A stretch of DNA of 64,000 nucleotides, from the NCBI RefSeq assembly GCF_013391085.1, contig NZ_CP058334.1, positions 2,294,001 through 2,358,000 of the forward strand, in the 5' to 3' direction. Made by a program: the position numbers and the translations under genes. The DNA is from Natronomonas halophila. Lineage in GTDB: Archaea; Halobacteriota; Halobacteria; Halobacteriales; Haloarculaceae. Shown here piece after piece: positions 1 through 64,000 of the stretch; within the stretch, counting starts at the first letter, position 1; the number at the start of each line of letters is the position of its first letter. The notes under the pieces are model-generated. The model ran no database searches, was not told the origin of the DNA, and saw only the letters and a program-made list of their open reading frames with translations.

Positions 1-52
1 ACCCACGGCGACTCCGAACCCGGGACGAAGGTTCGATAACGCCGCCGATTCG

Positions 53-62
53 CCTTTTATAG
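53..62 (+). promoter_or_regulatory. TATA-like box upstream of the first gene pair
   Basis: The AT-rich stretch CCTTTTATAG lies in otherwise GC-rich DNA about 58 nt before the first start codon. It resembles a haloarchaeal TATA box, which would give a short leader. Nothing else is recognised in bases 1-118. Confidence 0.35.
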
Positions 63-118
63 ACAGCAACGGCGTCCGGTCCCGACAACCATTTGCGCGG
101 CCTCTCCCTAACCCAGTT

Positions 119-331
119 ATGAGCGACCGCGAGGACCCCCCGGCATCGGCCGAGGACGAAGACGACGATGAATGGGCCTACACGCTCTCGGACCTCGAGG
201 ACCGTGATGCGGCCGCCGAGGAGCGTATCCGGCCAATCGAGGCCGGTACGCCGTCGCTGGAGGGGACCGTCTTCGTCCTTCTGGGCGTCGCCTTTGCCGT
301 CTTCATCATCTCGCGGCTTTTCTTGGGTTGA
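119..331 (+). CDS. small acidic membrane-anchored protein
   Basis: This 70-aa protein has an Asp/Glu-rich soluble N-terminal half and one C-terminal transmembrane helix (about residues 50-69, SLEGTVFVLLGVAFAVFIIS) ending in RLFLG. The layout suggests a cytoplasmic N-terminus tethered to the membrane. It precedes the NfeD gene by 71 nt, in the same orientation. I recognise it only as a type of small haloarchaeal membrane protein; the function is unknown. A partner role for the NfeD protein is inferred from position only. Confidence 0.7.
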   Translation: MSDREDPPASAEDEDDDEWAYTLSDLEDRDAAAEERIRPIEAGTPSLEGTVFVLLGVAFAVFIISRLFLG

Positions 332-402
332 GGCATCTGACTCGCGCTATGCGGTGCGGTTTCGGTCCGAACCATTAACCTCCGGTACCTCTAAGCGGTG
401 GT

Positions 403-975
403 ATGGCCGAACTCTTCGGCTACTCGGTACCGTTCCTGCTCGTCGTCGCCGGAGCGGTGCTGATGGTCATGGAGGCGTTCGCCCCCGGCGCACACTTCAT
501 CGTCATCGGACTCGCCCTGCTCACGGCGGGTCTCGTCGGGTTGGCCGTCGGGCCAGCGCTGCCGACGGCCGTCCTGCCGTTGGTCCTTGCTGGCGTCGTC
601 CTCGCTGCTGGCGGCGCCGCCCTCTACGTCTACCGGACGTTCGATTTCTACGGCGGAAAGGGCGCCGGCACGACCTCGGATTCGGCGTCCCTGCGCGGCA
701 AGACCGGCCACGTCACCGAACGGGTCACGAAAAACGACGGCGAGATAAAACTGGACAGTGGCGGTTTCAACCCCTACTATCAGGCTCGTGCGATGGACGG
801 CGAGATAGCCGAAGGCGAGGAAGTGATGGTCGTCGACCCCGGCGGCGGCAACGTGGTCACCGTCGAATCCGTCTCGGCCTTCGAGGACGACATCGACCGC
901 GAACTCGCCGCCGACCGTCAGCAGGAGGACACCGAGGCCGAGCGGAACGCCGACGAGGAACGCGACGCCGCCTGA
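403..975 (+). CDS. NfeD family membrane protein
   Basis: The 190-aa protein has an N-terminal block of three to four hydrophobic helices (about residues 5-85) containing an APGAHF motif, then an OB-fold-like soluble domain (about 95-155) with GKTGHVTERV and an acidic tail. This is the short NfeD type (ClpP-class) without a protease domain. NfeD proteins work with SPFH/stomatin proteins in membrane-domain organisation. An SPFH gene does lie in this window, but 12 kb away rather than adjacent. The start follows an AT-rich CATTAACC box by about 25 nt. Confidence 0.85.
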   Translation: MAELFGYSVPFLLVVAGAVLMVMEAFAPGAHFIVIGLALLTAGLVGLAVGPALPTAVLPLVLAGVVLAAGGAALYVYRTFDFYGGKGAGTTSDSASLRGKTGHVTERVTKNDGEIKLDSGGFNPYYQARAMDGEIAEGEEVMVVDPGGGNVVTVESVSAFEDDIDRELAADRQQEDTEAERNADEERDAA

Positions 976-997
976 GGCCCGCTCGGCGGTCGGGTGA

Positions 998-1564
998 CTA
1001 TGTTTCGCCGAGCGTGGCGACCACGAGGAACGTTTCGGGTCGAACCGCCTCGTGGACGATTTCGAAGCCGTGGTCGCCGAGCGCTGCCGTCGCCTCTTCG
1101 ACGGTGAATCGCTCGTCGACCGGCGGGCCGTGTTCGCCGCTGCCCGTCGCGGCCCAGTCGACGATGGCGAGTCGTCCGCCGGGCGCCAGGACGCGGCTGA
1201 TTTCCGCAATGGCCTCGTCGCTCGCGAACTCGTGGTAGGTCATCGTCGAGAACGCGGCGTCGAGGCCGTCGTCGGCCAGCGGGAGGTCGCCCACGCCGCT
1301 GGTTACGGGTTCGACGTTCTCCGGGAGGCCCTTCTCCCGGTAGTAGTCGTGCATCTCCTCCTGTATATCGACGGCGTACACCCGGTCTGCATGGGGGGCG
1401 ACCTCGTCGGTATAGAAGCCGGTGCCGCTCCCGAGGTCGGCGACGGTGTCGGTCCCTTCGGGGGCGACGGCCCAGAGCAGTTCCTCCGCCGAGAGGAACC
1501 GGTACCGTCGGGCGGCGTCTTCGAGTCGGTCGGCACCGGCGGCGTCGAAGGTGTGATACCCCAT
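998..1564 (-). CDS. class I SAM-dependent methyltransferase
   Basis: This is a 188-aa protein starting MGYHTF. Motif I is VADLGSGTGFY (SAM-binding glycine loop), the acidic post-motif is VYAVDIQ, and there is a LAPGGRLAIVDW motif typical of the UbiE/Methyltransf_11 group. The start codon overlaps the stop of the upstream DUF302 gene (TAATG-type, 1 nt), so the two are probably translated together. A longer reading frame upstream is only the shadow of that neighbour. Substrate unknown. Tellurite, arsenite or thiol methylation would fit the neighbourhood but is inference. Confidence 0.85.
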   Translation of the reverse strand: MGYHTFDAAGADRLEDAARRYRFLSAEELLWAVAPEGTDTVADLGSGTGFYTDEVAPHADRVYAVDIQEEMHDYYREKGLPENVEPVTSGVGDLPLADDGLDAAFSTMTYHEFASDEAIAEISRVLAPGGRLAIVDWAATGSGEHGPPVDERFTVEEATAALGDHGFEIVHEAVRPETFLVVATLGET

Positions 1565-2004
1565 TACAGGTTCCCGAAGGCGTCGTCGACGAGTTCGCCG
1601 GTTTCGGCGATGATGTCGGCCATTTCCTCGTCGTCGGGCGACATCCCGAGGAGGCGAGCGATGCGCATGATGGAGACGTGGTAGACGCGCTGTCGGCCGG
1701 GCGCTTCCTCCCAGACGACGACGTTGCAGGGCATCAGCGCGCCGAGGCGGTTGTCGGTGGCGTCGAGCGCACGGTCGGCCATGTTCGGGTTGCACGCGCC
1801 GAGGACGTGGTAGGGGTCCCGCCCCGCGTCGACCTTCTCGTTGAGCATCTCGGAGACGGAGAACTCGACGGGGATGCCGAACCCGGCGTCCGTGAAGGCC
1901 TCACGGACGTGTTCGATGGCTTCCTCGTGGCCCATCTCGAGGGTCGTCTGTTCTTCACCGATTTCGTCCGGGTCGATCTGCGAGGGGTCGATAGGGAGTG
2001 GCAT
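1564..2004 (-). CDS. DUF302 family protein
   Basis: The 146-aa protein carries a DUF302 domain over most of its length, including FTDAGFGIPVEFSVSEML, the LGACNPNMADRAL motif and CNVVVWEE. The conserved Cys in GACNP and the following CNVVVW Cys are both present. DUF302 proteins are often found with sulfur, redox or heavy-metal genes; their chemistry is not established. It heads a two-gene minus-strand operon with the methyltransferase. An AT-rich AATATATTA stretch lies just upstream of the start. Confidence 0.8.
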   Translation of the reverse strand: MPLPIDPSQIDPDEIGEEQTTLEMGHEEAIEHVREAFTDAGFGIPVEFSVSEMLNEKVDAGRDPYHVLGACNPNMADRALDATDNRLGALMPCNVVVWEEAPGRQRVYHVSIMRIARLLGMSPDDEEMADIIAETGELVDDAFGNL

Positions 2005-2135
2005 TCACGTAATATATTGGGTGCTTGGAGAAAAACTCTTTCGGCACCGACATCGGAGGACATGGGATATACTGGTTAAATCGGCCGATCAATAACCACA
2101 AAGCCAATCAACGTCGATAGTGTTCTTGCGCATAA

Positions 2136-2873
2136 ATGGATAATAAGAGCAATATTACGCGGCGCAGAGTCCTCCTCGCTGGTGGGGCGACGACGGTCTT
2201 CGGCGGCGGTATCGCGTATCTCGCGTCCCGCTCCGAATCGAGCAGTCCGACGTACGTTCCCGAGGCCTCCGGGTCGAGCGAGGGGACGACTGGTCTCGGT
2301 ATCGAACTCGCCGGCCGGCCCATCGCTGGTAACGCCGATGCACCGGTCGATATCTACTACTGGACCGATTACCTCTGTCCCTTCTGCAAGAAGTTCGAGA
2401 CGGAGACGCTTCCGGACCTCGGCTCGAACTACATCGATACCGGTGAGGTGCGGCTTGTCGCTCTCTCGTATCCCAACATCGGGGAGTACTCGATGCCCGC
2501 GGCCGTCTGGGGCCGCTGTGTCTGGTCGCAGGTCGCCGACAGCAACCCGGACGCGTTCTGGCGGTGGCACGAGGCGGCCTTCGACGAACAGGCGGAATCC
2601 GGCAAGGACTGGGCCGACGAGGGGACCTTCCGGGGCGTCACCGAACGGACTGCCGGCGTCGCCGTCTCCGAAGTCGATTCTTGCCGGCAGAACCGCCGCG
2701 AGGAGATCCGCGCCTCCATCGAGCCGAACCTCGAGATCGCGCAGTCGGCTGGGATACAGGGCACGCCGGGGTTCGTCATCTACAACCGCGATTCGGAGGC
2801 GGCGGGAAAGCTCGTCGGCGCCCACCCCTATGAGAACTTCGAGAGCGCCATCGAACGGGTTCGACAGGCATGA
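2136..2873 (+). CDS. DsbA-like thiol-disulfide protein, exported
   Basis: The 245-aa protein begins with NITRRRVLLAGGATT, a twin-arginine-like signal followed by a hydrophobic segment, so it is probably exported and may stay membrane-anchored. The thioredoxin-fold domain has the active site C81-P-F-C84 (DYLCPFCKKFE) and the cis-proline loop GIQGTPGFVIYN near residue 209, as in DsbA/DSBA-type oxidoreductases. Its stop overlaps the next gene by 4 nt (ATGA), and that gene overlaps a third the same way, giving a tight three-gene unit. The role is disulfide exchange outside the membrane, with the two downstream membrane proteins as likely redox partners (inference). Confidence 0.88.
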   Translation: MDNKSNITRRRVLLAGGATTVFGGGIAYLASRSESSSPTYVPEASGSSEGTTGLGIELAGRPIAGNADAPVDIYYWTDYLCPFCKKFETETLPDLGSNYIDTGEVRLVALSYPNIGEYSMPAAVWGRCVWSQVADSNPDAFWRWHEAAFDEQAESGKDWADEGTFRGVTERTAGVAVSEVDSCRQNRREEIRASIEPNLEIAQSAGIQGTPGFVIYNRDSEAAGKLVGAHPYENFESAIERVRQA

Positions 2874-3421
2874 CCGAAACTCATCCCACCCGCGGGTCGT
2901 GGGTCCGTGACCTCGTGTCGGCGCTCGGCTACCCGCTCACGTCGAACCGCCGACTGCTGGTCGCGGGTGCCGTCGCGGTGCTGACCTACGCGCTGTTGGT
3001 GTTGAGCACGTTCCCGCAGTTCACGATACAGCTTCTGGCGAGGGACCCGACCGATATCTTCTATGCGGTGGCGTCGCTGACCCGCGAGACGTATCTGAGC
3101 GTCGGCTGGGTCGGCCTGGGTCTCGTCACGACATATGCGCTGTTGACGGGCGTGGCCGTGACGAACGCGGTCACGCTCTTCCGTCGGGCCCGCCGAAGGA
3201 GTGCCTCGACGGCCCTCGGTATCCTTCCGGGCTTTCTGGCCGCCGGCTGTGCGAGCTGTGGCGCCGGCGTCCTCAGCGCTTTGGGCTTCGTCGGCGCGAT
3301 GGCGGCCCTGCCCTTCGAGGGGAACCTCCTCCGACTCGGCGGCATCCTCCTGTTGCTGTTCTTCCTCGGCCGGACCGGCGACCCCCGGACCTGTTCCATC
3401 GATGGAGGGTTCCTCTCGTGA
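2870..3421 (+). CDS. membrane protein with intramembrane CASC motif
   Basis: The 183-aa protein has about four transmembrane helices (roughly residues 28-50, 78-105, 115-140 and 145-168). The third contains C127-A-S-C130 in GCASCGAG, and a further Cys176 lies in the C-terminal tail. It overlaps the DsbA-like gene by 4 nt and the next membrane gene by 4 nt. I do not recognise a characterised family. Vicinal cysteines at a membrane position beside a DsbA-like protein suggest a DsbB/VKOR-like electron carrier, but there is no clear sequence match to either. Confidence 0.75.
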   Translation: MTETHPTRGSWVRDLVSALGYPLTSNRRLLVAGAVAVLTYALLVLSTFPQFTIQLLARDPTDIFYAVASLTRETYLSVGWVGLGLVTTYALLTGVAVTNAVTLFRRARRRSASTALGILPGFLAAGCASCGAGVLSALGFVGAMAALPFEGNLLRLGGILLLLFFLGRTGDPRTCSIDGGFLS

Positions 3422-3843
3422 CGGACGCCGAACGCTCGGGTCGCCGACGGCGTCTGCTCAAGAGTCTCGGCGTCGGGGTCGGCGCATTCCTGCTTTTCGG
3501 GGCCGTCACGGGCCTCCTTCCCAACCCCATCTACGTTCGCATGGTCGAGCGCACGCCGGCCGATTACGTCTTCCTCGTCGCGACTGCCGCCTTCGCCGCG
3601 GCGTTCGTCTACCAGCGGTCGCTGACCGATGACCCCATCGGGGACCGCTTTGCGGCCGGCGGAATCGTCGGCGGTTTCCTCGCCTTCGGTTGTCCCATCT
3701 GTAACGCGGTGTTGCTCGCGCTGTTCAGTTCTTCGGCGTTGATGACCTACTTTGATCCGCTCCGGCCCGTTCTCGGCGCCGTGAACGTCCTGCTTTTCGT
3801 CGGCCTGCTCTACTATCAGCGCCGCCGGTGTACGCGCTGTTGA
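3418..3843 (+). CDS. membrane protein with CPIC motif and CTRC terminus
   Basis: The 141-aa protein has about four transmembrane segments. GCPICNAV places C92-P-I-C95 in a membrane segment, and the protein ends RRRCTRC (C138, C141), giving two CxxC pairs. The GTG start overlaps the previous stop (GTGA). The CPxC spacing mimics a thioredoxin active site, although the helix is hydrophobic. It looks like a diverged sibling of the previous gene (G-C-x-x-C in a helix followed by a small-residue run). A redox partner of the upstream DsbA-like protein is inferred from context. Confidence 0.75.
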   Translation: MTDAERSGRRRRLLKSLGVGVGAFLLFGAVTGLLPNPIYVRMVERTPADYVFLVATAAFAAAFVYQRSLTDDPIGDRFAAGGIVGGFLAFGCPICNAVLLALFSSSALMTYFDPLRPVLGAVNVLLFVGLLYYQRRRCTRC

Positions 3844-3948
3844 GGAACAGGTCGGTCCTTCAATTCTGAAATATCGGCGGTGTTCGGCCGTTCTCCCCCC
3901 GCGGGAATAGCCACGAATCTTATAACCGAGTACAGCGTAATGTTGGGT

Positions 3949-4167
3949 ATGGAGACCAATATTGGTTCGACCGACCGACTCGTTCGACTTGTGGCGGGTG
4001 TGATACTGGCGGCGCTCGGCCTCGCGAACTTCGGTGGCGTCGTGGAACTCGGCTACACCGTCGCCCTGATTGCCATCGTTGTCGGGGCCGTCCTCGTCGG
4101 GACTGCCCTGACCCGGATGTGCTTGATCTACCGCATCATCGGCGTCGATACCTGCGCGACGCGGTAG
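3949..4167 (+). CDS. DUF2892 (YgaP-like) small membrane protein
   Basis: The 72-aa protein begins METNIGSTDRLVRLVAG and has two helices followed by TRMCLIYRIIGVDTC. This is the DUF2892 pattern (NIGxxDRxVRxxxG...CPxYxxxGxxTC) that is fused to rhodanese domains in YgaP. The start is placed at 3949 because a TATA-like CTTATAACC sits about 25 nt upstream, consistent with leaderless translation; 3940 and 3880 are alternatives. The next gene begins 2 nt after the stop. A role in sulfur or cyanide detoxification is a family association only. Confidence 0.82.
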   Translation: METNIGSTDRLVRLVAGVILAALGLANFGGVVELGYTVALIAIVVGAVLVGTALTRMCLIYRIIGVDTCATR

Positions 4168-4168
4168 G

Positions 4169-4762
4169 ATGGAGCGCTTCCAGAACACGGGCCAACCCGA
4201 CTGGGACTGGTGGGGTCGGCTGTGGCCGACGCCCGGGGAGACCCTGCGCCGACTCGGCGTCGAGTCGGACCAGTCGCTTGCCGAGGTCGGGTCCGGAAAC
4301 GGCTACTTCGCGCTTCCAGCCGCCAGGATAACCGCCCCCGGGACGGTGTACGCCATCGACCTCGATGAGTCACTGCTCGCGGAACTGGAAGCCCTCGCCG
4401 ACCGACAGGGCATCGACAACGTAGAAACCCTCTGTTGTGACGCGCGGGCGCTGACGGACGGCCTTCCCGAGGCCGTCGATACGGTCCTACTGGCGAACGC
4501 GTTCCACGGAATCTCCGACCCCGAGGCCTTCGCCGCGGAGGCGTTCGAAGCGCTCGCTCCCGGGGGACGGTTCCTGGTCGTCAACTGGCAGGACCGCCCG
4601 CGCACCGAGACGACCGTACTGGGCGAGCCCCGCGGGCCGCCGACCGAACTCCGGGTTTCGCCCTCGGAGACGCGGGCTATTATCGAGGACGCCGCTCCGT
4701 TTTCGACCGCTCGTCGCGTCGAGTTACCGCCCTACCACTACGCGCTCTGCTTCGAGCGGTAG
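4169..4762 (+). CDS. class I SAM-dependent methyltransferase
   Basis: The 197-aa protein opens with RFQNTGQPDWDWWGRLWPTP, a Trp-rich leader seen in a subgroup of small methyltransferases. Motif I (LAEVGSGNGYFALPAA), VYAIDLDESLL and LAPGGRFLVVNWQDRP follow. It starts 2 nt after the DUF2892 gene, so the two are probably cotranscribed. Substrate unknown; the thiol/sulfur neighbourhood hints at a small-molecule substrate. Confidence 0.85.
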   Translation: MERFQNTGQPDWDWWGRLWPTPGETLRRLGVESDQSLAEVGSGNGYFALPAARITAPGTVYAIDLDESLLAELEALADRQGIDNVETLCCDARALTDGLPEAVDTVLLANAFHGISDPEAFAAEAFEALAPGGRFLVVNWQDRPRTETTVLGEPRGPPTELRVSPSETRAIIEDAAPFSTARRVELPPYHYALCFER

Positions 4763-4810
4763 CACGGTCGGTCCCTTTTCAAGTTCGTTTGATGTACGCT
4801 GATTGACCCC

Positions 4811-4836
4811 TGCCGAGCCGGAGGATTCGAACCTTC
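4811..4836 (-). repeat. tRNA T-arm-like fragment, possible integration scar
   Basis: Read on the minus strand this stretch gives AAGGTTCGAATCCTCC followed by GGCTCGGCA, which resembles a tRNA T-arm and acceptor 3' strand. There is no matching 5' half, D-arm or anticodon arm nearby. The T-stem has one mismatch and the discriminator would be C, so this is not a functional tRNA. Integrases often leave such 3' tRNA pieces as attachment-site remnants. The fragment lies at the border of the TusA/persulfide gene group. Confidence 0.3.
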
Positions 4837-4900
4837 AAAAATCGTCGTCGCGACAGTGGAACAGAGGGAAGAACAGTCGGGATACTGCGAGCCGGGAACG

Positions 4901-5473
4901 TTAGACGAGCAGTTGGATGTCGGCATCGGCCATGTCCTCGAGGGCCGTCGCCGCGCCGACGCCGGTGGTGACGCCGTCGTAGAAGTCGTCCTCGTCGTAG
5001 TCCATCAGGTCGATGGTCATCTGACAGGCCTGGAACTCCACGCCCATGTCGAGGGAGGTCTCGAGGAGCTCCTCGATGGAGGCCGTGTCGTTGTCCTCGA
5101 TTTTCTTCTCCATCATCTTCGTCGTCATGCGGTCCATGCCGGGGAGCGCGCCGACGATGTTCGGGACGGGCATGCTCGGGTTGCCGACCGAACTCAACTG
5201 GAGGTTCTTGGACTTCTCCTCGTGGAGGATGTCCAGCCCCCAGAACGTGTGGAAGACCGTGACGTCGTAGCCGAAGGCGGCGGCCGTGCTGGCGAGGATG
5301 AGCGGCGGGTACGCCATGTCGAGGGTCCCCTTCGTCGCGATGATGCTCATCTTCTTGGTGTCGTCGCCCTCTGTGGCCTCAGCCAGCGATTCCTCGAGTT
5401 CGTCGATGCGCGCAGCCAGCTCCGCACGCGAGGGGGTGTCGTCGGCCGACGCGTCTGGTGTATCCGTACTCAT
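4901..5473 (-). CDS. DsrE/DsrF/DsrH-like family protein
   Basis: The 190-aa protein has a charged, coiled-coil-like N-terminus (residues 15-35), then a DsrE-type domain beginning KKMSIIATKGTLDMAYPPL, with GYDVTVFHTFWGL and a conserved Cys in VEFQACQMTIDLM. DsrE-like proteins bind or relay persulfide sulfur. It follows tusA by 2 nt in a two-gene minus-strand operon, a pairing seen in sulfur-oxidising bacteria and archaea. Its likely role is a sulfane-sulfur carrier or peroxiredoxin-like partner of TusA in the cytoplasm. Confidence 0.88.
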   Translation of the reverse strand: MSTDTPDASADDTPSRAELAARIDELEESLAEATEGDDTKKMSIIATKGTLDMAYPPLILASTAAAFGYDVTVFHTFWGLDILHEEKSKNLQLSSVGNPSMPVPNIVGALPGMDRMTTKMMEKKIEDNDTASIEELLETSLDMGVEFQACQMTIDLMDYDEDDFYDGVTTGVGAATALEDMADADIQLLV

Positions 5474-5475
5474 GT

Positions 5476-5721
5476 TTACTCCGTCTTGCGGACGTAGTGT
5501 TTGTACACGTCGGCGCCTTCCTCCTGGCCGAGCAGCTCGACACCGTCCGTTCCGGACGCCCAGCCGTCGATGTCGCTCATGCTACCGGAGTCAGTCGCCA
5601 GGACCTCCAGCACCTCGCCTTCGCCGAGGTCGTCGATTGCGCCTTTGGTCTTGACGACCGGCATGGGACACGATTCACCTTTCACGTCGAGCGTCTCCGA
5701 GATATCGTATTCAGCACTCAT
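5476..5721 (-). CDS. tusA: TusA family sulfur carrier protein
   Basis: The 81-aa protein starts MSAEYDISETLDVKGESC. It contains the family signature with the sulfur-accepting Cys in GESCPMPVVKTKGAI (CPxP) and the typical two-strand end (VYKHYVRKT). The start at 5721 gives standard TusA length; a 31-codon upstream extension would cross the promoter. It is the first gene of the tusA-dsrE pair and is divergent from the rhodanese-MBL gene across a 249-bp control region. Confidence 0.92.
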   Translation of the reverse strand: MSAEYDISETLDVKGESCPMPVVKTKGAIDDLGEGEVLEVLATDSGSMSDIDGWASGTDGVELLGQEEGADVYKHYVRKTE

Positions 5722-5970
5722 GGTTTGTCTGCTCCGTTGGTCTGTATTGGAGCTATCGCACAATATTAGGTCTGTGGTTAAAAGAATGTTGGTTCTTGTG
5801 CCTATTACAAACAACTATTCTCCCGATGGACGCGAATCAGTGGCCTTGAAGGCCCCAATGAGCGCGTATCAGGCACTAATAGAACTCCTACCTCGAATCT
5901 ATATTGTGTGATTTATGGATTACTATGCAAACTCTTTTGTACGCCGGTCCGATACAAGCGAGTGTACGAT
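5722..5970. promoter_or_regulatory. divergent control region with two ATTGT-type sites
   Basis: This 249-bp gap separates tusA (minus) from the rhodanese-MBL gene (plus) and is much richer in AT than the coding DNA. On the minus strand a TATA-like CTTTTAACC (5776-5785 region) is followed by AATATTGTGCGATAG (5753-5767). On the plus strand TATATTGTGTGATTT (5900-5914) precedes an AAACTCTTTTG stretch. Both fit ATTGTRYRNT, which also occurs before the TauE, regulator and thioredoxin genes. No gene is seen inside. Confidence 0.55.
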
Positions 5971-7212
5971 ATGAACGCCGAAGATTTCCCGACTCCCGAC
6001 GTCGAAGTCGAGACGGTCGCACCGGAAACGCTGAAGGACGACATCGACGCGGGCGAGGACGTGACGCTCCTCGACGCGCGCATGGAATCGGATTACGAGG
6101 AATGGCACATCGACGGTGAGAACATCACCTCGATCAACGTCCCCTACTTCGAGTTCCTGGAGGACGACATCGACGAGGACGTTCTCGAAGGGATTCCCGA
6201 GGACCGCGAAGTGACCGTCCTCTGTGCGAAGGGCGGCGCCAGCGAGTACGTCGCAGGCACGCTCGCGGAACGCGGCTACGACGTCAACCACCTCGAGGAC
6301 GGTATGAACGGCTGGGCCGGCATCTACGAGGCCGTCGAGGTCACCGACTACGACGGCGCCGGCACGCTGCTGCAGTACCAGCGGCCCTCCTCTGGCTGTC
6401 TCGGATATCTGGTCTACGACGACGGCGAAGCCGCCATCATCGACCCGCTCCGGGTCTTCACCGACCGCTACCTCGAGGACGCCGAGGAACTCGGCGTCGA
6501 GCTGAAGTACGCGCTGGACACCCACATCCACGCCGACCACATCTCCGGCGTCCGCAACCTCGATGCGGAGGGCGTCGAAGGCGTCATCCCCGAAGCGGCC
6601 GTCGACCGTGGCGTCACCTACGCCGCGGAGCGAAGCTCCGCGAGCCCTGCCTCGCAAGCTCGGCAGAACGCTGACGAACTGACCACGGCCGAGGACGGCG
6701 ACACCTTCGAAGTCGGCGACGCCACCATCGAGGCCGTCTACACGCCCGGCCACACCACGGGCATGACCTCCTACCTCATCGACGACAGCCTGCTGGCAAC
6801 CGGTGACGGGCTGTTCATCGAGAGCGTCGCCCGCCCCGACCTCGAAGAGGGCGACGACGGCGCGCCCGAGGCGGCTCGGATGCTCTACGAATCCCTGCAG
6901 GAACGCGTCCTGACGCTGCCCGACGAGACGCTCGTCGGTGGCGCCCACTTCAGCGACGCCGCCGAACCCGCCGCGGACGGCACCTACACCGCGCCCATCG
7001 GCGACCTCGTCGAGGAGATGGACGCCCTGACGATGGACGAAGACGAGTTCGTCGAACTCATCCTCTCGGACATGCCGCCCCGCCCGGCCAACTACGAGGA
7101 CATCATCGCGACGAACCTCGGACAGAACGCCGTCGACGACGAGGAAGCGTTCACGCTCGAACTCGGGCCGAACAACTGCGCCGCGAGCCAGGAATCCCTC
7201 GCGGGTGACTAA
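5971..7212 (+). CDS. rhodanese-metallo-beta-lactamase fusion, persulfide dioxygenase type
   Basis: The 413-aa protein has an N-terminal rhodanese domain (about 12-125) with active-site loop C85-AKGGAS, then a metallo-beta-lactamase domain (about 130-345) with T-H185-I-H187-A-D189-H190, H261 (PGHTTG), D279 (TGDG) and H326 (GGAHF). This suits an ETHE1-like sulfur dioxygenase oxidising glutathione-type or low-molecular-weight persulfide to sulfite. Most such fusions place rhodanese at the C-terminus; here it is first. Residues about 221-232 (RSSASPASQARQ) are encoded by a palindrome and look like an insertion. The start at 5971 begins directly at the rhodanese domain. It leads a plus-strand series with the YeeE/YedE genes. 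Confidence 0.9.
   Translation: MNAEDFPTPDVEVETVAPETLKDDIDAGEDVTLLDARMESDYEEWHIDGENITSINVPYFEFLEDDIDEDVLEGIPEDREVTVLCAKGGASEYVAGTLAERGYDVNHLEDGMNGWAGIYEAVEVTDYDGAGTLLQYQRPSSGCLGYLVYDDGEAAIIDPLRVFTDRYLEDAEELGVELKYALDTHIHADHISGVRNLDAEGVEGVIPEAAVDRGVTYAAERSSASPASQARQNADELTTAEDGDTFEVGDATIEAVYTPGHTTGMTSYLIDDSLLATGDGLFIESVARPDLEEGDDGAPEAARMLYESLQERVLTLPDETLVGGAHFSDAAEPAADGTYTAPIGDLVEEMDALTMDEDEFVELILSDMPPRPANYEDIIATNLGQNAVDDEEAFTLELGPNNCAASQESLAGD
6625..6664. repeat. palindromic insertion inside a coding region
   Basis: GCGGAGCGAAGCTCCGC (6625-6641) is a perfect 7-3-7 palindrome. It is followed by GCGAGCCCTGCCTCGCAAGC, a second, weaker dyad. Together they encode the Ser/Ala/Arg-rich stretch between the HxHxDH motif and the next conserved block of the MBL domain. 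The insertion keeps the reading frame and resembles the GCGAGCGAAGC-type intergenic repeats elsewhere in this window. Confidence 0.6.
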
Positions 7213-7220
7213 CACTGCCG

Positions 7221-14487: not shown

Positions 14488-15021
14488 ATGCCTGGCCCCG
14501 TATTCATCCGCGGCGACCACATCGACCTCAGAACCGTTACCGACGAGGACCTCTCGTTCGTGACGACGTGGCGTAACCATCCCGACGTCCGGCGGTGGAT
14601 GCCGCGGAGTCGCCCCGACCTGACCGACGATATCGAGGCGTTCCGCGAGGGCTTCGTCGATGACGAGGGCGTCAACCTGTTGGCGTGCGACGGCGACGAG
14701 CGGCTCGGCCTCGTTTCGATGTTCCTCGTCGACGCCGACTCCCGGCGGGCCCGCCTCGGCGCGTGGTTGAAACCCGACGCGCAGGGTGGCGGCTACGGGA
14801 CGGAAGCCGCTTCGCTACTGGTCGAGTACGCTTTCGAGGAGCGAGCGCTCCGGAAACTCGTCGCGAACGCCCGCGCGGACAATGCGCCCTCCCGCGGAAC
14901 GCTCGAGAAACTCGGGTTCACGGAGGAGGGCCGTCAGCGGGACCACTACTACATCAACGGCGAGTACGTCGACCGGGTCATTTACGGCCTCTTCGCCGAC
15001 GAGTGGCGAGGAACCGTCTAA
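14488..15021 (+). CDS. GNAT family N-acetyltransferase
   Basis: The 177-aa protein begins with RGDHIDLRTVTDEDLSFV and has the RimJ/RimL-type acetyl-CoA loop AWLKPDAQGGGYGTEAASLL, then LRKLVANARADNAPSRGTLE and KLGFTEEGRQRDHYYINGEY. It acetylates a protein N-terminus or small amine using acetyl-CoA. Its stop overlaps the convergent downstream gene by 4 nt. Confidence 0.9.
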   Translation: MPGPVFIRGDHIDLRTVTDEDLSFVTTWRNHPDVRRWMPRSRPDLTDDIEAFREGFVDDEGVNLLACDGDERLGLVSMFLVDADSRRARLGAWLKPDAQGGGYGTEAASLLVEYAFEERALRKLVANARADNAPSRGTLEKLGFTEEGRQRDHYYINGEYVDRVIYGLFADEWRGTV

Positions 15022-15260
15022 ACCGTGACCTTCCAGGTCGTCCCCGAGGAGTAGCCCCACTTCTCGACGTCGATGTCGAAATCGCCCTCACAGATGGCGG
15101 TCATGTTCGTGCCGACTTCCTTCGCCGAGAGGTCGAGTTCCTCCCCGATGAGTCGGGACTTGAAGTAGGTCTTCATCTGGCCCTTCTCACGGAGATACGA
15201 GAGGATGCGCTGTTGTTTGTCCGAGAGGTCGGTCGCCGGTGCCTGGACAGTCGCGCTCAT
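15018..15260 (-). CDS. small conserved haloarchaeal winged-helix-like protein
   Basis: The 80-aa protein (DUF7123-like) contains LSDKQQRILSYLREKGQMKT and SRLIGEELDLSAKEVGTNMT, which fit a winged-helix fold, followed by a beta hairpin ending SSGTTWKVTV. It may be a small DNA-binding protein. It is convergent with, and overlaps by 4 nt, the GNAT gene. I am confident it is a gene because of its length, start and halophilic composition. Confidence 0.78.
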   Translation of the reverse strand: MSATVQAPATDLSDKQQRILSYLREKGQMKTYFKSRLIGEELDLSAKEVGTNMTAICEGDFDIDVEKWGYSSGTTWKVTV

Positions 15261-15408
15261 ACACTACTGAAGGCGGTCACCCACAAAAGGCGGTTTGGTA
15301 CGGTCGGACAACGGGCCGCTGTATTGCGGTTTTGGCGGCCAGAGGCCCGAAACAGGAGGCTCCATGCCCCGGTATTGGTACGAGCGGTCAACGATGCGCG
15401 AGTCCCGA

Positions 15409-17514
15409 TTACTCCGCTTCCGCGTCGTCGGACTCGTCGTCCTGTATTAGCCCCCGCCGAAGGGCGCGAATGAGTGGTTCGAGGTCTTCGGGGTCCGCAT
15501 CGAGGTTGACATCCAGCGAAAGCGCGTGGTCGGTGCTCGCCGACGAATCCGAGCCGGCGGTGACGTTCACCGACCCGTCGGCATTCGCGTCGGCCGCCCC
15601 GCCTGCCTCTTGGGCCGCTTCACGCGCCTCCTCGGCCGCATTCCGGGCCTCCTCGACGGCTGAAGTAATCTCCGCCAGTAGCGCCTCAATATCCGAGACG
15701 TCGGCTGATTCGGCGAGCTCTTCGAGTGCGGCTTCGACGTCTACCTCGCCTTCGCCTGCTTCCTCCGACGGTTCCGCTTCGGTTTCGTCCTCTTCAGCGG
15801 CTTCTTCGGTTTCCGATTCTTCCGTCTCGGTTTCCGGTTCTGCTTCCGCCTCCTCGGTGGCCTCCGCCGCGCCCTCGTCGGCCGTTTCCCCGCTTTCTTC
15901 GACCGCCGCCCCGTTTGCGGCTTCCCCCTCGCTGTCGACGGAGATGGTAATGCCCGGTCCGGCGTCGATTTCGACCGTCACACCGTCGCCTTCGGAAACG
16001 TCGATATCGCTTCCCCCGCTCGACTCGTCCCCATCCTCGTCCTCGGAGACGTCGATGCCACCGTCGGTCTGTAGGTTTTCGGCTCCCGTATCGCCGTCCG
16101 ATTCCTGGTCGTTTTCGCTGCCGGCGACGCCGATGTCCCCGAGGTCGATATCGCCGTCGAGGGTAATCTCGACGCCGTTCTCCTCGTCGACGCCGATCTG
16201 AACCTCCGTCCCGTCGCCGAGTTCGAGTTCGACTTCGGGCTGGGGTTCGGATTCGGACGCCGCTTCTGCCGCTGCTTCGGCTTCACTGGCGGCTGCTTCT
16301 CCGGCTTCGCCGTCGGTCGCTTCCGTTTCCTCGACGGTAGCCTCCGCTTCCTCAGTGACCTCTTCGACGGCGGGTTCGGCTTCCTCGATAGCCGCCCGGG
16401 CCTCTTCGAGTGCGTCGTCGGTCACCGATTCGGCGGCTTCCTCACCTGCCTCGGGGACAGTCTCGACTGCCTGGCCCGCTTCGGCTATCGTTTCGGCCGC
16501 CTCCTCGGCGAGTCCCTCGACTCGCTCGGCCTCTTCGGCGGCTGATTCGGCCGCCTCTTGGGCAGCCTCGGCAGTGGCTCGTGCTTCTTCGGCCGCTTCC
16601 AGCGCGGCCCGAGCGGCCGCCTCGACCTCGTCGACCAGCGACGCGACTTCGGAACTGTCCGCGGCGTCGAACGATTTCTCCGCCGTTGCCGTTTCCTCGG
16701 CTTCTTCGACCGTTTCCGGCGTCGCTTCGGCGACTTCGTCCATCTCTTCGGCGACCTCTTCGACCTCCGCGACTGCTTCTTCGGCTTCCGCTACGGCCGC
16801 TTCGGCCCCCCTCTCGGCAGCCACCGCGTCTTCGCCTCCGGGGGGTTCCGCTCCGGCGGGGGCAGTCCTCTCCGTATCCTCGGTGACCTCCCCCGTCGCT
16901 TCGGTCATTCGTTCGATCTCCGCGGCGGTCGCTTCGACGGCTTCGGGAACGCCCTCGTCGACTTCGGCCGCCGCGGTTTCCTCCGGTTCTTCCGGCGCTT
17001 CGGGTTCCTCGGCCTTTTCGTCGGGAAGCCGATATCGGTCCTGCTCGTCTCGGTCGAGCAAGCCGGCCCACTCGTAGAGGTCCAACAGCGTGGTGATGCC
17101 GCTCCGCACCCGGCTTACGTCGATGTCTTGGCCCGTGACGTCGGCGACCAACGGCACCAGCGTTTCCTCGTCGGTCGGGTTCTGTCGGAGAATGCCCCGG
17201 ACTTCGTCGGTGACCGGCCACTCCGATAGCAGTTCGCGGGCACGTTCCTTCGCGCGCTCTTCGTCGTCGGCTGCGAGCGCGCCTGCGAGGTCCTGTCCAC
17301 GTTCCGTGAGCCGTTGCTTCTGTCCTTCCTCTTCGAGGACGCCCAACTCTTCGAGGAATCGGGTCTGTCGACCGACCGCATCTGTAACCCCCGTCTCCTC
17401 TTCGACTGCCGAGGTGTACATGGGTTCGGCCGCGGCGCCGACCGCATCCCACCCGGCGATGATTTCCCGGAGCGTGTCGAGGCTCACGCCCTTCGGAACG
17501 TGATGTGTGGTCAT
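15409..17514 (-). CDS. 701-aa Ala/Glu-rich protein with N-terminal HTH-like region
   Basis: Residues 1-170 look globular and contain winged-helix-like repeats (FLEELGVLEEEGQKQRLTER; RSGITTLLDLYEWAGLL). Residues about 175-650 are low-complexity, rich in Ala, Glu, Val and Thr with heptad-like AEEA/EEAARE patterns, interrupted by beta-like islands (VELELGDGTEVQIGV; EITLDGDIDLGDIGV; GPGITISVDSEGEA). The C-terminus is HALSLDVNLDADPEDLEPL plus an acidic tail. No signal peptide or transmembrane helix is seen. A TATA-like TTTAAATAG about 27 nt upstream supports the start and leaderless translation. The function is not recognised; coiled-coil scaffolding or DNA-associated polymer formation is possible. 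Confidence 0.85.
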   Translation of the reverse strand: MTTHHVPKGVSLDTLREIIAGWDAVGAAAEPMYTSAVEEETGVTDAVGRQTRFLEELGVLEEEGQKQRLTERGQDLAGALAADDEERAKERARELLSEWPVTDEVRGILRQNPTDEETLVPLVADVTGQDIDVSRVRSGITTLLDLYEWAGLLDRDEQDRYRLPDEKAEEPEAPEEPEETAAAEVDEGVPEAVEATAAEIERMTEATGEVTEDTERTAPAGAEPPGGEDAVAAERGAEAAVAEAEEAVAEVEEVAEEMDEVAEATPETVEEAEETATAEKSFDAADSSEVASLVDEVEAAARAALEAAEEARATAEAAQEAAESAAEEAERVEGLAEEAAETIAEAGQAVETVPEAGEEAAESVTDDALEEARAAIEEAEPAVEEVTEEAEATVEETEATDGEAGEAAASEAEAAAEAASESEPQPEVELELGDGTEVQIGVDEENGVEITLDGDIDLGDIGVAGSENDQESDGDTGAENLQTDGGIDVSEDEDGDESSGGSDIDVSEGDGVTVEIDAGPGITISVDSEGEAANGAAVEESGETADEGAAEATEEAEAEPETETEESETEEAAEEDETEAEPSEEAGEGEVDVEAALEELAESADVSDIEALLAEITSAVEEARNAAEEAREAAQEAGGAADANADGSVNVTAGSDSSASTDHALSLDVNLDADPEDLEPLIRALRRGLIQDDESDDAEAE

Positions 17515-17694
17515 ATCCGGGATTCAACAGCTACTATTTAAAAAATCGGATGCCTAAATGATTGCCACACCTCTCCTCACTCCAGTGTCTTTGCGGGTCC
17601 ACAGCCACTCCCGCGGCTTGGTCGGAGACTATACTTAAACCCACCCAGTACGGTGGGAGCTACGAGGATACGTCTACACGCCGTTTCTGGAGGT

Positions 17695-18324
17695 ATGTCG
17701 CACGATAACTGTGCCTGCGGTGCGACCACGGACGACCGAATCGATAGCGGAGGAACGTTCCTCGGTCGACAGGACGAACCGCTCGAAGCGCCGCTTCCGA
17801 ACGATGTCGGGACGGCGCTGGGACGACTCTTCGAGACGGGGTCCGTACCGACGCTCGGTGCGTGGGTTCGGGAGGTGCGCCGTCGAACCGGCGGGGGCGC
17901 CATCGCCGTCGAGGACCTCTGTCACGCGGCGGACGAGACGCCGCACTGGGGCGAAATCGACGGTACTCGTCATCACTTCGTCTGCTTTTACGACGCGGTG
18001 GTGCTCGCGGCGTTGCGCGACCGACCGGTCGATATACGGACGGAAAGCCCCGACGGGGAGCCAATCGAGTTACGTGCTGTCGGGGAAGACGAACTGAACG
18101 TCTCCCCCGAGAAAGCGGTCTTTTCGTTCGGCGTCGAGAAGGGCGCCGAGCCACCCGCGGACCGTGACCCGCGGCGCGAAGACGTCTATGCGGCCGTCTG
18201 TCCGTACGTGAAGGCGTTTCCCGACGTGCAATCGTACAAGCGGTGGGCGGAAACGGTGCCGGCCGCAACCGTCGCGATGCCGCTGTCGGGGGCGACGGAA
18301 TTCGCGAGCGAACTCGTCAGCTAA
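17695..18324 (+). CDS. merB: MerB-like organomercurial (alkylmercury) lyase
   Basis: The 209-aa protein has an N-terminal CAC motif (6-8), a winged-helix-like N-terminal half and a C-terminal half with HHFVC97FYD100AVVLAAL and YAAVC169PYVKAFPD. MerB uses Cys96, Asp99 and Cys159 to cleave the carbon-mercury bond, and the same C-x-x-D and downstream Cys pattern is present here, with the SPEKAVFSF strand between. It should release Hg(II) from organomercury in the cytoplasm. The start at 17695 was chosen for fit; a GTG at 17653 nearer the TATA-like ACTTAAAC (about 17633) is possible. No merA lies nearby. Confidence 0.75.
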   Translation: MSHDNCACGATTDDRIDSGGTFLGRQDEPLEAPLPNDVGTALGRLFETGSVPTLGAWVREVRRRTGGGAIAVEDLCHAADETPHWGEIDGTRHHFVCFYDAVVLAALRDRPVDIRTESPDGEPIELRAVGEDELNVSPEKAVFSFGVEKGAEPPADRDPRREDVYAAVCPYVKAFPDVQSYKRWAETVPAATVAMPLSGATEFASELVS

Positions 18325-19013
18325 TCCCCGAGGAACTGTTCCAGCAGGTTCCGTTCGGCGCGTTGCAGATGCTCGACGACAGTCGAGTCGTCGAGGTCCA
18401 GTTCGGCGGCGATGTCCTCGGCGGCTGTCGCCCGCGGCACCTCGAAGTAGCCCATGTCGTAGGCGGTTTCCAGCACCTCGCGCTGGCGGTCGGTCAGTTC
18501 GTCAAGCGGTCGGTCGCGGCCCTCGTAGGCGCCGAGTTTTCGGAGGTCGGGGTCGACGCCCGCGGTCTCGTAATCCCGAAGCGTCGCGGAAATCGCCTGC
18601 TGTGGCCCGACCAGCGACATCGTCGCGGATTCGTCGGCAATCTGCGGGTCGCAGGTCCCGACCAACTCCTCGGAGCGGTCGGCGAGACTGGCCGGCAGGT
18701 CGGGTGCTCGGAAGGTGATGACGTAGACGTGGCCGGCATCGGTTTCGGCGACGTGTTCCCAGTTGTCGACGTACTCCAGTGCCGACAATCGGGGCTCGTC
18801 GTACCGGGACTCGACTTCGGCCCGGACGACCGAACTCGTCCCGTGGCAGGCCAGTTCCTCGAAATCAACGACGGTGGCCTCTCGGGTGAGGGCGACGAGT
18901 TCGTCGATGCCCATCTCCTCGAAGGCACCATCCCTGATGGTGAGGTTCGCTTCGCGCACTAATTGGGGTTCGTCAAAGACCGAATAAAGCGTTGTGCCCA
19001 GAATACTGGGCAT
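18321..19013 (-). CDS. bacterio-opsin activator-type HTH regulator
   Basis: The 230-aa protein has an N-terminal sensor-like region (1-150) and a C-terminal HTH_10 domain: PLDELTDRQREVLETAYDMG, YFEVPRATAAEDIAAELDLD, DSTVVEHLQRAERNLLEQ. This is the standard haloarchaeal bacterio-opsin activator family end. Longer upstream frames are excluded because the start at 19013 follows a promoter-like AT-rich stretch (TATAAATAG rich, 19058-19069). Its stop overlaps the convergent merB-like gene by 4 nt. Confidence 0.88.
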   Translation of the reverse strand: MPSILGTTLYSVFDEPQLVREANLTIRDGAFEEMGIDELVALTREATVVDFEELACHGTSSVVRAEVESRYDEPRLSALEYVDNWEHVAETDAGHVYVITFRAPDLPASLADRSEELVGTCDPQIADESATMSLVGPQQAISATLRDYETAGVDPDLRKLGAYEGRDRPLDELTDRQREVLETAYDMGYFEVPRATAAEDIAAELDLDDSTVVEHLQRAERNLLEQFLGD

Positions 19014-19074
19014 GATGATAGAAGTGGAGTAAACTGCCGTACTGGTTCGGGAGTATGGGATATAAATAGAGGTA

Positions 19075-19270
19075 GCATCCGCGAGCGCCCGCAGGGCGCG
19101 AGCGGTTCCGCCGCGCGACCGGAGGGAGCGCGGGACCGAGGCCCGACCGTAGGGAGGGCCGACGGTCTTTTTCATGAACGTTTTTGCCGGCGCGGGTTGC
19201 GGGCGTAGCCCGCAACCGAATGACGTGGCGGCGAAGCCGCCACGCTCGCGAAGCGCGCCGTGCAAAAAGT
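19075..19270 (-). repeat. structured 3'-end element, copy A
   Basis: Read on the minus strand, 2 nt after the TRAM gene stop, it begins ACTTTTTGCACGGCGCG and closes with CGCGCCGGCAAAAACG, forming an outer stem. Inside are two further perfect hairpins (GTGGCGGCTTCGCCGCCAC and GTTGCGGGCTACGCCCGCAAC). A second part continues through GAAAAAGACCGTCGGCC to GCGCCCTGCGGGCGC. It closely matches copy C at 59521 and shares the frame of copy B at 21869. The U-tract directly after the stop suggests a terminator. Confidence 0.7.
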
Positions 19271-19272
19271 TT

Positions 19273-19665
19273 CTATTCGATAATCTCGCCGACCGCGAAG
19301 TTCGACTTGACCTCGGAGATTTCGACCTTGACGCGTTCGCCGACCTCGCCGCCGGGGACGATGATGACGTAGCCGCGCTCGACGCGGGCGATGCCGTCGC
19401 CCTGCTTGCCGAGGTCTTCGATTTCGACGTAGCGGATTTCACCTTCCTCGACGGGGGGTTGCGGTTCGTCGCTCGGGGCGGGGCCAGCGGCCTCGGACGT
19501 GGAAACGGCCTCGCCCTCGCCGGAGATGAGTGCAACGCGGTAGGTGTCGCCGGGGTCGACGGCGCCGGTTTCGATTTCCCGTTTGGGTACTTCGACGATA
19601 TAGCGGTCCTCTTCTTCTTCGACCTCGGCGCTGAACAGACACAGGAGTTTATCGGAGATTTCCAT
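19273..19665 (-). CDS. TRAM domain protein
   Basis: The 130-aa protein has an N-terminal small domain (MEISDKLLCLFSAEVEEEED to about 45), an acidic/Pro linker and a C-terminal TRAM domain (about 72-130: EEGEIRYVEIEDLGKQGDGI and VIIVPGGEVGERVKVEISEV). TRAM is an RNA-binding OB fold; stand-alone archaeal TRAM proteins act as RNA chaperones. The start at 19665 removes an implausible 18-codon extension. The stop is immediately followed by structured element A. Confidence 0.88.
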   Translation of the reverse strand: MEISDKLLCLFSAEVEEEEDRYIVEVPKREIETGAVDPGDTYRVALISGEGEAVSTSEAAGPAPSDEPQPPVEEGEIRYVEIEDLGKQGDGIARVERGYVIIVPGGEVGERVKVEISEVKSNFAVGEIIE

Positions 19666-19705
19666 AGACCTTCGGTCCGGACATGAAGGCCCCGCTATAT
19701 AGTAG

Positions 19706-20398
19706 TTACCGGCTCTCAAGCGGCGTTCCGTCGGGTCGCTTGGCGCCCTCCGAATCGTGAACTACGACACCGTCGACGTCGGGGCGGGGTTCGTAGGCGT
19801 CCCGGAGGTCGATGGCCTCCTCCAGTTCGCGGACGGCGCGTTCCTTGAGGGCGGCCGCCAACTCTTCGGCCTCCTCCCGAGAGATGTCGCGTCCGAGGCC
19901 CTCACACTCGTGTGCGCGGACCATCCCCTCGCTGTCGACGGCCTCGCCCATGGGCTGGCTGGTGCCGCCCAGGGCGACGCTGAAGGGGTAGGTCCGGCAG
20001 ACGAGCGGCCGGCTGTCGTGGACGGTACAGGCGCCGGTGCCGTCGTCGTCCTCCTCGTAGAAGGTGCAGTTCCCGCAGTCGTCGGTCCGGATAGCCCATT
20101 CGAAGGTTTCGCCCTCCGGGCCGTCGTCGCCCTCGCTGATGCCGTAGGGCATCGGGCGGGCGACGTCGCGCCAGTCGTACTCCTCCTCGAAGTCGTCCGC
20201 GGTGGCGTCCTGCAGTTCGCGGGCTTCGTCCGGAAAGAGGGTCGCGGTGTGGGGTTCTTTGCCGCCGTCGTCGGTATCGGCGGCCTTACAGCAGGCGCCA
20301 CAGCGGGTGCACTCGAAGCCGATGGATTCGATGGCATCGGCCAGTTCGGCGACCGACAGGTCCTTGGCGCGTTCGAGTTCGGCTTCGAGGCTCTCCAT
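19706..20398 (-). CDS. YkgJ family cysteine cluster protein
   Basis: The 230-aa protein has the zinc- or iron-sulfur-type cluster signature C30-T-R-C33-G-A-C36-C37, then DDCGNCTFYEEDD, GACTVHDSRPLVCRTYPF and a late RAHECEGLG cysteine. The spacing matches the YkgJ/FliB-like metal cluster family. Exact function is unknown; such proteins are often placed with RNA-modification or flagellin-modification roles. The start at 20398 is the first Met before the conserved domain. Confidence 0.85.
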   Translation of the reverse strand: MESLEAELERAKDLSVAELADAIESIGFECTRCGACCKAADTDDGGKEPHTATLFPDEARELQDATADDFEEEYDWRDVARPMPYGISEGDDGPEGETFEWAIRTDDCGNCTFYEEDDDGTGACTVHDSRPLVCRTYPFSVALGGTSQPMGEAVDSEGMVRAHECEGLGRDISREEAEELAAALKERAVRELEEAIDLRDAYEPRPDVDGVVVHDSEGAKRPDGTPLESR

Positions 20399-20436
20399 AC
20401 CCGACCGTTTCGCGTCGGGAGGCAAAAGGCCGCCGC

Positions 20437-20970
20437 TTAGGCGAGTTTGTAGCTGATGATGTATATCATCAGGCCGACGGTGTTCAGCGCCAGGCCGAAA
20501 ATGGAGATGAGGATGTTCCAGGTGTTCTGGGCGTTCCACGTCTCCGGGTCGAGGGCGTTCGGGACGGTCATGCCCATCATCGCGTAGATGACGACGCCGA
20601 CGCCGAGCAGGAAGACGCCGAGCGAGAAGGCACGGAGCGTACCGAGCCATCGTCGGCCATCCGGCCGTTTGACGTATTCGTCGGTGTTGTTGAGCGGGGC
20701 CGTCAGGACGACGTTCCTCGTGGCGCTGCCGTGGACGTGGCCACAGCGGCCGCATTTCACCGGGGAGCCGTTGATACGGTTGACTCGCGGGCTGCCACAC
20801 CGGTCACAGGTCGGCGTGGTCAAAAAGAGGGCGGCGAACGCGAGACAGCCGCCGACCAGTATCCCCACCGCCCCCAGGAACTGTCCTTGTAGATACATGC
20901 CGGCCACCCCACCCCCGGCGACTAACGCCAGGGGACCCATGATTCTGGCCGTCCTCACCCACTGAGTCAT
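20437..20970 (-). CDS. zinc-ribbon membrane protein
   Basis: The 177-aa protein has two N-terminal helices (about 10-50), a zinc ribbon (TPTCDRCGSPRVNRINGSPV ending KCGRCGHVHG) and two C-terminal helices (115-140 and 150-175). The ribbon is C-x2-C...C-x2-C and is predicted to be cytoplasmic. The start at 20970 follows an AT-rich stretch and gives a plausible first helix. Function not recognised. Confidence 0.78.
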   Translation of the reverse strand: MTQWVRTARIMGPLALVAGGGVAGMYLQGQFLGAVGILVGGCLAFAALFLTTPTCDRCGSPRVNRINGSPVKCGRCGHVHGSATRNVVLTAPLNNTDEYVKRPDGRRWLGTLRAFSLGVFLLGVGVVIYAMMGMTVPNALDPETWNAQNTWNILISIFGLALNTVGLMIYIISYKLA

Positions 20971-21032
20971 GTGCGTTCTTGGAGGTTGTTCGACTATATT
21001 TCTTGCGTGGATACCGTCCGGGGAATGGAAGT

Positions 21033-21803
21033 TCAGGCCGGTCGCGCTCGCTCGCCGTCCCACTCGACCCGGCCCTCGGCGGCGAGTTTCTCCAGATGCG
21101 CCCGGACGGTGGCGCCCGCGAGGTCACGGACGCCCGCGAGGTCCTTCTCGTAGGCCGCGTCGAGAATCGCCGCGACGGACTCGTTGCCCGCGGTTACGGC
21201 CTCGAACACGCGTCGCTCGCGAGTGAGACGGTGGTCGATGAGTCGCTCGCAAGTCTCGCGTGGCTCCTCGATGACGGGGCCGTGGCCGGGATAGATGCGG
21301 TCGGGCGACAGTCCGAGCACGCGCCGCAGCGAGGAGATGTAGGCGCGCATATCGCCCTCGGGCGCGCCGACGACGACGCTGCCGGCGGCGACGGCGAGGT
21401 CACCGCCGACGAGGGCGCCGGCGGCCTCGAAGCCGACGTGTTCGGGCGCGTGACCGGGCGTATCCCGAACGACGACGGGGCCGCTTCCGGTTTCGATGTG
21501 TGTTCCCTCACGGAAGGTGCGGTCCGGTTCGACGTCCGTTGCGGCGGCGAAGGCCGACTCGCGGCCGTAGCGACACCAGACGGTGGCGTCGGTGATGGCG
21601 GCGTACTCGGCGGCGGCACCGACGTGGTCGGGATGGTGGTGGGTGACGGCGACGTGTTCGACGTTGTCGAGTTCGGCCTCGATGCGTTCGTCGGGGGCCG
21701 GCGGGTCGACGAGCAGGGCGTCTTCGCGGCCGAGAACATAACAGGCGGTCTGTCCCGTCGGCGCGCGGGTCGGGACGTCCACGGAGATTCGCTCGATGTG
21801 CAT
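21033..21803 (-). CDS. MBL fold metallo-hydrolase (LACTB2-like)
   Basis: The 256-aa protein has the metal-binding motif THHHPDHVGAAAE, the later metal ligands in DTPGHAPEHVG and GGDLAV, and YPGHGPVIEEPRE. A winged-helix-like C-terminal region (about 190-256: AGATVRAHLEKLAAEGRVEW) is typical of the LACTB2 subgroup. It may be a hydrolase or nuclease; the substrate is unknown. Confidence 0.87.
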   Translation of the reverse strand: MHIERISVDVPTRAPTGQTACYVLGREDALLVDPPAPDERIEAELDNVEHVAVTHHHPDHVGAAAEYAAITDATVWCRYGRESAFAAATDVEPDRTFREGTHIETGSGPVVVRDTPGHAPEHVGFEAAGALVGGDLAVAAGSVVVGAPEGDMRAYISSLRRVLGLSPDRIYPGHGPVIEEPRETCERLIDHRLTRERRVFEAVTAGNESVAAILDAAYEKDLAGVRDLAGATVRAHLEKLAAEGRVEWDGERARPA

Positions 21804-21868
21804 ACCGGGAGGTGCGACGGGGGAGGCTTAAGAGTGGGCGACGGTAGCGTAAACATCGAAGAAGGGCA

Positions 21869-22055
21869 AGCATCTGCGCGAGCGAAGCGAGCGCGGTTCC
21901 CCGGCGCCGACCGTAGGGAGGCGCCGTAGCGCGCACGGACTGGAGCGGCGCCTCCAGCGCCGCGGAAGGAGTACGCGCGCATATTTTCACCACGTTTTTG
22001 CCGCGGAACCGTGTCGCGCCCCTCCCGGGCGCGACCGGCGGAGCGTGCAAAAAGT
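21869..22055 (-). repeat. structured 3'-end element, copy B
   Basis: On the minus strand it starts 5 nt after the stop of the downstream HTH gene with ACTTTTTGCACGCTCCGCC, contains GTCGCGCCCGGGAGGGGCGC and closes GGCAAAAACGTGGTG. A second part holds GGCGCTGGAGGCGCC and ends near GCGCTCGCTTCGCTCGCGC. Only the arms (TTTTTGC/GCAAAAA, GGTTCC-type and CTCCCTACGGTCGG) are shared with copies A and C; the stems differ in sequence but still pair. Confidence 0.65.
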
Positions 22056-22060
22056 GGAGT

Positions 22061-22339
22061 CTATTCAGTAAGGAAGTAGACCTGCTTGCGGGCGTCGTGG
22101 AAGGAGTATCGGGAGTCGACGAGGTCCTCGTCCTCGAGGCGGTTCAAGGCGTATCGAACCGTCCGGTCGGGAAGCAGGGACTCCTCGGCGAGCTGGCCCT
22201 GCGAGAGCGGCGAGGCGCCCTCCAGCACCTTGGCGACGAGTTTGGCGCTCGGGGGGAGTTCGCGCAGGGTATCGCGGAACTCGGGGTCTGATAGTGGCGA
22301 GTCGGTCTGGCGTGAGCGTTCCTCCGTGGTCGTGCTCAT
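22061..22339 (-). CDS. MarR-like winged-helix regulator
   Basis: The 92-aa protein is essentially one winged helix: LPPSAKLVAKVLEGASPLSQ, GQLAEESLLPDRTVRYALNR and LEDEDLVDSRYSFHDARKQV. Single-domain HTH proteins of this type are common in haloarchaea and often act as repressors or general chromatin-like regulators. Its 3' end is followed by structured element B. Confidence 0.85.
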   Translation of the reverse strand: MSTTTEERSRQTDSPLSDPEFRDTLRELPPSAKLVAKVLEGASPLSQGQLAEESLLPDRTVRYALNRLEDEDLVDSRYSFHDARKQVYFLTE

Positions 22340-22686
22340 GAGTGCCCGTGTGTGAAACCTACTGGTAAAACTTCGCTATATGTGTGACAAAACAATACGT
22401 ACACTTGGGTGTGTATAATGGTCCCTTATACTTTGAACGCTTACATAGTATGGACTGGCAACAATTGCGGCAAGATATGTGGGTGAAATGCCGGTCCTTC
22501 ACGGTTCTTTCATATACGAACGGCCAGTTCCTGCGTCAAGGTAGCACCCCCGACGGACAATATACTCTGTATTCTGATATGTAATGCCGGGAAACAACCG
22601 GTCGCCGGAATCGTTCCTTCGGATGAAGGTCGGCCGGGATTGTGGGCTAACATGGCGATTATCCGACTGGCGCGCGAGCGGTCACC
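22340..22686. other. AT-rich 347-bp gap without a convincing gene
   Basis: The base composition is far more AT-rich than the surroundings (runs such as TCGCTATATGTGTGAC and AATATACTCTGTATTC). A 66-codon frame at 22384-22584 encodes a non-acidic, Tyr/Gln-rich protein unlike haloarchaeal proteins and has no recognisable domain. A small, possibly acquired gene or a long control region is possible; I favour a noncoding remnant. Confidence 0.35.
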
Positions 22687-23094
22687 ATGGAGACGATTCC
22701 CGAACGGTTCCACAGTCTGTTCGACACCCGGACAATCGCGCACTTTTCGACACTCATGCCGGACGGCACGCCGCAGTCGACGCCCGTCTGGATCGATTAC
22801 GACCCCGAAGCCAATCGTCTGCTCGTCAACACGGCCCGCGGCCGACAGAAGGTCGATAACGTCGAGCGGGAGCCGAAGGTCGGGGTGAGTATGTGCGACC
22901 CCGAGGACCCCTATCGGTACGTCTCCGTGCGCGGAGTCGTCGACGAGGTGACCGAAGACGGCGCAGTCGACCATATCGACGCGCTCGCAGGGCGGTATAT
23001 GGGCGTCGACGAGTATCCCAATCACGGCGAGGAATCGGGCGCGCGCGTTCTGATTAAAATACGACCGAAGCGGGTCGTCACGAACGGCGACTGA
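22687..23094 (+). CDS. PPOX class F420-dependent oxidoreductase
   Basis: The 135-aa protein is a split-barrel flavin/F420 fold: TRTIAHFSTLMPDGTPQSTP, VWIDYDPEANRLLVNTARGR, QKVDNVEREPKVGVSM, with a C-terminal ARVLIKIRPKRVV. This resembles the Rv1155/Ddn-type F420-binding PPOX group. It likely binds F420 or FMN and reduces an unknown substrate. It is preceded by the AT-rich gap. Confidence 0.88.
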   Translation: METIPERFHSLFDTRTIAHFSTLMPDGTPQSTPVWIDYDPEANRLLVNTARGRQKVDNVEREPKVGVSMCDPEDPYRYVSVRGVVDEVTEDGAVDHIDALAGRYMGVDEYPNHGEESGARVLIKIRPKRVVTNGD

Positions 23095-23177
23095 CCGGTC
23101 CATCGGTACGAAAGCGCGTCTCGGAAAGCGTTGTATCCAGCATCCTTTTATGCTGTGGGCGGGTCGATTCGGATAAC

Positions 23178-23888
23178 GTGAAGGGACAGGAGTGGTATCA
23201 GGCGGACGACATCGCGGAAGCGTACGACGAAAAGCGCTTCTCGCAGGGGGGTCGGTTTATCGACCGCCGCGAAAAGGAGGCGGTGCTGAACGCGCTGTCG
23301 CCGCTGGAAGACCGGAAGATTCTGGAAGTGGCCTGCGGGACCGGCCGGTTTACCGTCATGCTCGCCGACCAGGGCGCCGATATCGTCGGGATGGACATCT
23401 CCGAGGCGATGCTCGAACAGGGACGTCGGAAGGCCCACGCCGCCGGCCTCGAAGACACCATCCAGTTCATGCAGGGCGACGCCGGCCGACTACCCTTCCC
23501 CGACAACCATTTCGACGCCGTCTTCGCGATGCGCTTTTTCCATCTCGCGCCGGACCCCGAGGGGTTCATCAAGGAGATGCGCCGGGTCGCCAAAGAGCAG
23601 ATATTCTTCGATACCTTCAACCGCTATTCGACCCGCTCTATCTATAACTGGGCGCTCCCGATGGGGTCGCGACTCTACTCCGAACGCGAGGTCAAGGAAC
23701 TCGTCGTCGGCGCCGACCTCGAGTTGGTCGATGCCGCCCACGATTTCGTCTTCCCCTACGGCTTCTACCGGGAGGTCCCGGGGTGGCTGGCCCGCCCGTT
23801 CCGGAAGTTCGACCAGACGCTGGGTCGGACGCCCGTCGGCGACAAACTCGCCTCGGTCTCCTACTGGGACACCCGCGTTACCGAGTAA
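23178..23888 (+). CDS. class I SAM-dependent methyltransferase
   Basis: The 236-aa protein begins at a GTG codon (23178) with KGQEWYQADDIAEAYDEKRF. Motif I is KILEVACGTGRFTVMLADQG, then IVGMDISEAMLEQG and FPDNHFDAVFAMRFFHLAPD. The Methyltransf_11/UbiE-like layout with a C-terminal aromatic-rich region suggests a quinone or lipid methyltransferase, but the substrate is not evident. A glycosyltransferase gene follows after 54 nt. Confidence 0.87.
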   Translation: MKGQEWYQADDIAEAYDEKRFSQGGRFIDRREKEAVLNALSPLEDRKILEVACGTGRFTVMLADQGADIVGMDISEAMLEQGRRKAHAAGLEDTIQFMQGDAGRLPFPDNHFDAVFAMRFFHLAPDPEGFIKEMRRVAKEQIFFDTFNRYSTRSIYNWALPMGSRLYSEREVKELVVGADLELVDAAHDFVFPYGFYREVPGWLARPFRKFDQTLGRTPVGDKLASVSYWDTRVTE

Positions 23889-23942
23889 CTCGGTGCACCA
23901 CCACCCGCGGAACTTTTAGGCATCGGCCCCGCTATCCGGTGT

Positions 23943-24842
23943 ATGGACCTCTCGGTGGTCGTCCCGACGCTCAACGACCGCGACGAGCTTCGCCGCTGTC
24001 TCGACGCGCTCGCCGCGGAGGACTCCACCGAAACCATCGTCGTTAACGGCCCCTCGACGGACGGCACCTCGGGCATGGTCAGAGACCACGAGGCTGCCGA
24101 CGTTCTCGTCGAAATCGACGAGCGGAACGCCAACGTCGCTCGCAACGCCGGCCTCGACCGGAGTCGGGGTGATGCCGTCGCCTTCGTCAACCCGTCACTG
24201 ACCGTCGAACCGGGCTGGCGGGCGGCGGCCGTCGAGACGCTCGCGGATACCGACGTGGCGACCGGCCCGACCCACGAGGAGTTGCGGGCCGGCGTCGCCA
24301 CCGACAGCGTCGAATCCCGGACCATCCGTGGCCGCTCTGTCACCTACTTCAACGGCGGCAACGTCGCCTTCGACCGCGAGGCTATCGAGGCCATCGACGG
24401 CTTCGACGAGTACCTCGATACGGGCGGGGCCCGCGATGCGGCCCACCGACTCGCCGCTCAGGACTTCGGCGTCGCCTGGAGCGCCGAGATGTGCGTCTCC
24501 CGGGAAACGGCCGCGGACGGCGGCCTCGCCGAACGCGACTGGACCTCGCGGTATCGGTCGCTTTCCTACCGGCTGGCGAAGAACTACGGCTTCCATCCGA
24601 CCGTCCCGTATCGGACGGTTCGCCACGCGATGGCCGACGCCTACAGCACGCTCCGCGACGTCGCCAGCGGCGACGCGAAACCCACAAGCTGGTTCGGCAA
24701 CGGCCGGAGCGTCCTCGTCGGCAGCGTCGACGGCTACGCCGACGGTATTCGAGCCCGCTATGCCGACCGAAGCACACAGCGGAACCCGAACGGCTGGTCG
24801 GACCGCACCGACCGCGCCGTCGCCGTCTACGACAACAGATAA
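23943..24842 (+). CDS. GT2 family glycosyltransferase
   Basis: The 299-aa protein is a GT-A fold glycosyltransferase: MDLSVVVPTLNDRDELRRCL, NVARNAGLDRSRGDAVAFVN (nucleotide-sugar region), then an EAIEAIDGFDEYLDTGGARD acceptor-site loop. The usual DxD is replaced by AFVNPS here, which is unusual. A basic, membrane-proximal C-terminus without clear helices is present. It could act in lipid or protein glycosylation; donor and acceptor unknown. Confidence 0.83.
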   Translation: MDLSVVVPTLNDRDELRRCLDALAAEDSTETIVVNGPSTDGTSGMVRDHEAADVLVEIDERNANVARNAGLDRSRGDAVAFVNPSLTVEPGWRAAAVETLADTDVATGPTHEELRAGVATDSVESRTIRGRSVTYFNGGNVAFDREAIEAIDGFDEYLDTGGARDAAHRLAAQDFGVAWSAEMCVSRETAADGGLAERDWTSRYRSLSYRLAKNYGFHPTVPYRTVRHAMADAYSTLRDVASGDAKPTSWFGNGRSVLVGSVDGYADGIRARYADRSTQRNPNGWSDRTDRAVAVYDNR

Positions 24843-24896
24843 ACCCCCCGACGCGAGCCCCGTCGAGCGCTCCCCATCTCCCGGTCGTTGCGGAAT

Positions 24897-24905
24897 CTTT
24901 ATATA
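24897..24905 (+). promoter_or_regulatory. TATA box of the thermosome gene
   Basis: CTTTATATA lies about 25-30 nt before ATG 24927, giving a leaderless or near-leaderless message. This is a clear example of the start rule used throughout the annotation. Confidence 0.65.
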
Positions 24906-24926
24906 GAACTGCTGACCACATATTCA

Positions 24927-26513
24927 ATGAACATGTCACAGCAGATGCGCCAGCGGCGCGGTCAGCCGCTTTTCATTCTCAGCGAGGACACGGAGCGTAC
25001 CCGTGGCAAGGACGCCCAATCGTCGAACATCACCGCCGGAAAGGCCGTAAGCGAGTCCGTACGGACGACGCTCGGTCCCCGCGGGATGGACAAAATGCTG
25101 GTTTCCGACTCCGGCGACGTCGTTATCACAAATGACGGCGCGACCATCCTCCAGGAGATGGACATCGAGCACCCGGCCGCTCAGATGATCGTCGAGGTCG
25201 CTCAGACACAGGAGGAGGAGGTCGGTGACGGCACCACGACCGCCTCCGTGCTGGCCGGTCAGCTCCTCGCGCAGGCCGAGGACCTGCTGGACGACGACGT
25301 CCACCCGACCACCATCGTCGAGGGCTACCGAGAGGCCGCCGACCTCGCGCTGGAAGCCATCGAGGACGTCACCCTCGCCGACGACGTCGACGAGGACGAA
25401 CTCCGCGCGGTCGCGGAATCCTCCATGACCGGCAAGGGTACCGGCGACATCGACGCCGCCGCACTCGCCGAGACCGTCGTCGACGCGGTCCTTCAGGTCC
25501 AGACCGACACGAGCGTCGACCGCGACGCCATCACCATCCGCACCCAGACGGGTGCCGGCGCCTCCGCGACCGAACTCGTTCAGGGTGTCATCAGCGAGGA
25601 AGAACCCCTCCACGAGGACATGCCCCGCGCCTTCGAGGACGCCGAAGTCGCCGTTCTCGACCTCGACCTCGAGGTCCGCGAGGCCGAAATCGACGCCGAA
25701 TACGACATCTCCGACGTCGACCAGCTGAACGCGGCCATCGAGGCCGAGGAATCCGAACTCCGCGGCTACGCCGAAAGCGTCGCCGACGCCGGCGTCGACG
25801 TCGCCTTCGTTACCGGTGACGTCGACGACGTCGTCGCGTCCTACCTCGCCAACAAGGGCGTGCTCGCCTTCGACGGCGTTGACGACGACGAAGCCGCATC
25901 CATCGCTCGCGCAACGGGCGCGACGACGGTCGGTACGCTCTCGGACCTCGACAGCGAGGTCCTCGGTTCCGCCGACTCCATCAGCGTCCAGAAGTTCGGT
26001 TCCGACGAACTCGCCTTCATCGAGGGCGGCGCGGCCGCGAAGACGGTCACCGTCTTCGCCCGCGGCGGCACCGAACACGTCGCCGACGAACTCGAACGCG
26101 CGCTCCGTGACGCCCTCGACGTCGTCACCGCCGCCATCGAGGAAGGCGGCGTCGTCCCCGGCGCCGGCGCGACCGAAATCGCCATCGCCGACCACATCCG
26201 CTCGGAATCCGCCGCCGTCGAGGGCCGCCGGCAGCTGGCCATCGAGGCCTTCGCCGACGCCGTCGACGTCCTGCCGCGCACCCTCGCGGAGAACACGGGC
26301 GCCGACCCCATCGACGCCCTGGTCGACCTCCGTTCGACCCACGACTCCGAGGGCCGCGCCGGCCTCATCAGCGAAGGTCAGACCGGCAACGTCGGCGACC
26401 CCGTCGAACACGGCATCCTCGACCCCGCCGCAGTCAAGCGCGAGGCCGTGGAAGCCGCGACCGAAGCGGCGACGATGATCGCCCGCATCGACGACGTCAT
26501 CTCCGCCAGCTAA
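24927..26513 (+). CDS. thermosome (group II chaperonin) subunit
   Basis: The 528-aa protein has ATP-binding signatures [14 protein letters not shown] and [16 protein letters not shown] and an apical domain rich in acidic residues. The C-terminus ends [12 protein letters not shown] and lacks the Gly/Met-rich tail found in many haloarchaeal chaperonins. Start alternatives are 24927 and 24933 ([10 protein letters not shown]), both about 25-30 nt from the TATA box. It folds cytoplasmic proteins in a double-ring complex with other subunits elsewhere in the genome. Confidence 0.95.
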
Positions 26514-26621
26514 GGGCCGCGTTCCCGTCTTTCGAATACTCCTTTCTTTCGACGCCACGCCGGTAGTCCCGCATCTCGCCGCGCCCCTCGCGTTTTTCCG
26601 GGTGCCTTCCAAGAGACCACT

Positions 26622-27344
26622 ATGGGACGACTCGACGACGAGACGGTCATCGTAACCGGTGCCAGCCGCGGTCTCGGCGCGTCGATGGCGAAACGCTTCG
26701 CTCGCGAGGGCGCGAATACGGTACTTTCGGCCCGCAGCGCCGACGACCTGCAGGCGGTCGCCGACGAGGCCGACGGCGAGACGCTCGTGGTTCCGGCGGA
26801 CGTGACCGATGAGGAATCGGTCGAAGAACTGGTCGCCGCGACGGTCGACGAGTACGGCGACCTGACGGGGCTGGTCAACAACGCCGCGACCGGCCTGTTG
26901 ACCCTCTACGACGAACTGCGGGAGGTGCCCGATATCGACGCCGACGACTGGCGACACATCATGGAGGTCAACACGACGGGGCCGTTCCTCTGTGCGAAAC
27001 ACGCCGTCCCGGAGATGAACCGCGGCAACGTCATCAACATCTCCTCGGGACTCGGCCGCCGTGGTGAGGCCGGATGGGCACCCTACGTCGCCTCGAAGTG
27101 GGCGCTGGAGGGCTTCTCGCGGACGCTCGCTGACGAATGCGAACCCGATATCAACGTCAACTGTCTGGACCCCGGCGGCCGCGCCGAGACGGGCTTCTGG
27201 GATCACCTGCCGGAGGCAGAACGCGAGTCGATTCTCGACCCCGACGTGATGAACGACGCCGCCGTCCTCTTGCTCGAACAGGGGCCGGGCGGCGTCACCG
27301 CCGAATCGATGCCCGCAGGGGACTGGGAACAGCGACTCGGTTGA
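26622..27344 (+). CDS. SDR family oxidoreductase
   Basis: The 240-aa protein has the NAD(P) motif VTGASRGLGASMAKRFAREG, NNAATGLL, then catalytic Ser in VINISSGLGRRGE and Y-V-A-S-K (PYVASKWALEGFSRTLADEC). This is the classic Rossmann short-chain dehydrogenase. Substrate unknown. Confidence 0.9.
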   Translation: MGRLDDETVIVTGASRGLGASMAKRFAREGANTVLSARSADDLQAVADEADGETLVVPADVTDEESVEELVAATVDEYGDLTGLVNNAATGLLTLYDELREVPDIDADDWRHIMEVNTTGPFLCAKHAVPEMNRGNVINISSGLGRRGEAGWAPYVASKWALEGFSRTLADECEPDINVNCLDPGGRAETGFWDHLPEAERESILDPDVMNDAAVLLLEQGPGGVTAESMPAGDWEQRLG

Positions 27345-27395
27345 CGGAAGTAGCCGTATCGACGGGTACACAAGCCGCGAACCCCGAGCGCGTTT

Positions 27396-28514
27396 ATGAG
27401 CGAACTCAGCGTCGAACCGGTCGAATCGGTCGACGACGCGGACGTGCCGGCGGGCATCGACGCCCCCGAATACGTCCTCTACGGCGGCAAGGGCGGCGTC
27501 GGCAAGACCACCTGCGCGGCCGCGACGGGCCTGGCCAGCGCCCGCGACGGGACGGCAACGCTCGTCGTCTCGACGGACCCCGCCCACTCCCTGTCGGATA
27601 CGCTCGGGACCGACATTCCGTCGGAACCGGCCAAAATCAAAGAGGACATCCCCCTCTTTGCGGTCGAAATCGACCCGGAGGCCGCGCCGGAGGGGCCCTT
27701 CACCGGCCCCGAGGGCGGACCCGAAGTCGAGGGCGAGAGCGACGCCGACGCGGGCGGGTTCGGCCCGATGGGCGGCGACGACGGCATGAGCGGTATGGGT
27801 GGCATGGCCGAGATGCTCGGCGGCGGTGGCCACCCGCTCGCTGGCGGTGCGATGCCCGGCGCCGACGAGGCGGCGGCGATGCAGTTGCTCTTGGAGTACC
27901 TCGACGACCCGCGGTTCGACCGCGTCGTCGTCGACACGGCGCCGACCGGCCACACGCTCCGACTGCTCGAACTGCCGGACGTGATGGATTCGATGGTCGG
28001 CCGTCTGCTTTCCTTCCGCGAGAAACTCTCGGGGATGGCCGGCAGTCTCGGCAATTTGGGCGGCCTCTTCGGCGGCGACGATGCCGACGAGCAAATGGAC
28101 CAGGGCATGGACGACCTGAAGGAACTCTCGGCGAAAATCGAGCGCCTGCGTGCGGCGCTTCGGGACCCCTCACGCACCGACTTCCGAGTCGTGATGGTGC
28201 CCGAGGAGATGAGCGTCGTCGAGAGCGAACGCCTCATCGACCGCCTGGAGGAGTTCGAAATTCCGGTCAACACCGTCGTCGTCAACCGCGTCAGCGAGGA
28301 CTTAGCGGACGTCGCGGACTTCGACCAGGACTGGTTCGTCGCGCCGGATACCGAACACTGTGAGTTCTGCCAACGCCGCTGGGAAGTCCAGCGCAACGCC
28401 CTCGGGCGCGCCCAAGAGTTGTTCCGCGGCCGGGACGTCAAGCGGGTGCCCCTGTTCGCGGAACCCGTCCACGGCGAGGCGATGCTCGGCGTCGTCGCGG
28501 CCTGCTTAGAATAA
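27396..28514 (+). CDS. ArsA/Get3-like ATPase
   Basis: The 372-aa protein has the deviant Walker A GGKGGVGKTTCAAATG, STDPAHSLSDTLG (switch I), VVDTAPTGHTLRLLELP (switch II) and the zinc-type C-E-F-C motif (TEHCEFCQRRW) of Get3. A Gly/Met-rich insert (about 125-160, MGGDDGMSGMGGMAEMLGGG) replaces part of the client-binding region. Roles in archaea include tail-anchored membrane protein targeting; arsenite pumping needs an ArsB partner, which is not seen nearby. Confidence 0.9.
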   Translation: MSELSVEPVESVDDADVPAGIDAPEYVLYGGKGGVGKTTCAAATGLASARDGTATLVVSTDPAHSLSDTLGTDIPSEPAKIKEDIPLFAVEIDPEAAPEGPFTGPEGGPEVEGESDADAGGFGPMGGDDGMSGMGGMAEMLGGGGHPLAGGAMPGADEAAAMQLLLEYLDDPRFDRVVVDTAPTGHTLRLLELPDVMDSMVGRLLSFREKLSGMAGSLGNLGGLFGGDDADEQMDQGMDDLKELSAKIERLRAALRDPSRTDFRVVMVPEEMSVVESERLIDRLEEFEIPVNTVVVNRVSEDLADVADFDQDWFVAPDTEHCEFCQRRWEVQRNALGRAQELFRGRDVKRVPLFAEPVHGEAMLGVVAACLE

Positions 28515-28531
28515 TCGACGCCGGTCCTTTT

Positions 28532-28702
28532 TCAGGCACTTCGCGCGATACCGATACCGAGTACGACGATAAGCGCCGCGAGAACGCCCTGTAGAACCGC
28601 GTTGACGGGGTCGTCGTTGAGCAGGTTCCAGACCGCAACGGCACCGAACAGCACCGCTCCCACGACGTGTAGCGACAGTATTCCGACGATCCGTGGCTCC
28701 AC
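28532..28702 (-). CDS. 56-aa two-helix membrane protein
   Basis: From a GTG codon at 28702 the frame reads MEPRIVGILSLHVVGAVLFG, then AVAVWNLLNDDPVNAVLQGV and LAALIVVLGIGIARSA. It has two transmembrane helices separated by a short polar turn NDDP. It begins 44 nt after the glycerate kinase stop on the same strand. Hydropathy and end position support a real gene. No family is recognised. Confidence 0.65.
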   Translation of the reverse strand: MEPRIVGILSLHVVGAVLFGAVAVWNLLNDDPVNAVLQGVLAALIVVLGIGIARSA

Positions 28703-28745
28703 GGCCGGCCTGACGCGGGACTATGGCAAAACGGTGTCGGCCGTG

Positions 28746-30038
28746 CTACCCGTTCTCGGGAACGACGACGACCCGGAGGTCGTTGACGTTCGTCCCCGTC
28801 GGGCCGGACCGGAGCAACGCGTCGCGTGCATCGAGGAAGTGGTAGCTATCGTTCGCCGTGAGGGCGCGGCGCGCGGCCTCTACATCGTCGACCGCGTTCG
28901 AATCGACGATGGCGCCCGCGGCGTCGGTGCTGCCGTCGCTGCCGTCGGTATCGACCGCCGCGAAGACGGTACCCTCGGGCGCGTCGAGGGCCGCCGCGAG
29001 CGCCCATTCGAGGTTCGGCCCGCCCGTCCCGTCGCCGGTGACCGTCACCGTCGTTTCGCCGCCCGACAGCAGGACTGCTGGCGGCGAGACCGGATTATCG
29101 GAATCGAGTGATTCCGCGGCGATAGCGGCGTGGAACCGCCCCGCGTCGCTTGCTTCCCCTTCGATGCGGGTCGACAGCAGACACGGCTCGTAGCCGGCCT
29201 GATGGGCGACGTCAACGGCGGCGTCGACGGCGTCCCGTCCCGAGGCGATGACGTGGTTCTCGACGGTAACGGCGGGTGCGGCCTCGGAGGCGGCGGCCTC
29301 CAGCCACGCCTCGACGTCGGGTGCGTCGACGTCGTACCGGTCCAGCACCGTGAGGGCGGCCTCGGGGTCGACGGCCGCGGGAACGGTCGGCCCGCTGGCG
29401 ATGACTGCGGGGTCGTCGCCGACCACGTCGCTGACGAGTAGACCGACGACGGTGGCGGGGGCGGCCGCCGCCGCGAGGCCACCGCCCTTGATGTTCGAGC
29501 AGGTCCGCCGCACCGTGTTCACGTCCTCGATGGGTGCGCCCGCATCGAGCAGCCCGTCGGTGACCCGCTGGAAGGAATCGAGCGAGAGGCCCTCGGCCGG
29601 CGCACACAGCAGCGCGCTACCGCCGCCGGTAATCGCCGCGAGTACGAGGGTGCGGTCATCGGCCGACTCGGCCGCCTTCAGCACCGCCTCGGCGCCGGCC
29701 ACGCTGTCGGCGTCGGGAGTTGGATGGCCGCCCGTTCGGACGGTCACACGCTGGGGGTCAGCAGTCCGCTCGTTGGTCACGACGGCGCCGCCGTCGATAC
29801 GGTCGCCGAACAGGGTTTCGAGGGCCGCCGCGAGGTCGTCCGCGGCCTTGCCGCCGCCGAGAACGAGGATACGGTCGAAGTCGTCGAGGTCGTATTCGGC
29901 GTCCCGGATACGGAGCGTGTCGTCCGCTACGGCACAGTGACGACGCACTGCGGTTTCGGGGTTGGCAGCCTCGATGCCCGCCCGCAGGCAGTCGATTGCG
30001 AGTTCGTGGGCCGGCGACTCCGGGTCGCGGTCGAACAC
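28746..30038 (-). CDS. glycerate 2-kinase (MOFRL domain)
   Basis: The 430-aa protein has an N-terminal DUF4147 domain (LVLGGGKAADDLAAALETLF) and a C-terminal MOFRL domain (VLLSGGETTVTVTGDGTGGP, LAAALDAPEGTVFAAVDTDG). It phosphorylates glycerate to 2-phosphoglycerate with ATP, linking serine/fructose-type metabolism to glycolysis. It follows the SDR gene by 1 nt, so the SDR may act on a related hydroxy acid (inference). Confidence 0.9.
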   Translation of the reverse strand: MFDRDPESPAHELAIDCLRAGIEAANPETAVRRHCAVADDTLRIRDAEYDLDDFDRILVLGGGKAADDLAAALETLFGDRIDGGAVVTNERTADPQRVTVRTGGHPTPDADSVAGAEAVLKAAESADDRTLVLAAITGGGSALLCAPAEGLSLDSFQRVTDGLLDAGAPIEDVNTVRRTCSNIKGGGLAAAAAPATVVGLLVSDVVGDDPAVIASGPTVPAAVDPEAALTVLDRYDVDAPDVEAWLEAAASEAAPAVTVENHVIASGRDAVDAAVDVAHQAGYEPCLLSTRIEGEASDAGRFHAAIAAESLDSDNPVSPPAVLLSGGETTVTVTGDGTGGPNLEWALAAALDAPEGTVFAAVDTDGSDGSTDAAGAIVDSNAVDDVEAARRALTANDSYHFLDARDALLRSGPTGTNVNDLRVVVVPENG

Positions 30039-30039
30039 G

Positions 30040-30867
30040 CTACGAGGTGAACTTCCGGACGGCCGCGAAGACCCGGTCGCTCAGGGGGTCGGGCAGGTGG
30101 CTGGCGAGCAACATCGCCTGTGCGACGCCGCCGACCGGGTAGCGTGGGTCGGGGTCCGGCGTGACCGCCGCCTCGACGATGACTTCCGCGACTTCGGCGG
30201 GATGGACCGCGATGGGGCTGTCCGAGCCGAACAGCGAGGCGTCCTCCTGGAACTCGTAGAGGTCCTCGTAGGCGTCGGTGCGGTCGAGGCGTCCGAGTTC
30301 GTCGCCGACCCGGTCGCGGAAACTCGTTTCCACGGGACCGGGCTGGACGACGCTAACGTCGATGCCGAAGGGTTCGACCTCCAACCGAAGGGCGTCGCTG
30401 TACCCCTCGATGGCGTGTTTCGAGGCGGAGTAGGCGCCCATCCCGGGTGCGGCGAGGCGGCCGGCGACCGAGGAGACGTTGACGATGGTGCCGTCCTCGC
30501 GTTCGCGCATGTGCGGGAGAACCTCGCGGATGAGGCGATGCGGGCCGAAGACGTTGACGTCGAACTGCTTTTCGAAGAGGTCGTCGTCGACGTCCTCCAG
30601 CGGGCCGTGCTGGCCGTAGCCAGCGTTGTTCACGAGGGCGTCGATGCGGCCCTCCTCTTCCATGATGCGGTCGACGACGCGTTCGACGTCCTCGGTGTCG
30701 GTGACGTCGATGGTGCCGATGTCACAGCCCGCTTCGCCGAGTTGCTGGATGTCGGCGGGGTTGCGTGCCGTCGCGTACACTCGCCACTCCTCGTCGAGGA
30801 AGGCGTAGGCCGTCGCCCGGCCGATACCCGACGAACAGCCCGTAATCAGAACCGTCCGATTGCTCAT
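30040..30867 (-). CDS. SDR family oxidoreductase
   Basis: The 275-aa protein has TVLITGCSSGIGRATAYAFL, NNAGYGQHGPLEDVDDDLFE, VNVSSVAGRLAAPG and catalytic Y-S-A-S-K (GAYSASKHAIEGYSDALR). This is the classical SDR family with a possible short-chain alcohol or hydroxy-acid substrate. It forms an operon with glycerate kinase (1-nt gap). Confidence 0.9.
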   Translation of the reverse strand: MSNRTVLITGCSSGIGRATAYAFLDEEWRVYATARNPADIQQLGEAGCDIGTIDVTDTEDVERVVDRIMEEEGRIDALVNNAGYGQHGPLEDVDDDLFEKQFDVNVFGPHRLIREVLPHMREREDGTIVNVSSVAGRLAAPGMGAYSASKHAIEGYSDALRLEVEPFGIDVSVVQPGPVETSFRDRVGDELGRLDRTDAYEDLYEFQEDASLFGSDSPIAVHPAEVAEVIVEAAVTPDPDPRYPVGGVAQAMLLASHLPDPLSDRVFAAVRKFTS

Positions 30868-30920
30868 ACAGGCGGGTCGGCGGGCCGGTAGTTAGTGTTA
30901 GTCCTTCGTCCGCCCGGAGA

Positions 30921-31658
30921 CTACAGGTCGCCTTTCAGGTCGTCGGCGTACTGGTCGGCGAGGCGTGTGGGTCGGGGGAGTTTATATTGCCCGCCGCTGG
31001 CTTCCACGCAGTCGACGGCCGTCTCCGCGGACACGCGATGGCCCGCCGAGACGTAGAGCGGGTTGATTTTCGTCGAGTCGGGATACTGGCGGCTCTGATA
31101 GGCGTAGCCGACCGTCTCGCCGTCCGGCGCGGTCATCGAGTCGTCGGCCTCGATGGCGACGCGGGCGCCTTCCGGCAGCGAATCGACCGACTGGCGCGGG
31201 CGGCCACACAGCAGGCTCTTGGCAACGCCGACGGCGGGCGTCTCGAAGATGACGCCGACGTGGGTCGCGATGCCGGCCTCCCGGAAGTGGATGCGGCCGC
31301 TGCCGTCGAACACGAGCAAGTCGGGGTCGACGTCGAGTTTTTCGAGGGCGGCAACGATGGGTTCGCCCTCGCGGAAGGCCAGCAGGCCGGGGATGTAGGG
31401 AATCTCCAGCGGCGTGACGGCGTGGGCGCGGGCGACGACTTCGTCGCCGCGCAAGACGACGACCGCCGAGAGTGCCCGGTCGTCGAGAAACGCCTGGTCG
31501 ACGCCCGCGACGAGGACGTCGCCGGCCGGGATGTCGGCGGGTTCGAAGTCGATATCGTCCTCGAAACCCGCCGTCTCGGCGATTTCCCGCTGCATCGCCT
31601 CCATCTCCTCGTGGGAAAGGGCGGGGTCCGGAAGGAACCGCTCGCGTTCGACCTTCAT
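30921..31658 (-). CDS. nfi: endonuclease V
   Basis: The 245-aa protein contains the metal-binding Asp in AGVDQAFLDD, the PYIPGLLAFREG motif that recognises deoxyinosine, VFDGSGRIHFREAGIATHVG and HRVSAETAVDCV. It nicks DNA (or RNA) near inosine. It overlaps the start of the rhomboid gene stop (ATGA, 4 nt), so both are transcribed as one unit. In most relatives the H-P-R of the metal-proximal HPRxxGxAS motif is H-F-R here. Confidence 0.9.
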   Translation of the reverse strand: MKVERERFLPDPALSHEEMEAMQREIAETAGFEDDIDFEPADIPAGDVLVAGVDQAFLDDRALSAVVVLRGDEVVARAHAVTPLEIPYIPGLLAFREGEPIVAALEKLDVDPDLLVFDGSGRIHFREAGIATHVGVIFETPAVGVAKSLLCGRPRQSVDSLPEGARVAIEADDSMTAPDGETVGYAYQSRQYPDSTKINPLYVSAGHRVSAETAVDCVEASGGQYKLPRPTRLADQYADDLKGDL

Positions 31659-32569
31659 GGGAATCGGCCGGGACCGCCGGGGCCGTTACCGCCGCGGCCG
31701 GGTCCGAGGTTGACCTGCTGTGGGCCGCCACGGATGCGGTCCTTGACGCGGTTGCCGTACCAGAGGCCGATGACGAGGCCCGTCAGGTGTGCGAAGTGGG
31801 CGACGCCGCCGAGGATGTCCCCGGAGACCGCAAACAGCGAGAAGGCCGCAAAGAGGATGGTCAGCGTCCGGATGGACATGGGGATGAAGAAAAACAGGAG
31901 CACCTTCAGGTCCGGCGAGGTAATCGAGAGAACGCCCATGATGGCCATGAGCGCGCCGGAGGCACCGAGGACGCGGACCGTCTCGCCGGTCGCGAGGCCG
32001 AGGCCGACCTGTGCGAGACCGGCGGCCATGCCGCTGATGAGGAACAGCGCGGTGAACTTCTTGGAGCCGACCTGTCGCTCGACGATGGGCGCGAAGAAGT
32101 ACAGCGCGATGCCGTTGAAAAGCAGGTGGGTCGGCCCGTTGTGGGCGAACACCGAGACGACCCACGTCCAGACGTATTCGGGGTTGGTCGTGGTGAGCGT
32201 AAAGAGGCCGTACCACTGCTGGGAGCCGATGGGAACGCCGAAAAGCGGCGCGAGGAGGTACTGGATTCCGAAGACGACGACGATGACGCCGAGGAACAGA
32301 TACGAGACGTTGTTCCGGAAGTAGCCCAGCGGACCGCCGGCGCCGGTATCGAGGCCGACCTTGGCCAGCAGCCCCTGCGAGCGACCGCCTCGGCTTTCGA
32401 CGGAGTCGTCGAAGCCGCTATCGAAGACCCCCTTCGGGTCGTTCCAGTTCTCGAGGCCGGGACAGCCGTGGTTCTCCGGCAGGCGGTGGTCGCTACAGAA
32501 GGTCCCACCGCAGTGCCGACAGTTGTACGGCATGTTCTCGTGGGCCCCGCACACGTCACACTTCGCCAT
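31655..32569 (-). CDS. rhomboid intramembrane serine protease with AN1 zinc finger
   Basis: The 304-aa protein starts with an AN1-type zinc finger (CDVCGAHENMPYNCRHCGGT then FCSDHRLPENHGC, residues 4-36) followed by six helices. HLLFN with H148 and N152, catalytic S204 (GASGAL) and H261 (A-H261-L-T-G264) form the rhomboid dyad. It cleaves within membranes. The AN1 finger suggests ubiquitin-like or stress-linked regulation in archaea. It precedes endonuclease V with overlapping frames. Confidence 0.92.
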   Translation of the reverse strand: MAKCDVCGAHENMPYNCRHCGGTFCSDHRLPENHGCPGLENWNDPKGVFDSGFDDSVESRGGRSQGLLAKVGLDTGAGGPLGYFRNNVSYLFLGVIVVVFGIQYLLAPLFGVPIGSQQWYGLFTLTTTNPEYVWTWVVSVFAHNGPTHLLFNGIALYFFAPIVERQVGSKKFTALFLISGMAAGLAQVGLGLATGETVRVLGASGALMAIMGVLSITSPDLKVLLFFFIPMSIRTLTILFAAFSLFAVSGDILGGVAHFAHLTGLVIGLWYGNRVKDRIRGGPQQVNLGPGRGGNGPGGPGRFP

Positions 32570-32696
32570 TACCCCGTCGTAGCCGTCGAGTCGGCAAAGT
32601 CGTTGGGATGTGTGGCAACCGCTGGAACGCCCTCCGCCCCCGCCAAACGGTGCCGCGGCGGCCAGCGTTATCCCCCCTTCACGAGATAGCTAGCCT

Positions 32697-33122
32697 ATGG
32701 TCGCCCATCTCGGCCACGTCCACCTGAAGGTTCGCGACGTCGAACGGGTAGGTTCCTTCTACACCGACGTGTTCGACCTCGCGATTACCGAACGGGTCGG
32801 CCGATACGCCTTCCTCTCCTTCGGCGAGCAGCACCACGACGTCGCCTTACAGGGTGTCGGCGCGGATGCGCCCACCCCCGCTCCGGGCGTCGGCCTGTAC
32901 CACGCCGCCTTCGAAGTCGAGAGTTCGGACGAACTGCGTGCTGTCTACGAGACCCTCGATGAGCGCAGCGTCGACGTCTCGCCGGTCGACCACGGCATCA
33001 GCAAGGCGCTCTACTTCGATGACCCGTCGGGTAACGGACTGGAGGTGTACCTCGACACGCGCGATACCATGGAGGAGGACTGGGTGGGCACCAACAGCCG
33101 ATTCGACCCGACGGCGCTGTAG
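32697..33122 (+). CDS. VOC family (glyoxalase-type) protein
   Basis: The 141-aa protein is one vicinal-oxygen-chelate domain: HVHLKVRDVERVGSFYTDVF, AFLSFGEQHHDVALQG, GLYHAAFEVESSDELRAVYE and LYFDDPSGNGLEVYLDT. It belongs to the catechol dioxygenase/glyoxalase-like fold, with metal ligands at H8 and E-containing motif GLEVY. Activity unknown. Convergent with the BFN gene after 6 nt. Confidence 0.88.
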   Translation: MVAHLGHVHLKVRDVERVGSFYTDVFDLAITERVGRYAFLSFGEQHHDVALQGVGADAPTPAPGVGLYHAAFEVESSDELRAVYETLDERSVDVSPVDHGISKALYFDDPSGNGLEVYLDTRDTMEEDWVGTNSRFDPTAL

Positions 33123-33128
33123 GCCGCC

Positions 33129-33569
33129 CTATTTCACCTCGAAGGCGTCCGGCGGTTGGCCGGCCGCTTCGAGCACTTCGTCGGAGACCCGAATCGGGCA
33201 GTCGACGCGGAGGGCGATGGCGATGGCGTCGCTGGGGCGGGCGTCGAGGACGACCTCCCGGCGTTCGCCGTCGGCGTACCGCTCGGCGTCGATTTTCGCG
33301 AGGAAGGTGTTCTCCGAGAGGTCGTCGATGCGCACCCGGTCGATGGCGCCGCCGAACTCGGTGAGCATCTCCACGAAGAGGTCGTGGGTCAGCGGCCGCT
33401 CGAAGGGCCGGCCCTCCAGCGCGTGCGAGATGGACTTCGCCTGGTCGGCGCTGATGAATATCGGTATCGCCTCATCGCGTGCCCGCAGCACGACGACCGG
33501 TGCGCCTTCGTCGCCCCCCTCTTCGACGCTTACCCCAAGGCCGTGGACGGTCGCCTCGTGTGTCATCAT
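33129..33569 (-). CDS. bifunctional nuclease family protein
   Basis: The 146-aa protein has the BFN signature VVVLRARDEAIPIFISADQA, SISHALEGRPFERPLTHDLF and LDARPSDAIAIALRVDCPI (conserved RPSDAIALALR core). The family is known from thermophilic bacteria and plants as a putative DNase/RNase. Start alternatives are the two adjacent Met codons at 33569 and 33566. Confidence 0.88.
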   Translation of the reverse strand: MMTHEATVHGLGVSVEEGGDEGAPVVVLRARDEAIPIFISADQAKSISHALEGRPFERPLTHDLFVEMLTEFGGAIDRVRIDDLSENTFLAKIDAERYADGERREVVLDARPSDAIAIALRVDCPIRVSDEVLEAAGQPPDAFEVK

Positions 33570-33627
33570 ATACCAATCGGGCGAGCGGCACCAAAACTTT
33601 TCGCACGAGGGGGTCCCACCGAGGGGT

Positions 33628-33957
33628 ATGAGCGACCCCTACGTCGTCGTTATCAAGCCCTCCGCACGACGGGTGAGCCGTGCGGCGGGCGAGTGGGTCG
33701 CCCGGGAGGGCCGCTTCAGGCCCTTCGATTCGAAGGCGCTGGCCCGCGAGTGGGCCCGCGAGGCCAGCCCGCAGGGTCGGACGCTCTGGGTACAGGATGC
33801 CCATCCGGACGACGACGGACCCGCGGACGGCTATCTGCTCGCTCGGGCCAGTCGCCTCAGAAGTAACGAAACGGAGTTGCCCGGCGAGCAGCGGGCATTC
33901 GGTGACTTGCTCGCCAACGGGCAACGGAACCCGGGGCCGAAGGCGGACCGGTCCTGA
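33628..33957 (+). CDS. hypothetical 109-aa protein
   Basis: The gene encodes MSDPYVVVIKPSARRVSRAA..., a basic/acidic mixed protein with a beta-strand start and a long C-terminal region ending GQRNPGPKADRS. The ATG at 33628 begins the halophile-like frame; the longer upstream frame is antisense to BFN and improbable. Short, basic SARRVSR and the AREWAREA stretch suggest a nucleic acid role, but no family is recognised. Confidence 0.6.
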   Translation: MSDPYVVVIKPSARRVSRAAGEWVAREGRFRPFDSKALAREWAREASPQGRTLWVQDAHPDDDGPADGYLLARASRLRSNETELPGEQRAFGDLLANGQRNPGPKADRS

Positions 33958-34047
33958 ACGCACGGGTCAGCCATCGACGGGTACATCCCCACCCCGCTTG
34001 CGCGGCCCCGACCGAAGGCAAGGCGGCGAGGGAGCATTAGAGTACCC

Positions 34048-34075
34048 CGTGCAATCGTTGCACGGTGTGCACACT
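34048..34075 (-). terminator. double palindrome after the FilR1-type regulator
   Basis: CGTGCAATCGTTGCACG (34048-34064) is a perfect 7-3-7 palindrome and GTGTGCACAC (34066-34075) a perfect 10-bp one. They lie 4 nt beyond the stop of the minus-strand regulator. In transcript they form two adjacent hairpins, so a terminator is likely, though an operator is possible. No U-tract follows. Confidence 0.4.
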
Positions 34076-34079
34076 GGAT

Positions 34080-34874
34080 TCAGAACGCCTCGGCCGGGAT
34101 GACCGTTGCCTCGGCGTGGTAGGCCTCGTAGAGGTCCTCCGCCCACTCGCGGACGCGCTCGTCGGTCGCCTCCAGCAGCGCTCGGGGAAAGCCCTCGTCG
34201 TCCTCGACGCCGATCTGGACGGTTTCGCCGTCGGCGATACCGAGAAAGAAGGGCGGGTCCGACGACATCTCGAGGACCGTCATCCTGCCCGTCGCCAGTT
34301 TCTCGCGGAACAGCGGCGCGAACTCCCCTGACGTAATCGTCTCCTTGACCGAGGGCGAGACGATGAGTTCGGCTTCGAGGGCGTCGCTGGTTATCTGCTC
34401 GTGTGCGAGTCTCGTCCCTTCGATATCGACCGAGGGAAACACCGCACGGAATCGGTCGGCATCACGGATGCGTTCGACCTGCGCTCGCGCGGGCGTGTAG
34501 GGGTCGCCCTCCGACGGTGTCACCACCCTCGCGTCCGACAGCGCCGTAATATCGAGGTCGAACTCCTCGGTCGGGAACCACCGCAGGAAGGGCGCGAGGT
34601 CCTCGGCGGCCTCGACGGTTTCGGCGAGGTTCCGCGTGGCCTCGATAATCTGCTGGCCGACCGGCGTCAGTCGGTAGGTATTCCCGCTGTTTTGGACCCA
34701 TCCGCGGTCCTGGAAATCGTTGAGCGCGCGGGTGACCGTCGAGCGGGAGGTATCGAGGTCGACCCTGAGTTCCCGCTGGGTCGCCGCCCCCTCGTCGAGC
34801 AACCGCTCCAACAGCCGGACCCGGGTCTCCGACCGGGTCAGAAAGGAGATGCTGTCTATCGTTGCTTGGTCCAT
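34080..34874 (-). CDS. HTH regulator, FilR1/DUF1724 type
   Basis: The 264-aa protein has a winged helix (about 5-70: DSISFLTRSETRVRLLERLL, TQRELRVDLDTSRSTVTRAL, NDFQDRGWVQNSGNTYRLTP) followed by a FilR1-like effector domain (about 95-260, WFPTEEFDLDITALSDARVV and FREKLATGRMTVLEMSS). Start at 34874 gives the canonical N-terminus MDQATID. It is divergent from the enoyl-CoA hydratase gene, which it may control. Confidence 0.85.
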   Translation of the reverse strand: MDQATIDSISFLTRSETRVRLLERLLDEGAATQRELRVDLDTSRSTVTRALNDFQDRGWVQNSGNTYRLTPVGQQIIEATRNLAETVEAAEDLAPFLRWFPTEEFDLDITALSDARVVTPSEGDPYTPARAQVERIRDADRFRAVFPSVDIEGTRLAHEQITSDALEAELIVSPSVKETITSGEFAPLFREKLATGRMTVLEMSSDPPFFLGIADGETVQIGVEDDEGFPRALLEATDERVREWAEDLYEAYHAEATVIPAEAF

Positions 34875-34959
34875 TCGATTGGGTGATGATTCTTCGTGAA
34901 TAAAACACCTGTCCCGTTTCCCCGCCACGTTTTAATATCGACCACGGGACAGCATCGGT

Positions 34960-35748
34960 ATGGAATCAGTTGGCACGGGTCTGGCAGCAATCGACTACGA
35001 GACGCCGCGGGCGGACGTCTATCTCTCGCGGCCCGACAAGCGCAACGCGATGACGACCGACCTGATGCGCGACCTGACGACCGCCATCGAACAGGTCAGC
35101 GCGAACGACGATGTCTACGCGATGACACTGCTCGGCGAGGGCCCCGTCTTCTGTGCGGGGATGGACCTCGAGATGATGCGCAACCGGGTCGAGGAGGACT
35201 CCGACATCGAGCGGGACGTCTTCCCCGAGTTGCTCGATACCATCGAAACCGCCCGCCAGCCCGTCGTCGCGGGCATCAAACGCGCCGCCCCCGCGGGTGC
35301 CTTCGAGTTGACGCTGCCCTGTGACTTCCGCGTGCTCGGCTCGGAGGCGACCTACGGCGTCATCGAGGTGAAACTGGGGACCTTCCCCCACGGCGGCGCG
35401 ACCCAGCGACTGCCCCGGCTTGTCGGCCTCTCGAAGGCCAAGGAACTCGTGTTGACCGGCGAGTTCATCGACCCCGAGGAGGCGCTGGACTGCGGGCTGG
35501 TCCACGAGGTCTGCGAGGACGAGGCCGTCGACGAACGGGCGAAGGCCTTCGCCGACCGTCTCTGTGAGAACGCGCCGCTGGGGCTCCGAGAGGGGAAGAA
35601 AGCCCTCAATGCGGCCTTCGAGACGCCGCTGGAGCAGGGTCTCGAACTCGAACGCTCGCTGGGGCGGGCACTTGACGACACCCACGACTACCGCGAGGGC
35701 TTCGAGGCGCGCATCGAGGACCGAGAACCGGAGTTCCGCGGCGAATAG
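34960..35748 (+). CDS. enoyl-CoA hydratase/isomerase family protein
   Basis: The 262-aa protein has the crotonase fold: RPDKRNAMTTDLMRDL, EGPVFCAGMDLEMMRNR (oxyanion-hole region), GAFELTLPCDFRVLGSEATY and GVIEVKLGTFPHGGATQRLP. It hydrates or isomerises an acyl-CoA in fatty-acid or amino-acid degradation. An 85-bp divergent promoter (TTTTAATATCG near 34930) separates it from the regulator. Confidence 0.92.
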   Translation: MESVGTGLAAIDYETPRADVYLSRPDKRNAMTTDLMRDLTTAIEQVSANDDVYAMTLLGEGPVFCAGMDLEMMRNRVEEDSDIERDVFPELLDTIETARQPVVAGIKRAAPAGAFELTLPCDFRVLGSEATYGVIEVKLGTFPHGGATQRLPRLVGLSKAKELVLTGEFIDPEEALDCGLVHEVCEDEAVDERAKAFADRLCENAPLGLREGKKALNAAFETPLEQGLELERSLGRALDDTHDYREGFEARIEDREPEFRGE

Positions 35749-35804
35749 GCCTCGGGCCACGAAACTGCCATAAGATACTTTCAGGCCCAGCGATAGGAAT
35801 CGGT

Positions 35805-36284
35805 ATGCGCTTGTCACCGCTGGCTCTCGGACTCGCGGTTCTACTGACAGTCAGTCTGGCGGGGATGCCCGCCGCTGCGGCCGTACAGGAACGCGAGAAC
35901 GACCCCGGCGCCGGCGAGGTTGCCGCGGCGTACAACGAGAACGTCGATAGCCTCCCGGGCGTCATCAAAGACCGGGCCGCCAACGAACGAGTCGAGTTGA
36001 ATATCGAGTCCTCGGAGGGCGGCACCGAAACCTACACCGCCATCACCGACGGTGATGCCCGCATCACCGGGCTTCAGGAGGGCAGCCACGACCCCACCCT
36101 CCGTGTGAGCACCGACGAGGCGACCATCCGTGAAATCGCGAACGCGGAGAACACTGGCGCGGCCGCCGCCGAAGCCTACGAATCCGGCGATATCCGAATC
36201 GAGGGCGTCGGCATGGTCAACACCGTCACGGTCGAGGCCGTGAAGGTCGGCCACAGCGTCGGTTCGGCGCTCGGCCTCCTGTAA
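35805..36284 (+). CDS. secreted protein of unknown function
   Basis: The 159-aa protein has a signal peptide (about 1-27: LALGLAVLLTVSLAGMPAAA) and an acidic mature domain of alpha/beta type (PGVIKDRAANERVELNIESS, DATRITGLQ-type beta strand with RITGLQEGSHDPTLRVSTDE). No cysteines are present. The predicted cell-surface location and lack of known motifs leave the function open. An upstream GATACTTTC stretch may be its TATA box. Confidence 0.75.
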   Translation: MRLSPLALGLAVLLTVSLAGMPAAAAVQERENDPGAGEVAAAYNENVDSLPGVIKDRAANERVELNIESSEGGTETYTAITDGDARITGLQEGSHDPTLRVSTDEATIREIANAENTGAAAAEAYESGDIRIEGVGMVNTVTVEAVKVGHSVGSALGLL

Positions 36285-36358
36285 CGGCTCTCTTTCTGCC
36301 GCTCGCGTTCCCCGACGACTAACGAGGCGTTTTTCTCGCCAGCGTTCCAAGGTCGGAT

Positions 36359-36598
36359 ATGGACGACACCGACGGGGGGTTCCAGAAGGGCCGCAAGGCA
36401 GCGACGTTCCTCATCCTCCCCTTCGTCGCGCTGGGCATCGGGAATCTGATTCTCATCCTCCAGTGGGGTATCGACCCGCTGTGGGGCTTCGTGCTCCTCC
36501 CGCCGATTCTGTTCATCTCGGCTATCGGCTGGATTGCCATCCGCGGCGGCTTCGCCGAGGACCGGACCGGGGACAGCGACTACAACGGCGGCGTCTAG
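36359..36598 (+). CDS. small two-helix membrane protein
   Basis: The 79-aa protein has a charged N-terminus (MDDTDGGFQKGRKAATF) and two helices (about 18-38 and 42-63) with a short acidic tail ending YNGGV. It is a typical small haloarchaeal membrane protein; function unknown. Confidence 0.72.
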   Translation: MDDTDGGFQKGRKAATFLILPFVALGIGNLILILQWGIDPLWGFVLLPPILFISAIGWIAIRGGFAEDRTGDSDYNGGV

Positions 36599-36640
36599 GA
36601 ATTGGTGTTCTGTAGGTTTTTCTCTGATGTTTAAAAGGGG

Positions 36641-37160
36641 TCACTACCTCCGAAGCCCTCGGCCGGCTGGCGGTCGCTACGCGGGATATCCTCACTTCGT
36701 TCGGATAGTGCCCGCTTAGCGACTAAATTGAACGCCACCCGCCCTCGCCCTTCGATTCCGCCAGGAAACCGCAGCCACACACCTCCCCAACCGACTCCCT
36801 CCTTCGCTTCGCTCAGTCGGTCGTCCCTCGCGCGCTTTCGTCCGACCGCCGCTCACGGGTGCGTTCGCGGCGGTCGGCCAGCGCGCGCCATTTATAAAAG
36901 CCAGTCGGCCGGGAGGATGGGTCGGCCGCACGGCCGACCATCCGACCCGGGGAAGGGCAGGTGCTGTCCCTGGGGGACTGAAAGGGCGAGGCGCGCGAGA
37001 CGCGAACGGAGTGAGCGTCTCGGTCTGGCTGAACGGCGAACGAAGTGAGCCGTGAGGCCGTCTGGCGCCGCAGGGGAGTCGCTACGCGGGCACTACGCGA
37101 GCGAAGCGAGCGTATCCCGCGTAGCGACCGCCAGCGCGCCGAGGGCTTTCGAGGTGGTTG
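36641..37160. repeat. 520-bp noncoding block with mirrored hairpin ends
   Basis: The ends form a long imperfect inverted repeat: left 36641-36690 against the reverse complement of 37111-37160, with a shared 22-bp core CTGGCGGTCGCTACGCGGGA. Each end is itself a hairpin: left GTCGCTACGCGGG with a partner GCCCGCTTAGCGAC (36711-36724), right GTCGCTACGCGGG with CCCGCGTAGCGAC (perfect, 37078-37129). The interior has no convincing ORF. The layout recalls a nonautonomous mobile element; no target duplication or transposase was confirmed. Confidence 0.5.
36891..36990 (+). ncRNA. candidate structured RNA inside the noncoding block
   Basis: TTTATAAAAG (36891-36900) is a good TATA box. About 15 nt later a strong hairpin (36915-36943, GGATGGGTCGGCC with GGCCGACCATCC) starts, followed by GTCCCTGGGGGAC and the motif ACTGAAAGGGCGAGG. 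I recall GGGACTGAAAGGG-type sequences as common in haloarchaeal intergenic DNA, which would need a search to confirm. Transcription is not shown. Confidence 0.35.
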
Positions 37161-37199
37161 CAGTCCGGTTGTCGCCAAGCTCAACTTATAAACGAACTC

Positions 37200-37670
37200 C
37201 TAGTGCCCGTTCCGAACCGGGGCGGGAGCGTACGACTGGTCGCGAGCGACGACGGATTCAGGCTCTATCCGAACCAGCAGCGCGGTGTCGGTCGGATCGG
37301 CGACGTAGCCCGAAAAGCGGGGGTCCCAGTCGGTACGGTCGGGGCCGAGATACCGGGCCAGCAGTCGCTCGGCGAGGTCGCGGTCGAACGGTTCGACGGT
37401 GCCGGTGCCGCGGATCCCGACGTGCTGGACGAGGCCGCGTTCGGCGTCGAAATCGACGACGCCGAGGGCACACCCGGAGTGCTTCTCGACACGGTCGGGG
37501 AAGGTATCGGTCGCGGAATCGCCGAGTATCCAGGCGGCCTCGTCCTCCCAGAGATACCAGACGGGCGATTCGCGGGCGCCTTCCGGCGCCGCCGTAGCGA
37601 GATGGCCGAACAGCGGCCGGGCGAGAAAGGCCTCGATGCTGGCACCGAGGGTGTTCTCGACGACGTTCAT
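37200..37670 (-). CDS. pyridoxamine 5'-phosphate oxidase-like (FMN-binding) protein
   Basis: The 156-aa protein is a split barrel: ASIEAFLARPLFGHLATAAP, VWYLWEDEAAWILGDSATDT, ALGVVDFDAERGLVQHVGIR and the C-terminal LLVRIEPESVVARDQSY. It is of the PPOX/general stress FMN-binding type and differs from the F420 type at 22687. Precise substrate unknown. A TATA-like AACTTATAAAC lies just beyond its 3' end, near 37184-37194. Confidence 0.85.
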   Translation of the reverse strand: MNVVENTLGASIEAFLARPLFGHLATAAPEGARESPVWYLWEDEAAWILGDSATDTFPDRVEKHSGCALGVVDFDAERGLVQHVGIRGTGTVEPFDRDLAERLLARYLGPDRTDWDPRFSGYVADPTDTALLVRIEPESVVARDQSYAPAPVRNGH

Positions 37671-37760
37671 ACCCGTACTGCGGGCGGTTCGGGGATGAAT
37701 GTGGCGATATTTGCCGGAAAAATTGCGGTCCCGTCGCTGGTCGGTGTGGAATGTTGAGAA

Positions 37761-37845
37761 CGCCGAGGAGGAGATTTGAACTCCTGAGTCCGTGAGGACA
37801 GTTGCTCTCGAAGCAACCGCCTTGGCCAGGCTAGGCTACCTCGGC
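37761..37845 (-). tRNA. tRNA-Ser(CGA)
   Basis: On the minus strand: acceptor GCCGAGG pairing with CCTCGGC, anticodon stem-loop GTTGC-TTCGAGA-GCAAC with anticodon CGA, a long variable arm (TGTCCTCACGGACTC) and a GGAG-TTCAAAT-CTCC T-arm. The long variable arm and anticodon make it serine, reading UCG. The discriminator is G and CCA is not encoded. Confidence 0.9.
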
Positions 37846-37924
37846 TCACCTATTCGTGGGGGTGTGGCGACTTTATGGGTTTCGGTCCGCGGCCGTCCGG
37901 TGGTTCGGGAGAGCCGATAGCACC

Positions 37925-38347
37925 TCAGTCCTCGTGGCGAACGACGGTGACGGGCACGGGCGAGCGGCGGACGACCGTCTCGGCGACGCTGCCCAGCAGG
38001 ACCCGCGAGACGCCCTCACGGCCGTGGCTGCCGATGACGACGTGTTCCATGTCGTGTTCCTCGGCGTAATCGACGATGCCTCGCGCGGGCCGGCCGACGA
38101 CGGAGTCGGTCGTGATGTCGATGCCGGCCTCGGCGGCCATCGCCTCGGCCTCCTCGAGGACGGTGTCGGCCCGCTCCTCGGCGGCGGCCATCCAGTCGTC
38201 GGCGCTCCCGGGCCCCCACGCCGTCGCACCGTCGACGGGGTCCATCACGTAGAGCGCGGTAATCGAGTCGGCCGCGAACTGTTCGAACGCGTGTTCGAGC
38301 GCGACGTCGGAGGGGTCCGAGCCGTCGACGGGAACGAGTACCTGCAT
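37925..38347 (-). CDS. universal stress protein (UspA)
   Basis: The 140-aa protein starts MQVLVPVDGSDPSDVALEHA and has TALYVMDPVD, DTVLEEAEAMAAEAGIDI and the nucleotide-binding GSHGREGVSRVLLGSVAETV then VRRSPVPVTVVR. This is the ATP-binding class of UspA. It responds to stress by an unknown output. A TATA-like ACATATAAAGC lies about 25 nt upstream. Confidence 0.92.
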   Translation of the reverse strand: MQVLVPVDGSDPSDVALEHAFEQFAADSITALYVMDPVDGATAWGPGSADDWMAAAEERADTVLEEAEAMAAEAGIDITTDSVVGRPARGIVDYAEEHDMEHVVIGSHGREGVSRVLLGSVAETVVRRSPVPVTVVRHED

Positions 38348-38416
38348 GGACGACGGTTGCAGGGGCCGACATATAAAGCCGGTAGGCCTTTGGCCGGCGG
38401 CCGTGAGGGCCACGGT

Positions 38417-39385
38417 ATGTACGATGCGGTGCCGTCGCTGCTGGACCGGACCGCACGCATCGCGGCGTTTCCCGACGGCAGTCTCGATATCTACTCGGAG
38501 GTCCGCGGCGCCGACGGCGGCCACCTCTCGAAGGCGGCGTTTCAGGACCGTCTCACCGGCGTCCGTTCGCGGGCTTTCCACCTCGACGAACGCGTCGTCG
38601 AACCGGGCGGGCAGGCGGTCAACGCCGCCCAGCAGGCCCACGCACTCGGCGACGAGGTCCGTCTCGACGCCTGTCTGGACCACCACCGCCTCGACCTCCC
38701 GTTCGAGTGCCACTCCCACGGCAAACCGAGCCGGGTCCATATCCACGAGTTCACCGACGGCGACCTCATGTACGTGTCCGAGAGCGACGACGTCGCGGAC
38801 TGGACGGCCGCTGACTTCGACACCCTGCCGGACGCCGACGGCTACTTCGGCGCCAACTGGGCCACCGTCGACGGGATGACCGGTGTACTCCGGAGTCTCG
38901 CTGGCGACCTCGATGGGGAGGCGTTCGTCTTCGACCCCGGCGACGTGACAACCGCCGACCCAGAAGCGGTTCGGAGCCTCGTCGCCGCTCTGGGTACGGT
39001 CGATGACGGTATCGACACCTCCCTCAGCGTCAACGCTCGCGAACTGGCGGCGTTCGCCGACGCCCTCGGCGTGGCGGCCGAGGAAACGGCCGTTCGCGAC
39101 GAAGCCGACATCTCGGCGGTCGTCGTCCACGAGGAAGAATCGGCTCGCGCCGCTTACGAGGGCGGCACCGCGGTGGTTCCGAACCTCAAAATCGACCACG
39201 CGACCCGTAACACCGGCGGCGGCGACCGCTTCGGTGCCGGCTACCTCCATGGCCTCACGGTTGGCAGCGACGTCGAGGCTGCCCTCGCGCTCGGAAACGC
39301 CTGTGCCAGTTACTACGTCGAGACCGGCGAGACCGCGACCGCGGACGAACTGGTCGAATTCATCGACGACTGGTCGATGCTGTAG
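38417..39385 (+). CDS. PfkB family carbohydrate kinase
   Basis: The 322-aa protein ends with the PfkB signature HATRNTGGGDRFGAGYLHGL (catalytic Asp in GGGDRF). The N-terminal half (RAFHLDERVVEPGGQAVNAA, QQAHALGDEVRLD) fits the sugar-binding region. Likely substrate is a sugar or nucleoside, but it cannot be fixed. The start at 38417 gives a full-length fold; the long frame upstream is antisense to uspA. Confidence 0.85.
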   Translation: MYDAVPSLLDRTARIAAFPDGSLDIYSEVRGADGGHLSKAAFQDRLTGVRSRAFHLDERVVEPGGQAVNAAQQAHALGDEVRLDACLDHHRLDLPFECHSHGKPSRVHIHEFTDGDLMYVSESDDVADWTAADFDTLPDADGYFGANWATVDGMTGVLRSLAGDLDGEAFVFDPGDVTTADPEAVRSLVAALGTVDDGIDTSLSVNARELAAFADALGVAAEETAVRDEADISAVVVHEEESARAAYEGGTAVVPNLKIDHATRNTGGGDRFGAGYLHGLTVGSDVEAALALGNACASYYVETGETATADELVEFIDDWSML

Positions 39386-39464
39386 GGGCCGGTTTCGCTG
39401 TGGCCCACGCTTCGGGCTTTCCGGTTGCTGAACCCTTTTGCGGCCGTCGCGTCTATCCTCGGGC

Positions 39465-40469
39465 ATGTCACTCGACGACCTCGACCTCGATTTCGTCCAG
39501 TTGGGCGAGACGGGCCTCCAGACCAGCGAACTCCAGTTCGGGACGTGGCGTTTCGGCCGCGAAACCGAGGAAGGCACCCTCGAAATCAGCGAAGAGCGCG
39601 GCCACGAACTCCTCGATGCCTACGAGGCCGCGGGCGGCCGCTTTATCGACACCGCCGACATCTACGGCGGCGGCGTCGCCGAGGAGTGGATCGGCGACTG
39701 GCTTGCGGACCGCGACCGCGAACGCTACACCATCGCCTCGAAGGTCTACTGGCAGACCCGGCCGGGCGACCCCAACAGCCGCGGGACGAACCGCAAGAGC
39801 GTTCGTCACCGCATCGACGCCCTGCTGGAACGGCTCGACACCGACTATGTCGACGTCCTCTACATCCACCGCTGGGACGACCAGACGCCCGCCCGCGAGA
39901 TGATGAAGACGCTCAACGGCCTCGTCGAGGACGGCAAGGTCCACTACCTCGGCGCCTCGACGCTCCGGCCGAACGCCTGGAAGGTCGCCAAGGCCAACGA
40001 AATCGCCGAACGCGAGGGCTGGGAACCCTTTACCGTCGCCCAGCCGCGATACAATCTCGTCGACCGGGAAATCGAGGGCGACTACCTCGAAATGGCCCGC
40101 GACTACGGCATGGCGGTCTGTCCATGGAGCCCGCTCGGACAGGGCTTCCTCACGGGCAAGTACGACCGCGAGGAGGGTCTCACCGGCGAATCGAAGGCCG
40201 CCGAATCCAGCCACTTCGACTCGTATCTCACCGAGACGAACTTCGATGTCCACGACGAACTCGACGCGGTCGCCGACGAGGTCGACGCCTCACCGGCCCA
40301 GACCGCGCTGGCGTGGCTCATGCACCGCGAGGGAGTCACCGCGCCCATCGTCGGCGCGCGAACGGTCGAACAACTCGAGGAGAACCTGCGTGCGGCCGAA
40401 ATCGACCTCTCCGATGAGCAGGTCGACCGCCTGACCGAAGCCAAGGGCGGCCCGTACGCGGGGCTGTAG
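39465..40469 (+). CDS. aldo/keto reductase
   Basis: The 334-aa protein has FVQLGETGLQTSELQFGTWR, DAYEAAGGRFIDTADIYGGG (catalytic Tyr and Asp), VDVLYIHRWDDQTPAREM and an NADP-binding C-terminus (HREGVTAPIVGARTVEQLEE). This is a typical AKR reducing aldehydes or ketones. Start at 39465 begins at the first core residues. Confidence 0.92.
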   Translation: MSLDDLDLDFVQLGETGLQTSELQFGTWRFGRETEEGTLEISEERGHELLDAYEAAGGRFIDTADIYGGGVAEEWIGDWLADRDRERYTIASKVYWQTRPGDPNSRGTNRKSVRHRIDALLERLDTDYVDVLYIHRWDDQTPAREMMKTLNGLVEDGKVHYLGASTLRPNAWKVAKANEIAEREGWEPFTVAQPRYNLVDREIEGDYLEMARDYGMAVCPWSPLGQGFLTGKYDREEGLTGESKAAESSHFDSYLTETNFDVHDELDAVADEVDASPAQTALAWLMHREGVTAPIVGARTVEQLEENLRAAEIDLSDEQVDRLTEAKGGPYAGL

Positions 40470-40598
40470 CGGCCTCACACAGCAGATACACCACGGCAGA
40501 GGTGGTGACGCGGGGGTGTGCCACTCAAGCGAGCCGGTCACCTGAAACCATAGCAGGCAAATGAGCGACATTCGAACCACCACTAAGAGCTACGAGAA

Positions 40599-41462
40599 AT
40601 GATAGCGGTATCCGGAGAGGCAGTCGTCGAGTTCGTGACGACGGTCTTCGTGCTCTCGACGATGTTCTCGATGGGGGTGAAGTTATCCGTTAGCCAGCTC
40701 CTCGACGCGCTCCGGGAACGACAGCTGCTGGTCAAATCCTTGGCCGTGAACCTCGTTGCGGTTCCGCTAATTGCCTATCTCCTCGTTCGGACGGTCTCGG
40801 TGGAGACCGGGTTCGCGGCCGGCATCGTGCTGCTCGCGGTCTCGCCCGGTGCCCCGTTCGGCCCGAAACTCGCGGAGATTTCGGACAGCGACGTGGCGTT
40901 CGCGAGCGGCCTCATGGCGATTCTCTGTATGCTCTCGGTCGTGACGATTCCTGTCTCCCTGTTGCTGTTGCTCCCCGGCGACGTCACCGTCGACCCGCTC
41001 GCAATCGGGCGGATGGTGCTGGGCATCCAACTGGTTCCGCTACTGCTCGGGCTCGGAACGTCGTTCGCCCTCCCGTCGCTCGCAGAGCGGCTGTACCCCC
41101 CTGTTCAGCGACTCTCCGACCACACGTTCATCGGGCTGATTCTGCTGTTAGTGGTCGTCTACAGCGACAGTATGGTGTCCCTCGTCGGGACGGGAACACT
41201 CGGGCTCTCGGCCATCGCCGTAGGCGCGTCGTTGGTCCTCGGATACGGTCTCGGTGGGCCAGCACGGGGGACTCGAGAGGTGTTGGCGACGACGACTGCC
41301 GCCCGAAACGCGGCGATTGCGCTGTTTATCGCGACGACCGGGTTCTCGGACCCGAACGTCCTCACGACCGTCCTCGCGTTCTCGTTTATCGGGGTCGTTG
41401 GCTCCGGATTGATCGCGGGCGTGTGGCGACGACAGGTCAAACCGGTTTCATCACACGGCTAA
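40599..41462 (+). CDS. bile acid:sodium symporter (BASS) family transporter
   Basis: The 287-aa protein has nine to ten helices: FVLSTMFSMGVKLSVSQL, GFAAGIVLLAVSPGAPFGPK and TTAARNAAIALFIATTGFSD, the BASS/ACR3-related conserved segments. The substrate may be an organic anion or a small metabolite; no arsenic genes are adjacent. The codon use seems slightly more AT-rich than its neighbours and the 129-bp upstream gap is AT-rich, which may indicate later acquisition. Confidence 0.85.
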   Translation: MIAVSGEAVVEFVTTVFVLSTMFSMGVKLSVSQLLDALRERQLLVKSLAVNLVAVPLIAYLLVRTVSVETGFAAGIVLLAVSPGAPFGPKLAEISDSDVAFASGLMAILCMLSVVTIPVSLLLLLPGDVTVDPLAIGRMVLGIQLVPLLLGLGTSFALPSLAERLYPPVQRLSDHTFIGLILLLVVVYSDSMVSLVGTGTLGLSAIAVGASLVLGYGLGGPARGTREVLATTTAARNAAIALFIATTGFSDPNVLTTVLAFSFIGVVGSGLIAGVWRRQVKPVSSHG

Positions 41463-41550
41463 CGCAGCACGGCGCCGTGATAGATGCGTTTGGTCGTCGA
41501 ATGAAGTAAAACCGACTTCGCTGTCGATTGGCCCGAATCTCGGTCCCGAC

Positions 41551-44028
41551 TCAGTCCTCGCTGTCGGCGTAGGTGCTGCCCGTAATCTCCCGAATCCGCT
41601 CGGCGGTCACCTCACCGACGCCGTCGACTTCCTGCAGGTCGTCCTCGTCGGCAGTCATCACGGCCTCGACGCTGCCGAAGTGCTCCAGCAGGCCGCGGGC
41701 AGTAATCGGGCCGACCTCGGCGACCGACGACACGACGTACTCCTGTTTCTCAGTGAGCGTCTTGCCGCCCTTCTCGCCGTGGACCGACACCTCGCGATCG
41801 TCGGTCTCCTGTTCGCGCGTGGCGATGACCTCCAGCAGGTCGGCGGTCTCCTCTGGGTCAGTCGTCTGCATCACGCTCGCCCCGAAATCGACCGCCAGTG
41901 AGGCCAGCGCGCCCCGAATCGCGTTCGGGTGGACGTTCCGTTTCTCGTAGAGGCCTTCGCCCTCGATGATGACGACGGGCCGACCGTAGTAGCGGGCGGC
42001 CGACCCGACCTGTTCGAACATCGAGCGGTCGCCGCCGGTCAGCGTATCGAGGAAGTCCTCGACGGCCTTCCGTTCGACGACGACGCGGTCCGAGAGGACG
42101 TAGTCGCCGACGTCGAGGGTTTCGAGTTGCGTCTCGATGCCCTCGCGGGTCGAGAGGTCCCGGGCGATGTGGGAGTCGAGTTCCCGCTGGTCGGCGACGA
42201 TTTCGACCGTCTCGCCGTCCGGTTCGGCGACGGGGACGGATTCAGGTTCCTCGTCGGGTTCGGCGTCTACCTCCGAGGCGAAATCGGTGAGGCCGGCCTG
42301 TCCGTCGCTGCCGTCGGACGAATCGGTCGTTTTGCCGGTCTCGGTTTCGGATTCGTCGTCGGCCCCTCCGGCCGACGGTTCGGTTTCATCGGCATCCGAG
42401 TCCGTCTCCTCTTCGTCATCCGCATCTTCGGCCTCCCCCTCGAACTCCGAGAGGCCCTTCTGCTGGGCGATTTCGGCCTCGATTTCGCCCTCGATGTTCT
42501 TCAGTTTCCGGAGTTCCTCCTCCATCTTGTCTTCCTCCCTGCGCGAAATCCAGAAGAACGCCTCGTCGCGGGTGTCCTCGGCCAGCAGGACGACGACTGC
42601 GCCCTCGCTGGCGCGGCCGGTTCGGCCCTTCCGCTGGATGGAGCGAATCCCCTTCGGGACGGGTTCGTAGAATAACACGAGGTCGACGTCCGGGACGTCC
42701 AGTCCCTCCTCGGCGACGCTCGTGGAGACGAGCACCTCGAACTCCCCATTGCGGAACGCGTCGAGCGTCTCCTTCTGTTCCTTCTGGGTCATCCCGTCTG
42801 AGCCTTCCTTGTCACCTTGTCCGACGAACCGCTGAGTCTCGAAGTGTTCGCCGAGGAACTCCGTCAGCGTCTCGGCGGTGTCGCGGGATTCGGTGAAGAC
42901 GATGACGCGTTCGCCGTTCTCGATGCCGAGCGTCTGCGCGAGCAGGATGCGCGTCCGGCGGAACTTGGGATGGAGGTCGTCGAACTCCTCGGCTTTCCGC
43001 ATCGCCTCCTTGACCTTCGGTTCGGAGACGAACCGCTGGGAGGCCTTCGAGGACCCCGAGGAGCGGGCGGCATCGCGCTGGCGTTCGAAATACCGGCGGA
43101 GCGATTCGACGCTCTGGGTCTCGACGAGTTCGACGGCCCGCCGGAGTTTCATTATCTCCGCGTGGGCGGACATGCCCTTGTAGCCGTTGCTGTCGTCGCT
43201 GTTGATGAGTTGCTGGAGTTTCGCCCGAATCTTGTTGAGGTCCCGCTGGGACATGTTCGGGTCCGTCGAGTTCGTGACGCCGAGTCCCTTCAGTTTCTCC
43301 AGCCGCTCGGAAATCACTTCGTTGAGCGCGTCCCGAATCTCGATAACGGTGTCCGGCAGTTCGACGCGCTCCCACTCGACGGAGGTCTCGTGGGTGTGTT
43401 CCTTGACGTCGGCGTCGTCCTCGGTCATCACCGCCACGTCCCGAAGCCCGAGGTTGTCGCAGACGGTGAGGATTTCCTCCTTGTCGCCGCCCGGCGAGGC
43501 GCTCATACCCGTCACGAGCGGTCGGTCGGCGTCTTGGTGGTAGCGGTCGGCGATGTAGTTGTAGGCGTAATCGCCGGTCGCGCGGTGGCACTCGTCGAAG
43601 GTGATGTGGGTGACTGCGGACAGCGAGACGCGGTTGCCGACGAGGTCGTTCTCGACGACCTGTGGGGTCGCACAGATTACGCGGGCGTCGTCCCACAGTT
43701 CGGCGCGGTCGTCGGGCCGGACGTCGCCGGTGAAGACGACCACCTCGTCGTCGTCGACGTCGAGGGCCTCCCGGTAGAAGGTCGCGTGCTGCTGGACGAG
43801 GGGCTTGGTGGGGGCGAGCAGGAGGGATTTGCCGCCGTACTCGGCGAGGCGGTGGGCCGTCACGAGCAGGCTCACGGCCGTCTTCCCGAGGCCCGTCGGG
43901 AGACAGACGAGCGTGTGGCCGGCCTTGGCCGTCTCGGCCAGTTCCCGCTGGTAGCGGCGGTCCTCGATGAAGCCGTCGACCAACATCGGCCCCTCGATGT
44001 ACTCCGCGTCCTCGGTGGCTGTCGCCAT
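41551..44028 (-). CDS. hef: Hef helicase/nuclease
   Basis: The 825-aa protein has a SF2 helicase domain (PTGLGKTAVSLLV Walker A, DECHRA motif II, SASPGG, QRKGRTGR motif VI), an acidic low-complexity linker (about 525-620), an ERCC4/XPF-type nuclease domain with VVERKAVEDFLDTL (ERK-x3-D) and a C-terminal helix-hairpin-helix pair. It processes stalled replication forks. Length and order match archaeal Hef, and the linker is longer than in non-halophiles. Confidence 0.96.
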   Translation of the reverse strand: MATATEDAEYIEGPMLVDGFIEDRRYQRELAETAKAGHTLVCLPTGLGKTAVSLLVTAHRLAEYGGKSLLLAPTKPLVQQHATFYREALDVDDDEVVVFTGDVRPDDRAELWDDARVICATPQVVENDLVGNRVSLSAVTHITFDECHRATGDYAYNYIADRYHQDADRPLVTGMSASPGGDKEEILTVCDNLGLRDVAVMTEDDADVKEHTHETSVEWERVELPDTVIEIRDALNEVISERLEKLKGLGVTNSTDPNMSQRDLNKIRAKLQQLINSDDSNGYKGMSAHAEIMKLRRAVELVETQSVESLRRYFERQRDAARSSGSSKASQRFVSEPKVKEAMRKAEEFDDLHPKFRRTRILLAQTLGIENGERVIVFTESRDTAETLTEFLGEHFETQRFVGQGDKEGSDGMTQKEQKETLDAFRNGEFEVLVSTSVAEEGLDVPDVDLVLFYEPVPKGIRSIQRKGRTGRASEGAVVVLLAEDTRDEAFFWISRREEDKMEEELRKLKNIEGEIEAEIAQQKGLSEFEGEAEDADDEEETDSDADETEPSAGGADDESETETGKTTDSSDGSDGQAGLTDFASEVDAEPDEEPESVPVAEPDGETVEIVADQRELDSHIARDLSTREGIETQLETLDVGDYVLSDRVVVERKAVEDFLDTLTGGDRSMFEQVGSAARYYGRPVVIIEGEGLYEKRNVHPNAIRGALASLAVDFGASVMQTTDPEETADLLEVIATREQETDDREVSVHGEKGGKTLTEKQEYVVSSVAEVGPITARGLLEHFGSVEAVMTADEDDLQEVDGVGEVTAERIREITGSTYADSED

Positions 44029-44135
44029 CTACTCCTCGCTTCGTCGTTTCGGCGGATAAGGGTTCGGTCAGCGGAGTGGAAGTGAAAAACCGAGGTGGCG
44101 GGGCCGATAGTGGGAGATGCGCACTGACCGTTCGC

Positions 44136-45089
44136 CTACTCGACTGTCGGCACGGGCACGGAATCGAGCGTATCGGCGATGACGTCGGCCTTGCTGACGC
44201 CGGAAACGGTGGCGTCGGCGGTCAGCACGATACGGTGGGCGAAGACGGGCTGGATGCTTTCGGCGATGTGGTCGGGGGTGACGAACTCCCGACCGTCGAT
44301 GACTGCGCGGGCACGGGCGGCCTCGAAGAGTCGCTGGACGCCGCGCGGGGAGACGCCCACGTCGACGCGGCCGTCCTCGCGGGTCGCACGCCCGAGTTCG
44401 GCCATATAGGTCAGCAGGTCGTCGTCGACGCGGACGTTTTCGGGTGCCTCCCGGAGGTCCTCGACCGCGTCGGCGTCGATGACCGAATCGATGCTCGGAC
44501 TGCGTTCGAGGCGGCCGGCCCGCCGTCGGAGGAGTTCCACCTCGCCGTCGAGGTCCGGATAGCCCATCGACGTCTTGACGATGAATCGGTCCAGTTGCGC
44601 CTCGGGAAGCGGGAACGTCCCCTCCTGTTCGACGGGGTTCTGCGTGGCGATGACGAAGAACGGGGAGGGTAGTGGGTGGGTCTCGCCGCCGACGGTGACC
44701 TGTCCCTCTTCCATGGCTTCCAGCAGGGCGGCCTGGGTCTTCGGCGGCGCACGGTTGATCTCGTCGGCCAGCACGACGTTGGCGAAAATCGGGCCGGGGG
44801 AGAACTCGAACTCGCGGTCCTTCTCGTCGAAGACGTTGGTCCCGGTCACGTCGCTCGGAAGCAGGTCGGGCGTGAACTGGATGCGGGAGAATTCGAGGCC
44901 GAGCGCCGTCGCGAGCGTCCGGGCGGTCAGCGTCTTGCCGGTGCCTGGCACGTCCTCGACCAGCGCGTGCCCGCGGGCCAGCACGGCGACGAGCAGGTCC
45001 TCGAAGAACGCCTCATCGCCGATGACCGTCTCGCCGATGGCGTCGACGACTTCGCGGCAGACGTCGTGGGGGGCGGGGTCAGGGCTCAC
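44136..45089 (-). CDS. MoxR family AAA ATPase
   Basis: The 317-aa protein has GHALVEDVPGTGKTLTARTL (Walker A), VVLADEINRAPPKTQAALLE (Walker B) and ATQNPVEQEGTFPLPEAQLD (sensor region). It likely acts as a chaperone with the DUF58/vWA-type proteins encoded at 46550-49966. A GTG start at 45089 is chosen because the longer frame would run through the divergent promoter; 45182 is the alternative. Confidence 0.9.
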   Translation of the reverse strand: MSPDPAPHDVCREVVDAIGETVIGDEAFFEDLLVAVLARGHALVEDVPGTGKTLTARTLATALGLEFSRIQFTPDLLPSDVTGTNVFDEKDREFEFSPGPIFANVVLADEINRAPPKTQAALLEAMEEGQVTVGGETHPLPSPFFVIATQNPVEQEGTFPLPEAQLDRFIVKTSMGYPDLDGEVELLRRRAGRLERSPSIDSVIDADAVEDLREAPENVRVDDDLLTYMAELGRATREDGRVDVGVSPRGVQRLFEAARARAVIDGREFVTPDHIAESIQPVFAHRIVLTADATVSGVSKADVIADTLDSVPVPTVE

Positions 45090-45233
45090 ACCATGGCCTG
45101 TGTCGGCGGCGGACAAAAGCGCTGGTGTGGACGGGAGCCGCCAGTTCCCGACGTCTGGGTCGGCCGATTCGTTCCAGCCCACCTGCTGTTCCGTCTCCGA
45201 AGGTGGTTTTCGGGATGAAGCCTAACGCGGGGT

Positions 45234-46289
45234 ATGGACCAGCAAACACGCCGGGGCTTTCTCGCGGGGGCCGCGGGCATCGCCGCCGGCCTCGCGGGGT
45301 GTTCGACCGGCCGCCGGCAGTCGCCGGACCCGGTCGAGGTGCCACAGCAGGAGTCCCCAAGTGATTCGCGGTACGCCGCCGTCTACGACGCGATTATCGA
45401 TTCGGTCGCCTTCGTCGGCGACTCGACGGGCGGTGGTTCCGGCTTCGTCTACGACGGCTACGTCATCACCAACCAGCACGTCGCTCGGGACGCCGAGACG
45501 ATGGACGTCCGTTTCGAGGGCGGCGACTGGCGCGAGGCGGGCGTCACCGCGACCGACGCCTACGCCGACCTCGCGGTGCTATCGACGGACGTTCCCGACT
45601 ACGCCCGGCCGCTGTCGTTCGTCGATAGCGTGCCGCCGGTCGGCAGCGAGGTCGTCGCCCTCGGGAGTCCCTTCGGCCTCGAATCGTCGATTTCAGCGGG
45701 TATCATCAGTGGGAAGAACCGCGCGCTCCGGAACCCGGTGACGAACTTCTCGATTCCCAACACCGTCCAGACCGACGCGGGACTTGACCCCGGCAACAGC
45801 GGCGGCCCACTGGTGACGATGGACGGCGAGGTGACCGGCATCAACGTCGCGGGCGCCGGCACGAGCGTCGGCTTTGCCATCTCGCCGCTTTTAGCGGCGC
45901 GCATCCTCCCGGAACTCATCGAGACGGGCACCTACGACCACCCGTTCCTCGGGATTACGCTGCTGTCGGTGACGCCGACCATCGCCGAGGCCAACGACCT
46001 CGACACCCCACGCGGCGTCCTCGTGGTCGATATCCTCGATTCGGGGCCGTCGAACCAGACCCTGCAGGGGTCGGACGGCGAGGAAATCGTCGACGGCCGA
46101 CGCGTCCCGACCGGCGGCGACGTCCTCGTCGAACTGGCGGGCAACGAAATCCGGTCCGACGCCGACCTCGGGACGACCATCGCCCTGGAACTGTCGCCCG
46201 GTGACCGCGTGCCCGCGACGGTCATCCGCGACGGCGAAGAGCGCGAGATTCAGGTGCCTATCGGCACTCGGCCGGAACCGAACCGGTAA
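45234..46289 (+). CDS. HtrA/DegP-like serine protease, TAT lipoprotein
   Basis: The 351-aa protein has a TAT lipoprotein signal (TRRGFLAGAAGIAAGLAGC, lipobox Cys23), the trypsin-like triad H82 (TNQHVAR), D112 (ADLAVL) and S189 (GNSGGP), and a C-terminal PDZ domain (about 240-340, FLGITLLSVTPTIAEANDLD). It degrades or refolds proteins at the cell surface. It lies between the MoxR gene and the rest of the MoxR/DUF58 locus, transcribed the other way. Confidence 0.92.
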   Translation: MDQQTRRGFLAGAAGIAAGLAGCSTGRRQSPDPVEVPQQESPSDSRYAAVYDAIIDSVAFVGDSTGGGSGFVYDGYVITNQHVARDAETMDVRFEGGDWREAGVTATDAYADLAVLSTDVPDYARPLSFVDSVPPVGSEVVALGSPFGLESSISAGIISGKNRALRNPVTNFSIPNTVQTDAGLDPGNSGGPLVTMDGEVTGINVAGAGTSVGFAISPLLAARILPELIETGTYDHPFLGITLLSVTPTIAEANDLDTPRGVLVVDILDSGPSNQTLQGSDGEEIVDGRRVPTGGDVLVELAGNEIRSDADLGTTIALELSPGDRVPATVIRDGEEREIQVPIGTRPEPNR

Positions 46290-46374
46290 TTCGCGGCGAA
46301 CCCGCAGCGTTGAGGCCTCCCCCGACCGTTTCAGTTCCTGAAATCCGTCCTATCTTTAAGTACTACCCTCCGGA

Positions 46375-46467
46375 TGCACCCGTTACTGGCTGGAAAGCCA
46401 GCGTGCCCCCACCTGATGGGTATTCCCCACCCCCCCTAACGGTCCGCCCCTTGTCGGACCGCTTTTT
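46375..46467 (+). ncRNA. candidate small RNA with terminator
   Basis: A TATA-like TATCTTTAAGTA (46351-46362) precedes a hairpin at 46376-46406 (GCAC, CTGGCT paired with AGCCAG, GTGC). A terminator follows: CGGTCCG, eight bases, CGGACCG and CTTTTT (46440-46467). There is no ORF. The predicted transcript is about 90 nt and lies between the HtrA and DUF7519-type genes. Transcription is not shown; the terminator could simply serve htrA. Confidence 0.5.
46440..46467 (+). terminator. hairpin plus U-tract terminator
   Basis: CGGTCCG and CGGACCG form a 7-bp stem around CCCCTTGT, followed by CTTTTT. It can terminate transcription from htrA or from a small RNA starting near 46375. Confidence 0.6.
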
Positions 46468-46549
46468 ACCACCCCTCTAGCGCCGCCTCCCGAGCCTCGC
46501 CGACGTAGGTTTATAAACAAAGGCGCGGCCAGCACCGCTCGGGGCAGTC

Positions 46550-47170
46550 TCACCCCCGAAGCGCGGTGAGCAGGAGGACGCCGCCGAGCAGGAGGAAGAC
46601 GAGCGCGGTCGTCGGCTGGCCGCCCGTCGCGACGAGGTAGCCGCCGAAGGCGAGGGCGCCGGCGGTTCCGGTGACGGCGAGGCTCCCGGCGGCGTGGACG
46701 AGTTCGTTCCGCGAGGTGCGGGCCTCGCGGCCGACGTGGCGGCCCAGACCGATGCCGTGGTCGGCGACGTCCCACGCGCTCGTGGCGAGGACGGCGCCCC
46801 CGACCAGCGGTGCGACCGGCGCGCCCGTGGCGCCCCCGGCGACCAGCGCGAGCGCGAAACACCCGCCCGCCAGTCCACACAGGCGGGTCGACGCGCGAGC
46901 CAGCGACGCCAACAGGACGGCGACCCCGAGCAGGGCGACGGCGCCGGACAGCGGCGACCCGGCCGCGAGGAAGGCCGCGGCGACGGTCCCGAGCCCCACG
47001 GCCAGTCCCGTCGAGAGCCGCGGCGGGGCCTCGGTCGGTTCGGCGGCGTCGACCGTGGTCTCGGCGTCCGCTGGCGATTCGGACCCCGAATCACGCCCGT
47101 CCTCGGAGTCGCCCGCCGCGTCGGCATCCGGCGTCGTTCCGCCGCTGGCTGCGGCCCGAGCGTCGCTCAT
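46550..47170 (-). CDS. membrane protein of the MoxR/DUF58 locus
   Basis: The 206-aa protein has an acidic N-terminal tail (1-60) and about five transmembrane helices (GLAVGLGTVAAAFLAAGSPL onward). It is the last gene of a four-gene minus-strand operon; its start overlaps the DUF58 gene by 4 nt. I recognise it as the haloarchaeal DUF7519-type partner of DUF58 and MoxR. Function unknown. Confidence 0.8.
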   Translation of the reverse strand: MSDARAAASGGTTPDADAAGDSEDGRDSGSESPADAETTVDAAEPTEAPPRLSTGLAVGLGTVAAAFLAAGSPLSGAVALLGVAVLLASLARASTRLCGLAGGCFALALVAGGATGAPVAPLVGGAVLATSAWDVADHGIGLGRHVGREARTSRNELVHAAGSLAVTGTAGALAFGGYLVATGGQPTTALVFLLLGGVLLLTALRG

Positions 47171-48426
47171 CGCGACCACCGCCCGGCAACACGGTCGGCG
47201 GCAATCGCGAAGGGTTCCTCCGGCGCCCAATCGAGGACGCGAACCCCGCCACGCCGGAGGTCGGCCAGCCGCAGGTCCCGCTCGATGCCGACGAGTTCGC
47301 CGCCGAGGGTGGCCTCGGTGGTCGGGTCCGGCGAGATGACGGTTACCAGATGACCGAGCGCGTCGAACCGCTTTGCCAACTGAACCGGCGGGTCGTCGAC
47401 ACACGGCGAGACGAGCATGACCTGTGCGTCGGCGGGGAGTCGCTGCCGGAACTTCCAGCGCCATAGTCGCGGGACGAACTGGCGGTCGGCGGCCGCCGGT
47501 GTTGGCCCGAAGGCCGGGTCGGTCGCCAGCAGTTCCCGCAATTGCGCGCGATGGGCCGTCCCGCTGCCGGGCGAAAGCCACGAATCCAGTGGCGAGAAGG
47601 CCGTCGCACCGACGCGGTCGCCGTTCGATAGCAGCGCCTCCGCCAGTCCAGCGGTCGCCTCGATGCCGCGTTCGACCGCGCCCTCGGCTTCGGGTGCGGG
47701 GGCTGCGTAGGCCGGCGCACGGGTATCGACCACGAACACGACCGTCGCGGCCCGCTCCTCGCGGAGTTCGAGCGTTGCCAGTTCGCCGGTCCGGGCCGCC
47801 CGGTTCCAGTCGACGCGGGCCTGCGGGTCGCCACGCCGGTACTCCCGGACGGCATGGAACTCGACGCCCGAGCCGCCGATGTCGGTCGGGACACGCCCCG
47901 AATACGGCGTCGTGAGGCCGCGAAGCGGGAGGTCCGAACCGCTCTCGAAATCGGGGACACACCGGAGGGTCGTCTCGGCAGCGACGGTCGTCTCGGTTTC
48001 GTGGGCGCCCATCGGGTCACGGACGATTGCTCTCAGCCGCCGCCAGTCGTGGTCGCCGCGGGCGGCCCGGACGGTGTAGGCGAACGTGGCCGCGGCGCCC
48101 GGTCGCAGGGCGGTCGCGTGTCTCGCCGGACCGTCGACGACGGCCAGCCCATCGGGTACCTCGTCGACAAGCCGGAGGTCATAGAGGGTACTTCCCTCGT
48201 TGGTGACAGTCACCTCGACGCGAACCTCCGATTCGGGCGCCGGCGTCGGGTCTTCGACGGTCCGTTCGACTCGAAGCGACGGTCGAGTAGGGGCGGAAGC
48301 GCGAGCGGCCAACACCCCAGCAGCGACGGCGCCTGCGATGAGCAGGCCCGCGGCGCGGAAGAAGACCCCAGCGCCGACGACCATCAGGGCGAGGCCGCCG
48401 AGGCCGAGCCAGCGGTTGGTCCTCAT
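47167..48426 (-). CDS. DUF58 domain membrane-anchored protein
   Basis: The 419-aa protein has two N-terminal helices (about 6-45), a beta-sandwich (PSLRVERTVEDPTPAPESEV) and the DUF58/vWA-like core with GSGVEFHAVREYRRGDPQAR (DUF58 signature) and VVFVVDTRAPAYAAP. It is the usual client of MoxR. It overlaps both neighbours by 4 nt, so the operon is compact. Confidence 0.9.
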   Translation of the reverse strand: MRTNRWLGLGGLALMVVGAGVFFRAAGLLIAGAVAAGVLAARASAPTRPSLRVERTVEDPTPAPESEVRVEVTVTNEGSTLYDLRLVDEVPDGLAVVDGPARHATALRPGAAATFAYTVRAARGDHDWRRLRAIVRDPMGAHETETTVAAETTLRCVPDFESGSDLPLRGLTTPYSGRVPTDIGGSGVEFHAVREYRRGDPQARVDWNRAARTGELATLELREERAATVVFVVDTRAPAYAAPAPEAEGAVERGIEATAGLAEALLSNGDRVGATAFSPLDSWLSPGSGTAHRAQLRELLATDPAFGPTPAAADRQFVPRLWRWKFRQRLPADAQVMLVSPCVDDPPVQLAKRFDALGHLVTVISPDPTTEATLGGELVGIERDLRLADLRRGGVRVLDWAPEEPFAIAADRVAGRWSR

Positions 48427-48962
48427 CGGCCGCCGCGCACCTCCCGGAGTGCGTCCAGCGTGTGGCGGACGAACACGCGCGTGGTCGACCGACGACGGAA
48501 GAGTTGCCGGACCTGTAGCCGTGGCGGAATCTTCATCGGTTCGGCGAGGTAGCCGGCGGCGACCTCGTCGTCGGTCCACGTGCCGTCGTCGACAGCCTGC
48601 CGGGCGCCCTCGGGCCGATAGCCCCCGTTGGCAACGAGCACCTCGGCCGTCACCTCCCGCAGGCGGTGCCGGATTTGACTTCGGCGTTCGGCGCCCTCGG
48701 CCCCGCCTGCCGCGAGGTCGGCGTCGACGTCCTCGCCGGGGACCGTCGACCGATAGCCCGGTTCCGGCGGGTCGACGTCCGCGGTGTTCCGGAGCGTTCC
48801 GCGACGGCGCCGGAGGTATTCGAGGCCGACGACGACCGTGAGGCCGCCGATACCGCTGACTGCGACCGACCCGAGCGGGAGGGCGTTCGCGAGTTGCCCG
48901 AACCACAGCATTCCGAGACCCAGTGCGGCGGCGATGAGACCAGCCAGCGCGCGCCGGCGCAT
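48423..48962 (-). CDS. membrane protein of the MoxR/DUF58 locus
   Basis: The 179-aa protein begins with two helices (LAGLIAAALGLGMLWFGQLA; LPLGSVAVSGIGGLTVVVGL), then a soluble domain with RSQIRHRLREVTAEVLVANG and FRRRSTTRVFVRHTLDALRE. It matches the haloarchaeal DUF7269-like protein that precedes DUF58. Overlaps of 4 nt downstream and 1 nt upstream make it part of the operon. Confidence 0.8.
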   Translation of the reverse strand: MRRRALAGLIAAALGLGMLWFGQLANALPLGSVAVSGIGGLTVVVGLEYLRRRRGTLRNTADVDPPEPGYRSTVPGEDVDADLAAGGAEGAERRSQIRHRLREVTAEVLVANGGYRPEGARQAVDDGTWTDDEVAAGYLAEPMKIPPRLQVRQLFRRRSTTRVFVRHTLDALREVRGGR

Positions 48963-49966
48963 CAGGCCGCACCCCCGTAGGTTTCCTCGATGTGTCGGAG
49001 CGTCTCGACGGCCCGTCGCTCGCGCTCTTCGGTCGCATCGAAGCCGCCGTACCGCACCGTCTCGAAGAGGTCGGTCAACTCCGCGACGTCTTCCGCATCC
49101 ATCCCGGCCGCAATCGCAGCGTCGGCGAACTCGCCGGGCGTCGTCGCGTCGGGGTTTTCGACGGCCAACTCGTCGGTCATCTCCCGCCACGCTCGGTAGA
49201 CCTCGTTTTCGGTGGCGGCGTCGGCCTCGATGCGGTCGGCGGCCGTCCCGGCGACGCGGCCGACGGCGGCGACGTCCTCGTCGTTGGCCACCGGTTCGAG
49301 GTCGGGTTCCTCGTCGGGCATGTCGTCGCCGCGGGCACCGAGGACCGCGACGACCGCGATACCGACCGCGAGGACGAAAAGCAGCGCCACGAGCACGCTG
49401 GGCGACGAGAGGGTATCAGCGGCGACCTCGCCGAAACCGCCACCGCTGCCGCCTTCGGCAACCGAACTGCCATTGGGGTCCGTTATTCCGGGCGTTGCCG
49501 TGGCCGACTCGTTGTCGGGTGGGTCCGGCGAGGGACACGTCGCCAGCGTTCCCCAGATGATGGCGACGGGGACGACCGCGGCGATACAGACGGCACCGCC
49601 GGCGAGTTTCGAGTCGGTCGCTCGCGCCACGAGGGCGAACAGGGCGACGAAGAGTCCGACCAGCGCGAGCAGAGCGGGCGGTTCGGTGAGGAAGGGCCAG
49701 CAAGCGGTGGCCGGCGCCCCGCTGTCGATGGGGGCGGCCGACCGATTCTGTTCGGGCGTCGGCGTCCGTGGGGTGTCGTCGCCGATTCCGGCGTCGCTGC
49801 CGCCGGAGCCGGAACCGCCGGGAGCCACGGCCGAATCCAGCGTCGCGGCTGCCAGCCCCAGGGAGACGATAGCGAGGAGGGCGAGGGCAAGCGGGAGGGC
49901 GCGGTCGCGATCCACGCCCCCCGTTACGGGCCGAGTTTCAAAAGGATTCGTGCTGATCTCGGTCAT
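48962..49966 (-). CDS. DUF4129 domain protein
   Basis: The 334-aa protein has an N-terminal helix (PLALALLAIVSLGLAAATLD), a Gly/Ser/Pro-rich linker, two further helices (85-105 and 115-135), another near 190-210 and a C-terminal DUF4129 domain (VYRAWREMTDELAVENPDAT and TPGEFADAAIAAGMDAEDVA, then FETVRYGGFDATEERERRAV). DUF4129 commonly occurs in MoxR/DUF58 clusters. It is the first gene of the four-gene operon. Confidence 0.88.
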   Translation of the reverse strand: MTEISTNPFETRPVTGGVDRDRALPLALALLAIVSLGLAAATLDSAVAPGGSGSGGSDAGIGDDTPRTPTPEQNRSAAPIDSGAPATACWPFLTEPPALLALVGLFVALFALVARATDSKLAGGAVCIAAVVPVAIIWGTLATCPSPDPPDNESATATPGITDPNGSSVAEGGSGGGFGEVAADTLSSPSVLVALLFVLAVGIAVVAVLGARGDDMPDEEPDLEPVANDEDVAAVGRVAGTAADRIEADAATENEVYRAWREMTDELAVENPDATTPGEFADAAIAAGMDAEDVAELTDLFETVRYGGFDATEERERRAVETLRHIEETYGGAA

Positions 49967-50041
49967 TTCCAGCCTGTGACCGTTCGATAATCGCCGCCGT
50001 GACCCGAGACGTGCGCCGCCGATTCGATAGGCATTTGCCTG

Positions 50042-50055
50042 ACTGACCGGTCAGT
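50042..50055 (+). promoter_or_regulatory. palindromic operator-like site before the MATE gene
   Basis: ACTGACCGGTCAGT is a perfect 14-bp palindrome only 12 nt before the GTG start. Such sites suit a TetR-family dimer and would block transcription of the exporter gene. The regulator is not identified in this window. Confidence 0.5.
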
Positions 50056-50067
50056 TAAATTGTCGCT

Positions 50068-51510
50068 GTGTCTCTCGTTCCGAACCCCGTTCGACTGGCG
50101 ATACTCGCTATCGGCCTGGCGCTGTCACGCGTCGGTCTCATCACCGAACAGCGGGCACGCCGGACGACCGAACTCGCGTGGCCGCGGGTCGTGACGGGTA
50201 TCGCTCGGATGTCGAAAAACGCCGTCGACGTGGCGATGGTCGGCGTCGGCGTCGGCTCCGCAGCCATCGCCGGCGTCGGTATTGCCGGCCCCTTCTGGGG
50301 CCTCGCCTTCTCCATCGGCGGCGGCATCGCCGGCGGCACCATCGCGCTGGTCAGCCAGCGGTTCGGCGCCGACGCCTACGAGGAACTCGGGCTCGCGGTC
50401 CGTTCCAGCGTCTTCCTCGTCGTCGCCGCGACGATACCTATCACGGCCGTCTTCTGGACCTTCTCGACGGAACTCATCGACCTGCTGAGTAGCAACGACG
50501 CGGTGGTCCGCCTCGGCGGCGACTACCTCCGCATCGTCGGCCTCGGAGTCCCCTTCGCCGGCCTCAACCTCGTCGGCAGCCGCGTCCTCGTCGGCACCGA
50601 CGACTCCTATACGGCGATGTTACTCCGGGCCGGCGGCGCCGTCGCCAACGTCGTCATCAACGCCGTCCTCATCTTCGGCCTCGGGTGGGGCGTCGAGGGT
50701 GCCGCGCTCGGAACCGTCCTCTCGAACGTCGGCGTCACCGCCGCCTTCGCCATCGGTCTCACTCTCGGACGCTTCCCGGGTGCCGGGCAGTTCCCGGTCA
50801 CTATCGACCCCCGCGGGAGTTACGTCGACAGCGAGAACATCGCCGACCTCGTCTCCATCGGCCTGCCGGTCATGGGCCGGAACCTCGTGTGGACCGTCGC
50901 GGAGTTCCCCATGTTCGCCATCCTCGACATCTTCGGACAGGACGTCGTCTCGGCGTTCGTCATCGCCCGCCGCATCTGGGGGCTGATGAACACGCCCGGC
51001 TGGGGCTTCGGGTTGGCCTCCTCCAGCCTCGTCGGTCAGGAACTCGGTACCGGCGATGAAAGCGTCGCCGAGGCCTACGGCCGCGAAATCATCCGATTCT
51101 CCTTCGCGGTCTACGTCGCCTCCGCGACACTGGTGTTCGTCTTCGCGGACCCCATCGTCAACCTCTTCGTCGCCGACCCGACCGCCCCCGAGATACCCAT
51201 CGCCACGACGCTGGTCCGGGTCGCCTGCGGGGCCATCCTCCTGCAGGGGATTTCGGGGGCCGCCGCCGGCCCGCTCGATGCCTCCGGGGACACCCGCTGG
51301 ACGTTCATGAGTCAGGCCCTCGGCATGTTCGGCTGTTCGATTCCGCTGGTCTATATCGGCGCGACGACGCCACTCGGGATCTACGGTCTCTATCTCGCCT
51401 TCATCGCCGAGACGTCGATTCCGGCGGCGCTGAACTACTACCGCTTCCATACCGGCAAGTGGAAAGCAAAGAGCCGCGAGTACCGCCCGGAAACGCCCGC
51501 GGACGACTGA
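50068..51510 (+). CDS. MATE family efflux transporter
   Basis: The 480-aa protein has twelve predicted helices and the MATE-like motifs GVGVGSAAIAGVGIAGPFWG and GLPVMGRNLVWTVAEFPMFA. It exports drugs or metabolites by sodium or proton exchange. GTG at 50068 is used because it is the first start before the first helix and lies just after the operator-like palindrome. A TTAAATT (50056-50062) may be the TATA element. Confidence 0.88.
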   Translation: MSLVPNPVRLAILAIGLALSRVGLITEQRARRTTELAWPRVVTGIARMSKNAVDVAMVGVGVGSAAIAGVGIAGPFWGLAFSIGGGIAGGTIALVSQRFGADAYEELGLAVRSSVFLVVAATIPITAVFWTFSTELIDLLSSNDAVVRLGGDYLRIVGLGVPFAGLNLVGSRVLVGTDDSYTAMLLRAGGAVANVVINAVLIFGLGWGVEGAALGTVLSNVGVTAAFAIGLTLGRFPGAGQFPVTIDPRGSYVDSENIADLVSIGLPVMGRNLVWTVAEFPMFAILDIFGQDVVSAFVIARRIWGLMNTPGWGFGLASSSLVGQELGTGDESVAEAYGREIIRFSFAVYVASATLVFVFADPIVNLFVADPTAPEIPIATTLVRVACGAILLQGISGAAAGPLDASGDTRWTFMSQALGMFGCSIPLVYIGATTPLGIYGLYLAFIAETSIPAALNYYRFHTGKWKAKSREYRPETPADD

Positions 51511-51527
51511 GGACCGCGCCGGCCGGC

Positions 51528-54017
51528 CTACGACGACGCCAACGTGGGGATGTACTCGCTTCGTTCGGCCGCCCGCTCCCACGAGACGATGATGGACGGC
51601 AGCAGCAGAATCGAGCAGGCGTAGGCGTAGAAGACCCCGAGCGCCAGCAGGAGGCCGAACTCCTGGATGAGCGGGATGACCGCGAAGAACAGCGCGCCGA
51701 GCCCGAAGACGGTCGTCAGCATGCTGCCGGTGAGCGCGCCGCCGGTCCCCTGAACGGTCACCCGAAGCGCCTCGAAGACGTCGATACCCGGTTCGTACTC
51801 GTCGACGAACCGATGCATGAAGTGGACGGCGTAGTCGACGCCGAGGCCGATGGAGACGCCGAGAATCGGCGCGTTAATCGGCGACAGCGCGATACCGAAA
51901 TACCGCATCGACGCCGCCAGCAGCGCGACGGTCACGAGGATGGGAAGCAGGTTGACGATGCCGTAGACGGCCCGGCCCTCCAGCAGGCGATACGAGCCCA
52001 TCAGGAAAATCGCCGTCAGTATGAACGAGGCGAACAGGCTCTGGATGGCGGACTGGAGGATGACGTCGATAACCGCGGCGTTGACGATGAGGGTGCCGGT
52101 GGCGACGGCGTCCATCGGCAACCGCTCGGCGACCCTGCGGGCGTCGGCGACCACCGCGTCGTCGTTCGCGTCGGATTTCAGCGTGAAGTCGATGCGGGCG
52201 CTGCCGCGGTCCTCCGCGAGGTACTGTCTGGCCTCCGGTTCGGCCGACGATTCGAGCAGTTCGTCGTACACCGTATCGACGTTTCGGTCGGGGACGCCGT
52301 TGCCCGTATAATCGTTGCGGGCGACGAGTGCGGCGAACTCCGGGTCGCGTTCGGCCTGTGAGTCGATAACCGTGACGATGCTGCTGGCTTGGGCGGTGCC
52401 GTCGTCGTCCCGCTGGAAGCTATCGGGCGGCTGTCTGGTCGCCCGATGAATCCGTTCGAGCGAATCATCGTCCCGCACCGGTTCGTCGATGTATATCGTG
52501 ACGGTACTGAACCGCCGGCTTCCGAACTCCTCCTCGAAGAGTCGGAGTGTCGTCGTGAAGGTGTATTCTGTGGGTGCGAACGGTTCCGGAAGCTCCTGGT
52601 ACAGGTCGACGCGTTCCTCGTCCGGGAAGAAACTGTCCTGGGAGAACTCGGCGTCGACGCCGGTCCCGTAGACACCTGCGACGCCGCCACCGACGAGCGC
52701 GACGACGAGGACGACCGCAGGGGCGACCCGGGCAAGCGAGATGCTGGACCCGAGTACGCGGCCCATCAGCGACCCTTCACGGCCCAGCGGCGTCGTTCCG
52801 AAGTCGGGGAACCGCGGGATGCGGTCCCGCCCCCGGTCGGCGAGCACCTTCGCGGCCGGCAGGAACGCGCCGAATGCGAGGAACGTAATCGTGATTCCGA
52901 GCGCCGAGACGATGCCGAACTCGCGCAGGGACCCGAGCGGACTGGTGAGGTTCGCGGCGAAGCCGATGGCCGTCGTAATCGTCACGATAGCGAAGGCGAC
53001 GAGCAACTGGTCGGTCGTCCGGCGCATCGCCGGGACGATGGCTTCGCCTGCGGTTCTGGACTCCCGGTATCTGTTGATGGTGTGGATGCCGAAGTCGATA
53101 CCAACCGCCAACAGCAGCGGAAACAGCGGCACCATCACGTTCGAGAAGGGGATGCCGAGCCAGCCCATCAGCCCGAAGGTCCACACCAACACGAGGCCGA
53201 GCGTCCCCAACCCCAGCACCATGTCGATGGGGTCGCGGTAGGCCAAAAGCATGAAGCCCAGAATGAAAAGCACCGCCAGCGGGAAGACGATAATCGCGGT
53301 GTCGCCGAGCAGGGCCTGAAACTCGCTTTGGATGATGCCGCTGCCGAACAGCACCGCGTTCTCGCCGGGTTCGTTGCCCTCGACCGTCCCGATGACGTCG
53401 ACGGTCCGCTCCTGTAGCGTCGCCACCTCGGCCGTCGAGGCCGACGACGGCAGGTCGTAGGTCACGCCAATGATGGTCCCGGTCGCGTAGCCGCGGGTCG
53501 GGTTGTAATCCGTCGAGAGTTGGGCGGCGAGTCGACCGTTCGCGTCGGCGTCGGCGATGGCCGCACGGAGTTCCCGGTCGGTCGCTTCCTCGACGGCGCG
53601 CTGCTGTTCTTCCGGTGTCTCCGCCGTCGGGTCGAGTTGCCGTGCGACGATGTTGGCGTGGCTGTTCGTCGAACTGATACGGAGGCTCTCGTGGGTTTCG
53701 AGGCGATGTTGGGTCTCCAGAATCCGGACCAGCGCCCCCTGCGAGAGGACGTTGTTATCCTGGATAATGAGGGTGCCAGCGGTGTCCGAGCCGGTGATAC
53801 TCCCCTGGAACTCCTCGTCGATTTCCTCCTGGGCCTGCTGGGCCTCGACGTCCTCGGTGAACTGGTCGGTTTCGGCGGCGGTCGATATCATCCCGATACC
53901 GGGGACCATGAGCGCGGTTACCGCGAGGAACGCGAGGATGACGAGCCCCGGTCGCTCGACGACGAAGCGGTCGACCCGTGTGACGAAGGACCGTTCGTCG
54001 CTGTCGGTATCGCTCAT
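51528..54017 (-). CDS. RND/MMPL family exporter
   Basis: The 829-aa protein has two MMPL repeats, each with a large extracellular loop followed by a five-helix bundle. Signatures are PLLLAVGIDFGIHTINRYRE in the first repeat and GVSIGLGVDYAVHFMHRFVD in the second. It is a proton-driven exporter for lipids or hydrophobic compounds. Its start overlaps the end of the secreted partner gene by 4 nt, so both form a unit under the divergent TetR gene. Confidence 0.92.
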   Translation of the reverse strand: MSDTDSDERSFVTRVDRFVVERPGLVILAFLAVTALMVPGIGMISTAAETDQFTEDVEAQQAQEEIDEEFQGSITGSDTAGTLIIQDNNVLSQGALVRILETQHRLETHESLRISSTNSHANIVARQLDPTAETPEEQQRAVEEATDRELRAAIADADANGRLAAQLSTDYNPTRGYATGTIIGVTYDLPSSASTAEVATLQERTVDVIGTVEGNEPGENAVLFGSGIIQSEFQALLGDTAIIVFPLAVLFILGFMLLAYRDPIDMVLGLGTLGLVLVWTFGLMGWLGIPFSNVMVPLFPLLLAVGIDFGIHTINRYRESRTAGEAIVPAMRRTTDQLLVAFAIVTITTAIGFAANLTSPLGSLREFGIVSALGITITFLAFGAFLPAAKVLADRGRDRIPRFPDFGTTPLGREGSLMGRVLGSSISLARVAPAVVLVVALVGGGVAGVYGTGVDAEFSQDSFFPDEERVDLYQELPEPFAPTEYTFTTTLRLFEEEFGSRRFSTVTIYIDEPVRDDDSLERIHRATRQPPDSFQRDDDGTAQASSIVTVIDSQAERDPEFAALVARNDYTGNGVPDRNVDTVYDELLESSAEPEARQYLAEDRGSARIDFTLKSDANDDAVVADARRVAERLPMDAVATGTLIVNAAVIDVILQSAIQSLFASFILTAIFLMGSYRLLEGRAVYGIVNLLPILVTVALLAASMRYFGIALSPINAPILGVSIGLGVDYAVHFMHRFVDEYEPGIDVFEALRVTVQGTGGALTGSMLTTVFGLGALFFAVIPLIQEFGLLLALGVFYAYACSILLLPSIIVSWERAAERSEYIPTLASS

Positions 54018-55567
54018 CGTCGCCGAAGGAGTGCGACGCCGACGAGTAGGGCGACCGGCACCACGAGCGGCGACAGCGAGCCGTCACCGTCGGTGGATTC
54101 GGTCACCTGTATGGGAAGCTGTGAGATCTCGGAGATGCGTTCGTCGCCCCGCGAGTCGGTGTACTGGAAGTCCATCTCGACGGCGTAGGTGTTCGGCATC
54201 GCGCTTCCGGCCGCCGAGAGTTCGAACTGCACGGTCGTCGTCTCCCCGGGTTCGAGTTCGTCGACGAACGATTCGTCCGTGCCGGTTGCCAGCGGACTGT
54301 TCGCATAGAGGTTGGCCGTGATGTCGGTCAGCGTCTCCGCGCGGTTGTTCGTGATGTCGACGGTGAGCGTCGTCGAGCCACCGGCCTGGATGGACTCGTT
54401 GGCCGAGACCTCGAAGACCGGCTGGCGCGGTGCGACCTCGACGCGACTCGTCTCTCGGTCGCTGCGCAACTCCGACCCGCCGTCGGTGTATTCGACGACG
54501 AAGCCGAACTGTCGCGGCCCGGGGTCGGCCTGCCCGCTGACCTCGGCGTCAAATGAGAAGTTCGCCGATTCGCCGGGTGCCAACGCCGGCAACGCGTACT
54601 GCCCCTCGCCGAGGGCGATGCGCTCGCTGCCGGTCGTTACCACCAGAACGCCGTTGTCGACGGCGGTCGGCCCCTCGTTGGTGACCGTGCCCGTCACCCG
54701 CCCCGTCGCGCCGACCGACAGCGTCGTCTCGACGCCGTCGACCGCGAAGGACTGTTCGGCGACCGGCGACAGCGACCCGACGGCCGGACCGGCCTGTCGC
54801 TGGAGCCCCTCGATGGAGCGATACTGAAAGGTCGCCTCTATCGGCCGGTCGCTCGCGCCGACCGACTCCGCGAGGCGCGCATCGACGGCGACGGTCGCGT
54901 TTTCGCCGGGGTCGAGGTCGCCGACGAACGTCTGGGAGGCCCCGCCGTCGAAGGTGAGGCCGCCGCTCCCGGTCAGGGTCGTCCGGACCGCGCGTGCGGT
55001 CTCGCTGCCGACGTTCCGGATGGTGACGTCAGCCGTGCCGGAGGTACCGGGCTGGACGTCGGAATCGACCGACGTAATCTCGAAGCGGGGCTCGTCGACG
55101 ACCTCTATCGTGACGCTGCGAGTGACCGAATCCGACTCCCGTTGAAGCGTCTGTTGAGAGCGGTATTCCGTGTAGGTGTAGTCGACTCGCACGTCGATTT
55201 CGTAGGTGCCCGGTTCGACGTCCTCGGGAACGACCAACTCGACCGACGTGGGCAGCGACGAGCCGTCGGGAATCGTCCCGACCGACTGCTTGCTCGTCCG
55301 CACCTCGAAGGGACCGTCGTCGCTGACCCGGGCGGTCACGGACTTGGCGGTCAACACGGCGTCGGGTTGGGTCCCCGTATCCAGGTCGCCGTCGTTGGCT
55401 ATCTGCAGTTCGAGGACCGTTTCGCTGCCCGGTGATACCGTGTTGTCCGGCGCGTAGACCTTGATGTCGGGTTCGCCGCGGTTGACGTCGGCGGCGACCG
55501 GCCCCGCAGTGAGAGCCAGAACCGCTGCACAGGCGACCGCGATGACGAGCGCGCGGTTACGCGACAC
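54014..55567 (-). CDS. secreted COG1361-type (CARDB/NEW3) beta-sandwich protein
   Basis: The 517-aa protein has a signal peptide (VIAVACAAVLALTAGPVAAD), three Ig-like COG1361/CARDB repeats (TVSPGSETVLELQIANDGDL; DVQPGTSGTADVTIRNVGSE; SIQAGGSTTLTVDITNNRAE) and a C-terminal membrane anchor (SPLVVPVALLVGVALLRRR). It likely acts as an exported adaptor for the RND pump. The GTG at 55567 is taken as start; 55612 is the alternative. It belongs to the RND operon. Confidence 0.85.
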   Translation of the reverse strand: MSRNRALVIAVACAAVLALTAGPVAADVNRGEPDIKVYAPDNTVSPGSETVLELQIANDGDLDTGTQPDAVLTAKSVTARVSDDGPFEVRTSKQSVGTIPDGSSLPTSVELVVPEDVEPGTYEIDVRVDYTYTEYRSQQTLQRESDSVTRSVTIEVVDEPRFEITSVDSDVQPGTSGTADVTIRNVGSETARAVRTTLTGSGGLTFDGGASQTFVGDLDPGENATVAVDARLAESVGASDRPIEATFQYRSIEGLQRQAGPAVGSLSPVAEQSFAVDGVETTLSVGATGRVTGTVTNEGPTAVDNGVLVVTTGSERIALGEGQYALPALAPGESANFSFDAEVSGQADPGPRQFGFVVEYTDGGSELRSDRETSRVEVAPRQPVFEVSANESIQAGGSTTLTVDITNNRAETLTDITANLYANSPLATGTDESFVDELEPGETTTVQFELSAAGSAMPNTYAVEMDFQYTDSRGDERISEISQLPIQVTESTDGDGSLSPLVVPVALLVGVALLRRR

Positions 55568-55687
55568 GGGAGTTCCCCCGGACCGCTTTCTCCCCAGTCG
55601 TACGTGTCCCACTCCGCTGGACGTCCGTTCGGGGCGCCGATGAAGAACGCATTAGCGATACTGTTATACCGGCAGCCAATAATCGTT

Positions 55688-55707
55688 TTGATTGAATGTT
55701 CAATCAA
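55688..55707. promoter_or_regulatory. 20-bp palindromic TetR operator
   Basis: TTGATTGAATGTTCAATCAA is a perfect 9-2-9 palindrome. It lies between the divergent RND operon and the TetR gene, just upstream of the latter's start, which is the classical arrangement for an autoregulated TetR repressor. A TATA-like TGTTATACCGG (55660-55671) serving the RND operon is close by. Confidence 0.7.
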
Positions 55708-55727
55708 TTCCGATACACGGGGGGTCG

Positions 55728-56324
55728 ATGATGACCGACCCCTTCGAATCGCCGGATTCGACCCGCGAGGAGATACTTGCGGCGGCCTACCGGGCCCTGT
55801 GTCGGCACGGCTACGCGCCGCTGACCATCGAGAAAATCGGCGCGGAACTCGACAAGAGCACGTCGCTGGTCTATCACCACTACGAGGGCAAGGACGACCT
55901 GCTGTTGGCGTGTCTGGAGTTCATGCTCGACCGGTACGAATCCGAGTTCGTCGAGTCGGACATCATCGACCCGAAGGAGACCCTCGAAGCGGCCTTCGAC
56001 GAGTTCCTCGCCCCGCGGATGCCGGCCGAACGCTACGAGTTCGTCGGGGCGCTCGTCGAACTCCGGGGGCAAGCCCCCCACGACGAACGCTATCGCGAAC
56101 AGTTCGACCGGAGTGACCGCCTTTTCGAACGGCGCTTCGCCAATATCATCGAGGCCGGCATCGAAACGGGCCAGTTCCGGGCGGTCGACGCCGAATCGGT
56201 CGCTGCCATGCTCCATACGCTCCTTGCCGGTGCGCTGTTCAAACACGCGACCGCCGAGGAGGAATCGGCGACGGCGATTCGTGCGGAAATCGACGCCTAC
56301 CTCGAAGCCCGACTGTACGACTGA
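55728..56324 (+). CDS. TetR/AcrR family transcriptional regulator
   Basis: The 198-aa protein has the TetR HTH (TREEILAAAYRALCRHGYAP, LTIEKIGAELDKSTSLVYHH, YEGKDDLLLACLEFMLDRY) and a variable ligand domain. It is divergent from the RND exporter operon with the 20-bp palindrome between, so it probably represses both itself and the pump. Start alternatives are the adjacent Met codons at 55728 and 55731. Confidence 0.92.
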   Translation: MMTDPFESPDSTREEILAAAYRALCRHGYAPLTIEKIGAELDKSTSLVYHHYEGKDDLLLACLEFMLDRYESEFVESDIIDPKETLEAAFDEFLAPRMPAERYEFVGALVELRGQAPHDERYREQFDRSDRLFERRFANIIEAGIETGQFRAVDAESVAAMLHTLLAGALFKHATAEEESATAIRAEIDAYLEARLYD

Positions 56325-56384
56325 CCGACGTTGGCAACTGAGTTGCCCACAACCGTCATGCCGGGGGCGCCTGTATCCGAACTG

Positions 56385-57236
56385 ATGACGACCGACGAGG
56401 AGCTTCGGGTCGCGGCCGACGCCCTGGAGGAGTCGGTACTGGTCGTCGGCGTCGGCGAGGCCGGCGAGGCGGCCGCCAGAGCGGTCGCCGACCGCGACGT
56501 GCCGGCGACCGACGACGCCGCGACGCCCGACGCCGTCGTCTACGCGGTCGACGGTTCGGCTCCCGACGCCCTCGACCTCCCGGACGTAATCGAGGGCGTG
56601 CCCGTCAGCGTTGCCATCGTAACCCTTCCGGGACGCCCTGCGTCCGGGGAACGCGCTTTCCTCGGCGCGCTTGCCGACCGCGTCGGCACCGTCGTCGTCG
56701 CGCCGAAGCACGGCCCCGACGCCCTCGCCGATGCCGTTGCCGTGTTCGTCTCCATCGTCCGCGACTCGGGGTTCGTCAATATCGACCTCGCGGACGCGCG
56801 GACGCTTCTGGCAGACGTCGACCGGGCGGCTCTCGGCATCGGTACCAGCGAGGAGGGCTCGCCCGAGGCGGCCGTCGCCGTGGGCTTTGCCTCGCTGCCG
56901 GCCGGCATCGAAACCGACCCAGCCAGCGGCGTCCTCGTCGACCTGCTCGGCGGCCCCGAAATGAGCGTCGAGGACGTCAGTGACGCGGTGACGGCCGTCC
57001 GCGGGCGGGTCGGTCCCGACGCCCACGTCATCTGGGGCGGGGCCGTCGACCCGACCTTGGGGGACGCCGTTCGGGTCCGTCTCGTCGTCGCCGGGGTCGG
57101 CTCTTCTCGCGTGACCGCGGGCGACCCCTGTCCGCGGTGCGGGTCGCCGCTGTCGGCCTATACGCTCGATTCCACGGCGACTGTCTCCTGCGATAACTGT
57201 GGGTTCGCCGGGGTCTCCGCGAGGCTACGGGACTGA
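56385..57236 (+). CDS. degenerate FtsZ-like protein with C-terminal zinc ribbon
   Basis: The 283-aa protein aligns by eye to FtsZ1 of this window over most of its length. VLVVGVGEAGEAA (18-30) matches the start of the FtsZ fold, SGFVNIDLADARTLL (128-142) matches the FtsZ1 [14 protein letters not shown], and VLVDLLGGPEMSVEDVSDAV (183-202) and HVIWGGAVDPTLGD match the FtsZ C-terminal domain. The GTP-binding GGGTGTG loop is missing, so no GTPase activity is expected. A zinc ribbon follows (CPRC 249-252, CDNC 269-272). Start at 56385 is the best fit; TTG 56331 and ATG 56358 are alternatives. Confidence 0.72.
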   Translation: MTTDEELRVAADALEESVLVVGVGEAGEAAARAVADRDVPATDDAATPDAVVYAVDGSAPDALDLPDVIEGVPVSVAIVTLPGRPASGERAFLGALADRVGTVVVAPKHGPDALADAVAVFVSIVRDSGFVNIDLADARTLLADVDRAALGIGTSEEGSPEAAVAVGFASLPAGIETDPASGVLVDLLGGPEMSVEDVSDAVTAVRGRVGPDAHVIWGGAVDPTLGDAVRVRLVVAGVGSSRVTAGDPCPRCGSPLSAYTLDSTATVSCDNCGFAGVSARLRD

Positions 57237-57244
57237 CTGAATCG

Positions 57245-58351
57245 TCAGGAGAAATACTCGGCCAGCCGTTCGGCCGCCTCGTCGGCCCGCGGCGTCACCA
57301 GCGCGAAACGGAGCCAGTCGTCGCGGGAGTCGCCGAAGGCGTCGCCGGGCATCCCCGCGACGCCGGCCTCGTCGATGAGGCGTTCGGTGTTCGCCAGCGT
57401 TCCGGGGAAGCCCTCGAAGCGTGCCATGACGTAGAAACTGCCGCGCGGACGGGTGTACTGGGCGTCGGCCTCGTCGAGCGCCGCACAGAAGTCCCCGATG
57501 CGCCCGTCGAGCATCTCGCGGTTCTTTTCGTAATAGCCCGCCGGCGTCTCACGGAGCGCCTTCAGGACGGCGTACTGTGCGGGCCGAGAGCCGGCGACGT
57601 TGACGAGCATGTGGCGGGTTCGGACCGCATCCATCAGCCACTCGGGGAAGACGGCGTAGCCGACCCGAAAGCCGGTGATGGCCATCGATTTCGAGAAGGC
57701 GTTGGTGACGACGGCCTGCTCGGAGTCGAACGCCAGCGCGCTTTCGAAGGCGCCCTCGTCGTAGACGAAGTGGTCGTACACCTCATCCGAGACGAGCAAA
57801 GCGTTGTGGTCTTCGGCAATGGAAACGAGTTCCTCCTTCACGTCGCCGCCGTAGACCGCACCCGTCGGGTTGTTCGGGGAGTTGACGACGATTGCGGCGG
57901 TGTCGTCGCTGGCGGCCGCGCGGACGTCCTCGGGGTCGAGGTTCCCCTCCCCATCGCAGGCGACGAATCGGGGCGTGGCATCCAGCATCTCCGTCCGCTT
58001 GTGGTAGTAGGGGTAGACGGGGTCGGTCAGGAGGATTTCGTCGCCGTCCAGCGCTTTCAGTGCACACGCCATCGCGAGGTAGTTGGCCTCGCCGGCACCG
58101 TTGGTGATGATGACGCGGTCGACGTCGACGCCGCGGCGGGCCGCGATTTCCTCCCGGAGTTCCAGCAGACCCTCGCTGGGCGGGTACTGGAACTCGTCGA
58201 CGGAGGCGTCGGCGTACTCCTTGAGGCCCGCCCGGAGCGCTTCGGGGGCCTCCCAGTCGGGGTTGCCCGAGACCATATCGACGACGTCCCGGTCGGCCGA
58301 GTCGGCGTACTCCATGAGATGGAAGAAGAGGGGTCGCTCGTAGTCGTCCAT
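57245..58351 (-). CDS. PLP-dependent class I/II aminotransferase
   Basis: The 368-aa protein has VNSPNNPTGAVYG, LLVSDEVYDHFVYDEGAF and the PLP lysine in TNAFSKSMAITGFRVGYAVF, then the Arg motif (RPRGSFYVMARFEGFPGTLA). It transfers amino groups between an amino acid and a keto acid, as an aspartate-type aminotransferase. It is convergent with the FtsZ-like gene and divergent from the CinA gene. Confidence 0.92.
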   Translation of the reverse strand: MDDYERPLFFHLMEYADSADRDVVDMVSGNPDWEAPEALRAGLKEYADASVDEFQYPPSEGLLELREEIAARRGVDVDRVIITNGAGEANYLAMACALKALDGDEILLTDPVYPYYHKRTEMLDATPRFVACDGEGNLDPEDVRAAASDDTAAIVVNSPNNPTGAVYGGDVKEELVSIAEDHNALLVSDEVYDHFVYDEGAFESALAFDSEQAVVTNAFSKSMAITGFRVGYAVFPEWLMDAVRTRHMLVNVAGSRPAQYAVLKALRETPAGYYEKNREMLDGRIGDFCAALDEADAQYTRPRGSFYVMARFEGFPGTLANTERLIDEAGVAGMPGDAFGDSRDDWLRFALVTPRADEAAERLAEYFS

Positions 58352-58444
58352 GGGCCCGCTTGTGTGGCGGGTTACGTCGGTTTGTCGTTTTTCGTCCTCT
58401 CCGGCCCGCCGGGTTTGAAGGGTCGGCCGGCCGTCGTCCCGGAC

Positions 58445-58954
58445 ATGGCAATCGAGGAACGAATCGGCGAGGTACTCGCCGACCGCGGCGAATACGTGGC
58501 GACGGCCGAATCCTGCACGGGCGGCCTTATCGGCTCCCTTCTCACCGACGTCCCCGGTTCCAGTGACTACTTCGACCGCTCGGTGGTAACCTACACTTAC
58601 GACGCCAAACTCGAAGAGCTGGGCGTGCCACGGGAGATACTCGATGACGTGGGCGCGGTCAGCGAACCCGTCGCCCGACAGATGGCCCGCGGGGTCCGGG
58701 ACGGCGCCGGCGTGACGTGGGGGGTCGCTACCACGGGCATCGCCGGCCCCACGGGGGGTACCGACGAAAAGCCGGTCGGAACCGTCTATATCGGCGTCGC
58801 CCACGCGGCCGACTGGGGGACCGGCGACTCGTGGTGTGCGGTCGAACGCTACGTCTTCGACGGGTCTCGGACGGAAATCAAGCGGAAAACCGCCGAGCAG
58901 GCCCTCGAAGACCTCCTCGATGCGACCGGGCGAGCGGACCCGCGCGACCAGTAG
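58445..58954 (+). CDS. CinA C-terminal domain (nicotinamide-nucleotide amidase-like) protein
   Basis: The 169-aa protein contains the CinA C-terminal signature YVATAESCTGGLIGSLLTDV then VTYTYDAKLEELGV and GVATTGIAGPTGGTDEKPVG. It lacks the N-terminal molybdenum-cofactor-like domain, as in PncC. It converts NMN to nicotinate mononucleotide for NAD recycling. The start at 58445 matches the domain; the longer frame is antisense to the aminotransferase. Confidence 0.92.
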   Translation: MAIEERIGEVLADRGEYVATAESCTGGLIGSLLTDVPGSSDYFDRSVVTYTYDAKLEELGVPREILDDVGAVSEPVARQMARGVRDGAGVTWGVATTGIAGPTGGTDEKPVGTVYIGVAHAADWGTGDSWCAVERYVFDGSRTEIKRKTAEQALEDLLDATGRADPRDQ

Positions 58955-59008
58955 GCCGACACCGCGCGGCGAGTAGGCTTTTGAGGGGGCCGTTCGACGC
59001 TCCCGGTA

Positions 59009-59497
59009 ATGGACAAAGAGGGGCACGTACTCAACGCGATTCTGCTCGGCATCGGCCTCGGAATCATCATCGAACCGTCGGGGACCGTCGACACGCTTCG
59101 GGCCATCGTCGCGGTCACCATCCCGGTGACTCTCGGTGCGCTCTTCCCCGACGTCGACACAGCCTTCGGCAAGCACCGCAAGACGCTGCACAACATCCCC
59201 GTTATCGCCGTCTTCCTCGCGTTCCCGGTCGTCTTCGGGAACCTCCAGTACGTCTGGATCGGCGTCCTCACCCACTACGTGCTGGACTATCTGGGGAGCC
59301 GCCGGGGAATCGCGCTGTTCTACCCGCTTTCCAGCAGCGAATACGGCTTCCCATCGGGGGTCACCACTTCCAGCAAGTACGCCAACGCGGTCACTATCGT
59401 CGTGACGTTCGTCGAACTCGCCATCGCGGCGGCTATCGTTCACGTCCTGCCGCAGTACGTCGACCTGAGTCAGTACACGGCGATGCTGCCGGTCTGA
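59009..59497 (+). CDS. YdjM-like membrane-bound metal-dependent hydrolase
   Basis: The 162-aa protein has about four helices with conserved polar residues typical of the YdjM/DUF457 family: D-K-E-G-H at the N-terminus (MDKEGHVLNAILLG), TLGALFPDVDTAFGKHRKTL and VLTHYVLDYLGSRRGI. The conserved His and Asp may bind metal. Function unknown beyond family. It is followed by structured element C. Confidence 0.85.
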   Translation: MDKEGHVLNAILLGIGLGIIIEPSGTVDTLRAIVAVTIPVTLGALFPDVDTAFGKHRKTLHNIPVIAVFLAFPVVFGNLQYVWIGVLTHYVLDYLGSRRGIALFYPLSSSEYGFPSGVTTSSKYANAVTIVVTFVELAIAAAIVHVLPQYVDLSQYTAMLPV

Positions 59498-59520
59498 TTC
59501 GAAGCAGACCTTGGTTTATG

Positions 59521-59675
59521 AGCATCCGCGAGCGCCCGCAGGGCGCGAGCGGTTCCGCCGTGCCGAACGGAGTGAGGCACGGGACCGAGGGCCGACCGTC
59601 GGGAGGCCCGAAGTGTCTTTTTCATCGAAGTTTTTGCCGGTCGCCGAGCGCAGCGAGGCGACCGTGCAAAAAGTT
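59521..59675 (-). repeat. structured 3'-end element, copy C
   Basis: On the minus strand, 6 nt after the PHP gene stop: ACTTTTTGCACGGTCGCC, loop, GGCGACCGGCAAAAACTT (long hairpin with a 7-bp TTTTTGC/GCAAAAA base), then GATGAAAAAGACACTTCGGG, and a distal half ending GCGCCCTGCGGGCGCTCGCG. The distal about 40 bp are identical to copy A, and most of the middle is alike. The U-tract at the base makes it a likely terminator for the PHP gene. Confidence 0.7.
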
Positions 59676-59681
59676 CGGGGT

Positions 59682-60437
59682 TTAGTAAACACTAACCCCG
59701 TCAAATCGCCCATTATAGGCGATGTGGTCGGGGTGGGTGGGTTCGGTGCCCGAGAGGAAGAGGCGGTCAACCTTCTCCCAGGTGTTCTCGTAGAAGAGGT
59801 GGCCGAATTCGGCCAGACAGCGAGCGCGGTGGCTGAAACCATCCCGGTGGTAGACGCGGCGGTCGACGCCGGTTTTGAGCGCCTCGACCAGTTCGGCCTC
59901 GGTGTCGAACGACTCGTCGAAGGTCGTCCAGACTTCGCCGACGGTCTTGGGGAGGTGGGCATACGACGAACCGAAGACGGGTTTATCGAATTCGCGGGCC
60001 AGTTCCCGGGCGCGTTCGTTGTGGTGGGCCCAGTGTTTCGGGTTGTAGACCTCGATGGCGTCGATGTTGTTTCCGTGGGCCCGCAGGTCGTGGGCTTCGA
60101 GGCTGACGGTGGCGAACTCGGGATGCGGTGCGAGGACGGCCGCGCCCTGCCGTTCGAACTCGGCCATCGCGCCCTCCAGTGAGATGAAATCGGGAACCGG
60201 TTCGTCGAGGCCGACCGCGAGGACGTGCTTGCGATTCCGCCAGTCGCCGGTGAAAACTTCGCGGGCGGGGACGACGAGCAGTTCGTCGTCGGAGAACCGC
60301 TCGGCCCGAGCGCGGATGTCGGGGAGGCGCGTGAAATGCGGCGCGTATACGAGCGCGTCGAGGCCGCGGTCCTTGGCCCGCTGGGCGACGGTTTCGTCGA
60401 GTACCTTCACGTGGAAATCCACGCGGAACTCGTCCAT
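59682..60437 (-). CDS. PHP domain metal-dependent phosphoesterase
   Basis: The 251-aa protein has the PHP motifs VDFHVKVLDETVAQRAKDRG, VYAPHFTRLP, VVPAREVFTGDW, VLAPHPEFATVSL and SSYAHLPKTVGEVW with multiple metal-binding His and Asp. The family cleaves phosphoesters, for example in nucleoside diphosphate metabolism or tRNA 3' processing. The 3' end is followed by element C. Confidence 0.88.
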   Translation of the reverse strand: MDEFRVDFHVKVLDETVAQRAKDRGLDALVYAPHFTRLPDIRARAERFSDDELLVVPAREVFTGDWRNRKHVLAVGLDEPVPDFISLEGAMAEFERQGAAVLAPHPEFATVSLEAHDLRAHGNNIDAIEVYNPKHWAHHNERARELAREFDKPVFGSSYAHLPKTVGEVWTTFDESFDTEAELVEALKTGVDRRVYHRDGFSHRARCLAEFGHLFYENTWEKVDRLFLSGTEPTHPDHIAYNGRFDGVSVY

Positions 60438-60598
60438 ATCTCCGTGTTCGCTCGGAGGGCGTTATCCGTTCCGATTCATACGGACTGTTGTGGTCTCTTA
60501 CCGGCAACCGTCGACCGTGTCAGAGCGATTGCCAGTAAACCGGCACACAGCCCGTATCAGCGAGTGCCTTTTTATCCCAAGGTGCCGAGGGTCGGTGT

Positions 60599-60895
60599 AT
60601 GTGGGAATGTGCTATCGCGGGGTGCGACTACGACACGGGGGACATCGAGGAGCTGCTCGTCCATCAGGCCGATGCCCACGATAGACACCAGTGTCAGATC
60701 TGCGGGACTGTCGTGCCGGACGGCTACTTCGCCATCCGACACGTCTTTTCGGAACACTCCCGGGCGGAGTACCTCCGCAACTACGACGCGGATACCGACG
60801 ACATCCGTGTCCGCGAGCGAGTCCTGAGGGAAATCGAGTCCGAGGCGGATATCGAGGCGGTCGTCGACCGTATCGGCGGCAACGCGGGCGCCTGA
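60599..60895 (+). CDS. small zinc-finger protein
   Basis: The 98-aa protein has two C-x4-C or C-x2-C/H pairs: MWECAIAGCDYDTGDIEELL with HQADAHDRHQCQICGTVVPD, then a His pair in IRHVFSEH. The layout matches the C2H2-like finger of haloarchaeal small zinc proteins. A TATA-like CTTTTTATCCC (60568-60578) about 25 nt upstream supports the start. Function likely DNA or RNA binding (inference). Confidence 0.8.
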   Translation: MWECAIAGCDYDTGDIEELLVHQADAHDRHQCQICGTVVPDGYFAIRHVFSEHSRAEYLRNYDADTDDIRVRERVLREIESEADIEAVVDRIGGNAGA

Positions 60896-60997
60896 ACTGG
60901 TTTCGAGACGCGCAGCTATTCGGTATCTTAAAAACGGGTATCGGTAGAACCCGGCTTACCGTTCCTCGCTATTCTCGTGAACAAAGCGAACGAGAAG

Positions 60998-61021
60998 CGA
61001 AGAGCGCGTTAGCGCTCTTCG
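60998..61021 (-). terminator. hairpin enclosing the spt5 stop codon
   Basis: CGAAGAGCGC and GCGCTCTTCG form a perfect 10-bp stem; the 4-nt loop on the minus strand is TAAC, so the spt5 stop codon sits in the loop. This could terminate transcription or delay ribosomes at the end of spt5. Confidence 0.55.
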
Positions 61022-61446
61022 GAGTCGAGAACCCGAATCTGGTCGCCACGGACCGTGACCGGAATCGGAACCGTCGCCTCGTAGAGTTCGACGGTGACCT
61101 GGTCTTTGCCCTCGTCGATACGCTGGACCTGCGCTTTCTCGCCTTTGAACGGCCCGGCGATGAGTTCGACGATGTCGCCTTCCGCGATGCCCTCGACGTC
61201 CGGTTTGGGGCTGAGGAAGTGCTCGACTTCAGCCATCGAGGACTCGCCGGGAACGAGGTTCCGCGCGTGAGGAATGTCCTCGAGTGCGCGGTCGATGGCG
61301 GCGCTGCCCTCGGCTTCGACCATCACGTAACTGGTCAGCGAGTCGGGTGCCAAGGCGGCGTGAATGTCGTCTTCCTCGCGGCTGATAATCATGTCAGCGA
61401 CGGTCTGTTCCTGGCTCGCGGTGGTCTTGACGGCGAAGATGCCCAT
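61009..61446 (-). CDS. spt5: transcription elongation factor Spt5
   Basis: The 145-aa protein has the NGN domain ([20 protein letters not shown]... [20 protein letters not shown]) and a KOW domain ([20 protein letters not shown]). It binds RNA polymerase to aid elongation, pairing with Spt4. Its start overlaps the stop of secE by 1 nt, so the two are cotranscribed, the arrangement conserved in archaea. The stop codon lies in a hairpin. Confidence 0.95.
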
Positions 61447-61634
61447 CACGGACCCCCCGGGATGAACGTCATAATCGCGAAGATGACGAAGCCCATGAGT
61501 CCCACGAGGACGATGCCGAGTCCGGCGACCAGCGAGACCTTCGAGAACTCGTCCCATGAGGGCGTACTCGCCAGTTTGAGCACGCGAACGTAGGACGTGA
61601 GGTCGGTCGGCGTATCCATATCCGACAGTTCCAT
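61446..61634 (-). CDS. secE: protein translocase SecE/Sec61-gamma subunit
   Basis: The 62-aa protein [20 protein letters not shown] has one C-terminal transmembrane helix ([20 protein letters not shown]) and the [11 protein letters not shown] amphipathic segment. It is part of the SecYE channel. A TATA-like GTTTATAACC (61651-61661) lies about 25 nt upstream, supporting the Met at 61634; 61619 is the alternative. Confidence 0.95.
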
Positions 61635-61749
61635 CTCAGGGGTTTTCTACCTGTTGGTTATAAACGTCGCAAAAGGCGGACTCGATGAGGTGGTCGCTGT
61701 CGGCGGCACCGACCGCTCGATGGGACGGGAGACCGACGGCCCGGCGGCG

Positions 61750-62925
61750 TTATTCGACGTAGTCGATATTGTCGCCGCCGTCCTGTACGGCGCGTTCCTG
61801 CTCGGCCTCGCTCTTGCCGTAAATCTGCGGGCTCTCGACGCCGGTGACGACGATCATCGTCTCCATCTTGCCGTCGAACTCGGGGTTGACCGAGGCACCC
61901 CAGATGATGCGGGCGTCGGGGTCGATGCGGTCGTAGATTTCCTCGACGACGCCCTCGGCTTCCTCGATGGACATGTCGGGGCCGCCGACGACGTTGACGA
62001 GCGCGCTGTTGGCGCCGTCGAACTCGACGTCGAGCAGCGGCGAGCGGAGCGCGGAGCGAATCGAGTCCTGGGCCTTGTTCTCCGAATCGCTCTCGCCGAG
62101 ACCGATCATGGCGACGCCGCCGTTCTCCATGATGGTCTTCACGTCGGCGAAGTCGACGTTGACCAGCCCGGGCTTGGTAATCAGTTCGGTCATGCCCTTG
62201 ACCGAGCGCATCAGGACGCGGTCACAGATCTTGAAGGCGTCCTGCAGGGGCATGTTCGGCGCGTAATCCAGTAGGCGGTCGTTCGGGATGACGATGACGG
62301 TGTCGGCGACCGCACGGAGGCGTTCGAGGCCCGCGTCGGCGTTGGCGCGGCGACGTTCGCCTTCGGCGGTAAACGGAATCGTCACGATGGCGATGGTTAG
62401 CGCACCGGCGTCCTGTGCGGCCTGGGCGACGACGGGCGCGGAACCGGTGCCGGTGCCACCGCCGAGGCCGGCGGTGACGAAGACCATATCGGAGTCGTCG
62501 ATGGACTGATTGATGTCGTCGATATTCTCCTGGGCAGCCTCCTCGCCGATTTTCGGGACGGAGCCGGCCCCACGGCCGCCGGTTCGCTGGCGGCCGATGA
62601 GGATCTTCTCGTCGGCTTCGACCTCGGTTGCGAGGTGCTGGGCGTCGGTGTTCGCGGCGACGAGTTTCGCCCCGTGGATGCCGGCCTCGGCCATCCGGGT
62701 GACGGTGTTGCCGCCGGCGCCGCCACAGCCGACGACGGTGATTTTCGTCTCGAGATCTTTGACGACCTCGGCGAGTTCCTCGTCGGTCATGGTGCCTGAC
62801 CCTTTTACGTCCTGGTCGGCGGCGGTGCCGCCGTCTGTGGCGTTGCCGTTCGCCGCGGACGCTGGCGCCTCGCTGTCCCCATCCTCTTCAGCTTCGTCGA
62901 TAGCGTCCTCGATAATCGAGTCCAT
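61750..62925 (-). CDS. ftsZ1: cell division protein FtsZ1
   Basis: The 391-aa protein has an acidic N-terminal extension, the GTP-binding [60 protein letters not shown] and a C-terminal domain [20 protein letters not shown]. It forms the division ring. A TATA-like GATACTTTAAG (62952-62962) is about 27 nt upstream. It is next to secE and spt5, as usual in haloarchaea. Confidence 0.97.
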
Positions 62926-63065
62926 CTATGAATGGCGGTGTCGCGCACGCGCTTAAAGTATCTTTCCCCCGCGTCTGACGTTCGTCATACGATTTGCGGC
63001 CGTTTCAGCCCTCGATAGCGGAAATCTGCGATAAACCATTAGCCACGATATAAAATCCGCCCCGC
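62926..63065. other. 140-bp spacer between ftsZ1 and dtdA
   Basis: It holds the TATA box of ftsZ1 (CTTAAAGTATC at 62952-62962) and an AT-rich ACGATATAAAATCC (63046-63058) near the 3' end of dtdA. No gene is seen. Confidence 0.5.
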
Positions 63066-64000
63066 TCAGAACGGGAAGCGCTGCTCGCGCGCGCGACGAA
63101 CGTCGTCCGGCGTGACCGTCTCGCCGTCGATTTCGACGCACTCTCCAGCCGAGAGGCGACCGAAGGCCGGTCCCTCCTCGATTCCGGCCTCGCGTGCGAG
63201 TTCGGGGTCGAAGGCTTCGCGCCGGGCGACGACCGCGTCGTCCTCGACAGTGACGGTGTCGTATTTCGATTCGAGAACGGCCGCTAGTTCGTCGATGAGC
63301 GCTCGGTAGGTGGCAGCCTCGGGGAGTGCGACGGGTCCCGACGCGAGTGAGCCACCCTCCGCAGTCTCGTAGGCGAGGGCGTGTGCGGACACGGCATCGA
63401 ATACGGCCTCGCGGTCGACCCCGTTCGCCTCGTCGAGCAGGTCCGTCGGCAGGTCGTCGACGTAGAAGCCACCCTCGTATCCCTCGGCGGGGTCGCCGAA
63501 CCGAAGCCCGTCGTCTACCGGCGCTAGGTCACGCTCCAGTTGCGCGACGAGGTCCAGCGGTACGTCCGTCGTCTCCCGAAGCCACGTCTCCGAGACGGTC
63601 TCGAAGCCGAGGTCCTCGATGACGGCTTCGAGTTCGGGGTAGTCGCCGTCGACGAGGGCGTGGTCGGCGCCGCTCGCCTGAAACGCCTTGGCGACGACGG
63701 CCCGGGCCTCGTGGGGGTCGCCCATCTCTTCGAGGCCCCAGTTCGCGGCGATGTGGCCGACGCCCCAGTCGGTTTCGGTCAACACGCGGTCGAAGCGGGG
63801 CGCGTAGTGGTTGCCGCCGAAGCCGATAACCGCGCGGTCGGTCCCGGGGTCGACTTCACAGAGGTCCAATATCGCGCGTGCGACGGCTTCCGCTCCATCG
63901 GCGTCTCGCCATTGGTCCTCACCGCTGCCCAGTTCGACGAATAGTGAGGGACAGCCGACGCTGCTCGGTCCGTGGTGGGTACACTCGATACCGGCGTCGT
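63066..64000 (-). CDS. dtdA: D-aminoacyl-tRNA deacylase (GEK1/DtdA type), N-terminus cut by window edge
   Basis: The frame is open from the right edge and ends at 63066; about 311 residues are visible. The first part contains GIECTHHGPSSVGCPSLFVE and FGGNHYAPRF, conserved in the DtdA (GEK1) family, then HALVDGDYPELEAVIEDLGF. It removes D-amino acids from tRNA. The N-terminal portion lies outside the window; no internal stop is seen, so it is probably intact. Confidence 0.92.
   Translation of the reverse strand, partial: DAGIECTHHGPSSVGCPSLFVELGSGEDQWRDADGAEAVARAILDLCEVDPGTDRAVIGFGGNHYAPRFDRVLTETDWGVGHIAANWGLEEMGDPHEARAVVAKAFQASGADHALVDGDYPELEAVIEDLGFETVSETWLRETTDVPLDLVAQLERDLAPVDDGLRFGDPAEGYEGGFYVDDLPTDLLDEANGVDREAVFDAVSAHALAYETAEGGSLASGPVALPEAATYRALIDELAAVLESKYDTVTVEDDAVVARREAFDPELAREAGIEEGPAFGRLSAGECVEIDGETVTPDDVRRAREQRFPF

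Follow-up and report, generated by a model that had tools for sequence, protein, structure and literature searches.

A haloarchaeal FtsZ paralogue with a zinc ribbon keeps the T7 catalytic loop and has lost the GTP-binding loops

The Paralogue Gene and Its Surroundings

The stretch of DNA analyzed here (64,000 nucleotides, referred to as the window) contains an open reading frame of 283 amino acids at 56385..57236 on the + strand. On the basis of the reading frame, the Pfam search, the AlphaFold2 model and hhalign, its product was assigned as a degenerate FtsZ paralogue. The start codon is ATG, and the homologue alignment favours this ATG at 56385 over a TTG at 56331. The genome also has a canonical FtsZ1 with an intact GTP loop, encoded at 61753..62925 on the - strand. 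The two proteins have the N-terminal segment TDEEL...VVG in common and are 30% identical over residues 74-243.

The paralogue begins with an N-terminal helix, strand S1 and helix H1 (residues 1-38; 56385..56498, +), where TTDEEL...VLVVGVGEAG resembles the TDEEL... segment of FtsZ1. In the T1 region, family-wide invariance is limited to V20 and G22. The nucleotide-binding half that follows (residues 39-110; 56499..56714, +) is pared down to remnants of S4, S5, H5 and S6. The T7 catalytic loop and the start of H8 (GFVNIDLADARTLLAD, residues 129-144) are encoded at 56769..56816 (+) and include the invariant N132, D134, D137 and T140. An FtsZ_C domain (PF12327) was detected by Pfam at residues 148-238 (56826..57098, +) with 51.7 bits (cut-off, 27; E 1e-13). 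Within this domain, the alignment places IWG at the start of strand S9 (residues 216-218; 57030..57038, +), and this motif is invariant in FtsZ1 and across the 21-member family alignment. A zinc ribbon, CPRC-x16-CxxC (residues 246-276; 57120..57212, +), was recognized at the C-terminus from the sequence and from the model of a Halorubrum member.

A preliminary description of the locus had proposed that the FtsZ-like C-terminal domain is preserved, and both segments on which it relied, VLVDLLGGPEMSVEDVSDAV and HVIWGGAVDP, are present. The reported loss of the GGGTGTG loop was confirmed: the loop is absent from the protein, and no match to the Tubulin/FtsZ GTPase domain (PF00091) was obtained for the paralogue in the Pfam search. 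The NCBIfam FtsZ model TIGR00065 scored 57.1 bits, over residues 112-242 only, and thus stayed below its curated cut-off of 295.2 bits. When the PDB was searched with phmmer, FtsZ was the sole match for the FtsZ part, the best being that of M. jannaschii (E 3e-18). PF13809 (FtsZl1/Tubulin_2) was not among the Pfam matches up to E 10, a search that a weak hit could escape.

Two kinds of conserved or symmetrical sequence were observed in front of the gene. A perfect palindrome, GGCAACTGAGTTGCC, lies at 56333-56347 between the stop codon of a TetR gene and the ATG of the paralogue (0.07 expected at up to two mismatches in the whole window). In addition, a leader, CCAAACCGTCATA, is conserved approximately 24-35 bases before the ATG in loci L032, L031 and L033. 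The window has the version CAACCGTCATG, and the position is that expected for the promoter of a leaderless gene. Another conserved stretch, AGGTTTGTCG, precedes the ATG in the Halorubrum members.

The TetR gene (55728, +) is divergent from an RND-type exporter/secreted-protein operon (55567 and 54017, -). Between them, at 55688-55707, is the palindrome TTGATTGAA-TG-TTCAATCAA with perfect arms of 9 bp, which is likely, from its sequence, to be the TetR operator. Since TetR faces the exporter operon across this palindrome, it probably controls that operon. A new role for the paralogue beside the aminotransferase and TetR genes had been suggested. We rejected such a functional link because the neighbours change between genera and the operator-like palindrome is on the exporter side; that the aminotransferase and TetR genes lie beside the paralogue is incidental. 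With neighbour genes called by a codon model, the paralogue was found next to MATE and MFS transporters in Natronomonas, a T2SSE ATPase or a methyltransferase in Halorubrum, and GH68/GH32 genes in a further genus (g6). No gene partner constant across genera was found, and no linkage to division genes was seen in the neighbourhood comparison. The distance from the paralogue to the T2SSE ATPase gene and to the gene paired with it ranges from a few hundred bases to a few kb (L034, 4141-8156; L039, 5141-9516; L044, 5189-9624). T2SSE-type genes near the paralogue are limited to Halorubrum clade A and one Haloarculaceae MAG.

Fold, Family and Distribution

The window protein was modelled by AlphaFold2 with 16 family sequences (pLDDT 80.6, pTM 0.77), and a Halorubrum member was modelled as well (pLDDT 85.3, pTM 0.81). 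The best Foldseek hits were FtsZ (E 6e-16). In VIA-align, the window model superposed on M. jannaschii FtsZ (1w5a_B) with Z 22.3 at 3.0 Å over 241 residues, and the Halorubrum member on the same protein (1w5a) with Z 21.1 at 3.4 Å over 241 residues. Furthermore, hhalign aligned the family profile with archaeal FtsZ over the FtsZ core length (E 4e-33). Since two models superpose on complete FtsZ and the profile-profile alignment agrees, the tubulin fold is present. According to the models, the two-domain FtsZ fold is intact but pared down by internal deletions in the nucleotide-binding half. The earlier statement that much of the nucleotide-binding domain is lost therefore holds for these deletions, but the whole FtsZ fold is kept and not the C-terminal domain alone.

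Full-length relatives were found in 8 of the 20 genomes of Natronomonas, the genus of the window, with the window genome counted. Further members occur in Halorubrum and Halobellus captivus, and the searches showed no copy native to Haloferax volcanii. A profile search of 391 class-level genomes, which answers the earlier call for the distribution in haloarchaea, gave 29 members, in 29 of these genomes, from three families and six genera that include Natronomonas and Halorubrum. The members are separated from FtsZ by a gap in profile score (weakest member, 233.6 bits; best FtsZ, 142.4 bits). In an alignment of 20 members, whose identity to the first member goes down to 26%, V20, G22, N132, D134, D137, T140, I216, W217 and G218 are invariant, as are C249, P250, R251, C252, C269, C272 and G273 of the ribbon. 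In the tree, the family is monophyletic (support 100/99) and stands apart from FtsZ1, FtsZ2 and other FtsZs. The tree does not settle an origin from FtsZ1 or FtsZ2, or the sister group (p-AU 0.49 and 0.21; long stem). No relative was found on the viral contigs searched, and the plasmid search gave partial hits only, mostly annotated ftsZ; horizontal carriage was rejected on these grounds. In one member from genus g6 (G389:C1:2644048-2644809), a TGA was reported within the match, yet the frame is open for 323 amino acids.

Lost and Kept Parts of the FtsZ Machinery

In the paralogue, T2, T3, T4 (GGGTGTG), T6, H2, H3 and H6 are missing or unrecognizable. T5 is eroded, and the H6-H7 loop is missing in the family. 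To count this, a column was taken as FtsZ-invariant when it was the same in at least 14 of 15 archaeal FtsZs, and as kept when it was found in at least 80% of the family members. The T7-H8 segment kept 7 of its 8 FtsZ-invariant columns, the nucleotide-binding half (T1 to H7) kept 3 of 78, and the rest of the C-domain kept 7 of 30. By Fisher's test, T7-H8 differs from the nucleotide-binding half with p=1.7e-7 and from the rest of the C-domain with p=0.0017. The 29 unique profile hits were gathered without requiring the T7 motif. All of them carry its N-x-D-x-x-D-x-x-T and none carries GGGTGTG. With GGGTGTG missing from 29/29, close relatives that have the loop, the case named beforehand as refuting, were not found. 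The T7 loop has been kept almost unchanged while the GTP pocket was lost, which is a new observation.

Selection on the gene was examined in 11 close pairs. Whole-gene dN/dS was below 0.5 in all 11, and the family is under purifying selection. In T7, dN was 0 in 8 of the 11 pairs and did not exceed 0.06 in the others. The N-domain gave dN/dS of 0.45-0.70 in Halorubrum pairs. Similarity to FtsZ1 is highest in T7-H8 (51%; 33% to FtsZ2) and in the H10-S9 turn (50%), compared with 23-39% in other C-domain segments. H10, another part of the docking face, resembles FtsZ1 only weakly (27%).

By its T7 catalytic loop, one FtsZ subunit completes the GTPase site of the next. Between S. aureus FtsZ subunits, four longitudinal contacts are made: T7 against H1/H2, H8 against T3, S9 against T5 and H10 against the H6-H7 loop. 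The water that attacks the GTP of the neighbouring subunit is positioned by D210 of T7, and mutants in N208, D210 and D213 fail to assemble (PMC8936486). On the donor side of this contact, T7, H8, S9 and H10 persist as elements in the paralogue, with near-invariant residues in two of them, T7-H8 and the start of S9. The acceptor side, where another subunit would land, is mostly lost: it lacks H2, T3 and the H6-H7 loop, and its T5 is eroded. The T7-substituted S. aureus structures 3wgk and 3wgl and D210N entries were among the PDB structural matches. Since such structures exist and the FtsZ of Nitrosopumilus maritimus, which has no conserved GTP motif, has lost T7 too (PMC3684127), this loop is not needed for the fold.

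The CPRC...CDNCG ribbon noted earlier is present, and its four Cys (CxxC...CxxC) are invariant in the 20 aligned members. The summary of the protein as an FtsZ paralogue that lacks the GTP loop and carries a zinc ribbon was correct, and the combination proves to be a family trait. Several Pfam zinc-ribbon models match residues 246-275, all below their cut-offs; the likeness is a weak one to transcription-type ribbons, e.g., Zn_ribbon_TFIIB and DUF7351. In the Halorubrum model, the ribbon forms three short strands with confidence mostly of 85-87. The dN/dS of the ribbon is low in several pairs, and one weak relative of it occurs elsewhere in the same genome. A GID motif in the C-terminal tail of archaeal FtsZ binds SepF (PMC8178401); the paralogue ends in the ribbon (...CDNCGFAGVSARLRD) and does not carry this motif. 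The simplest guess is that the ribbon, standing where the FtsZ tail was, anchors the paralogue to a partner or place.

A Candidate One-Sided Subunit and Its Relation to Known Systems

We give an even chance to the reading that the haloarchaeal pseudo-FtsZ is a one-sided, non-polymerizing subunit docking on the nucleotide face of FtsZ. The T7-bearing underside of the paralogue would dock on the exposed GTP face of FtsZ, most likely FtsZ1, at a filament end. Since the docked paralogue could not be built upon, the filament would stop there, and the paralogue would act as an end cap or nucleator and possibly as a GTPase activator of the terminal FtsZ subunit. The zinc ribbon that replaces the FtsZ tail would link the paralogue to a location or partner. 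It is possible, if somewhat doubtful, that the protein, free of nucleotide and retaining only the donor half of the protofilament interface, is a dedicated terminal subunit on the GTP face of FtsZ1 filaments, where it would provide the last GTP with its catalytic Asp and be held in place by the ribbon. The role is deduced from conservation, and the sequence cannot tell cap, nucleator, GTPase activator and sequestration apart. The earlier idea that the paralogue may serve FtsZ filaments as a cap, sensor or regulator fits the near-invariant T7 loop, which makes it more specific. In bacterial FtsZ, the nucleotide-bearing face is the minus end (PMC11938149). If this polarity holds, the GTP face would be the minus end, and a binder there would be expected to nucleate or stabilize filaments, not to inhibit them. 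The lack of a conserved neighbour, the patchy distribution (29/391), the weak likeness of H10 to FtsZ1 (27%) and a tree that does not tie the family to either FtsZ1 or FtsZ2 count against the docking model, and T7 might have been kept for another ligand.

Repurposing independent of FtsZ, with the FtsZ fold as a scaffold for a ribbon protein binding to nucleic acid or to another protein, seems rather unlikely. T7 and S9 would then be kept for a new ligand (e.g., a cation) or for folding. The invariant ribbon with its low dN/dS in several pairs, its weak resemblance to Zn_ribbon_TFIIB and DUF7351, and the unlinked division genes speak for such a protein. However, the residues kept are the catalytic ones of FtsZ, the fold does not depend on the T7 side chains (3wgk/3wgl, D210N entries), and the GTP-blind FtsZ of N. 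maritimus lost T7.

Sequestration of monomers would use the same docking geometry as the one-sided subunit: the paralogue, as a hetero-dimer poison, would bind free FtsZ-GTP stoichiometrically and bar its entry into filaments, a SulA-like result reached by the opposite face. According to modelling, a binder of the N-terminal face would inhibit only in this way and would otherwise nucleate or stabilize (PMC11938149). However, near-equimolar protein would be needed, and we regard sequestration as quite improbable. A decaying gene without function is hardly credible and was rejected. Although the N-domain evolves fast and the presence is patchy, the dN/dS below 0.5 in all 11 pairs, the zero or near-zero dN of T7, the intact frames in three families and the invariant T7 and Cys residues are against decay.

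The one-sided subunit has to be compared with known proteins. With archaeal FtsZ1 (TIGR00065; PF00091 and PF12327), the paralogue has in common the fold, the TDEEL...VVG segment, T7 and FtsZ_C. In contrast to FtsZ1, it lacks the GTP-binding loops, approximately 90 residues are deleted, and the ribbon replaces the C-terminal tail. The FtsZ of N. maritimus (Nmar_1262) is likewise an archaeal homologue without the conserved GTP-binding motif, but it is also without the T7 loop (NVDFAD), whereas the paralogue family keeps exactly T7 (PMC3684127). The paralogue is therefore a pseudo-FtsZ whose pattern of loss differs from that of the known GTP-blind FtsZ. FtsZ-like 1/2 and "non-canonical tubulin-superfamily" proteins are also divergent members of the superfamily. 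In the accessible parts of these reports, the FtsZ-like families are described with a conserved nucleotide-binding core, unlike the paralogue, and the combination of kept T7, lost GTP binding and a ribbon does not appear (PMC2875224, PMC9856176). A survey of the archaeal tubulin superfamily places one N. pharaonis protein among the "non-canonical" ones (PMC9856176), and this protein may belong to the paralogue family. No description of the family, or of a haloarchaeal non-canonical FtsZ of such a type, was found in the open-licence literature, which is weak evidence.

The paralogue is a natural separation-of-function experiment, in which GTP binding is lost and the trans-acting catalytic loop is kept. 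It makes it possible to ask if T7 docking by itself, with no nucleotide on the docking subunit, is enough for capping, nucleation or activation of an FtsZ filament. An FtsZ-like region within a regulator of Z-ring assembly is known from chloroplast ARC3, which is eukaryotic and has a different architecture (MORN repeats). Inhibition of Z-ring assembly has been described for ARC3 (PMC13335998). In Haloferax volcanii, an FtsZ1-positioning factor and the membrane anchor of FtsZ1 were concluded to be unknown (PMC8187382). If the reading as a terminal subunit on FtsZ1 is true, the paralogue would be an archaeal counterpart of gamma-tubulin or capping proteins in role, not in geometry. MciZ, SulA and MinC are not known to be FtsZ homologues. 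Their proposed action is likewise at the filament end or subunit interface, and they bind the underside of FtsZ (C-terminal face, H10/S9, "plus end") (PMC11938149). In contrast, the paralogue has such an underside of its own, and its target would be the opposite face, which bears the nucleotide. It predicts that minus-end regulators exist, whereas the inhibitors described reportedly act mainly on the other face (PMC11938149).
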